Part shown: one piece after another, positions 1 through 64,000 of the stretch | Position numbering within the stretch: the first letter of the stretch is position 1 | Layout of the letters: each line of letters starts with the position of its first letter | Assembly: GCA_002840785.1 (NCBI GenBank) | Contig: PHCH01000005.1 | Coordinates: 1 to 64,000 of the forward strand | Direction: 5' to 3' | DNA from: Betaproteobacteria bacterium HGW-Betaproteobacteria-4 | Lineage (GTDB): Bacteria; Pseudomonadota; Gammaproteobacteria; Burkholderiales; Rhodocyclaceae | DNA: 64,000 nucleotides | The notes under the pieces: generated by a model | The model's database searches: none | Told to the model about the DNA's origin: nothing | What the model saw: the letters and a program-made list of their open reading frames with translations, nothing else | Translations under genes and position numbers: made by a program

Positions 1-3000
1 AATGAACAGGAATTGCGTCGCGCCCGACATTTTCTTGACCATCGTGCAGAAACGTTCGGTATTGCTGTCGTCAAGCGGCGCATCGACCTCGTCGAGCAGG
101 CAGAACGGCGCCGGATTGAGCTGGAACATCGAGAAGACCAGCGCAATCGCCGTCAGCGCCTTTTCGCCGCCGGACAGCAAATGGATGGTCGAATTCTTCT
201 TGCCCGGCGGCTGGGCGATGACCTGGACGCCGGCATCGAGAATTTCGTCGCCGGTCATGACCAGCTCGGCGCGGCCGCCACCGAAGAGTTCCGGGAAAAG
301 TCGCCCGAAATGGCCGTTGACCGTATCAAACGTGCTTTGCAACAGATCGCGCGTCTCGCGGTCGATGCGGCGGATGGCGTTTTCCAGCGTTTCCATGGCC
401 TCGGTCAGGTCGGCCGCCTGCATGTCGAGGTAACCCTTGCGCTCGGTCGCCGTTTCGAGTTCCTGCAAGGCGGCCATGTTGACGGCGCCGAGTTCGGCGA
501 TGGCGTTGGTCAGCCGGGTGATTTCGCCTTGCAGGGCCGGCGGCCGGGCGTTACCCAGTTCATTTTGTAGCGCCTCTTCATTGGCCCCGGCTTCAAGCAG
601 TTGCATGGCGAACTGCTCGGCATTGAGCGCCGCCGCCTGCTCCTTCAATTTGAGGTCGCCAATGCGCACGCGCAGCGGCTCAAGCCCCTGCTCAATGCGC
701 AGGCGCTGTTCCTCGAAGCCACGCAGGGCGTTGGTTGCCGCTTCGAGCGCATCGCGCTTGTCGGCCAGAATCTTTTCCGCTGCCTGCCGCGCTTCAAGCG
801 CCGCCTGCAAGGCGCCTTCCATTACATCCGGCGGTGCCGCCTCGACCTGCTCGGCGCACTGGGCGCGATCCTTTTCAATCCGGTTCAGTTCGCGCTGGGC
901 CATGGCCTGCTGGGCGAAGACGTCCTGCAGCTTGCCGTCGCATTCGCGCAGCGAGAACTGCGCTTCGCGCAGGGCGCGGTCGAAATCGGCGTTGCGCTCG
1001 CGCTCGGCACGCACGGCGCATTCGCACTCGTCGAGCCGGGTTTGCGCGCCATGGACCAGCACACGGATGCGGCCCAGACCGTCGCGGATTTCGGCGATGC
1101 GCTCGTCGGCCGCCATGTCGCGCTCGCGTTCGCTCTCTTCTTCCTCGGCCAGTTCGGCCAGTTGCTCCTGCAGACGCTCCTTCTGCTCCTTGTGGCGCTC
1201 AATGGCCTGCGACAGCTTGAGCACCTCGACCTGCACGGCATGCACGCGCTGCTGCCGGTCGGTGACGTACTGGCGGATTTCGCCCATTTCGGCCTGCTTG
1301 TCCTCGACCTGTTCATCGAGCATGACCAGCTGCTCGCGGATGGCGTCAGCCTTTTCCTCGGCCATGGCGATCCCGTCGCCCAACGCTTCAATTTCGCGCT
1401 GGCGTTCGAGCAGGCCGTGTTCGCCCTGATCCGGCGCAAAGAAGGTGACGCTAGCCGCGCTGACCAGATCGCCGCCGCGCGTCACGATGACCGCCCCCGG
1501 CGGCAGATCGGCGCGCTGCCCCAGCGCCTCGGCCAGCGTTTCCGCCGTGCGCACCTGGCCGAGCCAGTCGTCGAGCACGGCCTGGAGGGCCGGTTCGTCG
1601 CTGCGCACGCGCGCCGAGAGGACTCCTACGGTCAACCGGAAATTTTGGCCAAAATTGAAATCGCCCGGCAGCACCACGCTGAGCCGCGCGTCCGGCCGGT
1701 CGTGCAGCCAGGCGTCGAGCTTGGCCGGATCGTCGCAGGCGATGGCGCTCAAACGCTCGCGCAATACCGCTTCGACCGCCTCTTCCCAACCGGCTTCGAC
1801 ATGAATCTTCTGCCACAGCGCCGGCGCGTTTTCGAGCTCGTGGCGACGCAGCCATTCCGGCAATTTGCCGCTCTGCTGCGTGCGCGCCTGCATCTGCTCC
1901 AGCGCCGCCCGACGAGCCTGACCGGCGGCCAGTTCGCGTTCGATGCGCTGCACTTCGGCCTGCGCTTCCTTGCGCCGGGCTTCAAGCTGCGGCATTTCCT
2001 GCTGCAACTGCTGGAGCTGATCCTGATCGCCGGCCAGTTCCTCGCGCAGCAGGGCCAGTTCTTCTTCCTTCTCGGCGAGGTCCATTTCGTCCGGCGCGTC
2101 GTTGCCGCCGGTTTCCTCGCGCAGCCGTTCGCGGCGCAGCGTGATGGCCTGCAAGGCGCGCTGGGCGTGCGACTTGTTGGTCAGCTCGACTTCGAGTTTC
2201 TGCTCGCCGTTGGTCGACCGCGCCTTGAGGCGTTGCAGCTCTTCCTGCGCCTGGACGTGGTCTTCCTCGACCTGCGGCGCGATGTTCATCTGCTCGTGCA
2301 GCTTGGCCTCGGCCTCTTCGACGCGCAGCTTGGTGATTTCCTGCGTCTCTTCCCACTTCAGGCGATCTTCGGTCAGCTTCTCGGCCGTCTCGCCCCAGTG
2401 CTTGAGCTCGTCTTCCAGTTGCGTCAGGCGCGCCTCAAGCTGGCTGCGCGATTCGCGGCGATGGCGGATTTCCGCCTCCAGCCGGGCGACTTCGGCGTTG
2501 GCCGTGTACATGTCGCTCTGCGCGTTGTGCAAGGCGTCGCCGGCAGCAAAGTGCGCCTCGCGGGTTTCCTCGGCTCGTGCCTCGGTTTCGCGCAAGGCGG
2601 CGCTCTGCGCCTCCAGATCCGTCGTCGCCCGCTCGACGTCGAGCGACAGCCGCTGGCGCTCGGCCTCGGCTTCGCGCTTCCTGAGCAGCCACAGCACTTG
2701 CTGGCGCTGGACCAGCTGTTCGTTCAGGCCCTGATAACGGCGCGCTACTTCGGCCTGGGCTTCCAGTCGCTCCATCTGGTTGCCGAGTTCCTGGCGGATA
2801 TCCTCGACGCGCAGCAGGTTCTCCCGCGTATCTTCGAGCCGGCCGTTGGTTTCCTTGCGCCTTTCCTTGTAGCGCGTGACGCCGGCCGCTTCTTCGAGGA
2901 AAACCCGCAGGTCGTCCGGCCGCGCCTCGATGATCCGCGAAATCATGCCCTGGCCGATGATGGCGTAAGCACGCGGCCCGAGGCCGGTGCCGAGGAACAG

Positions 3001-3349
3001 GTCGGTAATGTCCTTGCGCCGGACCTTCAGGTTGTTGATGAAGTAATCGGACTGCCCCTGCCGCGTCAGCGTCCGCTTGACCGACAGTTCGGTGTATTGC
3101 GACCACTGGCCGAGGGCGCGACCGAGCAGGTTCTCGAAAATGAGTTCAACGGAAGCGCGCGACACCGGCTTGCGGTTCGACGAGCCGTTGAAGATAACGT
3201 CCATCATCGACTCGCCGCGCAGCTCCGAGGCTTTCGACTCGCCCAGCACCCAGCGCGCCGACGACGCCGACCAGTTGGCCGGGAACGGCCACCGCAGTGG
3301 GGTCGACGAAGGACTTGAAGCCGGAGAGTTTGAGTTTGGTAAGACGCAT
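1..3349 (-). pseudogene. smc: Chromosome segregation ATPase SMC, partial, Walker A region deleted and frameshifted
   Basis: SMC is the ring-forming ATPase of condensin that organises the chromosome. From the ATG at 3349 the protein opens with MRLTKLKLSGFKSFVDPT, the usual SMC N-terminus. After VGVVG the expected P-loop (PNGCGKS...) is missing and the frame changes at about 3255: about 38 nt seem lost, so the start frame soon ends. The other frame resumes at WVLGESKASELRG and stays SMC-like (coiled coils, hinge, LSGGEKALTAIAL signature, DEVDAPLDD Walker B) to position 1, where about 40-50 C-terminal residues lie outside the window. Frame agreement was checked at 3207 and at 30. The gene is absent from the ORF track because it has no stop in the window. 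This may be a real lesion or an assembly error. A dispersed repeat sits in frame at 1626-1663. Confidence 0.85.
1626..1663 (+). repeat. Dispersed repeat copy 1, inside smc
   Basis: This copy contains CTACGGTCAACCGGAAA followed by a GGCCAAAATTGAAAT tail, matching the intergenic copies at 5058, 11368 and 19375. On the minus strand it reads in frame through the SMC middle region as FNFGQNFRLTVG, so the element seems to have been accommodated inside a coding sequence. Confidence 0.7.
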
Positions 3350-3445
3350 GCCTGCTTGCGGCGCGGCCAATGCCGCCGCCATGACGGGGGCCGTATAATA
3401 ACATCGACTATTTGATCGCCCGGCCCTCAGGAAGGAAGGTTTCCG

Positions 3446-3919
3446 ATGAACCTCGACGACCAGTTTCTCGCCCGCGCCATCGAACTGGCCCGGCACGGCA
3501 GCGAAAGTGGCGAAGGCGGGCCGTTCGGCGCCGTCATCGTGCGCGACGGCAAGATCATCGCCGAAGGCTGGAACCGCGTCGTCGCCAGCCACGACCCGAC
3601 GGCCCACGCCGAGATCAGCGCTATCCGCACCGCCTGCGCCGGCGCCAACAGCTTCCACCTGCATGGCTGCACCCTCTACGCCTCGAGCGAACCCTGCCCG
3701 ATGTGCCTGTCCGCCGCATACTGGGCGCACATCGACCGCATCGTCTTCGCCAACAGTCGGGCCGAAGCCGCGGCCATCGGCTTCTGCGACGACGAGCTAT
3801 ACAGCGAACTGAACCGCCATTTTTCGTCGCGCAGCATCGTCATGGAACACCACCCGACACCGGGCGCGCTCGAACCGCTGGAACGCTGGGCGGCCAATCC
3901 GGGTCGAATCCCCTATTGA
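3446..3919 (+). CDS. Nucleoside/nucleobase deaminase, guanine deaminase-like
   Basis: This is a 157-residue member of the cytidine/deoxycytidylate deaminase fold. The zinc site is complete: HAE (about residues 53-55), with the catalytic Glu, and PCPMC (about 83-87). The blocks GPFGAVIV, PTAHAEI and EPCPMCLSAAYWA fit the bacterial GuaD group (guanine to xanthine) better than tRNA-adenosine deaminase TadA, although the substrate cannot be proven from sequence. It is likely cytoplasmic. The gene is divergent from smc across about 97 bp, and its start has a GGAAGG-type ribosome site just upstream. It lies 18 bp before a small hypothetical gene that may be co-transcribed. Confidence 0.8.
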   Translation: MNLDDQFLARAIELARHGSESGEGGPFGAVIVRDGKIIAEGWNRVVASHDPTAHAEISAIRTACAGANSFHLHGCTLYASSEPCPMCLSAAYWAHIDRIVFANSRAEAAAIGFCDDELYSELNRHFSSRSIVMEHHPTPGALEPLERWAANPGRIPY

Positions 3920-3937
3920 GTCACCGGGGCCGCCCGC

Positions 3938-4255
3938 ATGCACTCCGAAGAAATTCCGCAACGTGCCGAAACCCTGCAGGTGCTGCGCCTGATCAGCGAG
4001 CATGAGCCCATCCTCATGCTCGGCAGCAACAATAATGGCTACGGCGAACGGTGGACGCTCTCCGGCCAGGAAGTCCAGCCGGCCATCGCCCAATTCCTGA
4101 TGAACAGCGGATTTATCGCCGAAATCGGCGAAACCGAACTCGGCGCCGTCAAGCTGGCCCTGACCGAAAAGGGCCGCGAATTCCGGGACAGGGGATTGGC
4201 CTGGTGGGCCGACCTCAACTTTCTCGAAAAGCTGAAAATCACGGTGTTCGGCTGA
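3938..4255 (+). CDS. Hypothetical protein, 105 aa
   Basis: I do not recognise the family. The 105-residue product is acidic, begins MHSEEIPQRAETLQVLRLI and ends in a hydrophobic LEKLKITVFG. No signal peptide, membrane segment or cofactor motif is visible. The pattern of a helical N-terminus and then a VKLALTEKGREFRDRG-type block resembles the end of a small winged-helix fold, but this is only an impression. It follows the deaminase by 18 bp in the same direction, so the two may form an operon. Codon bias matches host genes, which supports it being real. Confidence 0.6.
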   Translation: MHSEEIPQRAETLQVLRLISEHEPILMLGSNNNGYGERWTLSGQEVQPAIAQFLMNSGFIAEIGETELGAVKLALTEKGREFRDRGLAWWADLNFLEKLKITVFG

Positions 4256-4444
4256 ACCGGCCGGGCAGGCCGAAAGCCGCATCCGGCTGTTTTACCCTGG
4301 CCGTAACCGCCACCATAAGCCGAAAGGACTAACTCTCGCGGCCAAGCGGCTACATCCGCTGAAACATTAGAAAATGATAATGGAACTCCATCTTGGCGCT
4401 TTGCACACGCAGGCGACGTCTTTCTATATTTGGAGTCCAATTTT

Positions 4445-4966
4445 ATGAACATCACGAAATCCGTAGCCGCCCTCGCCTTGGGCTTGGGTCTTGTTGCCAG
4501 CGCCCATGCTGCAACGCACGACTTGGGGACGGTCACTGCACCATCGACCTATTCCCAAGTAGTCCAGGTCGCCGTCGGCAGCTTTTCCGATCAATGGATA
4601 TTTGACGTCCCCACCACGTTGTTCTCCGGTGGCTCGGTCAGCAACCTGAACATTTCCATCCAGAATATCGGCGATCTATACAACATCAATGGCCTTTCCG
4701 TGCAGTTGTATGACAACGCCGATAGCTTGATCGCCAATCTCGATGGCAATGCAGGCAGTTCCGCCAACTACAAGGTCGGCTCCGGGGTGTTTGCGCCGGC
4801 CAACGACTATTACTTCACCGTCTCCGGCACGGCAACCGGCAGCCTCGGCGGTCAATACGTGTTCGCCGTATCGACCTTGCCGGTTCCTGAACCGGAATCC
4901 TACGCCATGCTGCTCGCCGGCTTGGGCCTCATCGGCGCCGTCGCCCGCCGCCGCGCTGGACGCTGA
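4445..4966 (+). CDS. PEP-CTERM sorted exported protein
   Basis: This is a 173-residue secreted protein. It has an N-terminal Sec signal (MNITKSVAALALGLGL...AHA), a beta-rich Ser/Gly/Asn middle, and a C-terminal PEP-CTERM tail: VPEPESYAMLLAGLGLIG followed by a basic ARRRAGR. Such tails are processed by exosortase in exopolysaccharide-producing bacteria, so this is probably a surface or matrix protein. The ATG at 4445 is preferred over the TTG at 4430 because TTGGAG lies about nine bases upstream. Local GC is lower than in neighbouring genes. A strong terminator follows at 4996. No exosortase gene is in the window. Confidence 0.88.
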   Translation: MNITKSVAALALGLGLVASAHAATHDLGTVTAPSTYSQVVQVAVGSFSDQWIFDVPTTLFSGGSVSNLNISIQNIGDLYNINGLSVQLYDNADSLIANLDGNAGSSANYKVGSGVFAPANDYYFTVSGTATGSLGGQYVFAVSTLPVPEPESYAMLLAGLGLIGAVARRRAGR

Positions 4967-4995
4967 TCCATAGCGGCTGTACCGAGCTGCGCGAC

Positions 4996-5030
4996 AAGAA
5001 GCCCGCCAACTGGCGGGCTTCTTCATTTTT
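4996..5030 (+). terminator. Rho-independent terminator after the PEP-CTERM gene
   Basis: The arms AAGAAGCCCGCC and GGCGGGCTTCTT form a 12-bp stem with a four-base loop, followed by CATTTTT. It ends the single-gene PEP-CTERM transcript. Confidence 0.85.
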
Positions 5031-5057
5031 GGTATCTGGGCAGCCCACAAGCAGACT

Positions 5058-5095
5058 GCTACGGTCAACCGGAAAAAATGCCCAATTTTCAACAG
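5058..5095 (+). repeat. Dispersed repeat copy 2
   Basis: This copy begins GCTACGGTCAACCGGAAAAA and continues with a diverged CCCAATTTT tail. It lies between the PEP-CTERM terminator and the next gene, the same intergenic setting as copies 3 and 5. Confidence 0.7.
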
Positions 5096-5149
5096 CCTCC
5101 TGGCTTGCTATGCTTATCTCATCGCAATGCCCCCAACCATCGGAACGCC

Positions 5150-5626
5150 ATGCTCGACAGCGACAACGCCGCCTTCATCCAGACCGGAGTCAGCATCAGC
5201 CTGGCCTCCTGCGCCGTTGATCGCCTGCCCTGCATGAGCCGCGGCCTGGGCTGCAAACTCATAGCCGGCGGGCATCAAATCGCGATATTCATCAAGCGCT
5301 CGCAGTCGGCCGAACTGCTCGACAACATCCGCAACACGGGCCGGGTCGCCAATGTCTTCAACCTGCCGAGCAGCAACCGCACCCTGCAGCTCAAAGGTGA
5401 CGACGCGCAGATCCTGCCTTTCGACCCGGCCGATCTGCCCGTGATCGAATCGCACATTCCCCATTTCCTCGACGAGGTCATCCCCTTCGGCATGCAGGAG
5501 AACATGGTTCGGGCGCTCTTTGCCTGCACGGTCGACGACCTGGTGACCGTGGTCTATACGCCAAACGCCGCCTTCACCCAGACGCCCGGGCCGAAAGCCG
5601 GCGACCCGCTGGGCACTGCGTCATGA
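5150..5626 (+). CDS. FMN-binding split-barrel (pyridoxamine oxidase-like) protein
   Basis: The product is 158 residues from the ATG at 5150 (MLDSDNAAF). An upstream ATG at 5078 would add a poor-looking leader that runs through dispersed repeat 2, so the inner start is chosen. The block FIQTGVSISLASC...LPCMSRGLGCKL and the HQIAIFIKRSQSAELLDNI pattern are typical of the pyridoxamine 5'-phosphate oxidase-like split barrel. The function is unknown: FMN- or haem-binding oxidoreductases are possible. Its stop overlaps the start of the next gene (ATGA), which carries a second split barrel, so the two products are probably translationally coupled and may interact. Confidence 0.65.
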   Translation: MLDSDNAAFIQTGVSISLASCAVDRLPCMSRGLGCKLIAGGHQIAIFIKRSQSAELLDNIRNTGRVANVFNLPSSNRTLQLKGDDAQILPFDPADLPVIESHIPHFLDEVIPFGMQENMVRALFACTVDDLVTVVYTPNAAFTQTPGPKAGDPLGTAS

Positions 5627-6960
5627 GCCTGCGCCTCGAGACCATCCGCGAATGCCTGGAGGGCATCATCCCGGGCCACATCGCCACCTGCGACCGGGCC
5701 GGAATGCCCAACCTGGCCTACCTCTCCCAGGTCGAATTCATCGACAACGAGCACGTCGCGCTGTCCTACCAGTTCTTCAACCGCACCCGGCAGAACATCC
5801 TGGCCGACTCGCCGGTGCGCCTGCTGCTGACCAGCCACCTGACCGGCGCCCAGTACCGGCTGACCCTGCACTACCTGCGCACCGAGGCGGCCGGGCCGCT
5901 CTTCGAGCGAATGCGGGCCAAACTGGCTGGAATCGCCTCGCACACCGGCATGGCCGGCATCTTCCAATTGCTCGGCGCCGACATCTACCACGTGCTGAAC
6001 ATCGAACAGCTGCCCGGCGAAACCGTGCCGCCGCCTCCGCCACCGGTCAATTGCCTGAACGCCCTGCGCCGGACGGTCGACCGCCTGGCCACCTGCAACA
6101 CGCTGGAATGCCTGCTCGAAAAGGCCGTCGACTGCCTGGAAAAAGAGTTCGGCATAGCTCACCTCATGCTGCTCATGCACGATGAGGCACGCGGCCGGCT
6201 GTACACTCTGGCCAGCCGCGGCTACCCGGAATCCGGCATCGGCTCGGAAATCCCGGTCGGCGCCGGCGTCATCGGCATCTGCGCCCGCGAACGCACGCCG
6301 ATCCGGATCGGCTTCACCAACAGCGAGTACGCCTACGGCCGCACCGTGCGCGACGGCATCGCGGCCGATGGCCAGGCCGACACTCTGGAAACGGCCATTC
6401 CCCTGCCCGGCCTGCCCGATGCAGCGAGCCAGATGGCCGTGCCGATCAGCGTCGCCGGCCGCCTGCTCGGTGTGCTCTACGTCGAGAGCGTGTCCGACCT
6501 GCATTTCGGCTACGACGAAGAAGACGCCCTCGTCGCTTTCGCCGCGCAACTGGGTCTCGCCATCGTCCACCACCAGCCGGCCGACGATCTGCCCGACGAG
6601 CCGGCCGCCAGCGAGGAAGCGGCGCCGGCCGTCGCCGGCACACCGCTGACCATTCGCCACTTCGCCGCCACCGACAGCGTTTTCATCGACGACGACTACC
6701 TGATCAAGGGCGTCGCCGGGGCCATACTCTGGGTGCTGCTCAGCGATTTTGCCGAACGTCGGCGCACCAGTTTCACCAACAAGGGCTTGCGGGTCGATCC
6801 CCGCATCCGCCTGCCGGGCGTCAGCGACAACCTCGAAGCGCGTCTGGTGCTGTTGCAGCGCCGCCTGGAAGAACGCGATGCCGGCATCCGGCTGACCAAG
6901 ACCGGGCGCGGCCGTTTTTCTCTGGCCGTAGACCACCCGCTGCAGCTCGTCGAAAGCTGA
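5623..6960 (+). CDS. Split-barrel/GAF domain sensor-like protein
   Basis: The 445-residue product has three visible parts. Residues about 1-130 are a PNPOx-like split barrel (HIATCDRAGMPNLAYLSQVEF). A PPPPPP linker follows, then a GAF domain at about 150-325 with the typical ending MAVPISVAGRLLGVLYVES. A C-terminal segment at about 350-445 resembles a winged helix (DYLIKGVAGAILWVLL...RTSFTNKGLRVDP), perhaps DNA-binding. It overlaps the preceding split-barrel gene by four bases and is followed by a terminator hairpin. A redox- or flavin-responsive regulator is a reasonable inference, but the ligand is unknown. Confidence 0.65.
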   Translation: MSLRLETIRECLEGIIPGHIATCDRAGMPNLAYLSQVEFIDNEHVALSYQFFNRTRQNILADSPVRLLLTSHLTGAQYRLTLHYLRTEAAGPLFERMRAKLAGIASHTGMAGIFQLLGADIYHVLNIEQLPGETVPPPPPPVNCLNALRRTVDRLATCNTLECLLEKAVDCLEKEFGIAHLMLLMHDEARGRLYTLASRGYPESGIGSEIPVGAGVIGICARERTPIRIGFTNSEYAYGRTVRDGIAADGQADTLETAIPLPGLPDAASQMAVPISVAGRLLGVLYVESVSDLHFGYDEEDALVAFAAQLGLAIVHHQPADDLPDEPAASEEAAPAVAGTPLTIRHFAATDSVFIDDDYLIKGVAGAILWVLLSDFAERRRTSFTNKGLRVDPRIRLPGVSDNLEARLVLLQRRLEERDAGIRLTKTGRGRFSLAVDHPLQLVES

Positions 6961-6964
6961 TTTT

Positions 6965-6987
6965 CGGGCGCTTCGCCCGCCTTTTCT
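6965..6987 (+). terminator. Terminator hairpin
   Basis: CGGGCG-CTT-CGCCCG followed by CCTTTTCTT lies just after the stop of the split-barrel/GAF gene. Confidence 0.6.
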
Positions 6988-7096
6988 TAAATGTTCATTC
7001 AGCGTTTCTTAAAAGAATCGTAAGCGGCCTCTGGCCGTCTTGTCAGCGTTTTCGGGCGGCCTAGACTACCTCCATCGCATAACGAATGGAGCGGTC

Positions 7097-8059
7097 ATGA
7101 CCCCGAAGCCCCCGGCAAAAAACCCGCAGCAACTGCTCGAACAGATGCTGCTCATCCGCGCCTATGAAGAGGCCATCGTCAACGGCAGCGCCGCCGGCAG
7201 GATGCCCGGCACCTGCACCTCGGTCGGCCAGGAAGCGGCCGCCGTCGGCGTAGTCAACGCGCTTGCCGCGGACGACCTGATCCTCACCAACCATCGCAGC
7301 GCCGGCCACCTGCTCGCCCGCGGCGCCGACCCCGGCCGCCTGCTGGCCGAAGTCATGGGCCGCCGCGACGGCTACTGCAAGGGCAAGAGCGGCTCGCTGC
7401 ACATTTCGGCCAAGGAACTCGGCGTCGTGCTGACCTCGACCATCGTTGGCGCCGAACTGTCGATGGCGCCCGGCGTCGCCTTGGCGCAGAGCATGCTCGG
7501 CCGCCCCGGCATCGTCGTCTGCTTCTTTGGCGACGGTGCCGCCTGCGAGGGCAGCTTTCACGAATCGCTAAATCTTGCCGCGCTGTGGAACCTGCCCATT
7601 CTCTACGTCTGTGAGAACAATCACTGGCAAGCCTTCGTCCATCGGCGCGAAGCGATGAGCCGGGAGCATGTAGCGGAGTGGGCCGCCGGCTACGGCATCC
7701 CGGCCCGGACGGTGGACGGCAACGATGTCTTCGCCGTGCTCGAAGCCGCCCAGGCCGCCGCCGCCCAGGTCCGCGAGAGCGGCCGACCCTACCTGCTGGA
7801 AACCCTGACCTACCGGACCCGCGGCCATCTCGAACCGGACGACCAGGCTTACGTCGACAAGGCCGAACTGGCCGCCTGGCTGGCCCGCGACCCGATCGCC
7901 AGCAGCCGCGCCCGCTTGCTCGCCGATGGCCTGCTGACCCAGGCCCAGGCAGCCGCCATGGCCGACAAAGTGGCCAGCCACATCGCCGTCGCCCAGGCCT
8001 TTGCCGAAGCCTCGCCCTTCCCTGCCGCGGATGAACTGACCCGCGACGTCTACGCCTGA
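7097..8059 (+). CDS. TPP-dependent 2-oxoacid/acetoin dehydrogenase E1, alpha subunit
   Basis: This is a 320-residue E1 alpha subunit that decarboxylates a 2-oxoacid (or cleaves acetoin) using thiamine diphosphate. The TPP/Mg motif is complete, GDGAACEGSFHE...ILYVCENN (about residues 149-180), and YKGKSGSLH-type and TNHRSAGHLLARG blocks are present. The ATG at 7097 has a GGAGCGG ribosome site, and the longer ORF from 7040 is rejected. The beta-subunit gene follows 9 bp later. No E2 or E3 gene is visible, so the substrate cannot be decided. It resembles AcoA-type enzymes more than the large homodimeric AceE. Confidence 0.82.
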   Translation: MTPKPPAKNPQQLLEQMLLIRAYEEAIVNGSAAGRMPGTCTSVGQEAAAVGVVNALAADDLILTNHRSAGHLLARGADPGRLLAEVMGRRDGYCKGKSGSLHISAKELGVVLTSTIVGAELSMAPGVALAQSMLGRPGIVVCFFGDGAACEGSFHESLNLAALWNLPILYVCENNHWQAFVHRREAMSREHVAEWAAGYGIPARTVDGNDVFAVLEAAQAAAAQVRESGRPYLLETLTYRTRGHLEPDDQAYVDKAELAAWLARDPIASSRARLLADGLLTQAQAAAMADKVASHIAVAQAFAEASPFPAADELTRDVYA

Positions 8060-8068
8060 GGATTCCCC

Positions 8069-8922
8069 ATGCCTACCCTGACCCTTTACGATGCTGTCGG
8101 CGCCGCGCTGACCGAAGAGATGCGCCGCGACCACAGCGTCATCGCCTTCGGCGAAGGCATCGCCACCAAACGCCACGAGCTGGTCGACGAATTCGGCGCC
8201 CTGCGTATCCGCAACACGCCGCTCGCCGAGGGCATCATTGCCGGCACGGCCGTCGGAGCTGCCGCCATGGGCCTGCGCCCGGTCGTCGACCTGCTCTTCG
8301 CGCCCTTTCTCTGCTACGCCATGGACGAGCTGGTCAACAGCGCCGGCAAGCTGCGCTACCTGTCCGGCGGCCAGTTCTCCTTCCCCCTCGTCACGCGGCC
8401 GACACCAAGGCCCTGCTCAAGACGGCCATTCGCGACGACAACCCGGTGCTCTTCTTCCTCGACATCGGGCTGCTCTACCAGCCGGGCGAGGTGCCCGCCG
8501 GCGAACATCTGCTGCCGCTCGGCCAGGCCGCCATCGTCCGCGAAGGCCGCGACGTGACGCTGGTTTCCTACGGCAAGACCGTGCACCACTGCCAGCAGGC
8601 GGCCGAGCAACTGGCCGGCCAGGGCATCGCCGCCGAAGTCATCGACCTGCGTAGCCTGAAGCCGCTTGATGAAACGACCATCCTCGGCTCGGTGCGGAAA
8701 ACCGGTCGCCTGGTCGTCGTGCACGAAGCCAACCGCCTGTGCGGCATCGGCGCCGAAATCGCCGCCCTGGTCGCCGAACACGCCTTCGCCGACCTCAAGG
8801 CACCGATTGTCCGATTGGGCGGCCCCGATGCCCCGGCCGCCGCCAGCTACCCGCTCGAACAGGCCTCGGTCCCGTCAGCCGAGGCAATCGCCGAGGCAGC
8901 CCGACGCCTCTGTTCCACCTAG
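8069..8922 (+). pseudogene. TPP-dependent dehydrogenase E1, beta subunit, interrupted by out-of-frame deletion
   Basis: The N-terminal frame (MPTLTLYDAVGAALTEEMRRD...LSGGQFSFPLV) runs normally to about 8393 and then turns into a nonsense tail ending at 8557. The C-terminal half (ADTKALLKTAIRDDNPVLFFL...) continues in another frame to 8922. The family segment expected between them, containing the RTxxGAGRGxGAQHSQ block and roughly 34 residues, is absent. The best reading is therefore an internal deletion of about 100 bp that also shifts the frame. If real, the alpha/beta enzyme is dead. If an assembly collapse, a 320-330-residue subunit is restored. It lies 9 bp after the alpha gene and 40 bp before a cytochrome gene. 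Confidence 0.75.
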
Positions 8923-8962
8923 AAACCAGCTTCAGCCTCAATTTTCAACAAGGAGAAAAACC

Positions 8963-9532
8963 ATGCACCCCAACCCCAAAACCCTGTTCGCCGCCACCCT
9001 CGCCTGCGCCCTGTTCAACACCAGTGCCCTGGCTGCAGATAGCAATTCGGTGCTGATCAAACGTGGCGAGAAACTGATCGCCTATGGTGGCTGCGTCGAT
9101 TGCCACACGCCTTTCAAAATGGGCGCCAACGGCCCCGAGAAGGACATGGCGCGCGGCCTTTCCGGCCATCCCGAAGAGCTTCGCCTGCCGCCTTCGCCCA
9201 AGCTCGACAATGCCTGGAACTGGGCTGGTTCGGCGACCATGACGGCCTTCACCGGCCCGTGGGGCACGACCTATGCCTCCAACCTGACGCCCGACCGCGA
9301 GACCGGCATAGGCGCCTGGCGCGAGCAGGATTTCATCCAGGCCATGCGCACCGGCAAGCATGTCGGCGTGGCCCGCCCGATCCTGCCGCCCATGCCCTGG
9401 CAGGCGGTCGCCTCGTTGTCGGAAAGGGATTTGCGGGCGATTTTCACCTACCTCAAGGCGCAGCCGGCCGTGAAGAACAAGGTGCCCGACTATCTGCCGC
9501 CCGCCACCAGCATCAGCAAAGCCGGCGGCTGA
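8963..9532 (+). CDS. Periplasmic c-type cytochrome
   Basis: The product is 189 residues, with a Sec signal (MHPNPKTLFAATLACALFNTSALAA) and one haem c site, CVDCH, at about residues 43-47. The later MP in LPPMPW is the probable distal methionine ligand. The layout matches small diheme-like or monohaem electron-transfer cytochromes near dehydrogenases, but only one CxxCH is present. The start at 8963 follows an AAGGAG ribosome site. It probably passes electrons in the periplasm. Whether it works with the upstream E1 genes is not clear from sequence. Confidence 0.8.
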   Translation: MHPNPKTLFAATLACALFNTSALAADSNSVLIKRGEKLIAYGGCVDCHTPFKMGANGPEKDMARGLSGHPEELRLPPSPKLDNAWNWAGSATMTAFTGPWGTTYASNLTPDRETGIGAWREQDFIQAMRTGKHVGVARPILPPMPWQAVASLSERDLRAIFTYLKAQPAVKNKVPDYLPPATSISKAGG

Positions 9533-9551
9533 GCGGTTCCTCGGGATCCGG

Positions 9552-9581
9552 CCAGGTAGCAACGTAGCATTTGCTGCCTGG
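9552..9581. terminator. Hairpin after the cytochrome gene
   Basis: CCAGGTAGCAA and TTGCTGCCTGG form an 11-bp stem with one G-T type pair and an eight-base loop. No clear T-run follows, so termination is only probable. Confidence 0.4.
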
Positions 9582-9710
9582 TGCGCGGTGGGATCTATGC
9601 CGCAAGATCGCGCGGGCGAAGCGCTGGCGGCTACGCCTTGCTTGCCCTTTGCATTAAACTGCCCCGCATATTTTCGATTCCCCCACCCCACCAGCGTACT
9701 GGAGAGCGTT

Positions 9711-11270
9711 ATGGCACGGCTGAGCATCGGACATCATTTCATCGGCGGACTGTTGGCGACAGTCATGGTGTTTCCTGCCCTTGCCGACTACAACGCCGGC
9801 AATTATCGGCGCGATGCGGACGAGGCCAATCGCCAACGAATGATGAACAGTTTCCGGCGCGATGCCGAAGTGACCAGTCGGCGCAACGATGAGCTACGAC
9901 GCAGCAATGCCTACCAGGCGCCATCGCAAGGCTCCGCCTCGGGCAGCAAGGCGGGTGAATCCAGGGGCGGCGCTTCTGGCAGCGCCTATTCGCCGAGTGT
10001 CGACAGCGGCCCCAGAGCCATCGAAAGCACCACTACGGTCACTGTCCGGGTCAAGGAAAGCGAACAGGACACGGTGGCCCGCATCGTGAAGGAGGCCGAA
10101 GCCGGCAGCGTCGACGCGCAGTGGAACGTGGGACGCCTTTATTACACGGGCGGCTTCGGTGGAGTCAGTCGCAATGACGCCACGGCTGCACAGTGGTTCA
10201 GGAAAGCGGCCCTGGCCGGCCATGCCGAAGCAGGGCTGGCGTATGGCGAAATTCTCTTCAATGCCAAGGGCGCGGACGAGAACCCGGTTGAAGTGGCCCG
10301 CTGGTTCAAATTCGCCGCAGAAAAGGGCATCCCCAGAGCGATGTTTTTCTGGGGCACCCTGCTGGAGGTAGGACATGGCACGAGCCAGGACTTTCCTGCC
10401 GCCTTTGGCTGGATCAGGAAAGCAGCAGAACAGGGCGAAACCAACGCCTATGCCTCGCTCGGCTCGATGTATGCGCAGGGACGTGGCACACCGGCGGATT
10501 TCGCCGCCGCGCACACCTGGCTGCTCAAGGGCGCCGAGCATGGCGACGGGACGGCATGTGTCGATCTGGGCACCCTGTACCTGAAGGGACAAGGCGTTGC
10601 CAAGGACGAGCAAGCGGCAGCGCACTGGTTCCTCAAGGGCGCGGAAGCGGGTAACCGCAACGGCATGTTCAACGCCGGGCTGCTCTACGAAAAAGGCATG
10701 TTTGGGGTCACGCAGGATGTCGACAAGGCGCGCGCCTGGTTCACCAAGGCCGCGGCTGCCGGCATGCCCGCGGCACAACAGGCGCTGGCCCGACTGGGGG
10801 CGACAGGCCCGGCGAGCAACCCCGGGGTGCCTGAAGCGCCGGCTGCCGCCACGGCGAACGGAAAATATTCGGGCCTGTTGCAGACCATTCACTGCCCGCG
10901 CGACCAAGGGGAATACGGCCAGTTCACCGATTACGGGTACTGGGGCGGCGGCGCGTGGTGCGGACAGACCGGCAAGGGCGGTTACTGGGTGTGGGTCGCG
11001 CCGTCGTGGTATGTATGGTCGCAAAGCGGCGGATCGGCCGGCGCAACCGCCAAGGCCCCCGAAGCAAGCATTCCCGAATCGGCCTCGGTGAACGGGAAAT
11101 ATGCCGGACTGTTGCAGACCATCCACTGCCCGCGCGATCAGGGGGAATACGGCCGGTTTACCGATTACGGGTACTGGGAAGGCGGTGCATGGTGCGGACA
11201 GACCGGCAAGGGCGGACACTGGGTCTGGGTGGCACCCTCCTGGTACGTCTGGTCGACCAAGACCCGGTAA
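9711..11270 (+). CDS. Exported Sel1-repeat protein with duplicated C-terminal domain
   Basis: The product is 519 residues from the ATG at 9711, which has GGAGAG upstream. It has a signal peptide (MARLSIGHHFIGGLLATVMVFPALA), a polar Arg/Ser/Gly segment, then about six Sel1/TPR-like repeats (for example ARIVKEAEAGSVDAQWNVGRL and AAQWFRKAALAGHAEAGLAYG) at about residues 125-355. Two copies of a 55-residue Trp/Tyr/Gly-rich domain follow (GKYSGLLQTIHCPRDQGEYG ... WVWVAPSWYVWS). Sel1 repeats are protein-interaction scaffolds. The terminal domain has paired cysteines and many aromatic residues; I do not recognise it. A periplasmic or surface location is likely. Confidence 0.75.
   Translation: MARLSIGHHFIGGLLATVMVFPALADYNAGNYRRDADEANRQRMMNSFRRDAEVTSRRNDELRRSNAYQAPSQGSASGSKAGESRGGASGSAYSPSVDSGPRAIESTTTVTVRVKESEQDTVARIVKEAEAGSVDAQWNVGRLYYTGGFGGVSRNDATAAQWFRKAALAGHAEAGLAYGEILFNAKGADENPVEVARWFKFAAEKGIPRAMFFWGTLLEVGHGTSQDFPAAFGWIRKAAEQGETNAYASLGSMYAQGRGTPADFAAAHTWLLKGAEHGDGTACVDLGTLYLKGQGVAKDEQAAAHWFLKGAEAGNRNGMFNAGLLYEKGMFGVTQDVDKARAWFTKAAAAGMPAAQQALARLGATGPASNPGVPEAPAAATANGKYSGLLQTIHCPRDQGEYGQFTDYGYWGGGAWCGQTGKGGYWVWVAPSWYVWSQSGGSAGATAKAPEASIPESASVNGKYAGLLQTIHCPRDQGEYGRFTDYGYWEGGAWCGQTGKGGHWVWVAPSWYVWSTKTR
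10857..11255 (+). repeat. Tandem 165-bp duplication within the Sel1 gene
   Basis: Unit 1 (10857-11021) and unit 2 (11091-11255) are both 165 bp and nearly identical, separated by a 69-bp Ala/Pro/Ser-rich linker. Each encodes one 55-residue C-terminal domain. The nucleotide similarity suggests recent duplication or gene conversion. Confidence 0.85.
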
Positions 11271-11367
11271 TCGCCTTCCGCGCTGGAATTTGCGACCGGT
11301 AGCGCCAAGCCGGTCGAACGGTGCCGATTCCGGATTCGGGGTACGTGCTTGAGGTTGGCCAATCATC

Positions 11368-11407
11368 TCCACGGTCAACCGGAAAAAACGGCCAAAATCA
11401 AAATAGC
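11368..11407 (+). repeat. Dispersed repeat copy 3
   Basis: This copy reads TCCACGGTCAACCGGAAAAA, then ACGGCCAAAATCAAAATAG. It lies between the Sel1 gene and the symporter gene and is one of the copies closest to the consensus. Confidence 0.7.
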
Positions 11408-11481
11408 TTGCGCGCACGCCAGCCGGCCGCGATCCACGGCAATGCCGCTAAAATGGCCCTGCCTCCACCTCAACGCGCCCG

Positions 11482-12729
11482 ATGACCCGTCCCTCGCTCA
11501 ACACCCAGATCCTGATCGGCTGCCTGCTCGGCATCGCCGGCGGGCTGTGGCTGGCCACCCAGCCGGCTGCGGCGCCCATCGTCGGCAACACGCTGTACGG
11601 CGCCAAGATGCTCGGCAACCTGTTTCTCGACCTGCTGCGCATGGTGCTCGTGCCGCTGGTCTTTTCGTCGATTGTCGTCGGCGTTGCCAATCTACGCGCC
11701 CATCAGCAGATGCATCGGGTGTGGACGACAACGCTGGCCTTTTTCGCGCTGACCATGGGCGTCGCCATCGTCCTCGGCCTGGGCGCTGCCAACCTCTTCC
11801 GCCCCGGAGAAGGCCTGCAACTGGCGATGTTCGCCGACGCCACGCGGGATTTCCAGGCACGCCAGATGCCGCTGCCCGACTACATTGCCCAATTCATGCG
11901 CGGCCTGTTCCAGAATCCGTTCAAGGCGCTGGCCCAGGGCGAGATCCTGGCCGTCGTCATCATTGCCCTGTTTCTCGGCATTGCGCTGGTCATCGGCGGC
12001 GAGCGCTACAAGAACCTGCGCGTGCTGATCCAGGAATTGCAGGAACTCTGCCTGCTCGTCGTCGGCTGGATCATGCACCTCGCCCCGTTCGGCCTCGCCG
12101 CGCTGCTGCTGCAACTGGTCGCCACGCAAAATGCCGATCTGCTCGCCAGCCTGGCACATTTCATCAGCGTCGTCGTCGGCACCACGCTGTTCCACGGCAT
12201 CGTCGTCCTGCCGCTGCTACTCTGGCTGGTCACCCGGATGTCGCCGCTACGTTTCTGGAAAGGCGCCAAGGAAGCGCTGATCACCGCCTTCGCCACGAGT
12301 TCGAGCGCCGCCACGCTGCCCATCACGCTGCGCTGCGCCGAGCAGCATTTGCACGTCAAGAAGGACATCGCCAACTTCGTCGTGCCGCTCGGCGCCACCG
12401 CCAACATGGACGGCACGGCGCTCTACGAAGCGGCCGCCGCGCTGTTCGTCGCCCGCCTGGCCGGCATTGAACTCGATCTCGCCCACCAGCTCATCATCTT
12501 CTTCGTCGCCATGCTCAGTTCCATCGGCGCCCCCGGCATCCCCAGCGTCGGCATGCTGAGCATGGTACTGGTCCTTGAATCGGTCGGCCTGCCCACCGCG
12601 GCGATTGCCATCCTGCTGCCCATCGACCGCATCCTCGACACCGTGCGCACGGCGGTCAATGTCGAAGGCGACATGGTTGGCAGCCTGGTCGTACAGAAGC
12701 TGAGCGAATCGGCTCGGGCCGATCGCTAA
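11482..12729 (+). CDS. Dicarboxylate/amino acid:cation symporter (DAACS family)
   Basis: This is a 415-residue integral inner-membrane transporter with the length and plan of GltP/DctA proteins. Eight or so hydrophobic segments are followed by the re-entrant serine-rich loop FATSSSAATLPITL (about residues 272-285), the NMDGTALYE block of helix 7 and the SIGAPGIPSVGM loop. These bind the carboxylate substrate and the coupling Na+/H+. The start MTRPSLNTQILIGCLLG gives a normal first helix. Glutamate, aspartate, succinate or another dicarboxylate could be the substrate. It is a single gene, followed directly by dispersed repeat 4. Confidence 0.88.
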   Translation: MTRPSLNTQILIGCLLGIAGGLWLATQPAAAPIVGNTLYGAKMLGNLFLDLLRMVLVPLVFSSIVVGVANLRAHQQMHRVWTTTLAFFALTMGVAIVLGLGAANLFRPGEGLQLAMFADATRDFQARQMPLPDYIAQFMRGLFQNPFKALAQGEILAVVIIALFLGIALVIGGERYKNLRVLIQELQELCLLVVGWIMHLAPFGLAALLLQLVATQNADLLASLAHFISVVVGTTLFHGIVVLPLLLWLVTRMSPLRFWKGAKEALITAFATSSSAATLPITLRCAEQHLHVKKDIANFVVPLGATANMDGTALYEAAAALFVARLAGIELDLAHQLIIFFVAMLSSIGAPGIPSVGMLSMVLVLESVGLPTAAIAILLPIDRILDTVRTAVNVEGDMVGSLVVQKLSESARADR

Positions 12730-12732
12730 ACC

Positions 12733-13116
12733 CTACCTGCTACGGTCAACCCGAAAAATCAGCCGATTTCCAAATCGGTCCTCGCCGCTGCCCTCGAATG
12801 AGCGGCAGGTGATCGCCGTCCACCGCACCGCCACCTCGCGGCCGTCGCTGCAGCGGACGACGCCGGTTCCGGACTCGCCGGCGCAACTGCCCGGCCGGGG
12901 CGAAGTCTCGGGGGGCGCCAACTGCCCGTCGCAGTGCAGGCGCCCGTCGCCATCGGCCAGGATGAAACTGCCGCCACCGTTCGCGTCACCGGGAAAGCCC
13001 TTGCCGCGCAGCTCGCCCGGCACGTCGCTCAGGCTGCCGCGCGCCTGGTAGCCGAAGGCACACGCGGCGAGCAGCGAGGCGGCGACGATGAGCAGGGAAA
13101 TTCCGCGTTTGTTCAC
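12733..13116 (-). CDS. Small lipoprotein of unknown function
   Basis: The product is 127 residues from a GTG at 13116 (VNKRGISLLIVAASLLAAC), so it has a lipoprotein signal with an LAAC lipobox. The mature part is Gly/Asp-rich with a pair of cysteines (GSCAGESGTGVVRCSDG, then AITCRSF) and no recognised domain. It is divergent from dapC with 60 bp between the starts. Its last codons (FRVDRSR) run through dispersed repeat copy 4, so the repeat may have changed the original C-terminus. Confidence 0.6.
   Translation of the reverse strand: MNKRGISLLIVAASLLAACAFGYQARGSLSDVPGELRGKGFPGDANGGGSFILADGDGRLHCDGQLAPPETSPRPGSCAGESGTGVVRCSDGREVAVRWTAITCRSFEGSGEDRFGNRLIFRVDRSR
12739..12778 (+). repeat. Dispersed repeat copy 4
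   Basis: This copy begins GCTACGGTCAACCCGAAAAA; its tail is diverged. It overlaps the 3' end of the minus-strand lipoprotein gene and supplies that gene's last residues. Confidence 0.6.
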
Positions 13117-13175
13117 AAGGCAGGCAAAGCGTTTTCGGGGATAATCCGCATTTTTACACCCATTCGACGCCCGAC

Positions 13176-14351
13176 GTGAATTCGCATCTCGCCCAACTCC
13201 AGCCCTACCCCTTCGAAAAGCTGCGCGTCACGCCCAACCCGGACTACAAGGAAATCAAGCTCTCCATCGGCGAGCCGCAGCACCCGACGCCGGCTTTCAT
13301 CATCGAAGCGCTGGCCAACGGCCTGAAGGGTTTGGCCAATTACCCGACGACGCAGGGCATTCCGGCATTGCGTCAAGCCATCGCCGCCTGGTGCCAGCGC
13401 CGCTACGACCTGGCGCTCAATCCGGAAACCGAAACCCTGCCGGTCAACGGCTCACGCGAAGCGCTTTTTTCCTTCGCGCAAACAGTCATCGATACCAGCC
13501 GCGGCCACGTTCCGCTGGTGGTCAGCCCGAACCCGTTCTACCAGATCTACGAAGGCGCCGCCTATCTGTCCGGCGCCGAGCCGCGCTTCCTCAACAACCT
13601 GCCCGACAACGATTTCGCCTTCGACTACGCCAGCCTGAGCGAAGAAGAATGGGCCCGCGTCCAGCTCTTCTACGTCTGCTCGCCGGGCAACCCGACCGGC
13701 AAGGTGCTATCGCTGGCCGACTGGAAAACGCTGTTCGCCCTCTCCGACAAGTACGGTTTCGTCATCGCCTCCGACGAGTGCTATTCGGAAATCTATTTCG
13801 ACGAAGCCAACCCGCCCATCGGCGGCCTCCAGGCAGCCAAGCTGCTCGGCCGCTCGAACGAACGGCTGGTCATGTTCTCCAGCCTGTCCAAGCGCTCCAA
13901 CGTGCCGGGCATGCGTTCCGGCTTCGTCGCCGGCGACGCCGCCATCCTCAAGAAATACCTGCTGTTCCGCACCTACCAGGGTTGCGCCATGGCGCCGCCG
14001 GTGCAGACCGCCTCCATCGCCGCCTGGAACGACGAGGCGCATGTCCTCGACAACCGCAACCAGTATCGCGAGAAATTCACCGCCTGCACGCCGCTGATTT
14101 CCGAAGTGCTCGGCACCAGCATGCCCGACGCCAGCTTCTATCTGTGGGCCAAGACGCCCATCGCCGACACCGAGTTTTCCCGCGGCCTGCTCGAACACTA
14201 TAATGTCGTGGTCCTGCCCGGCAGCTTCCTGGCGCGCGAAGTCCGCGGCGTCAATCCGGGGGCCAATTTCATTCGTATCGCGCTGGTTGCCTCACTCGAC
14301 GAGTGTCTGGAAGCGACCCGGCGCATTCGCCAATTCGCACAACAACTGTAA
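13176..14351 (+). CDS. dapC: Succinyldiaminopimelate transaminase
   Basis: DapC is a PLP-dependent class I/II aminotransferase that makes N-succinyl-LL-2,6-diaminopimelate in the succinylase lysine/peptidoglycan pathway. The 391-residue product has the expected CSPGNPTGK block, DECYSEIYFD, the PLP-lysine loop SSLSKRSNVPGMRSGF (Lys in SLSKRS) and the C-terminal NFIRIAL with the substrate-binding Arg. It starts at a GTG (13176). It heads a cluster with dapD 15 bp downstream and dapE three genes on, which supports DapC over other aminotransferases of the family. Confidence 0.92.
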   Translation: MNSHLAQLQPYPFEKLRVTPNPDYKEIKLSIGEPQHPTPAFIIEALANGLKGLANYPTTQGIPALRQAIAAWCQRRYDLALNPETETLPVNGSREALFSFAQTVIDTSRGHVPLVVSPNPFYQIYEGAAYLSGAEPRFLNNLPDNDFAFDYASLSEEEWARVQLFYVCSPGNPTGKVLSLADWKTLFALSDKYGFVIASDECYSEIYFDEANPPIGGLQAAKLLGRSNERLVMFSSLSKRSNVPGMRSGFVAGDAAILKKYLLFRTYQGCAMAPPVQTASIAAWNDEAHVLDNRNQYREKFTACTPLISEVLGTSMPDASFYLWAKTPIADTEFSRGLLEHYNVVVLPGSFLAREVRGVNPGANFIRIALVASLDECLEATRRIRQFAQQL

Positions 14352-14366
14352 ACAGAGAGAACATCC

Positions 14367-15185
14367 ATGAGCCATCCCCTGCAAGCCATCATCGAAGAAC
14401 TCTGGGAACGCCGCACCGAGCTGTCCCCGCAATCCCCGGTCGATACCGTCGCCGCCATCAACCAGGTGGTCGGCATGCTCGACTCCGGCGCCCTGCGCGT
14501 CGCCGAGAAGATCGACGGTGACTGGGTCACCCACCAGTGGATCAAGAAGGCCGTGCTGCTGTCCTTCCGCGTGCGCGACAACCGCGTCCAGGAATCCGGC
14601 GACGTTCGCTTCTACGACAAGGTCGACACCAAGTTCGAAGGCTGGACTGAAGAGCAGTTCCGTCAAGGTGGCTTCCGCGTAGTGCCGGGCACCATCGTCC
14701 GCAAGGGTTCTTTCGTTGCCAAGAACGCCGTGCTCATGCCCTCCTTCGTCAACATCGGCGCCTACGTTGATGAAGCGACGATGGTCGATACCTGGGTCAC
14801 CGTCGGTTCCTGCGCGCAGATCGGCAAGAACGTGCACCTCTCCGGCGGCGTCGGCATCGGCGGCGTCCTTGAGCCGCTACAGGCCAACCCGACCATCATC
14901 GAAGACAACTGCTTCATCGGCGCCCGTTCCGAAGTCGTCGAAGGCGTCATCATCGGCGAGAACTCCGTTCTTTCGATGGGCGTATACATTGGCCAAAGCA
15001 CGCCAATCTACGACCGCGAAACCGGCGAAGTAACCTACGGCCGCGTGCCGCCAGGCTCCGTCGTGATCAGCGGCACCTTGCCGAAGGCCAACGGCGCGTA
15101 TAGCCTGTATGCCGCGATCATCGTCAAGAAGGTCGACGCGCAAACCCGCTCGAAGACCAGCATCAACGAACTGCTGCGCCCGTAA
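14367..15185 (+). CDS. dapD: 2,3,4,5-tetrahydropyridine-2,6-dicarboxylate N-succinyltransferase
   Basis: DapD transfers succinyl from succinyl-CoA to tetrahydrodipicolinate. The 272-residue product has the N-terminal helical domain ([17 protein letters not shown]) and a left-handed beta-helix of hexapeptide repeats ([50 protein letters not shown]), the normal length and order for a trimeric DapD. It is closely preceded by dapC and followed by pilU after 27 bp with a GAAGG-type ribosome site. Confidence 0.95.
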
Positions 15186-15212
15186 GCCCCACCACTCCAC
15201 GAAGGTCTTGTC

Positions 15213-17590
<2,378 letters not shown>

Positions 17591-17593
17591 CCA

Positions 17594-18490
17594 ATGACTA
17601 CTGCCGCCAAAACCGAACTGTTCACCGTTCGCGACTACATCCGTTACGCCGTCAGCCGCTTCAACGCCGCCCATCTCTTCTTCGGCCATGGCAGCGACAA
17701 CGCCTGGGACGAAGCCGTGTACCTGACACTGCACACGCTCAACCTGCCGCTCGACCGCCTCGAACCCTTCATCGATGCCCGTCTGCTACCGCATGAGCGC
17801 GAACTGCTGCTCGACGTCTACACCCGCCGTTGCCAGGACCGTCTGCCGGCCGCCTACCTGACCCACGAAGCCTGGCTCGGCGAGCATCGTTTTTACGTTG
17901 ACGACCGCGTCATCGTGCCGCGCTCCTTCATCGCCGAATTGCTCGACGAACAGCTCACGCCGTGGATCGACGATCCCTGGGCGATCGAGTCCGCCCTCGA
18001 CCTGTGCACCGGTTCCGGGTGCCTGGCCATCCTGACCGCCCTCGCCTTCCCGAATGCTGAGGTTGCTGCGGTCGACCTCTCCGAAGATGCCCTTTCCGTT
18101 GCCGAGCGCAATGTCGCCGACTACCACCTGACCGACCGCGTCGAACTGATCCAGTCCGACGCCTTCGCCAAGCTGGCTGGCCGCAAATTCGACCTGATCA
18201 TTTCCAACCCGCCCTACGTCAATGCCGAATCGGTCGCCGCGCTGCCGCCGGAATACCTGCACGAGCCGGAACTGGCGCTCGGCTCGGGCGAAGACGGCCT
18301 CGATTTCACGCGCATCATCCTGCGCGAAGCGAAGAAGCACCTGACTGAAAACGGCATCCTGATCGTCGAAATCGGCCACAACCGCGACGACCTCGAAGCC
18401 GCCTACCCGACGCTGCCCTTCACCTGGCTCGACACCGCTGCCGGCGACGAATTCGTCTTCCTGCTCCACGCCGCCGATCTGCCGGATTGA
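17594..18490 (+). CDS. prmB: 50S ribosomal protein L3 glutamine N5-methyltransferase
   Basis: PrmB methylates a glutamine of ribosomal protein L3 using S-adenosylmethionine. The 298-residue product has the N-terminal helical domain, the AdoMet loop LDLCTGSGCLAI (about residues 136-147) and the glutamine-binding signature NPPY (about 204-207). The N-terminus TVRDYIRYAVSRFNAAHLFFGHG is typical of PrmB rather than PrmC. It follows dapE by 54 bp and overlaps or abuts the next gene. Confidence 0.93.
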   Translation: MTTAAKTELFTVRDYIRYAVSRFNAAHLFFGHGSDNAWDEAVYLTLHTLNLPLDRLEPFIDARLLPHERELLLDVYTRRCQDRLPAAYLTHEAWLGEHRFYVDDRVIVPRSFIAELLDEQLTPWIDDPWAIESALDLCTGSGCLAILTALAFPNAEVAAVDLSEDALSVAERNVADYHLTDRVELIQSDAFAKLAGRKFDLIISNPPYVNAESVAALPPEYLHEPELALGSGEDGLDFTRIILREAKKHLTENGILIVEIGHNRDDLEAAYPTLPFTWLDTAAGDEFVFLLHAADLPD

Positions 18491-18504
18491 CCAAGCTGTT
18501 TGAA

Positions 18505-19356
18505 ATGCCCAGCCCGTTCGAAATCGAAATGGGCACGGTCCTCATGCACGAGCCGTCGTGGGCGCGGGAGGGCGAACTGCGCGCCCAGTTGCTCGACGAA
18601 AGCTACCCCAAGCCCTTCGTCATCGACGACGGCAAATCGCGCTTTCTCTATTTCAACGTCCGCCTCATGCAGAGCGAAATGTCGCTCAAGGCGCCGCACG
18701 ACCTGGCCATCCGCTACACGCAGAAAATGATGGCCTTCCTGCTCTTCCAGCCACGCCCGAAACGCATCGTCCTGATCGGCCTCGGTGGCGGCTCGCTGAT
18801 CAAGTTCTGCTACCAGCGCATGCCCGGCACCCAGCTGACGGCCGTCGAACTCGACCCCAACGTCATCGCCTTCCGCGACACCTTTCTCATGCCGCCCGAC
18901 GATGACCGCCTGCAGGTGCTTGAAGCCGACGGCGCTGAATTCCTCGAAAACACCGAAAAAGGCATCGATGCCCTGCTCGTCGACGCCTTCGACAAAACCG
19001 GCTTCGCACCCAGCCTGGCCAACCGCGAATTCTTCGACAACGCCTACGCCAAGCTCTCGGGCAACGGCGTGCTGGTCATCAACCTGGCCGGCGAAAAGGA
19101 AACCTACGCCGGCCTGATCGGCGAAGCGATGCACGTTTTCGACGACCAGGTCATTGTCATTTCGGTCCCGGACGACGGCAACCACGTGCTCTACGCTTTC
19201 AAGGAACGCCATTTCGAGCCGCGCTGGCGCTGGCTGCACAACTACGCCAAGGAACTGCGCGCCAAGTTCGGCCTCGACTTCCCGGCCTTCGTGCAAAAGA
19301 TGGAACGCTCAACCAAGCTCGGCCTGGCCCGCCGTGAGGCGATTCGCCGGCGCTAG
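18505..19356 (+). CDS. Spermidine synthase-like methyltransferase-fold protein
   Basis: The product is 283 residues from the ATG at 18505. A TTG at 18487, overlapping the prmB stop, is an alternative. The Rossmann core IVLIGLGGGSLIKFCY, AVELDPNVIAFR and LEADGAEFLENTEKGIDALLVDAFD matches the polyamine-synthase family (SpeE-like), but the N-terminal tetramerisation region is short and the polyamine-site residues are not clearly conserved. It may be a non-catalytic or methyltransferase relative, as is common in proteobacteria. It follows prmB in the same operon. Confidence 0.7.
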   Translation: MPSPFEIEMGTVLMHEPSWAREGELRAQLLDESYPKPFVIDDGKSRFLYFNVRLMQSEMSLKAPHDLAIRYTQKMMAFLLFQPRPKRIVLIGLGGGSLIKFCYQRMPGTQLTAVELDPNVIAFRDTFLMPPDDDRLQVLEADGAEFLENTEKGIDALLVDAFDKTGFAPSLANREFFDNAYAKLSGNGVLVINLAGEKETYAGLIGEAMHVFDDQVIVISVPDDGNHVLYAFKERHFEPRWRWLHNYAKELRAKFGLDFPAFVQKMERSTKLGLARREAIRRR

Positions 19357-19374
19357 CCAGCAATTTTTCCAGTT

Positions 19375-19412
19375 GCTACGGTCAACCGTAAAAAACGGCC
19401 AAAATTGAAATG
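19375..19412 (+). repeat. Dispersed repeat copy 5
   Basis: This copy reads GCTACGGTCAACCGTAAAAA, then ACGGCCAAAATTGAAAT. It lies in the gap between the convergent spermidine-synthase-like gene and pepD, seven bases from the pepD stop. Confidence 0.7.
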
Positions 19413-19418
19413 TGGCTG

Positions 19419-20873
19419 CTAAGCGATTTCCTGCAAAATCGCCCGCAACAAACGCCAGCACCGCTCGACCGAAGCAATCTCGACCCGCTCGCCCGGCGCA
19501 TGCGCGCCACGGATGGTCGGGCCAAAGGACACGATATCCATCCCCGGATACTTGTCGCCGATGATGCCGCACTCCAGCCCGGCATGAATGACCTGAACCT
19601 TCGAATCCGCAGCAAAATCCCGCCGATAAACCGATTGACACAACTTGAGCAATTCAGACGCCGGATTCGGCGCCCAGCCCGGATAAAAACCGGATTTTTC
19701 AGCCGACGTTCCACTCAGCGCCCACAAACTGACAATCTCGTCGGCCAGCGCCAGGCTGCCGCTACCGATCAACGAACGCACCATAAAGTTGCACGATCCC
19801 CCATTCGGGTGCACATCGACCATGCCCAGATTGTTCGACGTCTCGACCACGCCCGGCACCTGCCGGCTCATTCGCCGCACGCCATGCGGTGACGCATGCA
19901 GCGAGCCGAGCCAGACCTCCTGCTCGGCCACCGCCATGACCTGCGTTGCCTCGGCCACTGAAACTGCGAGGCTCACACCCTCGTCAATCCCGTGCAACTC
20001 CGCACGCAAGCTGGCTTCCATCCCGCCCAGCCAACTCGCCAGACGCCCGCCCCGACCACCGGGCACGGCCACCGTCGCCACCGCCTCACGCGGCAAGGCA
20101 TTGCGCGCCGAGCCACCGACCAGATCGACCAGCCGAAGCGGCGTCACGCCCTCCAGCTCGCGCAGGACACGAACCAGCAACTTGATCGCATTGCCCCGCT
20201 CCTCGTGAATATCGACGCCGGAATGTCCGCCCCGCAAGCCGCTCAGGGTAATCCTGACCACCTCGAAGCCTGCCGTAACCGGCTCCGCCACGCCGCTGCG
20301 CTCGACATTCACATCCAGCCCGCCAGCACAACCGAGGTAAAACTCACCCCATTCCTCGGTATCGAGATTCAGCATCAGCCGCCCCTGGAGAACGCCCGGC
20401 TCCAGGCCGCGTGCCCCACCCATGCCAGCCTCTTCATCAATAGTCAGCAAGGCTTCGAGCGGCCCATGCACAAGGCTTTCATCGGCAAGCGCCGCCAGAA
20501 TCAACGCCACGCCTATCCCGTTATCGGCCCCCAGCGTTGTCTTTTCCGCCACCAGCCAGCCATCGCGCAGTTCGGGAACAATCGGATCACGGGAAAAATC
20601 ATGGCTACTGTCCGCGTTCTTCTGGCACACCATGTCGAGATGCGCCTGCAGCACGACACCCGGCCGGCCTTCGCCACCAGCGCTCGCCGGCTTGCGGATA
20701 ATCAGATTACCCGCAGCATCCACCACAGTTGCCAACCCCTGCGCCAAAGCCCACTGCAGCAAGGAATCACGCAGCCCAGCCTCCGCCTTCGAAGCGCGCG
20801 GCGTCGCACACAACGTCGCAAAATGAGCCCAGATGGGCGCTGGATCAAGACCGGAAAACACCGAGTTGCTCAC
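19419..20873 (-). CDS. pepD: Aminoacyl-histidine dipeptidase (PepD, M20 family)
   Basis: PepD is a zinc-dependent cytosolic dipeptidase that cleaves Xaa-His and other dipeptides. The 484-residue product (GTG at 20873, GGAG nine bases upstream) has VVLQAHLDMVCQKN, the metal and catalytic blocks TLGADNGIG and TIDEEAGMGGA, the dimerisation segment LRGGHSGVDI and the C-terminal IHAGLECG. A longer ORF start at 20966 would read through the terminator and att site and is rejected. Only about 20 bp separate the start from the tRNA-His terminator, and prophage DNA lies beyond that, so its promoter is unclear. Confidence 0.9.
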   Translation of the reverse strand: MSNSVFSGLDPAPIWAHFATLCATPRASKAEAGLRDSLLQWALAQGLATVVDAAGNLIIRKPASAGGEGRPGVVLQAHLDMVCQKNADSSHDFSRDPIVPELRDGWLVAEKTTLGADNGIGVALILAALADESLVHGPLEALLTIDEEAGMGGARGLEPGVLQGRLMLNLDTEEWGEFYLGCAGGLDVNVERSGVAEPVTAGFEVVRITLSGLRGGHSGVDIHEERGNAIKLLVRVLRELEGVTPLRLVDLVGGSARNALPREAVATVAVPGGRGGRLASWLGGMEASLRAELHGIDEGVSLAVSVAEATQVMAVAEQEVWLGSLHASPHGVRRMSRQVPGVVETSNNLGMVDVHPNGGSCNFMVRSLIGSGSLALADEIVSLWALSGTSAEKSGFYPGWAPNPASELLKLCQSVYRRDFAADSKVQVIHAGLECGIIGDKYPGMDIVSFGPTIRGAHAPGERVEIASVERCWRLLRAILQEIA

Positions 20874-20891
20874 GTCGCAGAACTCCAAAAG

Positions 20892-20927
20892 TGAAAACCC
20901 CCGCAGACCTTGCGGTGTGCGGGGGTT
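20892..20927 (-). terminator. Terminator hairpin downstream of the original tRNA-His 3' end
   Basis: AACCCCCGCA and TGCGGGGGTT form a 10-bp stem with a 12-base loop, followed on the minus strand by TTTTCACTTTT. In the unlysogenised chromosome this would directly follow tRNA-His. It now sits between attL and pepD. Confidence 0.8.
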
Positions 20928-20932
20928 AAATT

Positions 20933-20977
20933 CTGGGGCGACTGATGGGGCTCGAACCCACGACAACCGGAATCACA
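20933..20977. repeat. attL, 45-bp core
   Basis: The 45 bases are identical to 62480-62524 and correspond to the 3' half of tRNA-His (anticodon loop to CCA). The sequences diverge immediately outside. This copy lacks the 5' half of the tRNA, so it is a remnant and not a functional tRNA. Confidence 0.95.
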
Positions 20978-21003
20978 GAATAGACAGTCACTTACCAGAC
21001 AAC

Positions 21004-21069
21004 TTTCCTAAGATGGCATCGAGCCGGAGGCCGTGGATTCGAGGCCGTGTGCGCCAATCTTAGGAAAAA
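21004..21069. promoter_or_regulatory. Putative integrase arm-type sites, left side
   Basis: TTTCCTAAGATGG (21004-21016) and ATCTTAGGAAAAA (21057-21069) are inverted copies of one motif. The same ATCTTAGGAAAA occurs at 62369-62380 just inside attR. Placement on both phage sides of the att core fits arm-binding sites of a tyrosine integrase (inference). Confidence 0.5.
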
Positions 21070-21342
21070 TCCGCCATCACAAGACCCTCACACACGCGTA
21101 TGCATGCGCCTGATGTGCGCGATGCTGTTGCCGGTAAAACTAGTGGTATTCGGAAATAGGTAATAAAGGTAACTAAGAATATAAATTCTACCGTATTGAC
21201 CAACTGACGCACCTTTCGACAAATTGCTTATTGGTGATTTTTTAGTGACATAAAGGTAACAGGATTACCGAATCGAAAGGTCATGAAGAAGAAAAATAAA
21301 TCATCTAATAATCAATGACATGACCTTTTTTGCCATTTCAGA
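21070..21342. other. AT-rich non-coding region with repeated GGTAAC/ATTACC words
   Basis: No convincing gene is seen. GC drops sharply compared with the surroundings. GGTAAC, GGTAAT and their complements recur at about 21169, 21178, 21254 and 21263 and again near 21353, 21364, 21418 and 21443. A 10-bp inverted repeat, AAAGGTCATG (21276-21285) and CATGACCTTT (21319-21328), is present. It could hold promoters, an origin or protein-binding sites. Confidence 0.4.
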
Positions 21343-21508
21343 TCACCTTAAATTACCTATGTTCGGTAACTTAATTTCTCCATATAAATCAGCAAGATAA
21401 ATCAGTTCCTCTCGTCGGATTACCAATGTCACCTGGTTCCGGTTACCCCACTCATCTATGAGGCGTTCTCGCCTGCTTGAGGCGCTCTGTGAGTTGGTGC
21501 AAGTCCAC
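21343..21508 (-). pseudogene. Small phage gene with apparent frameshift
   Basis: From GTG at 21508 the frame reads VDLHQLTERLKQAR and then stops soon after. A second frame beginning at the same point continues ERLIDEWGNRNQVTLVIRRE...LADLYGEIK to a stop at 21343. Joined, they make one sensible protein of about 55 residues, as if two bases had been lost from an AGAGAA run. No domain is recognised. The protein-like composition of both halves is the only evidence, so the call is tentative. Confidence 0.35.
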
Positions 21509-21620
21509 GGCGCAAGGATTCGCGTCGTTTTTCCTGACCGACAACCGCCGCCCGGCCCCGCCTGTGGATATCGGCCGTGCCTTCTGCACACTGCACTCTT
21601 TCCCACACACAAAGCGGGCG

Positions 21621-21640
21621 GGCGGGGCGGGGTCCCGACC
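21621..21640. other. Putative cos (packaging) site
   Basis: GGCGGGGCGGGG followed by TCCCGACC resembles the cohesive-end core of P2/186-type phages (GGCG-A/T-GGCGGGG, recalled from memory). It lies to the left of the Q-P genes, where P2-like phages have cos. This is an inference from similarity and position only. Confidence 0.4.
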
Positions 21641-21693
21641 GCGCGCCAAGGGGATGAATAGGGTTGTTTTGCTCATTTTTTAGGCAAAAATCA

Positions 21694-21722
21694 GGCGGCT
21701 GCCTATTTTTTAGGCAGCCGCC
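21694..21722. terminator. Perfect 12-bp hairpin with T5 loop
   Basis: GGCGGCTGCCTA-TTTTT-TAGGCAGCCGCC. The word ATTTTTTAGGCA occurs twice here (about 21676 and 21705). It may be a terminator or a packaging or cos-associated structure. Confidence 0.5.
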
Positions 21723-21746
21723 AACCCCCGGCACGATCCCGTTGGC

Positions 21747-21774
21747 GAAAAAAAGCCGCCCGGGTGGGGCGGCT
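21747..21774 (-). terminator. Terminator of the leftward Q-P-methylase unit
   Basis: On the minus strand AGCCGCCC and GGGCGGCT form an 8-bp stem followed by TTTTTTT. It lies just past the methylase stop. Confidence 0.75.
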
Positions 21775-21806
21775 GAAGGCAGCCGGGGCCGCTTAGGAGA
21801 AGTCGG

Positions 21807-22574
21807 TCAGAAGTTTCGGATGATCAGTTCATGGCGCTTGGCGCCATTCCCTGAGCCGCCTACTGTGTAGGTAATGTCGACGGTGGTCATGGTTAGGCCG
21901 GCGAAAGCCTGACGCATTTCGGGGATGTCGTTGACAGAAATGATCATGTTTCCCTTGATTGATCTGGCGATCTCTGCCATGCGGTCGTATTGATCGAGGT
22001 TGAAGTCGACGCTGTAGCCTTCTGTGCCCCAGTACGGCGGGTCGCAGTAGAACAGGGTGTGCGGGCGGTCGTAGCGGCGGATGCACTCAGCCCATTCAAG
22101 ATGCTCGATGTAGGTCCGCGACAGTCGAAGATGCGCTGCCGACAAGTCCTCTTCGATGCGCATCAGGTTGATGCGTGGCGGGCTGGTGGTTGCTGTACCG
22201 AATGTGCGGCCGTTGACCTTGCCGCCAAAGCCTAGCTTCTGCAGGTAAAAGAACCGAGCAGCGCGCTGAATGTCCGTCAATGGCTCGACCGGCGTCGCCT
22301 TCAGCCAGTCATACATCTGCCGGCTGGTCAGCGAATACTTGAACTGCCGGATGAACTCCTCCAGATGGTTCTTCACCACCCGGTAAAGCGACACCAGGTC
22401 GCCGTTGATATCGTTCAACACCTCGACATCGACCGGCGCCTTCATGAAAAACAGCGCCGCGGCGCCGCAGAAAGGTTCGACATAGCACGAATGCTCCGGA
22501 AACAACGGCAGCAAATGCTTTGCCAGCCGGCGTTTCCCGCCGATCCAAGGAACAAGGGGGCTTACTTTCGTCAT
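21807..22574 (-). CDS. DNA adenine N6-methyltransferase, D12/Dam class
   Basis: The 255-residue enzyme transfers methyl from AdoMet to adenine N6. The Dam-type layout is clear: PWIGGKRRLAKHLLPLFP (AdoMet motif I, residues about 8-25), VEPFCGAAALFF, VLNDINGDLVSLYRVV and the catalytic TLFYCDPPYWG (DPPY, about residues 175-183). Target specificity cannot be read. It is the last gene of the leftward Q-P unit and is followed by a terminator. Its likely role is to protect phage DNA from restriction or to tag DNA for packaging, as with other phage Dam enzymes. No cognate nuclease is nearby. Confidence 0.9.
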   Translation of the reverse strand: MTKVSPLVPWIGGKRRLAKHLLPLFPEHSCYVEPFCGAAALFFMKAPVDVEVLNDINGDLVSLYRVVKNHLEEFIRQFKYSLTSRQMYDWLKATPVEPLTDIQRAARFFYLQKLGFGGKVNGRTFGTATTSPPRINLMRIEEDLSAAHLRLSRTYIEHLEWAECIRRYDRPHTLFYCDPPYWGTEGYSVDFNLDQYDRMAEIARSIKGNMIISVNDIPEMRQAFAGLTMTTVDITYTVGGSGNGAKRHELIIRNF

Positions 22575-22710
22575 ATTTCAACTGCCTTCAAGGAATGATA
22601 GCCTTCGCCCCGCCGTGTGCACGGTGCGGTGCCTTGGCTGAAAGCAGCTCACTCTGCTGGAAGTGGCCTGGCCGGGTGTTGACGCACTCGACCAGGTCGC
22701 ACCGTCTTAA

Positions 22711-23751
22711 CTACGCCGCCGCCTTCGCCAGCTCATAAGGCTTGAACTTGATCACCTCATCCCCCAGCCACTCGTTCAGCTCCCGCATGCGGCCCTGGTA
22801 ATAGCCGATCTCATTGGCGTTGAACACCGCCGCCGCCTTCTCGGCATCGCCGAATCCGCCGGTATTGTTCGGCACGATCCCCATCAACTGGGGCGGAACA
22901 CGATGCATCGCCAGCTGGTCATCGCGGGTGATGTTCTTGATGCCCGCGAACTCATCCTTCGCCGCCACCTCGCTCACCGGAATCAGCTGCAGGCCGTCCT
23001 TCTTGCCGTTCGGCGCATACATGAACAGGTTGCGGAAATTCCCCGGCCCCTTCGAATCCCGCAGCGCCTTGCGCAGCGCCTCGACATCAGCGTCCGAATG
23101 CGCCGGATCGGTCATATATAAAATGAACCCGGCGTGCGACCCGTTCTTGTAGTACTTGCGCCGGAACAGCGTCGCCGCCTCGTTCAACCAGGCCGAATGC
23201 AGCGCCGGTATGTACTCCGGCAACCCGTAAATCTCCTGATCGATGTCCGGCTCCATCAAGTGGAACACTTTTCCCTTCTTGAACTTGTGCTCCTCGTTCC
23301 ACTTCGGAACAAAGTAGTAAGTCTCCATATCGATCCCGCGCCGCGTGAACTTCGCCTTCGCCGGCTTCATCCGCATCGGCTCGCGCAACATCGAATCCCG
23401 CCGCTCAAGATAGGCATTCCCGAACACCAGGAACTCATGGGCGAAAATGGAAAAATCCGTCCGCGACAGCAGCGGGTGCGGCTCATAGCACGACACCAGA
23501 ATATTCCGCTTCACGTACATCGCCGACGCGTGATGCACCGCCGACCGGCTCGATCGCGACAGCCCATCCATTGAAATCGGCGGCTCGTACCACTTCCCGT
23601 TATCCGGGCACTCCAGCAGGCTCAGAATGTCGCGCCGGTCCAAAACCCCCTCCGGATCGCCAAACGTAAAAGCCTCAACCCGGCCACCGCCCGCAGTCGA
23701 AGCAACCTCAGCCTTGTCCGAAAACAAAGGCGCCATCAGATCCTTGCTCAT
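22711..23751 (-). CDS. Q: Portal protein, P2 gpQ family (PBSX-type)
   Basis: The portal forms the dodecameric ring through which DNA enters the capsid. The 346-residue product, from the ATG at 23751 that overlaps the terminase stop (ATGA), has gpQ-type blocks SRSAVHHASAMYVKRN, TDFSIFAHEFLVFGNAYLE and HRVPPQLMGIVPNNTGGFGD. The ORF-track start at 23832 is rejected because it lies inside the terminase gene. Order P then Q, divergent from O-N-M, is exactly that of P2. 136 bp of DNA with no clear gene separates it from the methylase. Confidence 0.92.
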   Translation of the reverse strand: MSKDLMAPLFSDKAEVASTAGGGRVEAFTFGDPEGVLDRRDILSLLECPDNGKWYEPPISMDGLSRSSRSAVHHASAMYVKRNILVSCYEPHPLLSRTDFSIFAHEFLVFGNAYLERRDSMLREPMRMKPAKAKFTRRGIDMETYYFVPKWNEEHKFKKGKVFHLMEPDIDQEIYGLPEYIPALHSAWLNEAATLFRRKYYKNGSHAGFILYMTDPAHSDADVEALRKALRDSKGPGNFRNLFMYAPNGKKDGLQLIPVSEVAAKDEFAGIKNITRDDQLAMHRVPPQLMGIVPNNTGGFGDAEKAAAVFNANEIGYYQGRMRELNEWLGDEVIKFKPYELAKAAA

Positions 23752-25538
23752 CCGAAAATCTCCATCCGTGATTGATTGGTAGCCGATCGGCCTTCCAGCG
23801 GCTCGTTCGCCAGCGCGTGCATCGTTGCCCACGCCAGATCGGCATGGCTCGTCGCTTCCGACCGCCCTGCCTCAAAAGTCATCTGGCCGCCGCCGGCCGT
23901 CGTTGTCTTCTTGATCGCCATGAAAGCCGCCGCCATGTCCGTCCAGCCAGCGTCGAACTCCATCCGGCCCTTGCCGATCACATCCATCGCCTTCAACACC
24001 AGCCGCGTCTTCACCATCGGGCTGTACTGAAAGCCACGCACCCCCGGGTAAAAGTTCTGCACCAGCTCATAGACCAGGTCGCCGATCCCCGTCCGGTCGA
24101 TGCCGATGAACGTCACGTTGTAAGCCTCGGTCACCCGCTTGATCCGCTCCGCCTGCTCCTCATAGCGCATCCCGGAAAACTGCACCCGGTCAAGAATCCG
24201 GAACTTCCCGCCCTCGACCATCGGTGGCGCAATCACCACCAGCGCCGCATTGTCACCAGAGCGCGACGGGTCATAGCCGACCCACACCTCGCGATACCCC
24301 ATCGGCCGCGCCGCGAACGGCTTGAAGTCATCCCACAGCGTCCAGCTATCCACCATGCAGCGCTGCATCGTCGCCAGGGGGAAAACCGACTCCCCGTCGT
24401 CGATGAACATGCACATCAGCAGGTTCATGAATTCGTCCGGCGAATACTCTCGCCGCAGCTGCTCGATATCGAACAGATTGCATCCACCACCCAGCGCATC
24501 GAGCACCGTCACAATCTGGCGCCACTGGAAGTCCTCGCACAGCCGCCCATTCTTCAAGGCCGCATGCGATACATCGACCTTCACCTTATCGGCCGTCGAC
24601 CTACCCTTGTTGAACAGATCGCCCGTCCAGAACGGGTAAGCCTCATGCGACACAGCCGACGGCGTCGAAAAGTAAGTCAGGCGCCAATGCTTGTGCATCG
24701 CCATCCCGGAAGCCACCTTGCGGAACTCCTGGAATTTCTGAATCCAGAAATACTCGTCCATGTACACATTGCCGTGATACGACTGGGCCGTCCGGCTATT
24801 GGTCCCAAGGAAATACAGCGTCGCCCCGTTCGGCAACACGAAATGCTCGCCCTGCAGCTCAACGTCCGCCGTATCAGCCGCGAACTGCTTGATATACCCC
24901 TTGAACACATGCGCCTGTGCCCGCGACGCGCTCAAGAAAATCTGGTTCCTCCCCGTCTCCAGCGCATCGATAAATCCCTCACGGGCGAAATACCACGTTG
25001 CCCCGATCTGCCGGCTCTTCAACAGATTGCGCACACGATGCTTCAGCCCAGCCCGGTACCAGCACTCCTGATACGGAAACAGCGACTTCATAAACGCAGC
25101 AACCAGCTCCTCCTGCTGCGCCTCGCTGATCGCATTCCGTGCCGGCTGCTTCCTCGTCCCCGCCCGCGTCTTCGCGTTTCGGTTCTCCACCGCCGGATTC
25201 AAATCCGCCTCATTACCGCCACCCGTCGAATACTTCTTAACCCGCGCCAACCGCTCCATCTGCCGGCCAAGCAAGTCGATTTCCTTGTAGTCAGCCCCCT
25301 CCTTCGGCTCCTTCCACAGCAGTTGGATGTAGCGCGCCTCCGTGCTAGATTCAGCCCGCTCGACAGGTGAATACTCATCCCACTTGTCCCGCCGCTTCCA
25401 GCTGTGGATCGTCGTCGCCTTCTCCCCTAGGTGCTCCGAAATGCGGATCACCCGCCAGCCCTGCCAATAAAGGTCACGGGCACGGCGACGCGGATCAAGG
25501 TCCGGAGAAACAGCAGAAGGAGGAAGCGCAGCGTTCAT
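23748..25538 (-). CDS. P: Terminase large (ATPase) subunit, P2 gpP family
   Basis: This is the DNA-packaging motor. The 596-residue product begins MNAALPPSAVSPDLDPRRRARDLYW (ATG 25538); the 39-residue extension to 25655 is unlikely. A small helix-turn-helix-like N-terminus (WRVIRISEHLGEKATTIHSWKRRD) is followed by the ATPase with the Walker A-like LKSRQIGATWYFA, Walker B-like NVYMDEYFW and the nuclease domain with VGYDPSRSGDNAALVV and FIGIDRTGIGD. It is divergent from the scaffold gene across about 160 bp that hold candidate late promoters. It is translationally coupled to Q. Confidence 0.92.
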   Translation of the reverse strand: MNAALPPSAVSPDLDPRRRARDLYWQGWRVIRISEHLGEKATTIHSWKRRDKWDEYSPVERAESSTEARYIQLLWKEPKEGADYKEIDLLGRQMERLARVKKYSTGGGNEADLNPAVENRNAKTRAGTRKQPARNAISEAQQEELVAAFMKSLFPYQECWYRAGLKHRVRNLLKSRQIGATWYFAREGFIDALETGRNQIFLSASRAQAHVFKGYIKQFAADTADVELQGEHFVLPNGATLYFLGTNSRTAQSYHGNVYMDEYFWIQKFQEFRKVASGMAMHKHWRLTYFSTPSAVSHEAYPFWTGDLFNKGRSTADKVKVDVSHAALKNGRLCEDFQWRQIVTVLDALGGGCNLFDIEQLRREYSPDEFMNLLMCMFIDDGESVFPLATMQRCMVDSWTLWDDFKPFAARPMGYREVWVGYDPSRSGDNAALVVIAPPMVEGGKFRILDRVQFSGMRYEEQAERIKRVTEAYNVTFIGIDRTGIGDLVYELVQNFYPGVRGFQYSPMVKTRLVLKAMDVIGKGRMEFDAGWTDMAAAFMAIKKTTTAGGGQMTFEAGRSEATSHADLAWATMHALANEPLEGRSATNQSRMEIFG

Positions 25539-25601
25539 GGAAGCCGAGGCTACCCGCGCGCGAGAAACTCGAAGCGCAACGCCGGAAGTAAGACCAAGCC
25601 C

Positions 25602-25657
25602 TACACCCACAAGCCTTTGCCCCGCGCGAAAGGCCGCTCCAAACTGGCTCGGCATCG
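25602..25657 (+). promoter_or_regulatory. Candidate late-promoter element A (before O)
   Basis: Shared composite: TACA, then 14-17 bases, then CCGCGCG, then CGGCAYC. Here it is TACA at 25602, CCGCGCG at about 25622 and CGGCATCGT at 25650. The same pieces recur before L, V and FI. Control by the Ogr-like activator is an inference. Confidence 0.4.
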
Positions 25658-25696
25658 TTTACCACACGACCCGAACAACGTCAGGAGCAAGACACC

Positions 25697-26530
25697 ATGC
25701 CGATTTCCAAGCCTTTCGCCATCGCCACCGAAGGCGCCACCACCGACGGTCGCGTCATCACCGCCGAATGGATCAAACAGATGGCCGAGACCTACGACCC
25801 CAAGGCCTACACCGCCCTCGGCAACCTCGAACACTACATGTCGATGATGCCCGACAGCGTCTTCGGCGCCTACGGCAAGGTCGTCTCCCTGAGCACCCGC
25901 TTCGCTGACATCCTCGGCGAAAAGAAACTGCAGCTCATGTGCGTATTTGATGCCAGCGACGCCCTGGTCGCCCTGCAAAAAGCCGGACAGAAAATGTTCG
26001 CCTCGATGGAAGTCAATCCCAACTTCGCCAAGACCTCCAAGGCCTACCTCGAAGGCCTCGGCTTCACCAACAAGCCCGCCAGCCTCGGCACCGAAATCAT
26101 GCAGTTCGCTGCCCAGGCCAAAGAAAACCCCTTCGCCGGCCGCAAACGCAACCCCGAGAACCTCTTTACCGTCGCCGAAGAAGTCACCCTTGAATGGGAA
26201 ACTGAAAAGTCTTCTGGCGACACCCTGTTCAGCAAGGTCAAGGATTTGCTCGGCATGGGCAAAAAGGAAACCGACGCCAACTTCGCCGACATCAGTAAGG
26301 CAATCGAAGCGATTGCCCAGTCGCAGAAGGAAATCCTCGACCGCTTCTCCGGTGAAGTTCTTGACAAATTCAGCGTCAGCGAGCGCGACATCAAAACCCT
26401 GCGCGAAGAACAAGCCAAGTTCGCCGCCGACTTCGCCGCCCTCAAGGAAACCCTCGGCAAGACCGACGGCGACGACAAGAACCGCGGCACCGCCACCGGC
26501 GGCGACGGCACCATCACCACCGACTGCTAA
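25697..26530 (+). CDS. O: Capsid scaffolding protein/protease, P2 gpO family
   Basis: gpO is an internal scaffold and processing protease for P2-type capsids. The 277-residue product starts PISKPFAIATEGATTDGRVI, has the protease-type block IGNLEHY-like LGNLEHYMSMMPDSVFGAYG (His near residue 52) and a helical C-terminal scaffold domain with coiled-coil character (ISKAIEAIAQSQKEILDRF...REEQAKFAADFAALKETL). It is the first gene of the rightward capsid unit, with GGAG upstream of the ATG, 36 bp before the capsid gene. Confidence 0.9.
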   Translation: MPISKPFAIATEGATTDGRVITAEWIKQMAETYDPKAYTALGNLEHYMSMMPDSVFGAYGKVVSLSTRFADILGEKKLQLMCVFDASDALVALQKAGQKMFASMEVNPNFAKTSKAYLEGLGFTNKPASLGTEIMQFAAQAKENPFAGRKRNPENLFTVAEEVTLEWETEKSSGDTLFSKVKDLLGMGKKETDANFADISKAIEAIAQSQKEILDRFSGEVLDKFSVSERDIKTLREEQAKFAADFAALKETLGKTDGDDKNRGTATGGDGTITTDC

Positions 26531-26566
26531 CCCGCAACACCACACCCCGAACCTACGGAGCACACC

Positions 26567-27583
26567 ATGCGCAAAGAAACCCGCCTAGCCTTCAACGCCT
26601 ACACTGCGGCCATCGCCCAACTCAACGGCGTCCCCTCGGCCTGCGAAAAATTCACCGCTACCCCGAGCGTCCAGCAAACGCTGGAAACCAAGATTCAGGA
26701 ATCCAGCCAGTTCCTGAGCAGCATCAACATGCCACTCGTCACCGACCAAACCGGTGAAAAGATCGGCCTCGGCATCGGCAGCAGCGTCGCCAGCACCACC
26801 GACACCACCTCCGCCGACCGCGTCCCGACCGACCCGTCCTCGCTCGACACCAACGGCTACGCCTGCACCCAGACCAACTACGACACCGCCCTCAAGTACT
26901 CCAAGATCGACGCCTGGGCAAAGTTCCCCGACTTCCAGACCCGCCTGCGCGACGCCATCGTCCGCCGCCAGGCCCTCGACCGCATCACCATCGGCTTCAA
27001 CGGCACCAGCCGCGCCGCCACCTCCAACCGTGGTACCAACCCGCTGCTGCAAGACGTCAATATCGGCTGGCTGCAAAAAATGCGCACCAATGCCGCCGCC
27101 CGCGTCATGACACAGATCCTCGCCACCGGCAAGATCCAGATCGGTGATGCCGTCGCCTTGACGGCCGGCTACAAGAACCTCGACGCCCTCGTCTTCGACA
27201 TGGTCAACAACCTGCTCGACCCGTGGTACCGCGAAGACACCGAACTGGTCGTCATCCTCGGCCGCGACCTCTTCGCCGACAAATACTTCCCGCTGATCAA
27301 CAAGGCCCAGGACAACACGCAAAAGATCGCCGCCGACCTCATCGTCAGCCAGGCCCGCGTCGGTGGCCTGCAAGCCGTCCGCGCGCCATTCTTCCCGGCC
27401 AACAAGCTCATGGTCACCCGCCTCGACAACCTGTCGATCTACGCGCAAGAAGGCGCCCGCCGCCGCGCCATCATCGACAACCCGAAGCGCGACCAGATCG
27501 AGAACTACGAGTCCTCCAACGACGCCTACGTCATCGAAGACTACGGCCTGGCATGCCTGGCTGAAAACATCGAAATCGTCTAA
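26567..27583 (+). CDS. N: Major capsid protein, P2 gpN family
   Basis: The 338-residue product is the HK97-fold shell protein. The start MRKETRLAFNAYTAAIAQLN and the central RQALDRITIGFNGTSRAATSN, VNIGWLQKMRTNA and VVILGRDLFADKYFPLIN segments are hallmarks of gpN. In P2 the first about 31 residues are removed by gpO, and a similar processing region exists here. It sits between O and M, as in P2. Very strong C-ending codon bias matches high expression. Confidence 0.95.
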   Translation: MRKETRLAFNAYTAAIAQLNGVPSACEKFTATPSVQQTLETKIQESSQFLSSINMPLVTDQTGEKIGLGIGSSVASTTDTTSADRVPTDPSSLDTNGYACTQTNYDTALKYSKIDAWAKFPDFQTRLRDAIVRRQALDRITIGFNGTSRAATSNRGTNPLLQDVNIGWLQKMRTNAAARVMTQILATGKIQIGDAVALTAGYKNLDALVFDMVNNLLDPWYREDTELVVILGRDLFADKYFPLINKAQDNTQKIAADLIVSQARVGGLQAVRAPFFPANKLMVTRLDNLSIYAQEGARRRAIIDNPKRDQIENYESSNDAYVIEDYGLACLAENIEIV

Positions 27584-27644
27584 CCGACACCCAGCAGCAA
27601 GACGGCGGCCCCCAAAGCCGCCGTCAGTCCCTAAGGAGAACCCC

Positions 27645-28352
27645 ATGCGCCACAGCCCCTGCCGCGCCCACTACGAACAAACCATGGCCGCCGCCCAGCC
27701 TGCCGACACCGCCGCCCAGCCGCGCGACCAGCACGCCGCCAACGCCTACGAACTCGTCCTCCTCAAGCTCGCCGAAGACAAACGCCGGCTCAAGGAAGTC
27801 AAATCCATGGAGCGCAAGGCCGAAGTCAAAGCCCATCTCCTCCCCGAATACCTGCCGTGGATCGCCGGCGTCCTCGAATCCGAAGCCGGCCGGCAAGACG
27901 ACGTCCTCATGACCGTCTTCGTCTGGGCCATCGACATCGGCAACTTCGACCTAGCCCTGCAGATCGGCGCCTACGCCATCGAGCACAAGCTCGTCATGCC
28001 AGACCAGTACCAGCGCGACGTCCCCTCAGTGCTGGCCGAAGAAATCGCCGACGTCGCCATTAAGGCCGACGACGAACGACGCATTGCCATGCTCTCGTCC
28101 CTCGCCATCACCCTCGACCTGACCGCCGGCTGCGACATGCACGACGTCATCCGCGCCAAGATCCATAAAGCCTGCGGCTACGCCCTGCGCGCCGCCGGCA
28201 ACCTCGAAAAAGCCAGAACCACCCTCGCCCGCGCCCTCGATCTCGACCAGCGCGTCGGCGTCAAAAAAGACATCGAGCGACTCGACGTGCTCATCAAGAA
28301 CTCGCCTGCCACGGTCGACGCCGAAAAAGCGCCGAAAACCGAATCCGGCTGA
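27645..28352 (+). CDS. M: Terminase small (endonuclease) subunit, P2 gpM family
   Basis: gpM recognises and cuts cos with gpP. The 235-residue product, from the ATG at 27645 after TAAGGAGAA, has the gpM-type helical body (LKEVKSMERKAEVKAHLLPEYLPWIAGVLE, QDDVLMTVFVWAIDIGNFDLAL) and a C-terminal TPR-like tail (RAAGNLEKARTTLARALDLDQRVGVKKDIERL). In P2 gpL follows immediately; here five other genes intervene before L. Confidence 0.9.
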   Translation: MRHSPCRAHYEQTMAAAQPADTAAQPRDQHAANAYELVLLKLAEDKRRLKEVKSMERKAEVKAHLLPEYLPWIAGVLESEAGRQDDVLMTVFVWAIDIGNFDLALQIGAYAIEHKLVMPDQYQRDVPSVLAEEIADVAIKADDERRIAMLSSLAITLDLTAGCDMHDVIRAKIHKACGYALRAAGNLEKARTTLARALDLDQRVGVKKDIERLDVLIKNSPATVDAEKAPKTESG

Positions 28353-28459
28353 CACCGAGCGGACCCCGCACCCTGGCGGCTCGGGCGGCACCACTGGCTA
28401 CCTCCTTGACCAGCGGCCCGCCGCCCGACCACCGCCACCACAGACAAACGGAGCCAACC

Positions 28460-28972
28460 ATGAAATCAACCAGACAAATCATTACCAGCCTACTGGTATC
28501 TGCCATGTGCGTTATTGGCGGATATTCTCAAGCCGGCGCCCTCACCGACTACGCCGAAAACAAATCTGTAGACTCCATGCTGCGCGGCCAGGCGCTCGGC
28601 GCCCCGGCCACCATGTACATTGGGCTCGCGACCGACACCTGCACTGATTCCGGCTCCGGAACCGAGCCGTCCGGCAATGCATACGCCCGGGTAGCCGTCA
28701 CCAGTTCGCTGACTAACTGGGCCGGCACGCAATCGGCCGGAAGCACTACCGCATCCAGCGGAACTGGCGGTACGACCAGCAACAACGCAGCCATCACATG
28801 GCCGGCCAGTACAGGGGCGTGGGGCACGCTACAGAGCGTGCGCTGGTACGACGCGGCAAGCGCCGGCAATACGTGGATCTGCATCGACCTCTCAGCCCCC
28901 CTGTCCGTCTCCGGCGCCGGCTTCACAGTCCAATTCACCGCCGGCCAATTGCAGTTCCAGATCGACAATTAA
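28460..28972 (+). CDS. Phage structural (tail/decoration-type) protein with signal-like N-terminus
   Basis: The product is 170 residues. From ALTDYAENKSVDSMLRGQALG onward it matches a common phage virion family (LTDYAENKxxDxLLRGQ, NGYARVAV, NNAAITWPASTGAWGT, a C-terminal LQFQIDN) seen with fibres or decoration proteins. Unusually, the family start is preceded by a Sec-like leader, MKSTRQIITSLLVSAMCVIG, and AGA before the mature part. GGAG precedes the ATG at 28460. It is the first of five genes inserted between M and L. Whether the leader is cleaved, or is just a hydrophobic virion segment, is unknown. Confidence 0.65.
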   Translation: MKSTRQIITSLLVSAMCVIGGYSQAGALTDYAENKSVDSMLRGQALGAPATMYIGLATDTCTDSGSGTEPSGNAYARVAVTSSLTNWAGTQSAGSTTASSGTGGTTSNNAAITWPASTGAWGTLQSVRWYDAASAGNTWICIDLSAPLSVSGAGFTVQFTAGQLQFQIDN

Positions 28973-28973
28973 C

Positions 28974-29840
28974 ATGCTCGGCAACTGGATCAAGCAGACG
29001 ACGACGAGCATCGGCGCTGGCGACATCGTTGTCGCCGGTGTAACGGGATTCCCCGGATTTCACGACCTTTTCGGCCTGCTTAAATATTTCAGCTACACGA
29101 TCCTGGATGACGCCAGCGGATATCCCATCGAGACCGGCATCGGTCACATGTCGGACAGCAGTACGCTGGTGCGCGACCGGATCACGGCGACCTACATAGC
29201 CGGCGTTTATAACGCTACGACGCCAGTTGCCGCAGCGTTACCGGCCGGCACGAAGCGGGTCATCTGCTCCGGCGATGCATCCATGTTCGACATGACGATC
29301 CCGGCAATCGAGGATTGCGGTGGTGCCGACGGTCGCCGCGTTGCCGTCACCCCGTCCGGAACGCTGGGTACGCTCACCCTGACGGCAGACAGGTTGTATC
29401 AGTTCCCACTGTATTTCCCCGCCGGACTGACGTTTGACACGCTCTACGCCGACATTTCGACCGCCGCCGCCGGCGCGCACATCCAATTCGGCGTCGCGGC
29501 CTGTAAACCGGACGGTTCGGCCGGCGCATTGCTGCTGACCAGTGGTGAGCAGCCGGCATCGGCAGCCGCCATGCTGGCCGCAGATGTTGGCGTACAGCGC
29601 CTGGCCCCTGGCTATTACTGGGGCTTGATGATCTGCGATGCGAACGTCGGCGTCAGATCCTGCGCGATGGTGGTTGAGGCACATGCAGGCTATCAGACCT
29701 CAACCGCGCGATACAGAAACTCGCATGGATATGTCGAGCAGACCTACGGAGCACTGCCGAGCGCGATACCAGCAATGACCACCCGCATCTCAAACGCGAC
29801 ATCCGGGCAAACCCCTCTGCTGTGGGCTGGAGGCATATGA
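28974..29840 (+). CDS. Putative virion surface/decoration protein
   Basis: The 288-residue product starts one base after the previous stop. It is beta-rich, with many Gly/Thr/Ala residues. The C-terminal half (LYQFPLYFPAGLTFDTLYADIS, AHIQFGVAACKPDGSAG, LAPGYYWGLMICDAN) resembles receptor- or carbohydrate-binding jelly-roll modules of phage fibres. No enzyme motif is visible. It lies in the M-L insert with four co-oriented, overlapping genes, so a role as a head or neck appendage is a plausible inference. Confidence 0.5.
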   Translation: MLGNWIKQTTTSIGAGDIVVAGVTGFPGFHDLFGLLKYFSYTILDDASGYPIETGIGHMSDSSTLVRDRITATYIAGVYNATTPVAAALPAGTKRVICSGDASMFDMTIPAIEDCGGADGRRVAVTPSGTLGTLTLTADRLYQFPLYFPAGLTFDTLYADISTAAAGAHIQFGVAACKPDGSAGALLLTSGEQPASAAAMLAADVGVQRLAPGYYWGLMICDANVGVRSCAMVVEAHAGYQTSTARYRNSHGYVEQTYGALPSAIPAMTTRISNATSGQTPLLWAGGI

Positions 29841-30334
29841 TCGATTTAAAAAACAAGGGCGCCTTTGCCGGACTTTTCGCCGCCATCGCCGCGGCAGGGC
29901 ACTCCTGCGTCATCCGCAACAGCCTGCCGATATCGTCGGACGATACCGCCGTCCAGGCCATCGTCGACGGATACACCCTGGACGATGCGCGCGCCGAGGT
30001 CACCGAGCGCATCGACGCCCTGGCCAAAGCCAAGCGCGACGCCGTTGTAGCCTCGATATCGCCGGCCGAAATGGCCTCGTGGTCAATCAAACGCGCCGAG
30101 GCTGGCGCCTACGACGGCACCGACGTCAGCGCGCCATTTCTCGCCGCAGAAGCGGCGGCCAGGGGCGTGACGACGGCCGCTTTGGTCGCCAAGGTCATAC
30201 AAAAAGGCGCCATGCTGTCCGGGCTTGAGGCGGCTATATCCGGCACCTCCGGCCGTCATGGCGACGCTGTCAAGGGGCTCGACACATTCGAGGCCATCGC
30301 GGCCTACGATTACTCAACCGGCTGGACTGTCTGA
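29837..30334 (+). CDS. Hypothetical phage protein, 165 aa
   Basis: It is chosen from the ATG at 29837, which overlaps the previous stop (ATGA); the ORF-track start 15 bases upstream lacks support. The product opens MIDLKNKGAFAGLFAAIAAAGHSC and contains an AVQAIVDGYTLDDARAEVTERIDALAKAKRDAVVA helix. That resembles the short phage protein placed after fibre genes that contains DDA-type helices, sometimes called a chaperone or assembly protein. The function is not established. Confidence 0.5.
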   Translation: MIDLKNKGAFAGLFAAIAAAGHSCVIRNSLPISSDDTAVQAIVDGYTLDDARAEVTERIDALAKAKRDAVVASISPAEMASWSIKRAEAGAYDGTDVSAPFLAAEAAARGVTTAALVAKVIQKGAMLSGLEAAISGTSGRHGDAVKGLDTFEAIAAYDYSTGWTV

Positions 30335-31197
30335 TGATCGGCGCCGAATCAATCGGGTTATCGCCAGTCGGCCTATGGGGCGATGTCGCCACCGCCGGTG
30401 GCGGATCAACCCTCAACGCCAGCGCCACCGGCCAAGCGCAATCAACCGGCTCGGCCACGCTCGCTGCCCAGGTCGCCCTATCCGCCGTCGGCGTATCCAT
30501 CGCCGACGGCTCTGCCAACCCCGCCGTAACAATCCCGCTTTCCGCCGCCGGCCTCGCCGTGTCTGATGGCAGCGCTAACGGCACCGCCACTGTCACCATC
30601 AGCGCCGCCGCCCTCGCTTCCGCTGCCGGAATCGCCGGTCTGTCGGCCACTGTGCTGCTGGCCGGCGCCGGCGCCGCGCAAGCCGCCGGGAACGCCGACC
30701 TGGCCGCCCAGCTAACTGCACTGGCTACCGGGTCAGCGCAGGCGTCTGGCACCGCCAATCTGACCGGTGGCGCCCCGGGCGCCTTATCGGCATCCGGTGC
30801 GGCTGTCGCCAGCGGGGCGGCTGTGCTGTCGATCACGGTCGGCCTCGTCGCCACGGGAGGCGCTCACTCCGCCGGATCCGCCACGGCACAGGCCAGCGCG
30901 CCCGGCGCCATCAGTGCTGCCGGCAGCGCCAACGCCTCCGGCTGGGCATCACTGTCCAGCCTGGTCACCATCACCGCCGCCGGATTCGCCCAAGCCATGG
31001 GCTCCGGCGCCATCACCGTCGACGTCTCGCTATCCGCTACCGGGGCCGCTCAATCCGCTGGCTTGGCGTCGGCAACCATGGCCGGCCTGGTCCGAAACTA
31101 CTGCCTATCTGCCGCCGCTGCGCGCCGCATCACCCGCATAACCCATAGCGCCGACCGGCTGACCACGATCCATCACGGAGTAACCCATGGCCGCTGA
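30334..31197 (+). CDS. Ala/Ser/Gly-rich repeat protein
   Basis: The 287-residue product is almost entirely low-complexity repeats of about 20-25 residues following LSAxGxAxAxGSAxxxxxV (for example LSAVGVSIADGSANPAVTIP, LAVSDGSANGTATVTIS, AQASGTANLTGG). The pattern of small residues with periodic valines suggests a beta-solenoid or fibre shaft. The C-terminus turns basic (RRITRITHSADRLTTIHHGV). Its start overlaps the previous gene and its end overlaps the next by 11 bases. It is in the M-L insert, so it is probably a virion fibre component. Confidence 0.5.
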   Translation: MIGAESIGLSPVGLWGDVATAGGGSTLNASATGQAQSTGSATLAAQVALSAVGVSIADGSANPAVTIPLSAAGLAVSDGSANGTATVTISAAALASAAGIAGLSATVLLAGAGAAQAAGNADLAAQLTALATGSAQASGTANLTGGAPGALSASGAAVASGAAVLSITVGLVATGGAHSAGSATAQASAPGAISAAGSANASGWASLSSLVTITAAGFAQAMGSGAITVDVSLSATGAAQSAGLASATMAGLVRNYCLSAAAARRITRITHSADRLTTIHHGVTHGR

Positions 31198-31492
31198 ACC
31201 GTTTATCCCGGGCGAAGTCGCCACGCTGACGATGCGTGTTACCACGCTCGACGGCATCTCCGCCGACCCTGGCACCATCACCCTGAAAATAGAGTCACCC
31301 GCTTCCGGCGTCGCCGACTACATCTACGGCGTCGCCGCAGAAATCGTCCGTGACGGCGAAGGCCTGTACCGCGCCGAGATTCCGCTTAACGTCGCCGGCC
31401 GCTGGTACTACCGCTGGGATCTCGCATCACCCAACGCCGGCGCCGTCGAGGGAAGCATCGAAGTCAAGCGCTCCCGCTTCGTTCAGTCCTAG
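31187..31492 (+). CDS. Small beta-rich phage protein
   Basis: The 101-residue product, MAAEPFIPGEVATLTMRVTT..., has the alternating pattern of an immunoglobulin-like beta sandwich (GEVATLTMRV, TITLKIESP, EGLYRAEIPLNVAGRWYYRWD). Such small Ig-like modules commonly decorate phage capsids or form head-tail connectors. It overlaps the repeat-protein gene by 11 bases and is the last gene of the insert before candidate promoter element B. Confidence 0.5.
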   Translation: MAAEPFIPGEVATLTMRVTTLDGISADPGTITLKIESPASGVADYIYGVAAEIVRDGEGLYRAEIPLNVAGRWYYRWDLASPNAGAVEGSIEVKRSRFVQS

Positions 31493-31502
31493 CCCGCCGC
31501 CA

Positions 31503-31545
31503 TACATCCGACCGCCCTTTCCCGCGCGCGAACGGCACAGCACCA
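31503..31545 (+). promoter_or_regulatory. Candidate late-promoter element B (before L)
   Basis: TACA at 31503, CCGCGCGCG at about 31522, CGGCAC at 31533 and CACCAT at about 31540 repeat the elements seen before O, V and FI. It lies in the 86-bp gap upstream of L. Confidence 0.4.
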
Positions 31546-31578
31546 TGCCGTCATCACCTTCCACCAGGCCGCGCCGAC

Positions 31579-32040
31579 ATGATCGTCAATGCCCCAAGCA
31601 CCCCTGAATCAGAGACGCCTATCACCATCGGCGCCTTCTGGCCTGACATCGAACCCTTTGAAATCCGCGAAGCTCAGCGCCTCGACAACACCGTCACCCC
31701 GCCCCGCCTGCGCAGCGCCATCATCGAATCCGCCTCTACAACCATCGAAGCCCTGGCCGCCTGGAAGATCGCCCAGATCGCCATCGGCTACACCACGCTA
31801 TCGGTCGTTCCCTCAGACGAAATAGACGGATCCACCATCATCGAGCACCGCTTCAAGCGCGCCGTCGGCTCCCTCGCCAAAGCCCTGCTCATGGAGCGCT
31901 ACCGCGATTTCGACGCCTCCGCCAAAGGCGACAAGCGCGCCGAAGCCCTCACCGACCCCATCGACGACTGCCGGCGCGACCACCTCAACGCCATCGCCGA
32001 CATCACCGGCCGCACCCGCTGCACCATCGAGCTCATCTGA
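31579..32040 (+). CDS. L: Head completion/stabilisation protein, P2 gpL family
   Basis: gpL closes the filled head and connects it to the tail. The 153-residue product has the gpL pattern FWPDIEPFEIREAQRLDNTVTPPRLRSAI, IESASTTIEALAAWK, and YRDFDASAKGDKRAEAL...CRRDHLNAIADITGRTR, with the usual length. Its stop overlaps the start of gene X (TGATG), as in P2. It is separated from M by the five-gene insert. Confidence 0.9.
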   Translation: MIVNAPSTPESETPITIGAFWPDIEPFEIREAQRLDNTVTPPRLRSAIIESASTTIEALAAWKIAQIAIGYTTLSVVPSDEIDGSTIIEHRFKRAVGSLAKALLMERYRDFDASAKGDKRAEALTDPIDDCRRDHLNAIADITGRTRCTIELI

Positions 32041-32246
32041 TGCAAGTCCGAGCACACCAGGGCGACACCCTCGACAACCTCTGCCACCGCCACCTCGGCA
32101 GCAGCGCCTATGTCGAAGCCGCGCTTGAACTAAACCCCGGCCTCGCTGCCGTTGGCCCCATTCTCGCCAATGGACAGGCAGTCACCCTGCCCGAAGAAAC
32201 TACCGCCACCCCGGCCAATACCAACCTGATTCAACTCTGGGACTAG
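32040..32246 (+). CDS. X: Tail protein X (LysM-like), P2 gpX family
   Basis: The 68-residue product, VRAHQGDTLDNLCHRHLGSS...VEAALELNPGLA...LPE, is a minimal LysM-like domain typical of gpX, a small tail protein. It overlaps L by one base and precedes the lysis genes by 8 bp, exactly the P2 order. Confidence 0.9.
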   Translation: MQVRAHQGDTLDNLCHRHLGSSAYVEAALELNPGLAAVGPILANGQAVTLPEETTATPANTNLIQLWD

Positions 32247-32253
32247 ACCCGCC

Positions 32254-32613
32254 ATGTCCGAACCGACCACCCCCCTCCTCGCCACTGGCGGCCTCACCCT
32301 GCTCGGCTTCGCCACCGGTCTGCACCCCATGCTCCTCGTCGCCGGCTTCGTCGGCTGCTGGTGGTACAACAGCTACCTCCCCGAAATCACCCTTGGCCAG
32401 CGCATCGCCAGCGGTATCATCGCCGCCCTCGTCGCCAGTTGGGTCACCCCGCCCGTCATCACCTGGCTGACCGGCCTCGCCTGGTGGCCTCCTACCGTAC
32501 CGGCGCTCACCGTCGGTTTCCCCGGCGCGCTCGCCGTCGGATTTTTGACCCACAAGGTCCTCGGCCCCCAGCTCCTGCGCATCGCCCAGAAAAAAGCGGA
32601 GGACATAGCATGA
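32254..32613 (+). CDS. Holin-like membrane protein 1
   Basis: The 119-residue product has three hydrophobic stretches (LLATGGLTLLGFATGLHPMLLVAGFVG, IASGIIAALVASWVTPPVITW, ALTVGFPGALAVGFLTHKVLG) and ends in a charged tail. It occupies the P2 gene Y (holin) position between X and the endolysin. Size and topology fit a class I holin. A second small membrane gene follows with an ATGA overlap, so one could be the holin and the other its antiholin. Confidence 0.65.
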   Translation: MSEPTTPLLATGGLTLLGFATGLHPMLLVAGFVGCWWYNSYLPEITLGQRIASGIIAALVASWVTPPVITWLTGLAWWPPTVPALTVGFPGALAVGFLTHKVLGPQLLRIAQKKAEDIA

Positions 32614-32903
32614 CCACCCCCCTGGCCAACATCATCCTCAACCTCGCCGCCATCGCCTGCGCCGCGCTCATCCTCTACCGCGCCGAGCCGGCCATAGCCC
32701 GCATGGGCCGCGGCACCCAGACCCTCATCCGCTACGCCATGCTTCTCCTCGCCGGCGGCGCCCTCGCCATCATCCTAACTATCCTCTCCGGCGCCAGCGT
32801 CGACCTCCCAACCCTGCTCCTGCTCGCCGGCATCGCCCTGCTCCTCATCTGCGAACGCCGCCTGCGCTACCTCATCACCCGCCCGGGAGACCGCCATGCA
32901 TAA
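32610..32903 (+). CDS. Holin/antiholin-like membrane protein 2
   Basis: The 97-residue product has hydrophobic segments ANIILNLAAIACAALILYRA, YAMLLLAGGALAIILTILSG and LPTLLLLAGIALLLIC, ending RPGDRHA. It is coupled to the preceding membrane gene (ATGA at 32610) and overlaps the endolysin start by eight bases. Phage lysis cassettes often carry two such small membrane proteins. It is not clear which one forms the hole. Confidence 0.6.
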   Translation: MTTPLANIILNLAAIACAALILYRAEPAIARMGRGTQTLIRYAMLLLAGGALAIILTILSGASVDLPTLLLLAGIALLLICERRLRYLITRPGDRHA

Positions 32904-33696
32904 CGGAGACACCGGCGCCGCCGTCGCCACCCTGCAACGCCAGCTCAACGACGCCGGCTTCAAACTCACCGTCGACGGCTGGTTCGGACTATCCACCGAA
33001 CAAGCCCTAATCGCCTTCCAGCGCCGCGCCAACCTCGTCGCCGACGGCATCGCCGGCCCCAAGACCATCGCCGCCCTCACCAGCCGCGACCGCGACCACC
33101 GCCTCCTCTCCGAATACGACCTCGAAGCCGCCGCCATCCGCCTCGGCATCCCCGTCGCCGCCATCAAAGCCGTCAACCTCGTCGAAAGTCGTGGCCCTGG
33201 CTTCGGCGTCAATGGCAAGCCCGTCATCCTCTACGAACGCCACGTCGCCTATCGACTACTTGCCGAAGCCGAACTCGAACCCGACATATTCGGCAAAAAA
33301 TTCCCGAACTTGATCAACCCAAAGCGCGGTGGCTATGCCGGCGGCAGTGCCGAATGGTCAAGGCTATCCAGCGCCCGCCAGATCATGCCCGTCGAAATAG
33401 CCGACGCCGCCTGCAGCTGGGGCCAGTACCAGATCATGGGCTACCACTGGCAGCTTCTCGGCTACGACAGCATCGAACAATTCGTCGCCGCCATGCACCG
33501 CAGCGAAGCCGACCAGCTCGACGCCTTCTGCCGCTACATCGAAGCCGCCCCCGCCATCCACAAAGCCATCAAAGCCAAAAAGTGGGCCACCTTCGCCAGC
33601 CTCTACAACGGCCCGGCCTACAAAGACAACCTCTACGACGTCAAACTCGCCCGCGCCTTCGAGCGCTTCACCCCGTCCGAACAGGCCGCCGCATGA
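32896..33696 (+). CDS. Endolysin: peptidoglycan-binding plus N-acetylmuramidase domains
   Basis: The 266-residue lytic enzyme has an N-terminal PG-binding domain at about residues 1-60 (NGDTGAAVATLQRQLNDAGF, VDGWFGLSTEQALIAFQ). It is followed by an N-acetylmuramidase domain (DUF3380 type) with the catalytic-type Glu in AVNLVESRGPGF, ILYERHVAYRLL and CSWGQYQIMGYHW. No signal peptide is seen, so release depends on the holin. It replaces P2 gpK at the same map position. It overlaps the gene before and after. Confidence 0.9.
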   Translation: MHNGDTGAAVATLQRQLNDAGFKLTVDGWFGLSTEQALIAFQRRANLVADGIAGPKTIAALTSRDRDHRLLSEYDLEAAAIRLGIPVAAIKAVNLVESRGPGFGVNGKPVILYERHVAYRLLAEAELEPDIFGKKFPNLINPKRGGYAGGSAEWSRLSSARQIMPVEIADAACSWGQYQIMGYHWQLLGYDSIEQFVAAMHRSEADQLDAFCRYIEAAPAIHKAIKAKKWATFASLYNGPAYKDNLYDVKLARAFERFTPSEQAAA

Positions 33697-33896
33697 AACC
33701 CCTTCTCCGCGACGAACTCATCGCCCTCCTCCTCGACGACCAGCAAAACCACCCAGCCGACAACTGGCCCATCGAGATCCGCGACCGCTGGGTCGTCAGC
33801 CCGCCGCAAGTCCTCAAGCGCTGCACCATCGACCGCGTCATCGTCCTGCGCGGCGAACCCCCCATCACCCTCGTGCACCCCAACTACCGAGGCTGA
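33693..33896 (+). CDS. Hypothetical protein in lysis cassette, 67 aa
   Basis: This small soluble protein (MKPLLRDELIALLLDDQQNHPADNW...) is coupled by ATGA to the endolysin. No family is recognised. Its place between endolysin and spanin genes corresponds to the P2 lysA/lysB neighbourhood, so it may modulate lysis timing. That is inferred only from position. Confidence 0.55.
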   Translation: MKPLLRDELIALLLDDQQNHPADNWPIEIRDRWVVSPPQVLKRCTIDRVIVLRGEPPITLVHPNYRG

Positions 33897-33897
33897 C

Positions 33898-34434
33898 ATG
33901 CTCCCCTCGCCCACCCTCTTCGGCATCAATACCGCCGTCCTCAAATGGACGGTCATCGCCGCCCTCGTCGCCGCTGCCGTCCTCGCCACCTACCGCCACG
34001 GCCACCACGTCTGCCAAGGCGAAGTTGCCGCCGCCCAACTCGACATCGCCCTCGCCTACGCCGAGAAGATCGTCGCCAATGGCGAAAAAGCCGACAAACT
34101 AGCCGCCGAAAACAACGCCCTGCGCGCCGCCCAGGCCCCCAAAGACCGCACCATCATCAAAGAGGTCACCCGTTATGAATTTCTCGAACCGCCTGGCAAC
34201 CGCTGCACTCTGCCTGGCACTTGGCGCCTGCTCCACGATGCCGCTGCCACCGGCCAGCCCCCCGCCACCGAAGCCGGACCCCTGGCTGCTCGAGCCGCCG
34301 ACCCCGTTGAAGACACTGCCGCCCTCCAAACGCTTGCCGACAACTACATCGCCTGCCGCAACGACGCCGCCAAACTAGAAGCCTGGCAGCGCCGCTACAA
34401 AGCCATCGAGGCCGCCCATGAAAAAACCGACTGA
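33898..34434 (+). CDS. Inner-membrane spanin (Rz/LysB-like)
   Basis: The 178-residue product has an N-terminal anchor (VLKWTVIAALVAAAVLATYRHG), a periplasmic coiled-coil-like segment (AAAQLDIALAYAEKIVANGEKADKLAAENNALRAAQ) and a Pro/Ala-rich region, ending with a helical LQTLADNYIACRNDAAKLEAWQRRY tail. With Rz1, encoded inside it in another frame, it fuses inner and outer membranes in the last step of lysis. Confidence 0.75.
   Translation: MLPSPTLFGINTAVLKWTVIAALVAAAVLATYRHGHHVCQGEVAAAQLDIALAYAEKIVANGEKADKLAAENNALRAAQAPKDRTIIKEVTRYEFLEPPGNRCTLPGTWRLLHDAAATGQPPATEAGPLAARAADPVEDTAALQTLADNYIACRNDAAKLEAWQRRYKAIEAAHEKTD
34175..34378 (+). CDS. Outer-membrane spanin lipoprotein (Rz1-like), nested in Rz
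   Basis: The 67-residue product is read in a different frame entirely within the Rz gene. It has a lipoprotein signal MNFSNRLATAALCLALGAC with the lipobox LGAC, followed by a strongly proline-rich mature part (STMPLPPASPPPPKPDPW). This nested, lipobox plus polyproline design is the hallmark of Rz1/LysC, which pairs with Rz across the periplasm. Confidence 0.85.
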   Translation: MNFSNRLATAALCLALGACSTMPLPPASPPPPKPDPWLLEPPTPLKTLPPSKRLPTTTSPAATTPPN

Positions 34435-34888
34435 ACTCCGCGCCCACCTCACCCAGTGGGTGCCAGACCTCGCCGCCAACCCCGACAAGTTGCACGTCTT
34501 CATCGAGCGCGGCGCCATCGCCACCAAGATCGGCGCCGGCCTCGGCTACCAGTACGCCTACACCGTCCAGATCATCATCACCGACTTCGCCGAACCCGCC
34601 GACGTCCTCATGGTCCCGCTCCTCGTCTGGCTGCAGACCAACCAGCCCGACCTCCTGCAGGACCCAGTCCGCCGCGACAAGGCCATCGCCTTCGAAGCCG
34701 AAATCGTCAATCACGAAGAGATCGACATCGCCATCACTATCGACCTCTCCGAGCGCGTCATCGTCAGCCCCGTCCTCGGCGGCTACCAATGCACCCACCT
34801 CGGCGAACCGCAACTCCCGGACGAGACCGGCACCATTCCCTGGCAGAGCTACCTGCAAGGAGAACTGATCGCCGCCACCGATGGCTGA
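34418..34888 (+). CDS. R: Tail completion protein, P2 gpR family
   Basis: The 156-residue product has the gpR signature at the start (KKPTELRAHLTQWVPDLAANPDKLHVFIERGAI) and VLLVWLQTNQPDLL-type hydrophobic helices. gpR and gpS complete the tail for joining to the head. It overlaps the end of the spanin gene by 17 bases and overlaps S by eight. Confidence 0.9.
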   Translation: MKKPTELRAHLTQWVPDLAANPDKLHVFIERGAIATKIGAGLGYQYAYTVQIIITDFAEPADVLMVPLLVWLQTNQPDLLQDPVRRDKAIAFEAEIVNHEEIDIAITIDLSERVIVSPVLGGYQCTHLGEPQLPDETGTIPWQSYLQGELIAATDG

Positions 34889-35336
34889 CATCGACGCCCT
34901 CGACGCCTACGCCGCCGACCTCATCGCCAGCCTGCAGCCGGACGCCCGGCGCGAACTCGCCCTGCGCATCGCCAAAGAACTGCGCCCGCGCAACCAGAAA
35001 CGCATCGCCGCCCAGACCAACCCCGACGGCACCCCATTCGAGCCGAGAAAACCGCAGCTGCGCCACAAGACCGGCAAGATCAAGCGCCAGATGTTTAGCA
35101 AGCTGCGCACCGCCAAATACCTCAAAGCCACCGCCACCGAAAACGAAGCCATCGTCGGCTTCACCCGCGAGGTATCGCGCATCGCCCTCGTCCATCACCA
35201 CGGCCTGCGCGATCGCGTCAACAAAAAGACCGGCCTCGAAGCCAAGTATCCCGAGCGCCAGCTCCTCGGCATCCCCGACGACGACCAGGCCCTGATCGCC
35301 GAAATCGTCACCGCCCATCTAGCCGACCGGCTGTAA
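34881..35336 (+). CDS. S: Tail completion protein, P2 gpS (Mu gpG-like) family
   Basis: The 151-residue product has the virion-morphogenesis block LRIAKELRPRNQKRIAAQTNPDGTPFEPRK and RIALVHHHGLRDRVNKKTG, both typical of gpS/phage virion morphogenesis proteins. It is likely a head-tail joining or tail-length completion factor. It directly follows R and precedes the V operon gap. Confidence 0.9.
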   Translation: MADIDALDAYAADLIASLQPDARRELALRIAKELRPRNQKRIAAQTNPDGTPFEPRKPQLRHKTGKIKRQMFSKLRTAKYLKATATENEAIVGFTREVSRIALVHHHGLRDRVNKKTGLEAKYPERQLLGIPDDDQALIAEIVTAHLADRL

Positions 35337-35346
35337 CCGCCACCCC

Positions 35347-35390
35347 TACACTCGCCCGCTCGCCCCGCGCGCGCAAAGCCCCGGCATCAT
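35347..35390 (+). promoter_or_regulatory. Candidate late-promoter element C (before V)
   Basis: TACA at 35347, CCGCGCGCG at about 35365 and CGGCATCAT at 35382 repeat the shared composite. This 61-bp gap is where P2 has its V promoter. Confidence 0.45.
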
Positions 35391-35397
35391 CGGCCCC

Positions 35398-36054
35398 ATG
35401 GACCTGATCGAACTCTCCCGCCGGATGGAAAACGTCATCCGCATCGGCACCATCCACAGCATTGACCACGCTGCGGTCCGCGTTGTCGTCAAAATCGGCA
35501 AGATCGAAACAGAATGGCTCCCCTGGCTCGAACACCGCGCCGGCCAAACCACCACCTGGGACCCGCCCACCGTCGGCGAACAAGTCACCGTGCTCTCCCC
35601 GAGCGGAGAACTCGCCGGCGGCATCGTCCTGCGCGGCCTCAACAGCACCGCCATCCAGCCGCCCAGTCACAGCCCGGACACCCACGTCATCCGCTTCCCC
35701 GACGGCGCCGTCATCAGCTACGACCACGCCGCCAGCCACCTCGACGCTAGCGGCATCCAGACAGCCCGCATCGAAGCCGCCGTCAGCATCACCCTCGACA
35801 CGCCCCTGACCCACATCACCGGCCAGTGCGTCATCGACGACCTGCTCACCTACCACAACGGCCTCGCCGGCTTCGGCGGCACCGAAGGCAACGGCAGCGT
35901 CATCACCGGCGACATCCGCCACGTCAACGGCGAGCACGAACAAACCAACGTCACCCAGGTCGGCACCGGCGGCGAGATCACCAGCAACGGCAAAACCCTG
36001 CACACCCACACCCACCCGGGTGATTCCGGCGGCACGACAGGGGCTCCGTCATGA
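35398..36054 (+). CDS. V: Baseplate spike protein, P2 gpV family
   Basis: This is the membrane-piercing spike. The 218-residue product has an OB-fold N-terminus (IGTIHSIDHAAVRVVVKIGKIETEWLPW), a beta-helical middle and an apex with HTHTHPGD, whose HxH pattern binds iron in P2 and phi92 spikes. It begins 8 bp after late element C and overlaps W by four bases. Confidence 0.92.
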   Translation: MDLIELSRRMENVIRIGTIHSIDHAAVRVVVKIGKIETEWLPWLEHRAGQTTTWDPPTVGEQVTVLSPSGELAGGIVLRGLNSTAIQPPSHSPDTHVIRFPDGAVISYDHAASHLDASGIQTARIEAAVSITLDTPLTHITGQCVIDDLLTYHNGLAGFGGTEGNGSVITGDIRHVNGEHEQTNVTQVGTGGEITSNGKTLHTHTHPGDSGGTTGAPS

Positions 36055-36395
36055 CCGGCATGTCCCGCGAAACCGGCCAGGCGCTCGACGAAGCCGCCCA
36101 CATCAGCCAGTCCATCCGCGACATCCTGACCACCCCGGTCGGCTCCCGCCTCATGCGCCGCACCTACGGCTCGCTGCTCCCCGAACTCATCGACCAGCCC
36201 GCCAACCCAGCCAACCGCCTGCGCCTCATGGCCGCCGCCGTCATGGCCATCATCCAGTGGGAACCGCGCGTCACCATCAGCAACGTCAGCCTGCAGCTCG
36301 CCATGGACGGCACCGCCACCATTGATCTCACCGCCACCCGGCGCGGCGGCCAGCGCAGCGGCAACCGCCTCAATATCTCGGTACCCATCCAGTGA
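36051..36395 (+). CDS. W: Baseplate assembly protein, P2 gpW family (gp25-like)
   Basis: The 114-residue product has the gp25-like core with the signature HISQSIRDILTTPVGSRLMRRTYGSLLPELID, as in all contractile-tail wedge proteins. It initiates sheath polymerisation. ATGA overlaps on both sides (V-W and W-J) show tight coupling. Confidence 0.92.
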   Translation: MTGMSRETGQALDEAAHISQSIRDILTTPVGSRLMRRTYGSLLPELIDQPANPANRLRLMAAAVMAIIQWEPRVTISNVSLQLAMDGTATIDLTATRRGGQRSGNRLNISVPIQ

Positions 36396-37285
36396 CCATC
36401 GATCTCGCCAGCCTCGCCGCCCCGGAAGTCGTCGAAACCATCGTCTTCGAAACCATCGTCCAGCAGATCAAGGACGACTTCATCGCCCGCGAGCCCGATT
36501 TCGCCGAAATCCTCGACCTAGAATCAGAGCCCATCGTCAAGCTCATCGAAGCCTACGCCTACCGAGAAATGCTCGTTCGCGCCCGTTACAACGACGAAGC
36601 CCGCGCCCTGCTCCTGCCTTTTGCCATGGGCGGAAACCTCGACCACATCGGCGCCACCTACTACCAGGAAGAGCGCCTCGTCGTCACCCCGGCCGACAAC
36701 ACCACCATCCCGCCGACGCCAGCGGTCATGGAAAGCAACGCCGACTACCGCAACCGCCTGGCCTTGAAGCCAGAAAGCTGGTCCGTCGCCGGCCCGCGCG
36801 ACGCCTTCAAGTTCCACGCCATCAGCGCCGACGGCCAGATCAAGGACGCCAGCGTCACCAGCCCCGAAGGCGGCACCACCGAAGTCTTCATCCTCACCCG
36901 CACCGGCAACGGCCTGCCCACCGCCCCGCAGATCGCCACCGTCCTCGCCGCCCTCAACGGCGAAACCGTCCGCCCGCTCTCCGAAGCCGTCATCGTCACC
37001 GCCCCGACCATCGTCGACTACACCCTTGAGCTGTCGCTCACCCTCTTCCCCGGCCCCAGCACCGAGCTCGTCACCAGCGCCGTGCAAACCGCCCTCGCCG
37101 CCTTCGCCGCCAACAGCCACCGCCTCGGTACCGACATCATCCGCAGCGCCATCGACGCCGCCGCCCACGTCGCCGGCGTCAAGAAGGTCGTCATCACCGC
37201 CCCGGCCGCCGACATCGTCTGCACCGCCGGGCAAGCCCCCTACTGCACCGCCATCACCGTCGCCATCGCCGGCATCGAATCCTGA
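36392..37285 (+). CDS. J: Baseplate wedge protein, P2 gpJ family
   Basis: The 297-residue product starts (GTG or ATG-like at 36392) in the W stop overlap. The blocks FIAREPDFAEILDLESEPIVKLIEAYAYREM, LLLPFAMGGNLDHIGATYYQ and YRNRLALKPESWSVAGPRDAFKFHA are typical for the baseplate J-like family. It joins the wedges around the spike hub. Gene I follows two bases later. Confidence 0.92.
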   Translation: MTIDLASLAAPEVVETIVFETIVQQIKDDFIAREPDFAEILDLESEPIVKLIEAYAYREMLVRARYNDEARALLLPFAMGGNLDHIGATYYQEERLVVTPADNTTIPPTPAVMESNADYRNRLALKPESWSVAGPRDAFKFHAISADGQIKDASVTSPEGGTTEVFILTRTGNGLPTAPQIATVLAALNGETVRPLSEAVIVTAPTIVDYTLELSLTLFPGPSTELVTSAVQTALAAFAANSHRLGTDIIRSAIDAAAHVAGVKKVVITAPAADIVCTAGQAPYCTAITVAIAGIES

Positions 37286-37287
37286 CC

Positions 37288-37869
37288 ATGGCCGACACCG
37301 ATCTCCTGCCGCCATCCAGCACCCCGCTCGAACGCGCCATCGCCCGCAGCGCCGGCGCCCGCTTCGCCGCCCTGCCCGCCGTCGTCGCCAGTCTGTGGAA
37401 CGCCCAGACCTGCCCGCCGGCCATCCTCCCATGGCTCGCCTGGGCCATGTCCGTCGACGAATGGAACGAACAGTGGGGCGTCGACAAAAAGCGCGCCGTC
37501 ATCGCCGAGTCGCGCCTCATCCACCAGCAGAAAGGCACGGTCGCTGCTATCCGCCGCGCCCTCACCGCCATCGGCCAGCCCGACGCCATCATCATCGAGC
37601 GCGGAAACTACGTGAGATACAACGGTGCAGTTTCCTACGATGGATCATCGAACCACCAGGGATCAGGCGGCTGGGCTAGCTACCGCGTAATCCTGAAATC
37701 CGCCTGCACCATAGAACAGGCCTACCAGATAAAGCGCCTTCTCAACGCCGTCCAGCGCAACTGCATTGTTCTTACCGCCATCGATTTCCGCGCCGCCACC
37801 AACAGTTACAACGGCGCTATTACCCACAACGGTGCTTATACCCACGGCGTCGTCGACACCACGCTATAG
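37288..37869 (+). CDS. I: Tail protein I, P2 gpI family
   Basis: The 193-residue product begins [25 protein letters not shown] and holds the gpI motif [23 protein letters not shown]. It is a baseplate component linking the wedge to the fibre. GC drops in the last third (after about 37600), where the sequence becomes fibre-like ([16 protein letters not shown]), a sign of a mosaic junction. Confidence 0.9.
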
Positions 37870-37877
37870 GAGTTTTC

Positions 37878-38858
37878 ATGTCAGATCTCTCAGAAACCTC
37901 AGTTTGGGAAGCAGGTATCCGCCAATTGGATGAAGCAGACCCAGTCCAGGGCGGCCCGGGCGGAGTTAGCAACCTCCAGCCCCGCCAGCTCGCCAACCGC
38001 ACCCTGTATCTGAAAAACATCGTCGAAGCGCTCGGTGCCGGCAAGCTCGACCTCTCCGCCATCGCCAGCCAGGCGCAAGCCGAAGCCGGCGCCGACAACA
38101 CCAAGTGGATGACCCCGCTGCGTGTCGCCCAGGCCATCGCCGCCCTCGCCTCGATCGCCATGGCTACCGACACCTCAGCCGGCAAGGTCGAACTGGCTAC
38201 CAACGCCGAAACCATCACCGGCACCGACACCACCCGCGCCACCCACCCGGCCGGCGTCAAGGCCGCCATCGCCGCCGCCGTCGCCGCCGTAGTCAATTCG
38301 TCGCCGCCCACCCTTGATACGCTCAACGAACTGGCCGCCGCCCTCGGCAACGACCCCAACTTCGCCACATCGATCGCTACCCTGATCGCCGGCAAACAGG
38401 CCTCCGACGCCACCCTGACCGCCCTGTCCGGACTCACCACCGCCGCCAACCAGATGCCCTACAGCACCGGCGCCGACGCCTTTGCCATGACGTCCCTGAC
38501 CGCCTTCGCCCGTACCCTGCTCGATGACGCCGATGCAGCCACCGCACGTGCCACGCTTGGTCTGTCAGGAAGACCGGGGCATACATATGCAGCAAATGAT
38601 TGGATGCCGCTGGGCGACGGAATAATTCTTCAGTGGGGAACGACCGCATCCATTGCAAGTAACGCCAGTTCGGGAACCATAACTTTCCCGATAGCCTTCC
38701 CTTCAAATGCAGCCTACGTAAACATAATCGGCGTTGGCGCAGTCACTGCGGGTTCAAATACGAACCTCAGCTTGGCAACAAAGACGGCGGCGAATTTTTC
38801 TTTCATTAATTCATACCTGAGCACCGAAGCATTTAACTGGATTGCCATTGGCTATTAA
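37878..38858 (+). CDS. H: Tail fibre protein, P2 gpH-like (short)
   Basis: The 326-residue product has an N-terminal baseplate-attachment part ([37 protein letters not shown]), Ala-rich shaft repeats ([25 protein letters not shown]) and a C-terminal receptor tip ([18 protein letters not shown]...FNWIAIGY). That tip is the gp53-like/DUF3751-style fold common in fibres and determines host range. It is much shorter than P2 gpH. The last about 300 bp have lower GC, pointing to an exchanged tip. Confidence 0.85.
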
Positions 38859-38868
38859 GGAGAAATTA

Positions 38869-39330
38869 ATGTTCTACTCAAAATCAACAGGCGGCTTCTA
38901 CTCCACTGGAATTCACAGCCAGAACATCCCCGCCGACGCCGTCGAAATAACCGACCAGGAACATAAAGACCTGCTCGCCGGCCAGTCAGCCGGAAAGCGC
39001 ATAGTTCCGGGTCAGTCCGGCCATCCCGTCCTGGCCGATCAACTTCCACCCACCCCGGAACAAGTCGCCGCCACCTACGCCGCTGCCGTCCAGTCGCACA
39101 TGGACGCCGCCGCCGTCGCTGCCGGCTACGACGACATCAAGACCGCCGTCACCTACGCCGACGAAGCTGCCGTCGCCCGCTTCCAGACCGAAGGCGCCGC
39201 CTTCCGTGCCTGGCGCTCGCTGTGCTGGGACTACTGCTACACCCAGCTTGCCGCCGTCCAGTCCGCCACGCGCACCCAGCCGACCGTCGCCGAACTCATC
39301 GCCGAACTGCCGGACCTGGTCCTGCCATGA
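38869..39330 (+). CDS. Tail fibre assembly/accessory protein
   Basis: The product is 153 residues from the ATG at 38869 after TAAGGAGAA. The N-terminus FYSKSTGGFYSTGIHSQNIPADAVEITDQEHKDLLAG is typical of fibre assembly proteins. The C-terminal half (MDAAAVAAGYDDIKTAVTYADEAAVARFQTEGAAFRAWRSLCWDYC) matches the DUF4376-type helical domain. It sits where P2 has gpG. Confidence 0.8.
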   Translation: MFYSKSTGGFYSTGIHSQNIPADAVEITDQEHKDLLAGQSAGKRIVPGQSGHPVLADQLPPTPEQVAATYAAAVQSHMDAAAVAAGYDDIKTAVTYADEAAVARFQTEGAAFRAWRSLCWDYCYTQLAAVQSATRTQPTVAELIAELPDLVLP

Positions 39331-39845
39331 TCTGGCTCGTCTATCTCATCGTCGCCATCTGGCTGGCCGTCTGGATCGGCTCCGTCGCCTTCGCCTTCCA
39401 CATCAACGGCCGCGCCGCCTGGCACTACGCCCTGCGCTCGCCCTTCTTCTGGCTCGTCATCCTCGCCCGCTACCTCGTCGCCTTCCCGGCCGTAAAGTGG
39501 TTCTCGAAAGATTTCAAGCTGCTCACCCCCTTCCGTTGGCTAGACACCATCGACAACGACCTGCGCGGCGACCATGGCCACCAGACCGAGCACATCATCG
39601 GCCAAGACCCGGGCGCCTGGTGGAATCAAGTCCTCTGGCTGTGGCGCAACGGCGGCAACCATTTCAACTACTTCACCATCGGCGTCGCTGATGCCACGGC
39701 GCCACCCTGGGCATTCTGGAACAAGGTCGCCATCCCGCTGCCCTTCGGCTGGTTTCTCGACTTCCGCACCGGCTGGTCGCCCGAAGGCCCCAAGCAAGGC
39801 CGCCGCAAATACGTCATGACCGTCCGCTTCAAGACCAAACCATGA
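39327..39845 (+). CDS. Phage membrane-associated hypothetical protein
   Basis: The 172-residue product has N-terminal hydrophobic segments (MIWLVYLIVAIWLAVWIGSVAFAF and SPFFWLVILARYLVAFPAV). A soluble aromatic-rich region follows (RWLDTIDNDLRGDHGHQTEHI, WNQVLWLWRNGGNHFNYFTIG). Similar proteins follow fibre genes in other phages, but I know of no established function. It is coupled by ATGA to the fibre assembly gene. A role in superinfection exclusion or modification of the cell envelope is possible but unproven. Confidence 0.6.
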   Translation: MIWLVYLIVAIWLAVWIGSVAFAFHINGRAAWHYALRSPFFWLVILARYLVAFPAVKWFSKDFKLLTPFRWLDTIDNDLRGDHGHQTEHIIGQDPGAWWNQVLWLWRNGGNHFNYFTIGVADATAPPWAFWNKVAIPLPFGWFLDFRTGWSPEGPKQGRRKYVMTVRFKTKP

Positions 39846-39869
39846 CCGGCCGGGCGTAAGCGCCCGACC

Positions 39870-39913
39870 TACACCCGCCGACCAGCGACACCCGCGCGCG
39901 CGTTCGGCACCAT
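39870..39913 (+). promoter_or_regulatory. Candidate late-promoter element D (before FI)
   Basis: TACA at 39870, CCGCGCGCG at about 39891 and CGGCACCAT at 39905 repeat the shared composite. A small GGGCG-TAAG-CGCCC hairpin lies just upstream (39852-39865). Confidence 0.45.
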
Positions 39914-39941
39914 GGGCAGCGTCACCTCAAAGGAGCTGCCC

Positions 39942-41114
39942 ATGCCCACCGAATACCACCACGGCGTCCGCGTCGTCGAACTCTCCGACGGCCGCCGTCC
40001 GATCCGCGTCATTGAAACCGCCGTCATCGGCCTCGTCGCCACCTCGTCCGACGCCGACGCCGCCTTCTTCCCGCTCGATACCCCGGTCCTCGTCACCGAC
40101 ATCCTCGCCGCCATCGGCAAGGCCGGCACCAACGGCACCCTGGCCGCCGCCCTCGATGCCATCGCCGACCACGGCGGCGCCGTGGTCGTCGTCGTCCGCG
40201 TCGCCGCCGGCGTCGATGAAGCCGCCACCAACACCGCCCTCATCGGCACCGTCACCGTCGACGGCCAATACACCGGTATGAAAGCCCTGCTCGCCGCCCA
40301 GGCCAAGCTCGGCGTCAAGCCGCGCATCCTCGGTATCCCCGGCCTCGACACCCTGCCCGTCGCCACCGAACTCGCCCTCATTGCCAAGCAGCTGCGCGCC
40401 TTCGCCTACGTCAGCGTCAACGGCTGCGCCACCAAAGAAGCCGCCGTCGCTTACCGCGACAACTTCGGCGACCGCGAAGTCATGGTCATCTGGCCTGACT
40501 TCATCGGCTGGGACACCGTCACCAGCGCCAATGCCACCTTCCCCGCCGTCGCCCGCGCCCTCGGCCTGCGCGCCAAGCTCGATGAAGAGCAAGGCTGGCA
40601 CAAGACCCTGTCCAACATCGAAGTCAGCGGCGTCACCGGCATCAGCAAGGACGTCTTCTTCGACCTGCAGGACCCGGCCACCGACGCCGGCTACCTCAAC
40701 AGCAACGAGGTGACAACCCTGATCCGTCGCGAAGGCTTCCGTTTCTGGGGCTCGCGCACCTGCAGCGCCGACCCGCTCTTCGCCTTCGAAAACTACACCC
40801 GCACCGCCCAGGTCCTCGCCGACACCATCGCCGAAGCCCACATGTGGGCCGTCGACAAGCCGATGAACCCGACGCTGGTCAAAGACATCATCGAAGGCAT
40901 CAACGCCAAGGGCCGCGAACTCGTCGCCCTCGGCTACCTGATCGGCTTCAACTGCTGGTACGACCCCACGGTCAACGACGAAGTCACCCTCAAGGCCGGA
41001 CAGCTGTATCTCGACTACGACTACACCCCCGTCCCCCCGCTCGAAAACCTCATGTTCCGCCAGCGCATCACCGATCGCTACCTGGCCGACTTCGCCGCCC
41101 GCATCGGCGCCTGA
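39942..41114 (+). CDS. FI: Contractile tail sheath protein, P2 gpFI family
   Basis: The product is 390 residues from the ATG at 39942, preceded by AAAGGAG, rather than the ORF-track start at 39912. The signature [31 protein letters not shown] and the C-terminal [25 protein letters not shown] are typical of gpFI. The sheath contracts to drive the tube through the envelope. The tube gene follows 12 bp later. Confidence 0.95.
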
Positions 41115-41126
41115 TAGGAGCACACC

Positions 41127-41642
41127 ATGGCACTCCCCCACCAGCTCAAGAACCTCAACGTCTACGCCGACGGCAACAGCCTCATGGGCGTCATCGAAGA
41201 AGTCGCCCTGCCCAAGCTCGCCCGCAAGATGGAAGCCTTCCAGGGCGGCGGCATGGTCGCCCCGGTCGACGTCGATCTCGGCCTCGAAAAGCTCGAACTC
41301 GGCCTCACCTGCGGCGGCGGCTACGTCCTTGAGATCATCAAGCAGTTCGGCCTCGGCAAAGCCAACGGCGCCCTCGTCCGCTACGCCGGCGCCTACCAGC
41401 GCGACGACACCGGCGACGTCGCATCCGTCGAAATCGTCACCCGCGGCCGCTACAGCGAAATCGACTTCGGCAGCGCCAAGGTCGGCGACAAGAGCACCGT
41501 CAAGGCCACCGTCAGCCTGAGCTACTACAAGCTGATCGTCGACGGTGTCGTCCTCATCGAAGTCGACGCCCTGGCCTTCATCTACATCGTCAACGGCGTC
41601 GACATGCTCGACAAGCAACGCAAGGCCATCGGCCTGGCTTAA
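41127..41642 (+). CDS. FII: Tail tube protein, P2 gpFII family
   Basis: The 171-residue product has the typical beginning LPHQLKNLNVYADGNSLMGVIEEVALPKLARKMEAFQGGGM and ends LAFIYIVNGVDMLDKQRKAIGL. It polymerises into the inner tail tube. The gap to E holds an inverted repeat, TGTCTCCGACAT/ATGTCGGAGACA (about 41656-41681), that could act as a transcriptional pause or terminator. Confidence 0.95.
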   Translation: MALPHQLKNLNVYADGNSLMGVIEEVALPKLARKMEAFQGGGMVAPVDVDLGLEKLELGLTCGGGYVLEIIKQFGLGKANGALVRYAGAYQRDDTGDVASVEIVTRGRYSEIDFGSAKVGDKSTVKATVSLSYYKLIVDGVVLIEVDALAFIYIVNGVDMLDKQRKAIGLA

Positions 41643-41706
41643 CGCCGCCTAACCGATGTCTCCGACATTGATGTCGGAGACATCGCGCACCACCCAAGGA
41701 GACCCC

Positions 41707-42015
41707 ATGCACCTCGCCACCATCGAACTCGGCTTCCCGCTCAAGCGCGGCGAAACCGAAATCACCACCATCACCCTGCACAAGCCGAATTCCGGCCACC
41801 TGCGCGGCGTCAACCTGCGCGCCTGCATGGAGATGGACGCCGACTCCACCGTTACCCTCGTCCCGCGCATCAGCGACCCCAAGATCCTGCCGCAGGAAAT
41901 GATCGCCATCGACCCCAGCGACCTCCTGCAGATGGCCGCGGCCATTGCAAATTTTGTCTTGCCGCCTTCCTTGATTGCGGAGGCGGCGAAGAGCGTCCAG
42001 TCACCGACCGAGTAG
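41707..42015 (+). CDS. E: Tail assembly protein, P2 gpE family
   Basis: The product is 102 residues from the ATG at 41707 (AAGGAGACCCC upstream). LKRGETEITTITLHKPNSGHLRGVNLRACMEMD and ISDPKILPQEMIAIDPSDLLQMAAAI match gpE. With its frameshifted form E+E' it is thought to chaperone the tape measure, analogous to lambda G/GT. It contains a slippery heptamer near its end. Confidence 0.9.
   Translation: MHLATIELGFPLKRGETEITTITLHKPNSGHLRGVNLRACMEMDADSTVTLVPRISDPKILPQEMIAIDPSDLLQMAAAIANFVLPPSLIAEAAKSVQSPTE
41949..41955 (+). promoter_or_regulatory. -1 ribosomal frameshift slippery site
   Basis: A-AAT-TTT in the gpE frame fits the X-XXY-YYZ rule. A -1 slip joins gpE to the frame that stays open from here to 42143 and contains the E' sequence. 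Confidence 0.75.
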
Positions 42016-42143
42016 AAACCTTTATGGCCGACATCGCCGCCGTCTTCCACTGGTCGCTGGAAAGCATGGAGGCCATGTCCCTTGAAGAACTCATCGACTG
42101 GCGTCAGCAAGCCGCCGAACGCAGCCCCGGAGCAGAGCAATGA
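41955..42143 (+). CDS. gpE' extension, reached by -1 frameshift from gpE
   Basis: The -1 frame after the slippery site reads CLAAFLDCGGGEERPVTDRV and then MADIAAVFHWSLESMEAMSLEELIDWR to the stop at 42143. The last part is the typical E' sequence (AAVFHW...MSLEEL..WR). An independent ATG exists at 42024. The absence of stops upstream of that ATG supports production as an E-E' fusion. The stop overlaps the gene T start (ATGA). Confidence 0.75.
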   Translation, partial: CLAAFLDCGGGEERPVTDRVETFMADIAAVFHWSLESMEAMSLEELIDWRQQAAERSPGAEQ

Positions 42144-44350
42144 GCAGCACCCTTGAACTGAAAGTCGTCTTCGCGGCCATCGACAAGTTTCTCAAGCCGG
42201 TCAACGCCATCACCAAGGGCGCCAGCGCGGCGGCCAAAGCCATGCGCGACAACACCGCGCGCATGAAAGAGTTCAACAAGACCGTCGACAACATCGACGC
42301 CTTCAAGAAGCTCGAAAAAGACGCGGCCATCGCCGCCAACACCTTCGCCAAGAACCAGCGCGCCGTCGACGAACTCAAGGCCGCCATCGCCAAGGCCGGC
42401 GTCCCGACCAAGGCCATGGCCAGCGAACTCGCCACCCTGACCAAACGCAGCGAAGAACTCCGCCAGAAACACCAGTCACTGACCCGCGGCGAACAGGCCC
42501 TCTTCGAAAAACTCAAGGCCGCCGGCATCGACACCGGCAAACTCGCCGAACACCGCCGCCAGCTCGCCAGCGCCAGCGCCGACGCCGCCAACCAGAGCCG
42601 CCGCCTGGCCAGTGCCCTCGACGCCGAAAACCAGAAAATGCGCCGCCTGCGCGCCGCCCAGGCCGACATGGCCAAAGCCCGCCAGCGCGCCGGACAACTC
42701 GCCGTCACCGGCGCCGGCATTGCCGCCGCCGGCGCTGCCGTGGGTCTGCCGGCCGGCAAAGCCGCCAAGGACTTCGCCGACTTCGAAACCGCCATGCTCG
42801 GCGTCGCCCGCCAGATGGACGGCGCCCGCGACGACAGCGGCAAAGTCACCCGCACCTACTGGGAAATGGCCGCCGCCATCAAGGCCATGAGCGAACGCCT
42901 GCCCGGTACCGCCAACGACATCGCCAGGATCGTCGAAGGCGGCGCCCGCATGGGCATTCAAGGCAAAGAAAACCTGCTCATCTACGCTGAAACAACCGCC
43001 ATCATGGCCAGCGCCTTCGACCTCCCCGTCGACCAGGTCGGCGAAGACGTCGGCAAGATCAGCCAGCTCTATAAAGTCCCCATCAAGGACATCAAGGCGC
43101 TGGGCGACACCATCAACTGGCTCGACGACAACGCCCTGTCCAAGGGCGGCGACATCATCGACGTCATGAAGCGCATCGCCGGTACCGCCGACATGGCCAA
43201 GATGTCCTTCAAGGAAGCCGCCGCCCTCGGCTCCACCTTCCTGAGCCTCGGCGCCAACAGCGAAGTCGCCGCCAGCGCCAGCAACGCCATGATTCGCGAA
43301 CTCGCCGTCGCCAACATGCAGAGCAAGCGCTTCAAGGGCGGGCTGGCCATGCTCGGCCTCGACAGCAACACCGTCCAGTCCGGCATGGGCAAGAACGCCA
43401 CCGGCACCCTGATCAGCGTCCTCGAAAAGATCAAGGCCCTCTCCGGCGACAAGCAGCTCGAAGCCGCCACCCGCCTTTTCGGCAAGGAATTCGGCGACGA
43501 CGCCGCCAAGCTGGCCAGCAACCTCGGCGAATACCGCCGCCAGCTCGAACTGGTCAACGCCGCCAACGCCAAAGGCTCGATGGACCGCGAGAACCAATCC
43601 CGCGCCGACACCCTCAACCAGCGCATCGAGAACGCCAGGGATTCCTTCACCAACCTCTCCACCGACCTCGGCAAGCACCTCAAACCGGCCATCGCCGACA
43701 CCCTAGAAAAGACGCTCTCCGTCGTCCAGGCCGTGCGCGAATGGTCAGCCGAAAACCCGCGCCTGTCTGGCGGCATCATGACCACCATCAAGTGGCTGGC
43801 CATCGCTTTGACGGCCATTGGCGGCCTCACCGTCGCCGCCGGCGCCATCCTCGTCCCGCTCGCCGCCCTCAAGTTCTCCATGGTCACCCTGGGCCTGTCC
43901 GGTGCCGGCGCCTTCGGCATGATCGCCACCGGCATCCGTATCGTCAGCGCGGCCCTGCTCACCAACCCCATCGGCCTAACCCTGACCGGAATCGCCACCG
44001 CCGCCATCTTGATTTACAAAAACTGGGACTGGCTGAAAGGCAAATTCGCCGCCATCCTCGACAGCCTCATCGCCCGCATCAACAAGTTCAAGGAAAACAT
44101 GCGGATTCTGTCGGGCGGGTTTCTCTTCGGCGACTCCAAAAGCACCCCGACCCGCAGCTCGGTAACCTCGACCCTATCCGCCTCGCCCATCCTCAAGCAG
44201 GCCGCCGCCGGCGCCTCCTACCAGCTCAATTTCCATACCCCACCGGGTACCGACAACCGCGACCTCGCCGCCCAGGTCGGCCGCGAACTCGAACGCATCG
44301 AAGCCCGTAAAGCCGCCCGCCAGCGCGGCGCCCTCAGAGACACGGAGTAA
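42140..44350 (+). CDS. T: Tail tape measure protein, P2 gpT family
   Basis: The 736-residue product sets tail length. The N-terminal 200 residues are coiled-coil (FNKTVDNIDAFKKLEKDAAI...RRLRAAQADMAKARQRAGQ). The TP901-type tape-measure core follows (DFETAMLGVARQMDG, VEGGARMGIQGKENLLIYAETTAIMASAFD). Hydrophobic segments lie near the C-terminus (WLAIALTAIGGLTVAAGAILVPLAALKF). It is coupled to E/E' and followed by a very small membrane ORF. Confidence 0.93.
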   Translation: MSSTLELKVVFAAIDKFLKPVNAITKGASAAAKAMRDNTARMKEFNKTVDNIDAFKKLEKDAAIAANTFAKNQRAVDELKAAIAKAGVPTKAMASELATLTKRSEELRQKHQSLTRGEQALFEKLKAAGIDTGKLAEHRRQLASASADAANQSRRLASALDAENQKMRRLRAAQADMAKARQRAGQLAVTGAGIAAAGAAVGLPAGKAAKDFADFETAMLGVARQMDGARDDSGKVTRTYWEMAAAIKAMSERLPGTANDIARIVEGGARMGIQGKENLLIYAETTAIMASAFDLPVDQVGEDVGKISQLYKVPIKDIKALGDTINWLDDNALSKGGDIIDVMKRIAGTADMAKMSFKEAAALGSTFLSLGANSEVAASASNAMIRELAVANMQSKRFKGGLAMLGLDSNTVQSGMGKNATGTLISVLEKIKALSGDKQLEAATRLFGKEFGDDAAKLASNLGEYRRQLELVNAANAKGSMDRENQSRADTLNQRIENARDSFTNLSTDLGKHLKPAIADTLEKTLSVVQAVREWSAENPRLSGGIMTTIKWLAIALTAIGGLTVAAGAILVPLAALKFSMVTLGLSGAGAFGMIATGIRIVSAALLTNPIGLTLTGIATAAILIYKNWDWLKGKFAAILDSLIARINKFKENMRILSGGFLFGDSKSTPTRSSVTSTLSASPILKQAAAGASYQLNFHTPPGTDNRDLAAQVGRELERIEARKAARQRGALRDTE

Positions 44351-44352
44351 GC

Positions 44353-44502
44353 ATGAGCCCGTCTGACATCGCCCTTGGAATAAAGGCCCTCGCCGTCGTC
44401 ATCGGCACCGTCGGCCTCATGGCCGTCCTCTACTTCGTCGGCCAATACCTCGCCGACGACCAGTCCGACCGCCTCATCCGCAAGCTCGACCGGTACAACT
44501 GA
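44353..44502 (+). CDS. Very small membrane protein between T and U, 49 aa
   Basis: The 49-residue product, MSPSDIALGIKALAVVIGTV..., has one transmembrane helix and a charged tail ending DQSDRLIRKLDRYN. It is below the ORF-track cutoff. The gene fits exactly between the T and U stops and starts (2 and 1 bp gaps), which supports it being real. No family is recognised. Confidence 0.6.
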   Translation: MSPSDIALGIKALAVVIGTVGLMAVLYFVGQYLADDQSDRLIRKLDRYN

Positions 44503-44503
44503 C

Positions 44504-44962
44504 ATGTACGGCCTCCCCCAAGTCTCCATGATGATGGCCCTCGGCCTCTTCGTCTTCGGCCTGCACACCGCGCCCTACCAGCAGCTGCAGCGCCAGGTAT
44601 CGTGGCGCCACCCGTCCGCCTCCCGCGTCGGCGCCCGGCCCTCCCGTCAGTTCGCGGGTCCCGGCGACGACATCATCACCCTCTCCGGCGTTCTATACCC
44701 CGAGCTGACCGGCGGCAAACTCACGCTAGAAGCCATCAAGGCCATGGCCGACGAAGGCATGGCCTGGCCGCTCATCGAAGGCACCGGCCTCGTCTACGGC
44801 CTCTTCGTCATCGAAGACGTCAGCGAAACGCACAGCGAATTCTTCCCCGACGGCGCCCCGCGCAAGATCGAGTTCTCCCTGCGCCTCGCCCGCACCGACG
44901 ACAACCCCAGCCTCATGGGCACCCTCGGCAAGCAGCTCCTCAGCCTGCTCAACCTCAAGTAA
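44504..44962 (+). CDS. U: Tail terminator/tube completion protein, P2 gpU family
   Basis: The 152-residue product has the gpU motifs MMALGLFVFGLHTAPYQQLQRQVSWRHPS, GPGDDIITLSGVLYPELTGG and LFVIEDVSETHSEFFPDG. It caps the tail before joining. Gene D begins 5 bp later at a GTG. Confidence 0.95.
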   Translation: MYGLPQVSMMMALGLFVFGLHTAPYQQLQRQVSWRHPSASRVGARPSRQFAGPGDDIITLSGVLYPELTGGKLTLEAIKAMADEGMAWPLIEGTGLVYGLFVIEDVSETHSEFFPDGAPRKIEFSLRLARTDDNPSLMGTLGKQLLSLLNLK

Positions 44963-44967
44963 GCACC

Positions 44968-46320
44968 GTGCTCGATCCCCGCGCCCTCCTCAAGACCGAA
45001 CCCCACCCGCGCGCCGTCGTCGAACTCACCGTCGACGGCGTCAGCCTGACCAGCATCATCCGCCAGCGCCTCATCCAGCTCACCCACACCGACAACCGCG
45101 GCTTCGAAGCCGATACCGTCGAAATCGAACTCGACGACACCGACGGCAAACTCGACCTTCCCCCGCGCGGCGCCACCATCACCCTTGCCCTCGGCTGGGC
45201 CGCCAGCGGCCTCGTCCCCAAAGGCACCTACACCGTCGACGAAGTCGCCCACCGCGGCGCCCCAGACACCCTGAGCATCCGCGCCCGCAGCGCCGACCTC
45301 GCCGCCGGACTCACCACCCAGCGCGAACGCTCCTGGCACAACATCACCCTCGGCGCCCTGATCCAGACCATCGCCATCGAGAACGACCTCAAATCCTCCA
45401 TCCACGGCAGCTACTTCGCCATCGTCATCGACCACCTCGACCAGACCAACGAATCCGCCGCCAACCTGCTCACCCGCCTGGCGCAAATGCACGACGCCAT
45501 CGCCACCGTCAAGAACGGCACCCTCCTCTTCACCCCGGCCGGCGCCGGCGTCACCGCCAGCGGCAAGCGCATCCCGGCCGTCACCATCACCCGCCAGAGC
45601 GGCGACAGCCACGACTTCACCCTCGCCGACCGCCAGACCTACCAGGCCGTCATCGCCCACTACCACGACATCGGCGGCGCCATCAAAGGCAAAGTCACCT
45701 GGGGCGACGTCGAAGACAGCGCCGAACGCGGCAAACTCCCCGTCCAGACCCCGGCAGTCACCGGCCAGCACAAAGCCCTGAGCAAAACAAGCCCGACCCG
45801 CGCCAAAGCCCTGCGCGCCGCCCGCCTAGCATGGCAAGCCCTCAAGAAAAACAAGGCCGCCCGCGCCGCCTACGTCGGCATCAAAGCCAAATACGACGAC
45901 CGCAACCTCAACGTCAGCGGCGAAGTCACCTACGGCCAGGCCGACGACGACAAGAAACTCACCGCCGCCCAGCGCCGCGCCGCCGCCGACGCCGGCAAAC
46001 CCGGCAGCACCAACGCCTTCGAGCGCACCGCCGACAACGCCAAAACCCTGCGCCACGTCTATTCCAGCCGTGCCAACGCCATCCGCGCCGCCCGTGCCGA
46101 ATGGCGCCGCCTGCAACGCGGCATGGCCACCTTCAGAATCACCAAAGCCGAAGGCGACCCCACCCTCTTCCCCGAAACCCCGGCCACCGTCAGCGGCTTC
46201 AAACCGCAGATCGATAACACCGACTGGATCATCGCCCGCGTCACCAACACCCTCACCGCCGACGCCGGCTACACCCAGCGCCTCGAATTCGAAATCAAGG
46301 CCACCGAGATCCCCGATTGA
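44968..46320 (+). CDS. D: Late control/hub protein, P2 gpD family
   Basis: gpD is the gp27-like baseplate hub, historically a late-control protein. The 450-residue product (GTG 44968) has LTVDGVSLTSIIRQRLIQLTHTDNRGFEADTVEIELDDTDG and LSIRARSADLAAGLTTQRERSW. It is longer than usual because a LysM-like AKALRAARLAWQALKK block (about residues 276-300) looks like a diverged copy of the normal NAIRAARAEWRRLQRG block (about 366-385). It is followed by the late-region terminator. Confidence 0.92.
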   Translation: MLDPRALLKTEPHPRAVVELTVDGVSLTSIIRQRLIQLTHTDNRGFEADTVEIELDDTDGKLDLPPRGATITLALGWAASGLVPKGTYTVDEVAHRGAPDTLSIRARSADLAAGLTTQRERSWHNITLGALIQTIAIENDLKSSIHGSYFAIVIDHLDQTNESAANLLTRLAQMHDAIATVKNGTLLFTPAGAGVTASGKRIPAVTITRQSGDSHDFTLADRQTYQAVIAHYHDIGGAIKGKVTWGDVEDSAERGKLPVQTPAVTGQHKALSKTSPTRAKALRAARLAWQALKKNKAARAAYVGIKAKYDDRNLNVSGEVTYGQADDDKKLTAAQRRAAADAGKPGSTNAFERTADNAKTLRHVYSSRANAIRAARAEWRRLQRGMATFRITKAEGDPTLFPETPATVSGFKPQIDNTDWIIARVTNTLTADAGYTQRLEFEIKATEIPD

Positions 46321-46354
46321 TCCCCAGAAAACCTGAACAACCCTGTGGATAAGA

Positions 46355-46400
46355 CAAAAAAAAGCCCGGCCATCAATGCGATGCCGGGCTGTTTCATTTT
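46355..46400. terminator. Bidirectional terminator after D
   Basis: AGCCCGGC and GCCGGGCT form an 8-bp stem flanked by A8 on the left and a GTTTCATTTTT stretch on the right. It serves the rightward late operon and probably the leftward small-protein/Aca-like operon. Confidence 0.75.
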
Positions 46401-46429
46401 TGGGCGTTATTTCCGGTTGACCGTAGCAG
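46391..46429 (-). repeat. Dispersed repeat copy 6, inside prophage
   Basis: On the minus strand this reads GCTACGGTCAACCGGAAATA with the tail ACGCCCAAAAATGAAAC. It supplies the last residues (ATVNRK) of the Aca-like regulator, as in copies 4 and 7, where the repeat is also within a reading frame. Confidence 0.7.
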
Positions 46430-46862
46430 CCCAATTCCCCCGCAGGGTTTCCGAATCTCTCCGCTTGCCTCGCCACTCAGCATAGCCTGGGCCATCGAAC
46501 GGCACCAACCGCAGTCGTCCGAAGAACTCAGCCACGAGCGCGGCGCATACCGACTGCTGCGGGCGCCACAGCGCGGGATCGCGTCCGTCCAGCGTCGCCC
46601 AGTCATCCAGCGACTCGTACCAGATCAGCGCGATTGAGGCGCCATCATGGGCTGTGCTGATCTGTTTTACGACGGCATCGATAGCCGCCTGCCGCCATTC
46701 GAGCAGGCCACCTATCTTTTTTTCGACATCGGACGGCACGGCGCGATTGCCAGCCTCCCAGCGCCGCCAGGCCTGTTCGCTGGTTCCGCTGATCATTGCC
46801 GCGGCCTCGGGCTGAGAGAAGAAAAGAAGGCGGCGAGCCGCCTCCAGTTGGCAAGGAATCAT
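46407..46862 (-). CDS. Aca2/YdiL-like (DUF1870-type) HTH regulator
   Basis: The 151-residue product has the Aca2/YdiL layout. An N-terminal HTH, LEAARRLLFFSQPEAAAMIS, is followed by SEQAWRRWEAGNRAVPSDVEKKI, in which W-x-x-WExGxRxVPxDVE closely matches Aca2. A C-terminal dimerisation part follows (IALIWYESLDDWATLDG...WRPQQSVCAALVAEFFGRL). Aca proteins repress anti-CRISPR operons. Its ATG overlaps the stop of the small upstream gene (ATGA), and the operon promoter carries a perfect palindrome. YdiL relatives also occur without anti-CRISPRs, so the role is an inference. Confidence 0.7.
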   Translation of the reverse strand: MIPCQLEAARRLLFFSQPEAAAMISGTSEQAWRRWEAGNRAVPSDVEKKIGGLLEWRQAAIDAVVKQISTAHDGASIALIWYESLDDWATLDGRDPALWRPQQSVCAALVAEFFGRLRLVPFDGPGYAEWRGKRRDSETLRGNWAATVNRK

Positions 46863-47140
46863 TTTGTGAAAAACCCTTCCTGGTGGGCTCCGGCGAGAAA
46901 GTGGCGGGCTGCGGGTTCGGTCTCGCCACCCCTGTACACCGAGCCGAGATTGCCGGAAGAAAACACCGTGCCGCGCGGCGTTCCGTTGATCATGCCTTCG
47001 ATGCGGTAGCCGCCGCAGAAATAAAGGTCAGCCGGCTGGTCATAAACATCAATTGCCTCGCAGGCGTCCATCGGATGGATTTCCAGATCAACCTTGACCT
47101 GGCCATGGATGGTATTGAATAGGTGGGTTGCGAGTTTCAT
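46859..47140 (-). CDS. Small unknown protein upstream of Aca2-like gene (anti-CRISPR candidate)
   Basis: The product is 93 residues from the ATG at 47140 (AGGAG nine bases upstream); the longer ORF-track start is rejected. MKLATHLFNTIHGQVKVDLE, DVYDQPADLYFCGGYRIEGM and GTVFSSGNLGSVYRGGETEP suggest a small mixed alpha/beta protein. No family is recognised, and no known Acr is recalled as similar. It is the first gene of a two-gene operon with the Aca2-like regulator and has a strong promoter with an internal palindrome, the usual acr-aca layout. Function unproven. Confidence 0.5.
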   Translation of the reverse strand: MKLATHLFNTIHGQVKVDLEIHPMDACEAIDVYDQPADLYFCGGYRIEGMINGTPRGTVFSSGNLGSVYRGGETEPAARHFLAGAHQEGFFTK

Positions 47141-47192
47141 GGTGTAGCTCCTGAGAGTTCCGGCCTGGCCTGATTGCCTACCGTGTGAATTC

Positions 47193-47221
47193 ATTATGGT
47201 TCGTTTTCGAACCGGAGTCAA
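47193..47221 (-). promoter_or_regulatory. Sigma70 promoter with palindromic operator
   Basis: On the minus strand TTGACT (-35) and CATAAT (-10) have a 17-bp spacer. The perfect palindrome GGTTCGAAAACGAACC (47198-47213) fills the spacer and touches -10. It is the expected binding site of the Aca-like repressor encoded second in the operon (inference). Confidence 0.75.
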
Positions 47222-47229
47222 CGGTTTTT

Positions 47230-48171
47230 TCAAACTCCAGAAAACAAAACATAGAACTCCGCCTCGTCGATCACCTCGGCCCCGACCTCCTCCGCCCGCT
47301 CAAGCTTCTTCGGCCCGGCGTTTTTCCCGGCCACCAGGTGCGTCAGCCCCTCTGTCACCGACTGCCGTACCAGCATGTCTGCGCTGTGCGCCATGCCCTC
47401 AAGCCGCAGCTTGTCGGCCTTTGAAAACCCGGTAAAACATACCTCGATCATCCCCACATCGGCTTCGGCGTCGATACCGTCAAAACCTTCATCCTCATCG
47501 TCATCCCGCCCGACGGAAATACTTCCAGGATCATTCAGAGGATGCCGTCGAGCCGCTGCCGCCCAGGCCTTCGGCGCCAGCAGCTCGCCTGTTTCGCGGT
47601 CAAGCACCTTGCCGCGCACCCGGCCAATGACGAAAGTCCGTGTCGCATCCGCCTTGTGGCAATGCCCCTGGAAGTATTCACGGTCGACAGCCTCCACATC
47701 GACCCGGCGATGGCTGTCGGCGCCCTGTGCGTTGCGGTAATCGAATTCGATGTCAGCGATGGGGCATCGGCGTTCTGCCTTGTCATGCCAGCGCTGCAGA
47801 TCTTCGTGCGGTTCGTCGCTTGCATCGTAGATCGCCTGCGCCGTCGGCGACAGCGCGAACCCGACAGCAATTGCCGGCACCGTATCTGTGGCCGCTGCTC
47901 CCGGCACCGGCTCCCGAAAAGCCATGATCACCCCGGCGACCAGCAGCCAGCCGGCCAGCGTCCACCCATTAACATCGCCGAGCAACATGAACGCCAGGAT
48001 CACGCCGACCGCCAGCGCCCCGAATCCGGCGATAAAGTTCCGCGCCAGCCACCCCTTTCCGGCTGCAGCCAACTGGCGCGCGGTTCGGATCCACGTCAGC
48101 ACGATGCACAACAGCACCGCCAGAACTCCGATTTCGTTCATTCCCAACCCCCGAGAAAATACAGGGGTCAT
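47230..48171 (-). CDS. Membrane protein with WYL-like and BRCT domains
   Basis: The 313-residue product (or 303 from the ATG at 48141) has three hydrophobic segments at the N-terminus (IGVLAVLLCIVLTWI, FIAGFGALAVGVILAFMLLG, WTLAGWLLVAGVIMAF). A WYL-like middle follows at about residues 130-210 (IADIEFDYRNAQGADSHRRVDVEAVDREYFQGHC, ATRTFVIGRV). A C-terminal BRCT domain lies at about 240-310 (IEVCFTGFSKADK, THLVAGKNAGPKKLERAEEVG). Both WYL and BRCT can sense nucleic acids or DNA damage. Position after the repressor, with an operator at the start, implies expression in the lysogen. Confidence 0.65.
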   Translation of the reverse strand: MTPVFSRGLGMNEIGVLAVLLCIVLTWIRTARQLAAAGKGWLARNFIAGFGALAVGVILAFMLLGDVNGWTLAGWLLVAGVIMAFREPVPGAAATDTVPAIAVGFALSPTAQAIYDASDEPHEDLQRWHDKAERRCPIADIEFDYRNAQGADSHRRVDVEAVDREYFQGHCHKADATRTFVIGRVRGKVLDRETGELLAPKAWAAAARRHPLNDPGSISVGRDDDEDEGFDGIDAEADVGMIEVCFTGFSKADKLRLEGMAHSADMLVRQSVTEGLTHLVAGKNAGPKKLERAEEVGAEVIDEAEFYVLFSGV

Positions 48172-48183
48172 AGTGTAACACTT
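48172..48183. promoter_or_regulatory. Putative repressor operator 1
   Basis: AGTGTAACACTT contains the palindrome AGTGT-A-ACACT and lies between the repressor stop and the membrane-WYL-BRCT gene. The core GTGTAACACTT recurs at 48566. Confidence 0.55.
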
Positions 48184-48186
48184 GGC

Positions 48187-48543
48187 CTATTTGGCCAGCC
48201 GTACAGCCAAACACCTGAGAATGTCGGCATCCTCCTCGCTCAGGTTCATTTTCGATATTTCCAGAGCCAGGCGGTCCCTTGGCAAGTAAGCGGCAACATC
48301 CTGGCGAACGGACAGAGGCAGGCGCTCGCCGGTGAGAATGTAGATCACGTCGGCACCATGGCCGCGAAACAATTCCAACTGATCGGCGCGAGGGGAAGTT
48401 TTGTTCTCTTCGTAGTAGCGAACAACTTTTCTGTCGACGTCGAAAATATCGCCAAGATCGGCTTGTGACAAGGAAAGGCGGACGCGCTCCTCCCTCAATC
48501 GCTGGCCGATTGATGATTTTTCTTCCCTGTTGCCTGTTGACAT
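48187..48543 (-). CDS. XRE-family phage repressor
   Basis: The 118-residue product has a lambda-type HTH (GQRLREERVRLSLSQADLGDIFDVDRKVVRYYEENKTSPRADQLELF, about residues 13-60) and a helical C-terminus without a peptidase domain, like P2 C and other short repressors. It is divergent from the early operon, with a shared control region of 55 bp that contains one copy of the GTGTAACACTT operator. The lysogeny repressor is the best reading. Confidence 0.8.
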   Translation of the reverse strand: MSTGNREEKSSIGQRLREERVRLSLSQADLGDIFDVDRKVVRYYEENKTSPRADQLELFRGHGADVIYILTGERLPLSVRQDVAAYLPRDRLALEISKMNLSEEDADILRCLAVRLAK

Positions 48544-48565
48544 GGGTATTTTTCACCCCTACGAT

Positions 48566-48576
48566 GTGTAACACTT
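48566..48576. promoter_or_regulatory. Putative repressor operator 2 in the divergent early control region
   Basis: GTGTAACACTT is the same word as at 48173-48183 and lies in the 55-bp gap between the repressor and the first rightward early gene. Confidence 0.55.
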
Positions 48577-48598
48577 ACTCAGAGATCGCATCATCCCC

Positions 48599-48871
48599 AT
48601 GGAACCAATCAAGCGCAACCCCGACGGACTAGTCAGCAACAAGCCCATCGCCCTGCGGCTGATGCAGGCTGAATTGGCCGATGCCGATAAGATTTCCCGG
48701 GATCTCAATATCTCGAAGTCGCTGCTCGCACGTCAGGCCTATCTCGTCGGTCTCCCTATCGTTGTCTCCTCTGCTGCCGGCAACACCTCCCCCACCCCTC
48801 GGCTGGCGGCAGACTTTTCCGGCGGGGATGCTCCCCCCATCCCCGCCGGCCTTTCTTCGCAGACAGAATAG
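48599..48871 (+). CDS. First early protein, Cro-like/ribbon-helix-helix candidate
   Basis: The 90-residue product has a helical N-terminal half (NKPIALRLMQAELADADKISRDLNISKSLLARQAYLVGL) that could form a ribbon-helix-helix or HTH dimer, and a disordered Pro/Ser-rich tail. It is transcribed divergently from the repressor, the usual place of cro or cox. The DNA-binding role is inferred from context. Confidence 0.5.
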   Translation: MEPIKRNPDGLVSNKPIALRLMQAELADADKISRDLNISKSLLARQAYLVGLPIVVSSAAGNTSPTPRLAADFSGGDAPPIPAGLSSQTE

Positions 48872-48885
48872 GGAGACGGGAAGAA

Positions 48886-49467
48886 ATGGTCATGCAGCGC
48901 GCAACGCACCCCAGCCCCCTCGCCATCGTCCGCGAGCACATTGAAGCCTGGCGCCGGGAAAACCGATGGTCCCGCGAGACCGTCACTGATCAGTTCGTCC
49001 AGTCGCATATCCGCATCGGCGGGCCGACCTTCACCGAAATCCGCTTCGAGCCGCCGACCACCGACACCTTCGAACGCATGCGCGTAAATGCCGACAAGCT
49101 GTTCCGCTGGCTCGACGACAGCACCAAGGACAAGAACCTCCTACCCTTCAATTTCATCCTGTCCATCCTCGCCGGACTGCCGGAAGAACGCCGCGTGCTG
49201 CTGCTCAACGACCTGCTGGCGCCGCTCTGCCTGCATGTCGAAGCCGGCCACGACGACGACAGCGAGGTTACCCATGCCGAACTGGTCGAAACCTTCCAGG
49301 CCTTCGTCGATCACGGCGCCGCCGCCACCATCGCCGCCAGCCGGCTGCTCGATGGCATCCATGCCGGCGAGATCGAGCACGCCGAGAAGAAGCTCGGCCT
49401 GATCGCCTCAACCGTCAAGAAAGCGCGCGGCCTGATGGCCCGCCTGCGCAAAGGGAGAAAGGCATGA
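48886..49467 (+). CDS. YdaT-like phage regulatory protein
   Basis: The product is 193 residues (GGGAGACGGG upstream of the ATG). The first 120 residues follow the YdaT_toxin pattern: VREHIEAWRRENRWSRETVTDQFVQ, then FRWLDDSTKDKNLLPFNFILSILAGLPEERR. Such proteins sit in the cII-like position in many phages, affect transcription, and inhibit growth when overproduced. The C-terminus is a coiled coil (EIEHAEKKLGLIASTVKKARGLMARLRKG). It overlaps the Ogr-like gene by four bases. Confidence 0.65.
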   Translation: MVMQRATHPSPLAIVREHIEAWRRENRWSRETVTDQFVQSHIRIGGPTFTEIRFEPPTTDTFERMRVNADKLFRWLDDSTKDKNLLPFNFILSILAGLPEERRVLLLNDLLAPLCLHVEAGHDDDSEVTHAELVETFQAFVDHGAAATIAASRLLDGIHAGEIEHAEKKLGLIASTVKKARGLMARLRKGRKA

Positions 49468-49766
49468 GCGAATTCAATCAATGGCGCGTCGTCTGCCCGC
49501 ATTGCGGCGACACCTCCACCGTCCGCAGCTCAAAGCAGATGTGCGACACCGTCCGCGAAGCCACCGTCACCTGCGACAACCCGCAATGCATGCACAGCTG
49601 GGTCGCCCAGCTCGTCGCCGTCCGCACCATCGCGCCGTCCATCAACCCCAAGCCCGGCGTCTTTATCCCCCTCTCCCAGCGCTCTCAAGCCGCGGCACAG
49701 CAGGCAGCCAGCGCTCAAATGGAGCTTGGCATGGAACACCCGCCGCCCCGCCTGGCCACCGGCTGA
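49464..49766 (+). CDS. Ogr/Delta-like zinc-finger late activator
   Basis: The 100-residue product has the Ogr/Delta zinc finger CPHCG-x(22-24)-CDNPQCMHSW, including the typical SSKQM and HSWVAQ segments. Ogr of P2 binds late promoters and RNA polymerase alpha to turn on head/tail/lysis genes. The candidate late elements before O, L, V and FI would be its targets. Its location early in the replication operon gives delayed-early expression. Confidence 0.88.
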   Translation: MSEFNQWRVVCPHCGDTSTVRSSKQMCDTVREATVTCDNPQCMHSWVAQLVAVRTIAPSINPKPGVFIPLSQRSQAAAQQAASAQMELGMEHPPPRLATG

Positions 49767-49853
49767 CGCCCTAGCCACCCCCAATTCATCCACCCGCCAG
49801 CACGCTGAAAACAGCGCGCAGGGAATTTTTTTGCCCAAATTTCGGAGCCAACC

Positions 49854-50069
49854 ATGGCAACACAGACACCGGTCAGAGCAATAAAGGAAGCCAAGAAGAT
49901 GGCCAGCGACTACGGCATGTTCGTCGTCGAGAAACCAGGCCGCTTCCTCCTCTACCGCCAGAGCACGCCGCGCAACGTCTATCTCGGCTTCCGCTCCGAT
50001 GTCGCCGCCTTCCGCCGCTTCGTCGAAGCCTGTGCCTATAACAAGAACAAGAAGGCCGTGGCCAACTGA
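49854..50069 (+). CDS. Hypothetical phage protein, 71 aa
   Basis: A small basic protein (TPVRAIKEAKKMASDYGMFVVEKPGRFLLYRQSTPRNVYLG...). No family is recognised. The gene ends by overlapping the primase-helicase start by one base, so it is likely translated from the same mRNA. Confidence 0.6.
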   Translation: MATQTPVRAIKEAKKMASDYGMFVVEKPGRFLLYRQSTPRNVYLGFRSDVAAFRRFVEACAYNKNKKAVAN

Positions 50070-52756
50070 TGAAAGACGAACTCCTCCCAGAAGTCCTGCG
50101 CCGCATCGAGGCCGACTTCAAGTTCAAAAAGGCCTCCGGTGGCTGGCTACAAGGTGGCACCTGCCCGAAGTGCAGCAAGAAGGAACTCTTCGCCAAAGCC
50201 GACAATCCGTGGGTGTTGAAGTGCGGCCGTTACAACAAGTGCGGCCATACGGTCTATGTCAAAGAAGAATACCCGGACATCTTCGACGACTGGTCGAAGC
50301 GCTACGTCCAGACCACCGAGGCGCCCAACGCGGCGGCCGACGCCTACCTGCGCAACGCCCGCGGCTTCGACATCGCGCCGCTCCAGGGCCTCTACACCCA
50401 GGAGTACTACCACGACCGCGACAAGAACATCGGCTCGGCGACGGTGCGTTTTCCCATCGCCAACGGCGGCTACTGGGAAAGGATCATCGACCAGCCAGAG
50501 CGCTTCGGCAAAAAGAAGGCGCACTTCAACTTTCACGCCAACTACCAGGGCACGGCCTGGGAACCGCCGATGCCGCAGCCGGATGACGAAATCTGGTTCG
50601 TCGAGGGCATCTTCGACAGCCTGTCGATGATGGCGCGCGGCACCTTCGCCGCCTCTCCGTTGAGCTGCAACAACTACCCCTACCTCTACCTGCAGGCCAT
50701 CGCCGAGCGCTGCGTGCAGGCCGAAAAGAAGCGCCCGAAGCTCGTTTTCGCCTACGACGACGGCAAGGCCGGCTGCGACTACATGAAGCGCCACGTCGCC
50801 CGGGCCCAGGCCGAAGGCTGGGAGGCCAGCGCCGCCTACATCCGCTTCGAGAGCGGCCGCAAGCGCGACTGGAACGACTACCACCTGGCCGGCGGCATCA
50901 CCGACGAGCTGATCGAGGACGCCCGCTACCGCGGCGCCCTGCTCACCGCCCGCAGCGCCGCCGACAAGGCCGGCATCATGTTTTCCCGCAAGACATGGAA
51001 CTCGTTTTTCTTCGGCTTCGACAACCGCCTGTACTGGTTCGAGATCGACTTTAAAAAGCTCAACGAGGCCAAGACCGCCATCCGCGAAATGGCCGACAAC
51101 GCCCAAAAGACCGACCAGCAGATCCTCGACATGGCGATGGAACAGTCCCGCTCGGTGATCGAGATCGCCAACTGTCTGCCCACCGCTCTCTACTACCAGT
51201 CCAGCGCCCTGACCGATGAGGCCTGGTATTACCTGCGCGTCGATTTCCCGCACGACGGCCCCAGCCTCAAGGCCGCCTTCAACGGCCGCCAGCTACGCGT
51301 CGCCGGCGAGTTCTCCAACCGCCTCATCCACGTCGCCCCGGGCGCCCTCTACACCGGCAACCAGCGCCACCTCGACCTCTGGCTCAAGTCGCAGATGTTC
51401 GGCATCAAGACGGTCGATTCCATCGACTTCATCGGCTACAGCAAGGAGCACAAGGCGTGGATCTTCGACAAGCTGGCCGTCGCCGACGGCAAGCTCATCG
51501 AGCTCAACGAAGAAGACTTCTTCGACATCGGCAAGCGCTCGGTCAATTCCCGCAACAAGACCGTCAACCTCGCCATCAATCCAGACCTCACCGAGTACGA
51601 CGGAAGGTGGGCCAAGATCCTCTGGGACTGCTTCGGCCCCAAAGGCATCGTCGCCCTCGCCTACTGGCTGGGCAGCTTCTTCGCCGAGCAGATCCGCGAA
51701 CCGCACTTCCACGAGTCCTACCCCTTCCTCGAAGTCACCGGCGAACCGAACGCCGGCAAGAGCACGCTCATCGAATTCTTCTGGAAGCTCTGCGGCCGCA
51801 CCGCCTATGAAGGTTTCGACCCGGCCAAGTCCTCCGCCGCCGGCCGCTCGCGCAACCTGGTGCAGGTCTCCAACCTGCCCATCGTGCTCATCGAATCCGA
51901 CCGCGACAAGGGCGAATCGGACAAACTCAAACAGCGCAGCTTCGACTGGGACGAGTTCAAGACCGCCTTCAACGGCCGCAGCGTGCGTAGCCTGGGCGTC
52001 AAGAACAGCGGTACCGACACCTACGAGCCGCCCTTCCGCGGCGCGCTGGTGATCAGCCAGAACGCCAAGGTCGTCGCCTCCGACGCCTTCATGCAGCGCA
52101 TCGTGCACATCTGGCTCGAGGCAACGCCCGTCACCACCACCAGCCGCGCCCACTTCAAGGCGCTCACCGGCTTCCCGGTCAAGGCCTGCAGCGGCTTCAT
52201 CGTCAAGGCCTGCAAGGCCGAGGCTGAGATCCTCAAGACGGTGGCCGAGCGCTACACGGATTACGTCGAGGCACTCGACCTCAACCCGCTGATCCGCCAG
52301 CAGCGCGTCAAGCACAACCACGCCCAACTCATGGCCCTGGTCGACGCCCTGCGCCTGATCGTCAATTTCAGCGATGACGCCTACGCCATGGTCATCAACG
52401 AAATCGTCGCCATGGCCATCGAGCGCCAGGAAACCATCAACGACGACCCGCCGGCCGTCCAGGAATTCTGGGACGTCGTCGACTACATCGAAGACCGCGA
52501 CCAGGACAAGCCGCTGCTCAACCACAGCCGAAACGAGCACGAAATCGCCATCAACCTCAACGAGTTCATCGCCAAGGCCGACGCCTTCCGCCAGCCGATC
52601 CCCGACATGCGCGAGCTCAAGAAACAGCTGCGCCAGAGCCGCAACCGCCAGTTTGTATCCGCCAACGTCACCGTCAATTCGGCCATCACCGGCACTTCAA
52701 AGAAGTGCTGGGTCTTCCGCTGCGAAGACAAGGGCCGCAAGCGCGGCGACGACTGA
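50069..52756 (+). CDS. Replication primase/helicase (zinc finger, Toprim, P-loop)
   Basis: The 895-residue product has an N-terminal zinc finger (CPKCSKKELF...CGRYNKCGHT, about residues 31-64). A Toprim-type segment follows (EIWFVEGIFDSLSM, about 178-191; KLVFAYDDGKAG, about 228-239), then an ATPase with Walker A GEPNAGKST (about 557-565) and IVLIESDRDKG downstream. It probably both primes and unwinds DNA. P2 uses the rolling-circle protein gpA instead, so the replication module here comes from a different phage lineage. Confidence 0.85.
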   Translation: MKDELLPEVLRRIEADFKFKKASGGWLQGGTCPKCSKKELFAKADNPWVLKCGRYNKCGHTVYVKEEYPDIFDDWSKRYVQTTEAPNAAADAYLRNARGFDIAPLQGLYTQEYYHDRDKNIGSATVRFPIANGGYWERIIDQPERFGKKKAHFNFHANYQGTAWEPPMPQPDDEIWFVEGIFDSLSMMARGTFAASPLSCNNYPYLYLQAIAERCVQAEKKRPKLVFAYDDGKAGCDYMKRHVARAQAEGWEASAAYIRFESGRKRDWNDYHLAGGITDELIEDARYRGALLTARSAADKAGIMFSRKTWNSFFFGFDNRLYWFEIDFKKLNEAKTAIREMADNAQKTDQQILDMAMEQSRSVIEIANCLPTALYYQSSALTDEAWYYLRVDFPHDGPSLKAAFNGRQLRVAGEFSNRLIHVAPGALYTGNQRHLDLWLKSQMFGIKTVDSIDFIGYSKEHKAWIFDKLAVADGKLIELNEEDFFDIGKRSVNSRNKTVNLAINPDLTEYDGRWAKILWDCFGPKGIVALAYWLGSFFAEQIREPHFHESYPFLEVTGEPNAGKSTLIEFFWKLCGRTAYEGFDPAKSSAAGRSRNLVQVSNLPIVLIESDRDKGESDKLKQRSFDWDEFKTAFNGRSVRSLGVKNSGTDTYEPPFRGALVISQNAKVVASDAFMQRIVHIWLEATPVTTTSRAHFKALTGFPVKACSGFIVKACKAEAEILKTVAERYTDYVEALDLNPLIRQQRVKHNHAQLMALVDALRLIVNFSDDAYAMVINEIVAMAIERQETINDDPPAVQEFWDVVDYIEDRDQDKPLLNHSRNEHEIAINLNEFIAKADAFRQPIPDMRELKKQLRQSRNRQFVSANVTVNSAITGTSKKCWVFRCEDKGRKRGDD

Positions 52757-52791
52757 CCCGTATCACCGCATCACAACCAAGGAGATCTACC

Positions 52792-53253
52792 ATGAGCAAT
52801 ACCATCGTCACCAGCCACAAGCTGCAGCGCCTGATCGGCGCCGCCGCCAATATCCAGAGCCTCATGCACGACGGTACCCTCACCGCCGCCTGGGGCGAAG
52901 GCGACGCAGACCAGGTCCACGCCGCAGTCACTGCCTTCGACGCGCTCACCGATGCAGCTGACAAGGTGCGCGCCGAGCAGAGGGCCGCCAGCCCGTTCCT
53001 CCTCTACCGCCGGGAAATCATGGCCGCCACGCCGGCCGGCATGGCCCTGCGCTTTCTGGTCATGTCGCTGTACGGCAGACAGGCCGTGCCACTGCGCGAT
53101 CTGATCGAATACTTCGGCGACCACGAAAAACGCATCGCCATCGAATGCATCACCTGCTTCACCATCAACGGCGACCGCGACAGCCAGTTCATGAGTCTCG
53201 GGATTGAACTCGTCGAAGACGCCTGCAACGAAGCGAGCGAGGTGGCAGCATGA
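52792..53253 (+). CDS. Hypothetical phage protein, 153 aa
   Basis: From the ATG at 52792 (AAGGAGATCTACC upstream). The product is helical (NTIVTSHKLQRLIGAAANIQSLMHDGTLTAAWGEGDADQVHAAV...) with a C-terminal DREDSQFMSLGIELVED-like acidic part. No domain is recognised. It begins a run of small overlapping ORFs (52792-55299) of a typical phage early region. Confidence 0.6.
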   Translation: MSNTIVTSHKLQRLIGAAANIQSLMHDGTLTAAWGEGDADQVHAAVTAFDALTDAADKVRAEQRAASPFLLYRREIMAATPAGMALRFLVMSLYGRQAVPLRDLIEYFGDHEKRIAIECITCFTINGDRDSQFMSLGIELVEDACNEASEVAA

Positions 53254-53648
53254 GCACCAGCAACCTCGACGGAAGCCGCGACACGGCCGCTGACCGCATG
53301 CTCTCCGACTGGCGCAAGGATCTGGTGGAAAGAAACGCCAGGATGAAGGCCGACCGCCCCGCCGGCGAAGCCGCCCTGCGCCGCCTGCTTCCTATCGCCC
53401 AGCGTGACACCGACCAAAGCGGCAGGGTCGCCCGCATCCTGCTCGGACTCTACAACGGCCACCGCTTCCCGCTCAACCTGACCAACCTGCGCAGCCTCGA
53501 CGACGCCATCTTTGAAGACGTCATCGCTGTCCTCCGCATGGACGCCAACGCCTATCAGGAAGTGCACCTCTACTTCGAAAACGGCGGCCGGATATTCGAA
53601 AAGCTGGCTGACGACTGGGGCATGAACGAGAAAGCGAGGGAATCGTGA
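53250..53648 (+). CDS. Hypothetical phage protein, DUF7673-like, 132 aa
   Basis: The product has a conserved-looking core, LRRLLPIAQRDTDQSGRVARILLGLYNGHRFPLNLTNLRSLDD, seen in proteobacterial phage and plasmid early genes. The DUF name is from memory. It overlaps its neighbours by four bases on each side. Function unknown. Confidence 0.55.
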   Translation: MSTSNLDGSRDTAADRMLSDWRKDLVERNARMKADRPAGEAALRRLLPIAQRDTDQSGRVARILLGLYNGHRFPLNLTNLRSLDDAIFEDVIAVLRMDANAYQEVHLYFENGGRIFEKLADDWGMNEKARES

Positions 53649-53818
53649 AAGTCCGTCACCTCATCGCATTGCTACAAGAAATGCCAGAGGACGCCGACGT
53701 CCTCGCTGAAACCATCCGATATGAAACCGGACAGCCAGAACTATTCGCAATCGAGCGCGTCGCCACGGCCGAATCGCCGGTCTACGGCACCGCCGTCGTC
53801 ATCGAACTGGAGGACTGA
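53645..53818 (+). CDS. Small hypothetical protein, 57 aa
   Basis: A GTG start overlaps the preceding stop (GTGA); the ORF is too short for the ORF track. MKVRHLIALLQEMPEDADVL...GTAVVIELED is a well-known phage/plasmid pattern (LI.LLQ.MP.DA.V) of a small folded protein of unknown role. Confidence 0.6.
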   Translation: MKVRHLIALLQEMPEDADVLAETIRYETGQPELFAIERVATAESPVYGTAVVIELED

Positions 53819-53821
53819 ACC

Positions 53822-54220
53822 ATGCAGATCTTACCCGCTCACAACGTCAGCCTCGTCATCACCGGCCTCACCAACCTGGCCGACGAACTCGAACTGGCCG
53901 AAATGCCGCAATGGCACGCCGTAGCCAGCGCGGCCGCCTGCATTGAACACCTGCTGCACGGCGAAACGCCGACCGACATCGCTGACGTTACCGCCAGCCT
54001 CAAGGATCTGGGTATCAAGAACCCTGGCGTTCGGCGCTGCGGGCAATTCACCTTCCTGCTAATTGACCTGTCTATCACCATGATCGACGCCATCCGCCTT
54101 GGCCTGCTCGACATCCAGCCAAAGCTAGAACGTCCAAAAATCCAGCCACTCTGGATCGGCATCGACATGGCCAAGCCCGGCAAGGACACCACCGTCTTCC
54201 GCGGAGACTGCCATGCGTAA
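53822..54220 (+). CDS. Hypothetical phage protein, 132 aa
   Basis: The product begins MQILPAHNVSLVITGLTNLADELELAEMPQWHAVASAAACIEHLL and has a hydrophobic helix (FTFLLIDLSITMIDAIRLGLLDI). No recognised family. It overlaps the next gene by eight bases. Confidence 0.5.
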   Translation: MQILPAHNVSLVITGLTNLADELELAEMPQWHAVASAAACIEHLLHGETPTDIADVTASLKDLGIKNPGVRRCGQFTFLLIDLSITMIDAIRLGLLDIQPKLERPKIQPLWIGIDMAKPGKDTTVFRGDCHA

Positions 54221-54641
54221 GCACTGCAAACGCACCGTCCGCCGCCAGGTCGCGCCCACCCTCGTCGCCTACCTGCTCAATCCGGAAGTCAGCACTCAGG
54301 AGCGCCTGTCCGTCGTCGCCATCCGCAGCGGCTATGCCACCACCGCCCACTTCGACGTTCTCGCCGACTGCCGCGACATGCTTGCCCTCGCCGCCGCCGA
54401 GAAAAACGACAGCCAAACCATGACCATCTGCGAACTGGGCTTCATCGCCCTGCAGAACATCAAGGAGCGCTACCTCGAACGCCAGCGCATCGGCGCCAGC
54501 GGTGACGAGCTGCAAGCCCTGCAAGCCCTCGTCGACATCTCCGAAGACTTCTGGAAACGCCAGTCCGGTGCCCTCTTCATCGACGCCGAAGCCGCCCTCG
54601 GCAAGGCCCGCGCCGAATACCGCGAAAGGAAAGCCGCATGA
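54213..54641 (+). CDS. Hypothetical phage protein, 142 aa
   Basis: A helical, Ala/Leu/Arg-rich protein (RRQVAPTLVAYLLNPEVSTQERLSVVAIRSGYATTAHFDVLADC...). The pattern is found in other phage early regions but I know no function. It is coupled to the next gene by ATGA. Confidence 0.5.
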   Translation: MRKHCKRTVRRQVAPTLVAYLLNPEVSTQERLSVVAIRSGYATTAHFDVLADCRDMLALAAAEKNDSQTMTICELGFIALQNIKERYLERQRIGASGDELQALQALVDISEDFWKRQSGALFIDAEAALGKARAEYRERKAA

Positions 54642-54904
54642 CCGCCCTCGCCCTCTTCGCCGCCACCTTCTTCCTGGTCCTCTTCCTCGGCCTGCAAAGC
54701 CTCAACGTCAACGGCGGTCACAAGCTGCTCGCCGCCATCACCAGCCTCGGAATCAGCACCGCCAACATCGTTGTCCTAAAAACCATGCCCGGCCCAACCG
54801 GCCTCATGGAAGTCGCCGCCTACTGCCTCGGCGGACCGGCCGGCATCCTCGTCTCCATGGTCATCCACCCGTGGATGGTCACCAAGTTCGGGAGAAAGCA
54901 ATGA
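54638..54904 (+). CDS. Small phage membrane protein, 88 aa
   Basis: Three hydrophobic stretches (ALALFAATFFLVLFLGLQSLNV, LAAITSLGISTANIVVLKTM, VAAYCLGGPAGILVSMVIHPWM) indicate an integral membrane protein. Holin-like size, but its early-region context makes lysis unlikely. It could affect superinfection. It overlaps genes on both sides. Confidence 0.55.
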   Translation: MTALALFAATFFLVLFLGLQSLNVNGGHKLLAAITSLGISTANIVVLKTMPGPTGLMEVAAYCLGGPAGILVSMVIHPWMVTKFGRKQ

Positions 54905-55299
54905 CCACAGAAAACATAGCCAAAGCCTTCAACATCGATCCGGCCACCATTGAACTGGTCAACTCCACGGTCAACCGGAAAAACGAGCCAAAAACGGAAA
55001 GCTGCGACTGCCTCAACGACTGCGGCGACGACCCAAGGCTGGACAGCGGCAAGGTCGACTACTGCGACTACCACAAGAAACGCATCGCCATGCTCGCCAT
55101 GATCGAACGGATCCACTGGCTGAAGCCCGCCGACCGCCTTCCCGACGCCGACGAAACCGTCATGATCGTCACCCCGACCCATGACGACCCCGTCTGGCTC
55201 GGCTACTACGACGGCACCACCTGGATAACCGTCGAAGGCCTCCCCCTCGCCGACAACGCGGTCACCGAATGGGCACCCATGCCGCGAGGCCCGCAATGA
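54901..55299 (+). CDS. DUF551-type hypothetical protein
   Basis: The 132-residue product has a variable N-terminal half with a Cys-rich CDCLNDCGDDP and a C-terminal DUF551-like block (IHWLKPADRLPDADETVMIVTP...WLGYYDGTTWITVEG...VTEWAPMP), common in phage early genes. Function unknown. Residues STVNRKNEPKTES are encoded by dispersed repeat copy 7. Its stop overlaps the methyltransferase start. Confidence 0.7.
   Translation: MTTENIAKAFNIDPATIELVNSTVNRKNEPKTESCDCLNDCGDDPRLDSGKVDYCDYHKKRIAMLAMIERIHWLKPADRLPDADETVMIVTPTHDDPVWLGYYDGTTWITVEGLPLADNAVTEWAPMPRGPQ
54964..55003 (+). repeat. Dispersed repeat copy 7, inside a phage gene
   Basis: TCCACGGTCAACCGGAAAAA with the tail CGAGCCAAAAACGGAAAGC matches the host copies and is read in frame as STVNRKNEPKTES within the DUF551-like gene. 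Confidence 0.65.
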
Positions 55300-57077
55300 T
55301 CAACCATCGCGAAATCCGCCACTTCCACATGTGCGGCGCCATCGGTGGCGGCGCCAAGGGCTTCAACCGCGGCCAGGCGCGCGTCGGCAACCTGGTCGCC
55401 AAGTTCCGCTGCCTCGGCTCGGTCGATGTCGACGCCGCAGCCAACCGCGACTTCCAGCGCCTGGTCGGCGTGCCGGCGACGACGCTGGACCTCTTCGACC
55501 GCGACCAGTACCTCGCCTTCCACGGCAAGGAACCGCCGGCCGGCTGGCGCGAGGCCACCCCGGCGGACATCCGCGCCGCCGCCGGCCATGAGTTCCCGCA
55601 CATCGTCTTCACCAGCATGCCGTGCAAGGGCTTCAGCGGCCTGCTCAACGAGACCAAGAGCAAGACCTCGAAATACCAGGCGCTCAACCGCCTGACGCTG
55701 CGCGGCATGTGGCTGATGCTCGAAGCCTTCGCCGAGGATCCGCCCGAGCTGATCCTGTTCGAGAACGTCCCGCGCATCGCCACCCGGGGCCGCCACCTGC
55801 TCGACCAGATCAACAGCCTGCTGACCTCCTACGGCTACGCTGTCGCCGAGACCACCCACGACTGCGGCGAACTCGGCGGACTGGCCGAGAGCCGCAAGCG
55901 CTTCCTGCTCGTCGCCCGCCACATCGCCAAGGTGCCGCCCTTCCTCTACGAACCGGAGAAGAAGCGCCTGCAGGGCGTCGGCACGGTGCTCGGCCGCATG
56001 CCGCTGCCCGGCGACCTCACCGCCGGCCCCATGCACCGCGTGCCCAACCTGCAATGGAAAACGTGGGTCCGCCTCGCCTTCGTCGAAGCCGGCAGCGACT
56101 GGCGCAGCCTGAACAAGCTGGCGGTCGACAACGGCCACCTGCGCGATTTCCTGATCGTGCCGGAATTCAACCGTGGCTACCTCGGCGTCAATCGCTGGGA
56201 CGAGCCGGCCGGCACTATCACCGGAAACACCAGGGCCACCAACGGAAACTTCTCCGTCGCCGATCCGCGCTTCCCGGCCGGCGGCGAATACGGCCAGCTC
56301 GGTGTCCGCGCCTGGGACGAACCGACCGGCGCCATCACCGGCCAGCGCAGCCCCATCCAGGGCGGCTTCTCGGTCGCCGACCCGCGCCACTTCGGCCCGG
56401 CCAAGCACAGCAACGAATTCCGCATCGTGCCCTGGCACCAGAACGCCCAGACCGTCACCGGCGCCCACGGCACCGGCCAGTGCGTCGCCGACCCGCGCCG
56501 CGCCGGCGACGGCTTCGGCAAATACCTGGTCACCCCCTGGGACAGCCCCTCCGGCGCCGTCATTTCCGGCAGCACCACCGGCCAGGGCGCCTACGCCGTC
56601 GCCGACCCGCGCACCGGCCTCGATCGCGCCAAGGGCGACCACTACCTGACCGCCGGCCACTACGGCGTCACCCCGTGGGATAGCCCGAGCGGCGCCGTCT
56701 CGGCCGCCGCCGGACACGACAACGGCCGCTGGTCCGTCGCCGACCCGCGCATGCCGGAACAGACCGACAAACTGGTCGCCCGCATCCGCGCCCTCGACGG
56801 CACCTGGCACCGCCCCTTCACCACCCTCGAACTCGCCGCCCTGCAAAGCCTCGTCGATCCCGAAGAACACCTCGAACTCGACGGCCTCAGCGACAGCGAC
56901 TGGCGCGAACGCATCGGCAACGCCGTCCCGCCCGCAGCTGCCGAAGCAATCGCCGGCGTAATGGGCGTCACGCTGCTGCTGGCGTGGTCAGGCGAGACTT
57001 TCCTGCTCTCGTCCATGCCCATCTGGGTGCGGCCGGTAGCGATGGCACTGAGCGTTGCACAGGGAGGTGCAGCATGA
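55296..57077 (+). CDS. DNA (cytosine-5) methyltransferase with repeated target-recognition region
   Basis: The 593-residue C5-methyltransferase starts at 55296 (ATGA overlap). It has the AdoMet loop near CGAIGGGAKGF, the catalytic PCKGFSG (about residues 109-115, Cys nucleophile) and ENVPRIATRG (ENV motif, about 153). The region between motifs VIII and IX, about residues 298-490, holds five copies of a repeat around W-D-E/S-P-x-G-x-ITG...SVADPR. The C-terminal GNAVPPAAAEAI closes the fold. It most likely protects phage DNA, and no restriction nuclease is next to it. Confidence 0.88.
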   Translation: MINHREIRHFHMCGAIGGGAKGFNRGQARVGNLVAKFRCLGSVDVDAAANRDFQRLVGVPATTLDLFDRDQYLAFHGKEPPAGWREATPADIRAAAGHEFPHIVFTSMPCKGFSGLLNETKSKTSKYQALNRLTLRGMWLMLEAFAEDPPELILFENVPRIATRGRHLLDQINSLLTSYGYAVAETTHDCGELGGLAESRKRFLLVARHIAKVPPFLYEPEKKRLQGVGTVLGRMPLPGDLTAGPMHRVPNLQWKTWVRLAFVEAGSDWRSLNKLAVDNGHLRDFLIVPEFNRGYLGVNRWDEPAGTITGNTRATNGNFSVADPRFPAGGEYGQLGVRAWDEPTGAITGQRSPIQGGFSVADPRHFGPAKHSNEFRIVPWHQNAQTVTGAHGTGQCVADPRRAGDGFGKYLVTPWDSPSGAVISGSTTGQGAYAVADPRTGLDRAKGDHYLTAGHYGVTPWDSPSGAVSAAAGHDNGRWSVADPRMPEQTDKLVARIRALDGTWHRPFTTLELAALQSLVDPEEHLELDGLSDSDWRERIGNAVPPAAAEAIAGVMGVTLLLAWSGETFLLSSMPIWVRPVAMALSVAQGGAA

Positions 57078-57661
57078 GCGACCTCTTCTATCTGCAGGAC
57101 AGCCGCGGCTTGACTGGCGAAAATATGATGTTTTGGGCTTTCGGCGGTGGATACACCTCTGATATTCGCCAGGCGGAAGTTTTCTCTAAAGAGGCCGCCG
57201 TTCGTCAGCACCAAAGCCGAGAGTCCGACATTCCTTGGCCTGCTGAGTACATCAAAGGCCGCTTTTACACGCCCGTTGATATGCAGCACTTACGGCACGC
57301 CGATGGCAACAGCAGGGATGTGGCTTTTTACGAACAAGTTCCAGGTCGCTGGATCGGCAACGACTGTCTGTGGGTTTATGGCAGCACGGAAACAACTGAT
57401 CTACGGCTGGCCAGCGTGTTCGCCAGTCTGCAGCCGGGGTGCGTGATGTGGCCTGTTGAAGAAATTCAGAAGCTGGCGAGGCCGGCAGTGCGGGCTAGTG
57501 ACGTTTCGATAAAGGAAGCGCTGGATGGATCTGGAATCGTTATCAACAAACCCAAGCGCACCAAACGCGAAGTGTTCAACTGCCACCAGTGCGGACGCTT
57601 CATAAGCGAGGACCAGCGTTTCTTTGACTGCCCGAACTGCGGCGCGGAGAACCGGCCATGA
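57074..57661 (+). CDS. Hypothetical protein with C-terminal zinc ribbon, 195 aa
   Basis: Starts at the ATG overlapping the methyltransferase stop. The body (DLFYLQDSRGLTGENMMFWAFGGGYTSDIRQAEVFSKEAA...) resembles small phage proteins that pair with DNA-modification genes. The tail CHQCGRFISEDQRFFDCPNCGAEN is a zinc ribbon. GC is clearly lower than in its neighbours, so it is likely a recent acquisition. Function unknown. Confidence 0.6.
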   Translation: MSDLFYLQDSRGLTGENMMFWAFGGGYTSDIRQAEVFSKEAAVRQHQSRESDIPWPAEYIKGRFYTPVDMQHLRHADGNSRDVAFYEQVPGRWIGNDCLWVYGSTETTDLRLASVFASLQPGCVMWPVEEIQKLARPAVRASDVSIKEALDGSGIVINKPKRTKREVFNCHQCGRFISEDQRFFDCPNCGAENRP

Positions 57662-58041
57662 TCGCCCTATCCATCCGCCAGCCCTGGGCCTGGCTCATCC
57701 TAAACGCCGGCAAGGACATCGAAAACCGCGACTGGAAAACCCCCTACCGCGGCCCCTGCCTGATCCACGCCTCGAAGTCGGCCACCAAGCAGGACTACCA
57801 GGACGCCATCGACTTCATTAACTGCCGCCTTGACCACCCGATTATCGAAGTCCCGCCCATCGACCAGTTCGACCGCGGCGGCATCGTCGGCATGGTCGAC
57901 ATCGTCGGCTGCACCGACACCTCCGACTCCCCCTGGTTCGTCGGCGACTACGGCTTCGTCCTGCGCAACCCGAAACCCTTGCCCTTCACCCCCTACAAAG
58001 GCCGCCTCGGCTTCTTCAACGTCCCGGAGATCAAACCATGA
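57658..58041 (+). CDS. ASCH-domain protein
   Basis: The 127-residue product is a PUA-like ASCH domain. IALSIRQPWAWLILNAGKDIENRDWKTPYRGPCLIHAS is the typical signature (SIRQPWA...KDIENR.W.T.YRG...IHAS). ASCH proteins bind RNA or modified nucleosides, and some hydrolyse N4-acetylcytidine. Phages use them in unknown ways. It is coupled to neighbours by ATGA overlaps. Confidence 0.85.
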   Translation: MIALSIRQPWAWLILNAGKDIENRDWKTPYRGPCLIHASKSATKQDYQDAIDFINCRLDHPIIEVPPIDQFDRGGIVGMVDIVGCTDTSDSPWFVGDYGFVLRNPKPLPFTPYKGRLGFFNVPEIKP

Positions 58042-58385
58042 GCCAAGCAATCTACCCGGCCACCCTGGCCGCCATGACCGCCAAGCGCGCCGGCGAAAAA
58101 TACCGCCCCAGCAACGGCACCGAAGGCGACCTCTTCTTCGCCGCTTGGTGCGGCAAATGCCAGCGCGACAAAGCCATGCGCGAAGGCTGCGCCATCGAAG
58201 AGTGCGACGACAGCGAACGATGCGACCTCATCGCCTCCACCATGATGTTCGACATCGACGAACCGGGCTACCCGACCGAATGGCAATACGACAAAACCGG
58301 CCAGCCCAGCTGCACCGCCTACATCCCCGCCGGCGACCTGCTCCCACCGCAACGCTGCGAGCACACCCAGGACCTGTTCGCATGA
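58038..58385 (+). CDS. Hypothetical phage protein with Cys cluster, 115 aa
   Basis: The product has WCGKCQRDKAMREGCAIEECDDSERCDLI, a possible zinc site, and WQYDKTGQPSCTAYIPAG. It is similar in style to other phage early-region proteins. It is the last gene before the cassette array: the first attC-like site begins 10 bp after its stop. Confidence 0.6.
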   Translation: MSQAIYPATLAAMTAKRAGEKYRPSNGTEGDLFFAAWCGKCQRDKAMREGCAIEECDDSERCDLIASTMMFDIDEPGYPTEWQYDKTGQPSCTAYIPAGDLLPPQRCEHTQDLFA

Positions 58386-58395
58386 TCGCGACAGG

Positions 58396-58462
58396 ATTTA
58401 ACGCTTAGGTAAGCGGCCGAGCGGCGTAGCCGCGAAGGTCGCGCTTGACCGCCGTGTTCGGC
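58396..58462 (+). repeat. attC-like site 1
   Basis: R'' ATTTAAC and R' GTTCGGC enclose 53 bases with nested symmetry (GCGGC...GCCGC, GCGAAGGTCGC). The integron features RYYYAAC/GTTRRRY are partly met (R' has C at the first R). No cassette start matching its R'' is seen upstream, so it may be a junction site. Confidence 0.6.
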
Positions 58463-58488
58463 GGCGCTTTACGGACAAGGAGAACGAA

Positions 58489-58803
58489 ATGGAACACATG
58501 GAAATAGTGGATATGAGCACCGAAGAGGGACGCGCAACGGTTGAGGAATACGATCGCGACAAGGCCGAGACGGTGCGCTTTGGGCAGCAGCTTTTCGCAA
58601 AGATCAAGCGCAGCAGCAAGTATTACAACCAGAACGAATGGGCGGAGGCCGAACCGAAACGCTGGGGAGGATTTCCGTTCAAGGTGCGGGTCGATCCGAC
58701 CTACGGCGAATACTGCATTCAGGGCGGCCCCGGCGGGCAATACCGGCTGGCCGACGTGAATCTCTTCGTTGTCGAGGGCGGCCGCGAGCTGCGGATTTCG
58801 TGA
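58489..58803 (+). CDS. Cassette 1: hypothetical protein, 104 aa
   Basis: Preceded by AAGGAG. The acidic/charged product (EHMEIVDMSTEEGRATVEEYDRDKAETVRFGQQLFAKIKRSSKYYNQNEW...) is of unknown family. It lies wholly between attC-like sites 1 and 2. The six bases after the first G of R' (TTCGGC) are the exact complement of the R'' of the following site (GCCGAAC), as required for a single integron cassette. Confidence 0.65.
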   Translation: MEHMEIVDMSTEEGRATVEEYDRDKAETVRFGQQLFAKIKRSSKYYNQNEWAEAEPKRWGGFPFKVRVDPTYGEYCIQGGPGGQYRLADVNLFVVEGGRELRIS

Positions 58804-58804
58804 C

Positions 58805-58866
58805 GCCGAACGCTGGCGGTAACGCGACTGAGCGTAGCGAAGGTCGCGTTGACCGCAATGTTGGAC
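58805..58866 (+). repeat. attC-like site 2
   Basis: R'' GCCGAAC and R' GTTGGAC with the inner palindrome CGCGAC...GTCGCG. Its R'' is the perfect complement of the R' that opens cassette 1. Confidence 0.75.
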
Positions 58867-58879
58867 GGCTGACGCCACC

Positions 58880-59365
58880 ATGCTGATACCACTTGTGACC
58901 TTCGAGGAAATTGACCTGGCGGCGGCCAATGAGTGCTTGGCCGCCTGGGGCCACAAGATGGGGCCGCTTGAGCGCGGGAACAAGGCCGGCGTTCACTACG
59001 CACTGTGCCACGACGGGCGGCCGGTGGCGGTGGCGATGACCTCGACGCTGATTCGTGAGCGGGTAGGCGGTGGATTGGGACACCTGACGCGCGAGAATGC
59101 CTGCGAGCTTTCGAGGCTTTGCGCCGAGCGCGCCGGACTCTGCCGGGTTGCACTGCGGCTATGGCGGGAGTTCGTTTTCCCGGCGACGGGTTACGAGTAT
59201 GCGATCAGCTACCAAGATGCGGACATTCACAACGGGAACACCTACCGCTTCGACGGCTGGACGCGAGAGGCGTTTTCTCGCAGCGGAACCGACAGCCGGA
59301 GTGGCCGCCGGGGAAGAAACAAATGGATATGGGTATGGCGCAACCCAAAGGCGCCCAACGCTTAG
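58880..59365 (+). CDS. Cassette 2: Mom-like (GNAT-fold DNA modification) protein
   Basis: The 161-residue product resembles Mom of phage Mu and its relatives, which alter adenine to block restriction. Visible are RERVGGGLGHLTRENACELSRLCAERAG, then YAISYQDADIHNGNTYRFDGW, which parallels the Mom pattern SYAD..GH.G..Y...W, and a basic tail RRGRNKWIWVWRNPK. It ends PNA-stop inside attC site 3, as is common for integron cassettes. A Mu-like Com activator is not seen. The activity is inferred. Confidence 0.65.
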   Translation: MLIPLVTFEEIDLAAANECLAAWGHKMGPLERGNKAGVHYALCHDGRPVAVAMTSTLIRERVGGGLGHLTRENACELSRLCAERAGLCRVALRLWREFVFPATGYEYAISYQDADIHNGNTYRFDGWTREAFSRSGTDSRSGRRGRNKWIWVWRNPKAPNA

Positions 59366-59435
59366 GTGATGGGCCGAGGCAACGCCAGTTGCCGAAGGTC
59401 CAGCGCGAAGCGCGACATCGACCGGAGTGTTAGAA
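59353..59435 (+). repeat. attC-like site 3
   Basis: R'' GCCCAAC and R' GTTAGAA. The stop codon of cassette 2 lies within it. R'' differs by one base from the complement of the cassette-2 opening (GTTGGAC). Confidence 0.7.
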
Positions 59436-59467
59436 GGCTGCGGTCAACAAGGAAAAGAGGTGAAAAA

Positions 59468-59698
59468 ATGGGGCAAGCAAAACAACGAGGAACGTTCTTG
59501 CAGCGCAAGGTCGAAGGTGAGGCAAGACGTATTGCCGAAGAACTGCGCCGCCGGGAAGAGGAAGCGGCGCGCGAGGCGGCATTGACGCCAGCACAAAAAG
59601 AAGCGCGCCGAAAACTGCAAATGGCGATTGGGTTTGTGACGGCCATTACACCGCCAGAAGTGCTGGCGGCTGCGAAATTCGGAAGGGCATTGTTTTGA
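59468..59698 (+). CDS. Cassette 3: small basic/coiled-coil protein, 76 aa
   Basis: The ATG at 59468 follows AAGAGGTGAAAA. MGQAKQRGTFLQRKVEGEARRIAEELRRREEEAAREAALTPAQKEA is strongly charged and probably a coiled coil. The MGQAKQRGTF start is like that of many plasmid/integron small proteins of unknown role. The cassette runs from TTAGAA to TTCTAAC, again exact complements. Confidence 0.65.
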   Translation: MGQAKQRGTFLQRKVEGEARRIAEELRRREEEAAREAALTPAQKEARRKLQMAIGFVTAITPPEVLAAAKFGRALF

Positions 59699-59699
59699 C

Positions 59700-59753
59700 T
59701 TCTAACTTGAATTCAACGACACCCGATGTCGCGCCACCCGGCCGCGATGTCGC
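59700..59753 (+). repeat. Partial attC-like site 4 with CGATGTCGC repeats
   Basis: R'' TTCTAAC is the perfect complement of the R' opening cassette 3 (GTTAGAA). A clear matching R' does not follow. GCGATGTCGC-type words occur at 59724 and 59744. It may be a degenerate attC fused to the integrase gene's upstream region. Confidence 0.5.
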
Positions 59754-59786
59754 TTAAGACAAACCGAATCTCCGGAGGACAGCACC

Positions 59787-60812
59787 ATGCCTGCCGTTAT
59801 TGAAAAAAACGCGACACACGAAACCGCCAAACGCGACATCGTTCCGGTGGCTCAACAGCCCCGCCTGCTCGACCAGGTTCGGGCCCGCATCTGCGTCCTG
59901 CACTACAGCCGGTCGACCGAGAAAACCTACATCCACTGGATTCTCGACTTCATCCGCTTTAGTGACCGGCGCCACCCGAAAGATATGGGCGCGCAGGAAG
60001 TTGAAGCCTACCTGTCGCACCTGGCTACCGACCGCGATGTCGCTGGCGGAACGCAGAACCAGGCCATGCATGCCATCCTGTTTCTCTACAAGCAGGTGCT
60101 CGGCATTGACCTACCCTGGCTGGACGGCGTCACACGAGCCAAGGAAAGCAAGCGCATTCCGACCGTCCTGACGCAGTCTGAGACACGGGCGCTACTCGAT
60201 CAGACCAGCGGACTGCCCGGACTAGTCATCCGCCTACTCTACGGTACCGGCATGCGCCTGATGGAAGGCCTGCGCCTGCGAGTCAAGGACATCGATTTTC
60301 ACGGCCGTGCTATCACCGTCCGTGCGGGCAAAGGAGACAAGGATCGCATCGTCCCGCTGCCGGAATGCCTGATCGAACCGCTTAAGGCCAGGCTCGACGA
60401 GCGGCGAAAGATGCATGACGTCGATCTCGCCAAAGGCATGGCCGACGTCGAACTGCCGCACGCTCTTGAACGGAAATACCGCAACGCCGGCAAGGAGTTC
60501 GGCTGGCAATACATCTTCGCCGCTGCCGACTACTCGACCGACCCGCGCACCGGCGTCATCCGCCGCCACCACCTGCACGAAAAGACTATCCAGCGCCACG
60601 TCAAGGAAGCCGCCCGGCGCGCCGGCATCCTGAAACCGACACACCCGCACACCCTACGCCACAGCTTCGCCACCCACCTGCTCGAATCCGGTGCCGACAT
60701 CCGCACCGTGCAGGAACTGCTGGGCCACGCCGACGTCTCGACAACGATGATCTACACCCATGTTCTCAACCGCGGCGGCCGCGGCGTCATCAGCCCGCTG
60801 GATAGGATCTGA
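59787..60812 (+). CDS. Integron integrase, IntI family
   Basis: This is a 341-residue tyrosine recombinase of the IntI type. The N-terminus [30 protein letters not shown] is characteristic. The catalytic set is complete: [13 protein letters not shown] (Arg), AGKGDKDR (Lys), [13 protein letters not shown] (His/Arg), [16 protein letters not shown] (His and Tyr nucleophile). The IntI-specific insertion ([23 protein letters not shown]...[21 protein letters not shown]) is present. It is co-oriented with, and downstream of, the cassettes, the reverse of the usual integron plan. Confidence 0.92.
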
Positions 60813-60814
60813 TC

Positions 60815-60889
60815 ATGCCCGCCATCGACAACGATTCCCTGCTGGCCATCACCTCCGGCCTGCTCTACCTGGCCATCGTCTGGCAATGA
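60815..60889 (+). CDS. Tiny ORF after IntI, 24 aa
   Basis: MPAIDNDSLLAITSGLLYLAIVWQ is mostly one hydrophobic segment. Its stop overlaps the next ATG (ATGA), the only support. It may be a leader peptide or noise. Confidence 0.3.
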   Translation: MPAIDNDSLLAITSGLLYLAIVWQ

Positions 60890-61125
60890 CCTCCTACGCC
60901 GCCCAGAAAGGCCGCGCCGCGCCAGTAGCAAAATCCGCGACGGATACTTTGCCACCACCCCTTACCGAGGTAGCTGAAGCCAGAATAGAGGCCAATAAGG
61001 GGTTCGTGCTCAATCACATGCCCGAGCTACTGCAGACCATCCGAGCATTGCACGCGGATGGAATGATCGACGGATGGCGTTCGGTGTTGCTGTGCACGCT
61101 GCTTGACGAATCGGGTAATGAGTAG
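60886..61125 (+). CDS. Hypothetical protein, 79 aa
   Basis: The product MTSYAAQKGRAAPVAKSATDTLPPP... ends in an acidic helical part (NHMPELLQTIRALHADGMIDGWRSVLLCTLLDESGNE). No family is recognised. It overlaps the DUF4224 gene by eight bases, so it is part of the integration-module transcript. Confidence 0.5.
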   Translation: MTSYAAQKGRAAPVAKSATDTLPPPLTEVAEARIEANKGFVLNHMPELLQTIRALHADGMIDGWRSVLLCTLLDESGNE

Positions 61126-61504
61126 TTTCCTGACAACCGCCGAGATTGCGGACCTGACGGATCGCCAGTTGCCGAGCAAGCAGATTGCCTGGCTGGCCGA
61201 AAACCGCTGGAAGTTCGCCGTCTCGGCCGCCGGCAGACCGAAGGTGGCGCGGTCATTCTATGATTTCATGCTCGGGACAGCGACGAAAGAACCCGACGAA
61301 CAACAAGAACCTGATTTCTCTGGCTGGGTGAACAAGCATGGTGGGGCGACGGAAAAGCAATCTGGAACTCGGCATGAGCCGGCTCTACGTCTACGAGGGA
61401 AAACGGACGACGACCTATTACACAATCGACCGCCACAACAAATACATCAACCTCGGCAAGGACCTTCGCTCAGCCAAAAAACAGCTGCTCGAGCTGGAAG
61501 GTGA
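61118..61504 (+). CDS. DUF4224 protein (probable recombination directionality partner)
   Basis: From the ATG at 61118. FLTTAEIADLTDRQLPSKQIAWLAENRWKFAVSAAGRPKVARSFYD is the DUF4224 domain, which almost always sits just upstream of phage integrases and may act in excision. The ORF then runs 167 bp into the integrase gene in another frame (proline/glutamine-rich nonsense-like tail). The true C-terminus may therefore be shorter, or a frameshift is present. Confidence 0.75.
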   Translation: MSSFLTTAEIADLTDRQLPSKQIAWLAENRWKFAVSAAGRPKVARSFYDFMLGTATKEPDEQQEPDFSGWVNKHGGATEKQSGTRHEPALRLRGKTDDDLLHNRPPQQIHQPRQGPSLSQKTAARAGR

Positions 61505-62366
61505 AGCGCCAGAACCCGGTACCATCGCCGACTACCTGGACGACCTGATCAAGGCGCGCTGGAAGCTGGTCGCGAAAAAGAAACTGGCCACTCGCACCGT
61601 CGAAACGAACGAATCGGAGGCAGAGAAGCTAAAAGACTTCTTCGGCAATATGAAGCCGGAGGCCGTCAAGCCATCCCACGTCTGGCTCTACCTGCACAAA
61701 TACCGCGGAGCCGAAAGCCCTGTCCGCGCCAACCGCGAAATTGCCCTTTTATCGACCCTGTTCAACGGCCTGCTCGGCGCCGGTATCGTCGACAGAAACC
61801 CGTGCGTCGGCGTCGAGCGAAACACCGAGACCCCGCGCGACAGACTGGTCAGCGATATAGAGTTCAAATCATTCCTGAAATACTGCTGGCGCCACGGCGA
61901 CGCCGGCCGCCGCATCGCCCTGGCCGGCTACATCGCCTACATCACCGGCAAGGCCCAGGGCCAAATCCTGAGACTCAACCGGGGCCAGCTAACCAAGGAC
62001 GGAATCGCGTTCGCCAAACGCAAGCGCGGCGCCGAAACGCTAGTCCTCTGGACCCCGCTACTGCGCAAGCTGATCAAGGCCTCGATAGACATGCCATGCA
62101 CCATCGATCCGCTCTACGTCATTCACAGCCAGGCCGGCACACCCTACACGACATCGGGATTCAAGGCCCTGTGGCATCGCCGCATGGGCGAATGGTGCGC
62201 CCTCGGCCACGAACGCTTCACCTTCCACGACCTTCGCGCCAAAGCCGTCACCGACATGACCGAGCAGGGCCGAAAAGCCAGCGACCTAACCGGCCACCGC
62301 CAGGAATCAACCATCGCCAGCGTCTACGACCGCCGCCGAGTCCGAAAATCCCACGCCGTGAAGTAA
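61338..62366 (+). CDS. int: Prophage tyrosine integrase
   Basis: This 342-residue site-specific recombinase lies next to attR. It has an N-terminal arm-binding region, a SAM-like core-binding domain (TIADYLDDLIKARWKLVAKKKLATRT) and a catalytic domain with FTFHDLRAKAV (H..R), LTGHRQESTIASVYDRRR (His and Tyr). At the first catalytic Arg site, YITGKAQGQILRL, the residue is Ala (codon GCC, 61953-61955). The family normally has TGxRxG. This could reduce activity or be a sequence error. Confidence 0.9.
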   Translation: MVGRRKSNLELGMSRLYVYEGKRTTTYYTIDRHNKYINLGKDLRSAKKQLLELEGEAPEPGTIADYLDDLIKARWKLVAKKKLATRTVETNESEAEKLKDFFGNMKPEAVKPSHVWLYLHKYRGAESPVRANREIALLSTLFNGLLGAGIVDRNPCVGVERNTETPRDRLVSDIEFKSFLKYCWRHGDAGRRIALAGYIAYITGKAQGQILRLNRGQLTKDGIAFAKRKRGAETLVLWTPLLRKLIKASIDMPCTIDPLYVIHSQAGTPYTTSGFKALWHRRMGEWCALGHERFTFHDLRAKAVTDMTEQGRKASDLTGHRQESTIASVYDRRRVRKSHAVK

Positions 62367-62380
62367 CCATCTTAGGAAAA
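62367..62380. promoter_or_regulatory. Putative integrase arm-type site, right side
   Basis: CCATCTTAGGAAAA repeats the motif found twice just inside attL (21004, inverted, and 21057). It starts at the integrase stop region, about 100 bp from the attR core. Confidence 0.5.
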
Positions 62381-62442
62381 CCGGCCATTCATCTTTAGAA
62401 GTTTCCCAACGCCGGTCACTCTGCATAACAGCCAAAAAGCGA

Positions 62443-62474
62443 AAAGCCCCGCCAGTCATAGACCGCGGGGCTTT
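62443..62474 (-). terminator. Phage-borne terminator of tRNA-His
   Basis: AAAGCCCCGC and GCGGGGCTTT form a 10-bp stem with a 12-base loop, followed on the minus strand by TTTTCGCTTTTT. It has the same geometry as the host terminator now separated at 20892-20927. Confidence 0.8.
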
Positions 62475-62479
62475 GAATA

Positions 62480-62524
62480 CTGGGGCGACTGATGGGGCTC
62501 GAACCCACGACAACCGGAATCACA
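62480..62524. repeat. attR, 45-bp core
   Basis: Identical to 20933-20977; it covers the 3' half of the intact tRNA-His plus one flanking base. Confidence 0.95.
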
Positions 62525-62557
62525 ATCCGGGACTCTACCAACTGAGCTACAGCCGCC
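62481..62557 (-). tRNA. tRNA-His (GTG)
   Basis: The 77-nt gene folds as a normal cloverleaf with an encoded CCA. The extra G(-1) pairs with C73, the tRNA-His hallmark. The anticodon loop TTGTGAT gives anticodon GTG. The T-arm GTGGG-TTCGAGC-CCCAT and D-arm AGCTCAGTTGGTAGAGT are normal. The 3' half is provided by the phage att core. Confidence 0.97.
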
Positions 62558-62699
62558 GCTGAAGAAGGCGCGCATTGTAAGCGTCTGTCTACAGCCAATC
62601 GGGCCTATTCTCGCTGTTCGGCAGAAGCCTCCGGCATTCGACCTGCCGTGATATTATTGTCTGCTTTATTTTTCGGCTCCGAAGTCACAAGGAACTCTC

Positions 62700-64000
62700 A
62701 TGGAAGCAACTACTGCACAAGCTAACGAACTTGAACGCCGCATCGACCTCTCCATCGCCATTGCCGATGTTGAAAAGGTCATGGAACAGCGCCTGAAGCG
62801 CATGGGCAAGAACATGAAGGTACCGGGTTTCCGTCCGGGCAAGGTACCGTTCAACATCGTCAAGCAGCAGTACGGCGACCAGGCGCGCCACGAAGTGCTG
62901 TCCGAGGAACTCGACCGTGTTTTCGGCGAAACCGTCACCGAAAAGAAGCTGCGCGTTGCCGGTTACCCGCGCATCGAGCCGAAGACGACCGAAAGCACCA
63001 CGCACATCGAGTTCTCTGCCATTTTCGAGATCTACCCGGAATTCACCCCGGGCGAGCTGTCGACCGCAGAAATCGAACGCCCGATTCTCGAAGTCAGCGC
63101 CGCCGAAGTCGACAAGACCTTGGACATCCTGCGCAAGCAACGCGTGTCCTATGAAGATGCCGACCGCGCCGCCGCCAAGGAAGACCGTGTTGTCATCGAC
63201 TTTCTCGGCAAGAAGGATGGCGTACCATTCCAGGGCGGAGAAGCCAAGGATTACCCGTTCGTGCTCGGCCAGGGCCAGATGCTGCCTGACTTCGAAACCG
63301 CTGTTGAAGGTACCAAGGCCGGCGAAACCAAGACTTTCGACCTGACCTTCCCGGCCGATTACCACGCCAAGGATCTGGCTGGCCAGACAGTCCAGTTCGA
63401 CATCACCGTCAAGCAGGTTCAGGCGCCGGTACTACCCGAACTCAACGCCGAATTTGCCTCCAGCATGGGCATTGCCGATGGCGACGTGACCAAGATGCGC
63501 GCCGAAATCGAAGCCAACTTGAAGCGTGAAGTGAAACGCCGCATCGAAGGCAAGCTCAAGGATCAGGTCATGGAAGCCCTGATCAAGGCCAACCCGATCT
63601 CCATTCCGACCTCACTGATCGACATGGAAATCCAGCGCCTCATGCAGGCCGCCCGCCAGGACATGGAACAGCGCGGCATGAAGATCAAGGACATGCCGAT
63701 TCAACCCGAGTGGTTTGCCGACCAGGCAAAACGCCGCGTCACGCTTGGCCTGATCCTTGCTGAGGTAGTGAAAACGGAGAAGCTTCAGGCAAGCCCCGAA
63801 CAGGTTCGTGCGATGGTTGAAGAAAACGCCCAGAGCTACGAGCACCCGGAAGAAGTCATCCGCTGGTATTACGCTCAACCGCAGCGCCTGCAGGAAGTTG
63901 AAGGCGTCGCCATTGAAAACAACGTGGTTGCGTGGGTCCTGGGCAAAGCCAAGGTCACCGACAAGGCCGCAGTTTTTGATGAACTGATGGGTCAGAAGCA
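62700..64000 (+). CDS. tig: Trigger factor, partial (runs off right edge)
   Basis: This is the ribosome-associated chaperone and peptidyl-prolyl isomerase. The visible 433 residues include the ribosome-binding loop FRPGKVPFNIVKQQYG (about residues 42-57), the FKBP-like PPIase domain (DRVVIDFLGKKDGVPFQGGEAKDYPFVLGQGQMLPDFE) and the C-terminal helical domain. Only the last few residues are cut off at the window edge. It starts at 62700 after AAGGAAC. The clpP-clpX-lon genes usually follow in this group, outside the window. Confidence 0.95.
   Translation, partial: MEATTAQANELERRIDLSIAIADVEKVMEQRLKRMGKNMKVPGFRPGKVPFNIVKQQYGDQARHEVLSEELDRVFGETVTEKKLRVAGYPRIEPKTTESTTHIEFSAIFEIYPEFTPGELSTAEIERPILEVSAAEVDKTLDILRKQRVSYEDADRAAAKEDRVVIDFLGKKDGVPFQGGEAKDYPFVLGQGQMLPDFETAVEGTKAGETKTFDLTFPADYHAKDLAGQTVQFDITVKQVQAPVLPELNAEFASSMGIADGDVTKMRAEIEANLKREVKRRIEGKLKDQVMEALIKANPISIPTSLIDMEIQRLMQAARQDMEQRGMKIKDMPIQPEWFADQAKRRVTLGLILAEVVKTEKLQASPEQVRAMVEENAQSYEHPEEVIRWYYAQPQRLQEVEGVAIENNVVAWVLGKAKVTDKAAVFDELMGQK

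Follow-up and report, generated by a model that had tools for sequence, protein, structure and literature searches.

The window, a stretch of 64,000 nucleotides (positions 1 to 64,000 of contig PHCH01000005.1 of Betaproteobacteria bacterium HGW-Betaproteobacteria-4), carries a P2-like prophage with tail, terminase, Ogr-like and integrase genes, and the tail gene reaching up to 46320 resembles P2 gpD when read by eye. Directly behind the prophage repressor, which lies upstream at a distance of 15 nt on the same (minus) strand, is a gene for a protein that combines three membrane helices, a WYL domain and a C-terminal BRCT domain (TM-WYL-BRCT; Table 1). The start codon in the open reading frame list is the ATG at 48171, and translation could instead begin at a second in-frame ATG (48141) without loss of any domain; IMG/VR contig IMGVR_UViG_3300029891_000082 holds an identical copy. 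Both the position behind the repressor and the three-part architecture had been proposed in a first-pass annotation of the sequence and are borne out, the former by distance and orientation and the latter by Pfam (BRCT), PHROG 2561, AlphaFold2 and comparison with PDB structures. A Pfam scan of the repressor found an HTH domain alone and no peptidase domain. The right-hand part of the prophage region ends with a second tyrosine integrase gene (61338-62363, +) close to the one in Table 1, and an ASCH-domain protein is encoded in the early region (57658-58038, +).

Table 1. Features of the TM-WYL-BRCT locus and of the surrounding prophage (window coordinates)
Feature	Position	Strand	Evidence or remark
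Terminase ATPase	23751-25655		
Aca2-like HTH regulator, 151 aa	46407-46862	-	PF08965, E 1.6e-17
Orphan ORF, 93 aa, candidate anti-CRISPR, neighbour in the same slot	46859-47140	-	AGGAG ribosome-binding site
Promoter TTGACT-17-CATAAT	47193-47221	-	Inverted repeat GGTTCGAAAACGAACC (47198-47213) in spacer
TM-WYL-BRCT protein gene	47230-48171	-	ORF, 313 aa; Pfam, PHROG and PDB matches
BRCT domain, residues 243-312	47236-47445	-	Pfam, family alignment, model, PDB matches
Acidic disordered linker, residues 217-241	47449-47523	-	pLDDT about 49, charges
WYL Sm-like barrel, residues 139-191	47599-47757	-	Pfam, PHROG, alignment, model, Foldseek
Three membrane helices, residues 11-36, 40-63 and 70-84	47920-48141	-	Hydropathy, model, charges
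Palindrome AGTGTAACACT	48172-48182		Abuts start codon of TM-WYL-BRCT gene
HTH repressor, 118 aa	48187-48543	-	HTH_3 above cut-off
Near-copy of palindrome, TGTGTAACACT	48565-48575		Beside rightward promoter-like site 48537-48565 (+)
Ogr-like zinc finger	49464-49766		
Tyrosine integrase	59787-60809	+	

Because the first loop between the helices (residues 29-45) is positively charged, with four K/R and no D/E residues (charge +4), the positive-inside rule predicts an N-out/C-in topology, which would place the WYL and BRCT domains in the cytoplasm. The AlphaFold2 model, for which 37 sequences were aligned, has the WYL barrel and the BRCT fold at a pLDDT of about 97 each, and its low pTM (0.36) means that it provides no domain arrangement. 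No effector domain is visible in the protein.

Profile searches and structure prediction, the check first proposed for the two domains, support both BRCT and WYL, though the WYL domain alone is below the Pfam cut-off (PF13280, 17.5 bits versus 21.8), as is that of a relative on viral contig L085 (20.6 bits). The profile phrog_2561 spans WYL and BRCT in a single match (residues 142-310, profile positions 6-160 of 167, E 2e-27). In Foldseek searches of the PDB, the barrel resembles those of PafBC, BrxR, CapW and DriD, and PafBC was also matched among PDB chains by the family sequence profile (E 8e-4). Where the WYL consensus of the family has RTFRxDRI, the window protein has RTFVIGRV (R181V and D183G, with R178 and R184 retained). 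In the family alignment, 46 of 49 relatives have an R or K residue at position 181, and 44 of 49 have a D or E residue at position 183. The WYL domains of PafBC bind ssDNA, and R211 and R214 of PafB are required for this binding (PMC11804915). Judged by motif spacing, R181 and R184 may correspond to these two arginines. Since R181 and D183 are lost, the WYL domain of the window protein may be weakened or retuned.

The BRCT domain is recognized above threshold by PF00533 (29.8 bits versus a cut-off of 21.3, residues 243-307). The corresponding part of the model resembles RFC1 (including nicked-DNA complexes), LigA and XRCC1 in Foldseek searches of the PDB, and LigA and RFC1, as well as PafBC, were recovered independently by the family sequence profile. 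F246, T247, G248, L279, G286, P287 and K289 are invariant in all 50 aligned BRCT domains, and residue 254 is K or R in 50 of 50 relatives. The BRCT pocket of XRCC1 is formed by R335 and K369, and RFC1 uses the same pocket for DNA-end binding (PMC6334254); the spacing from residue 254 to residue 289 is 35 in the WYL-BRCT family versus 34 for the XRCC1 pair. Furthermore, the BRCT domain of RFC1 on its own binds DNA at about 10 nM, with a preference for 5'-phosphate ends (PMC9293009). Because the pocket residues are conserved and correspond to those of XRCC1 and RFC1, the BRCT domains of the family are likely to bind phosphate. This phosphate is plausibly that of a DNA 5' end, and a phosphopeptide may be the ligand instead. 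The nucleic-acid-sensing role put forward in the first-pass annotation is well supported by the domain families and the invariant BRCT pocket.

A DNA ligase identity, given by the PHROG and NCBIfam labels, was rejected: the ligase model matches the BRCT end only (21 bits versus a cut-off of 444), and comparison with ligase profiles revealed no catalytic ligase domains in the protein. The 'DNA ligase' label of phrog_2561 (NC_049342.1 gp44 and NC_008201.1 ORF34) is misleading, as only the BRCT domain is common to ligase. The same profile was rejected for counting the family per genome, since it matches host LigA (339 of 369 genomes matched).

About 50 divergent WYL-BRCT relatives were found, mainly phage or prophage genes. 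Loci numbered 28 from GTDB genomes and at least 80 from IMG/VR (80 of 131 matches), and pooling these with other searches gave at least 121 loci in at least 53 groups at 80% identity. BRCT was already among the WYL fusion partners of Makarova et al. 2014 (PMC4012209). The domain combination had initially been described as rare; WYL-BRCT is common in phages, but the description holds for the membrane-anchored form, present in six retrieved loci: the window, Pasteurella atlantica (L051), two Billgrantia species (L057 and L069) and two viral contigs (L080 and L085). These homologues have the same three-part architecture as the window protein, differ from it in sequence (25-31% identity) and in having two to four predicted helices, and in L051, L057 and L069 also have a repressor directly upstream. 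The window protein is a membrane-anchored, degenerate-WYL version of a domain combination that was known before but is unstudied, and a literature search found no study of WYL-BRCT or of BRCT in exclusion.

In the family tree, the window, L079, L051, L085 and L080 form a supported clade (97/93) that does not include the Billgrantia pair; L079, the nearest relative, is cut off at a contig edge, which leaves any anchor out of view. The idea that the membrane form arose only once was rejected, as the tree requires at least two changes. Homology of the membrane segments was also rejected: compared pair by pair, those of the window protein, the Billgrantia proteins and a protein encoded near the L085 gene show only weak similarity, and the segments had no match in phages. 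Membrane helices are absent from most relatives, and the role of the family therefore does not depend on membrane location. A second membrane protein, encoded near the TM-WYL-BRCT gene of L085 (L085:3491-4057), joins a similar membrane segment at its N terminus to an OB-fold-like domain (PF12869), which suggests that the anchor is reusable for nucleic-acid-binding domains. Two-helix membrane proteins occur in the same slot (L051:6543-7133 and L085:6124-6633), with a SLATT-type look by eye and no Pfam match. In addition, an extra C-terminal domain with a motif around 'AAGW.FAVP' is found in or beside WYL-BRCT proteins (L065:4731-5975, L074:4758-5882 and L077:4749-5879; L054:5505-6098); it had no Pfam match where scanned and may represent a second component, located outside the slot behind the repressor.

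The first-pass annotation had also noted a copy of a repressor-type operator at the start of the gene and had read it as a sign of expression in the lysogen. The sequence GTGTNACAC occurs exactly twice in the 64-kb window, flanking the repressor, against a mean of 0.37 occurrences anywhere in the window after shuffling. The upstream copy fits a putative early-promoter operator, and a promoter scan found no promoter-like site beside the palindrome at the start of the TM-WYL-BRCT gene. Across 24 related loci, no palindrome is common to both repressor flanks, and a shared operator was rejected as a general feature. The palindrome pair is therefore real but unique to this phage, with its counterpart absent from the related loci, and it offers no proof of expression; the copy at the gene start could indeed reduce expression.

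The place of the gene is more informative. For 38 non-redundant family members, the upstream neighbours matched HTH_3 (17), Phage_CI_repr (15), Peptidase_S24 (9) and Phage_CI_C (8), and about 25 of them are repressors when the sequences are read by eye. As a P2-like phage has some 45 genes, this adjacency is far above chance. Several repressor types stand upstream, which indicates that the WYL-BRCT gene tracks a position rather than one repressor, and some contigs carry the gene without an upstream repressor. The record of Vibrio phage K139 annotates cI-orf2-glo-int as a lysogenic operon, start site included, in which orf2 encodes a BRCT domain. Co-orientation and conserved order behind the repressor, together with this operon, make expression of the TM-WYL-BRCT gene in the lysogen likely.

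Coupling of the gene to the repressor across phages is also what would be expected of the main rival explanation, a DNA-damage sensor tuning lysogeny, in which BRCT and WYL would read breaks and ssDNA and the protein would pass the signal on to the repressor, either to promote induction or to keep it from happening by accident. Such a sensor would be useful where the repressor has no self-cleaving peptidase domain, as may apply to the window, whose repressor shows an HTH only, and ssDNA sensing in damage responses is known from the WYL proteins PafBC and DriD (PMC11804915). However, the gene also stands behind S24-peptidase repressors (9 of 38), which would need no such helper, it follows no single repressor family, and a membrane anchor is odd and of no obvious use in this role, so that a damage sensor is considered rather unlikely.

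An integrase lies downstream of the WYL-BRCT gene in seven of 37 loci. This frequent adjacency and a BRCT domain of the LigA/RFC1 type would suit a helper for the phage's own DNA ends, acting in protection, circularization or integration and perhaps recruiting host ligase. This explanation is nevertheless unlikely in view of the absent catalytic ligase domain, the lysogenic rather than lytic orientation, the membrane anchor and the family's mere 20 records in the phage collection, which speak against a general need of such phages. Of 5,426 Escherichia coli genomes, 172 carry WYL-BRCT, which in this species lies away from the repressor, at a prophage edge with ssrA on one side and ogr on the other. 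Such patchy presence at a prophage edge would fit a lysogenic-conversion cargo gene that acts on host physiology and has no part in phage competition; with two conserved domains of nucleic-acid-binding type, however, DNA or RNA is a likelier target than metabolism, and a cargo gene is very unlikely.

Other occupants of the slot point, weakly, to defence. Neighbours matching defence models were AbiTii, a type II REase, PDC-S20, PDC-M53A and KAP/QatA/PifA, in one locus each. The cI-int interval of K139-like phages is an antiviral hotspot (Rousset et al. 2022, PMC9122126), and glo of K139 is a phage-exclusion gene (PMC8537503). Vibrio phage PV94 lacks glo (PMC3986222) and has WYL-BRCT in the slot that orf2 takes in K139. 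Judged by this company, superinfection exclusion or defence appears to be the most likely role.

Directly downstream of the TM-WYL-BRCT gene, and in the same orientation, are the 93-aa ORF, for which a homologue search found none, and the Aca2-like gene. The Aca2-like protein has 35% identity over 112 aa to gp30 of ZF40, which belongs to an acrIF8-aca2 locus (PMC8434428), and ZF40 has the inverted repeat TGTTCGCGATTGCGAACA between -35 and -10, where the window has GGTTCGAAAACGAACC. The layout is that of an acr-aca2 operon, with a small ORF upstream of an Aca2 homologue and an inverted repeat inside the core promoter; a known acr is found upstream of just 3% of Aca2-like genes (PMC9410906). A host locus (G000:C18, L161:7682-14369) encodes a type II-C-like CRISPR-Cas system with cas9, cas1, cas2 and 30 repeats of 37 nt; Cas9 (1,138 aa) and Cas2 were read by eye, and Cas1 was identified by Pfam. 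None of the 29 host spacers matches the window or prophage, the best agreement (21 of 30) being at shuffle level, and self-targeting was rejected as an argument for an anti-CRISPR. The 93-aa ORF is a good candidate for an anti-CRISPR acting in a host with a type II-C-like CRISPR-Cas9.

The explanation preferred for the TM-WYL-BRCT protein, held tentatively as plausible though still short of probable, is a lysogen-expressed, membrane-held nucleic-acid sensor acting in the exclusion of other phages. Starting from the observed domains, fold, gene order and pocket conservation and extrapolating to topology, lysogenic expression, ligand and exclusion outcome, the protein would be expressed with the repressor, from one operon, in the lysogen and anchored in the inner membrane by its three helices, with WYL and BRCT in the cytoplasm. 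The BRCT domain would bind DNA ends or nicks with a 5' phosphate via its conserved pocket, and the WYL domain would bind ssDNA or another nucleotide ligand. Incoming or replicating foreign phage DNA would then be detected near the membrane and either be blocked or trigger an exclusion response. Points against this explanation are that no effector domain is visible, that the window protein has lost two conserved WYL residues, that most relatives have no anchor and that some family genes lie away from repressors. In a narrower form, which is improbable, the protein would be a membrane-tethered exclusion sensor stationed where phage DNA is injected and recognizing the free 5'-phosphorylated ends of this DNA (and ssDNA), its BRCT pocket separating a linear invader from closed host or prophage DNA; if true, this protein would found a defence family of repressor-linked WYL-BRCT proteins.

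Of these results, the most interesting is that the gene keeps its place behind the repressor. Because many prophages that are unrelated to one another, and that use different types of repressor, have the family immediately after that gene, a shared lysogen function is likely for proteins on which no study was found and which are labelled 'DNA ligase'. One small protein joins a domain type of damage sensing (PafBC and DriD) and immune control (CapW and BrxR) with a BRCT domain of the end-binding type, and WYL-BRCT also makes it possible to test how prophages perceive foreign or damaged DNA.

Among known systems, PafBC, DriD, CapW and BrxR have the WYL barrel in common with the window protein but are HTH transcription factors without anchor or BRCT, whereas the window protein has no HTH. 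The BRCT domains of RFC1 and LigA are the closest solved sequences and folds to that of the window but sit in a clamp loader and a ligase enzyme, respectively, unlike here. Among phage proteins, the PHROG 2561 members Mannheimia phage PHL101 ORF34, Vibrio phage PV94 gp04 and Escherichia phage 500465-1 gp44 share the WYL and BRCT core, and the PHL101 and PV94 genes lie directly behind the repressor, as in the window; these members lack a membrane helix, whereas the window protein adds three, together with a degenerate WYL motif. K139 Orf2 also has a C-terminal BRCT domain and lies directly behind cI but differs in its N-terminal part, in which no WYL and no membrane anchor were found. Conversely, gp02 of Yersinia phage vB_YenM_201.16 has three membrane helices and a WYL domain, and lies between repressor and integrase, like the window protein, but lacks the BRCT domain.
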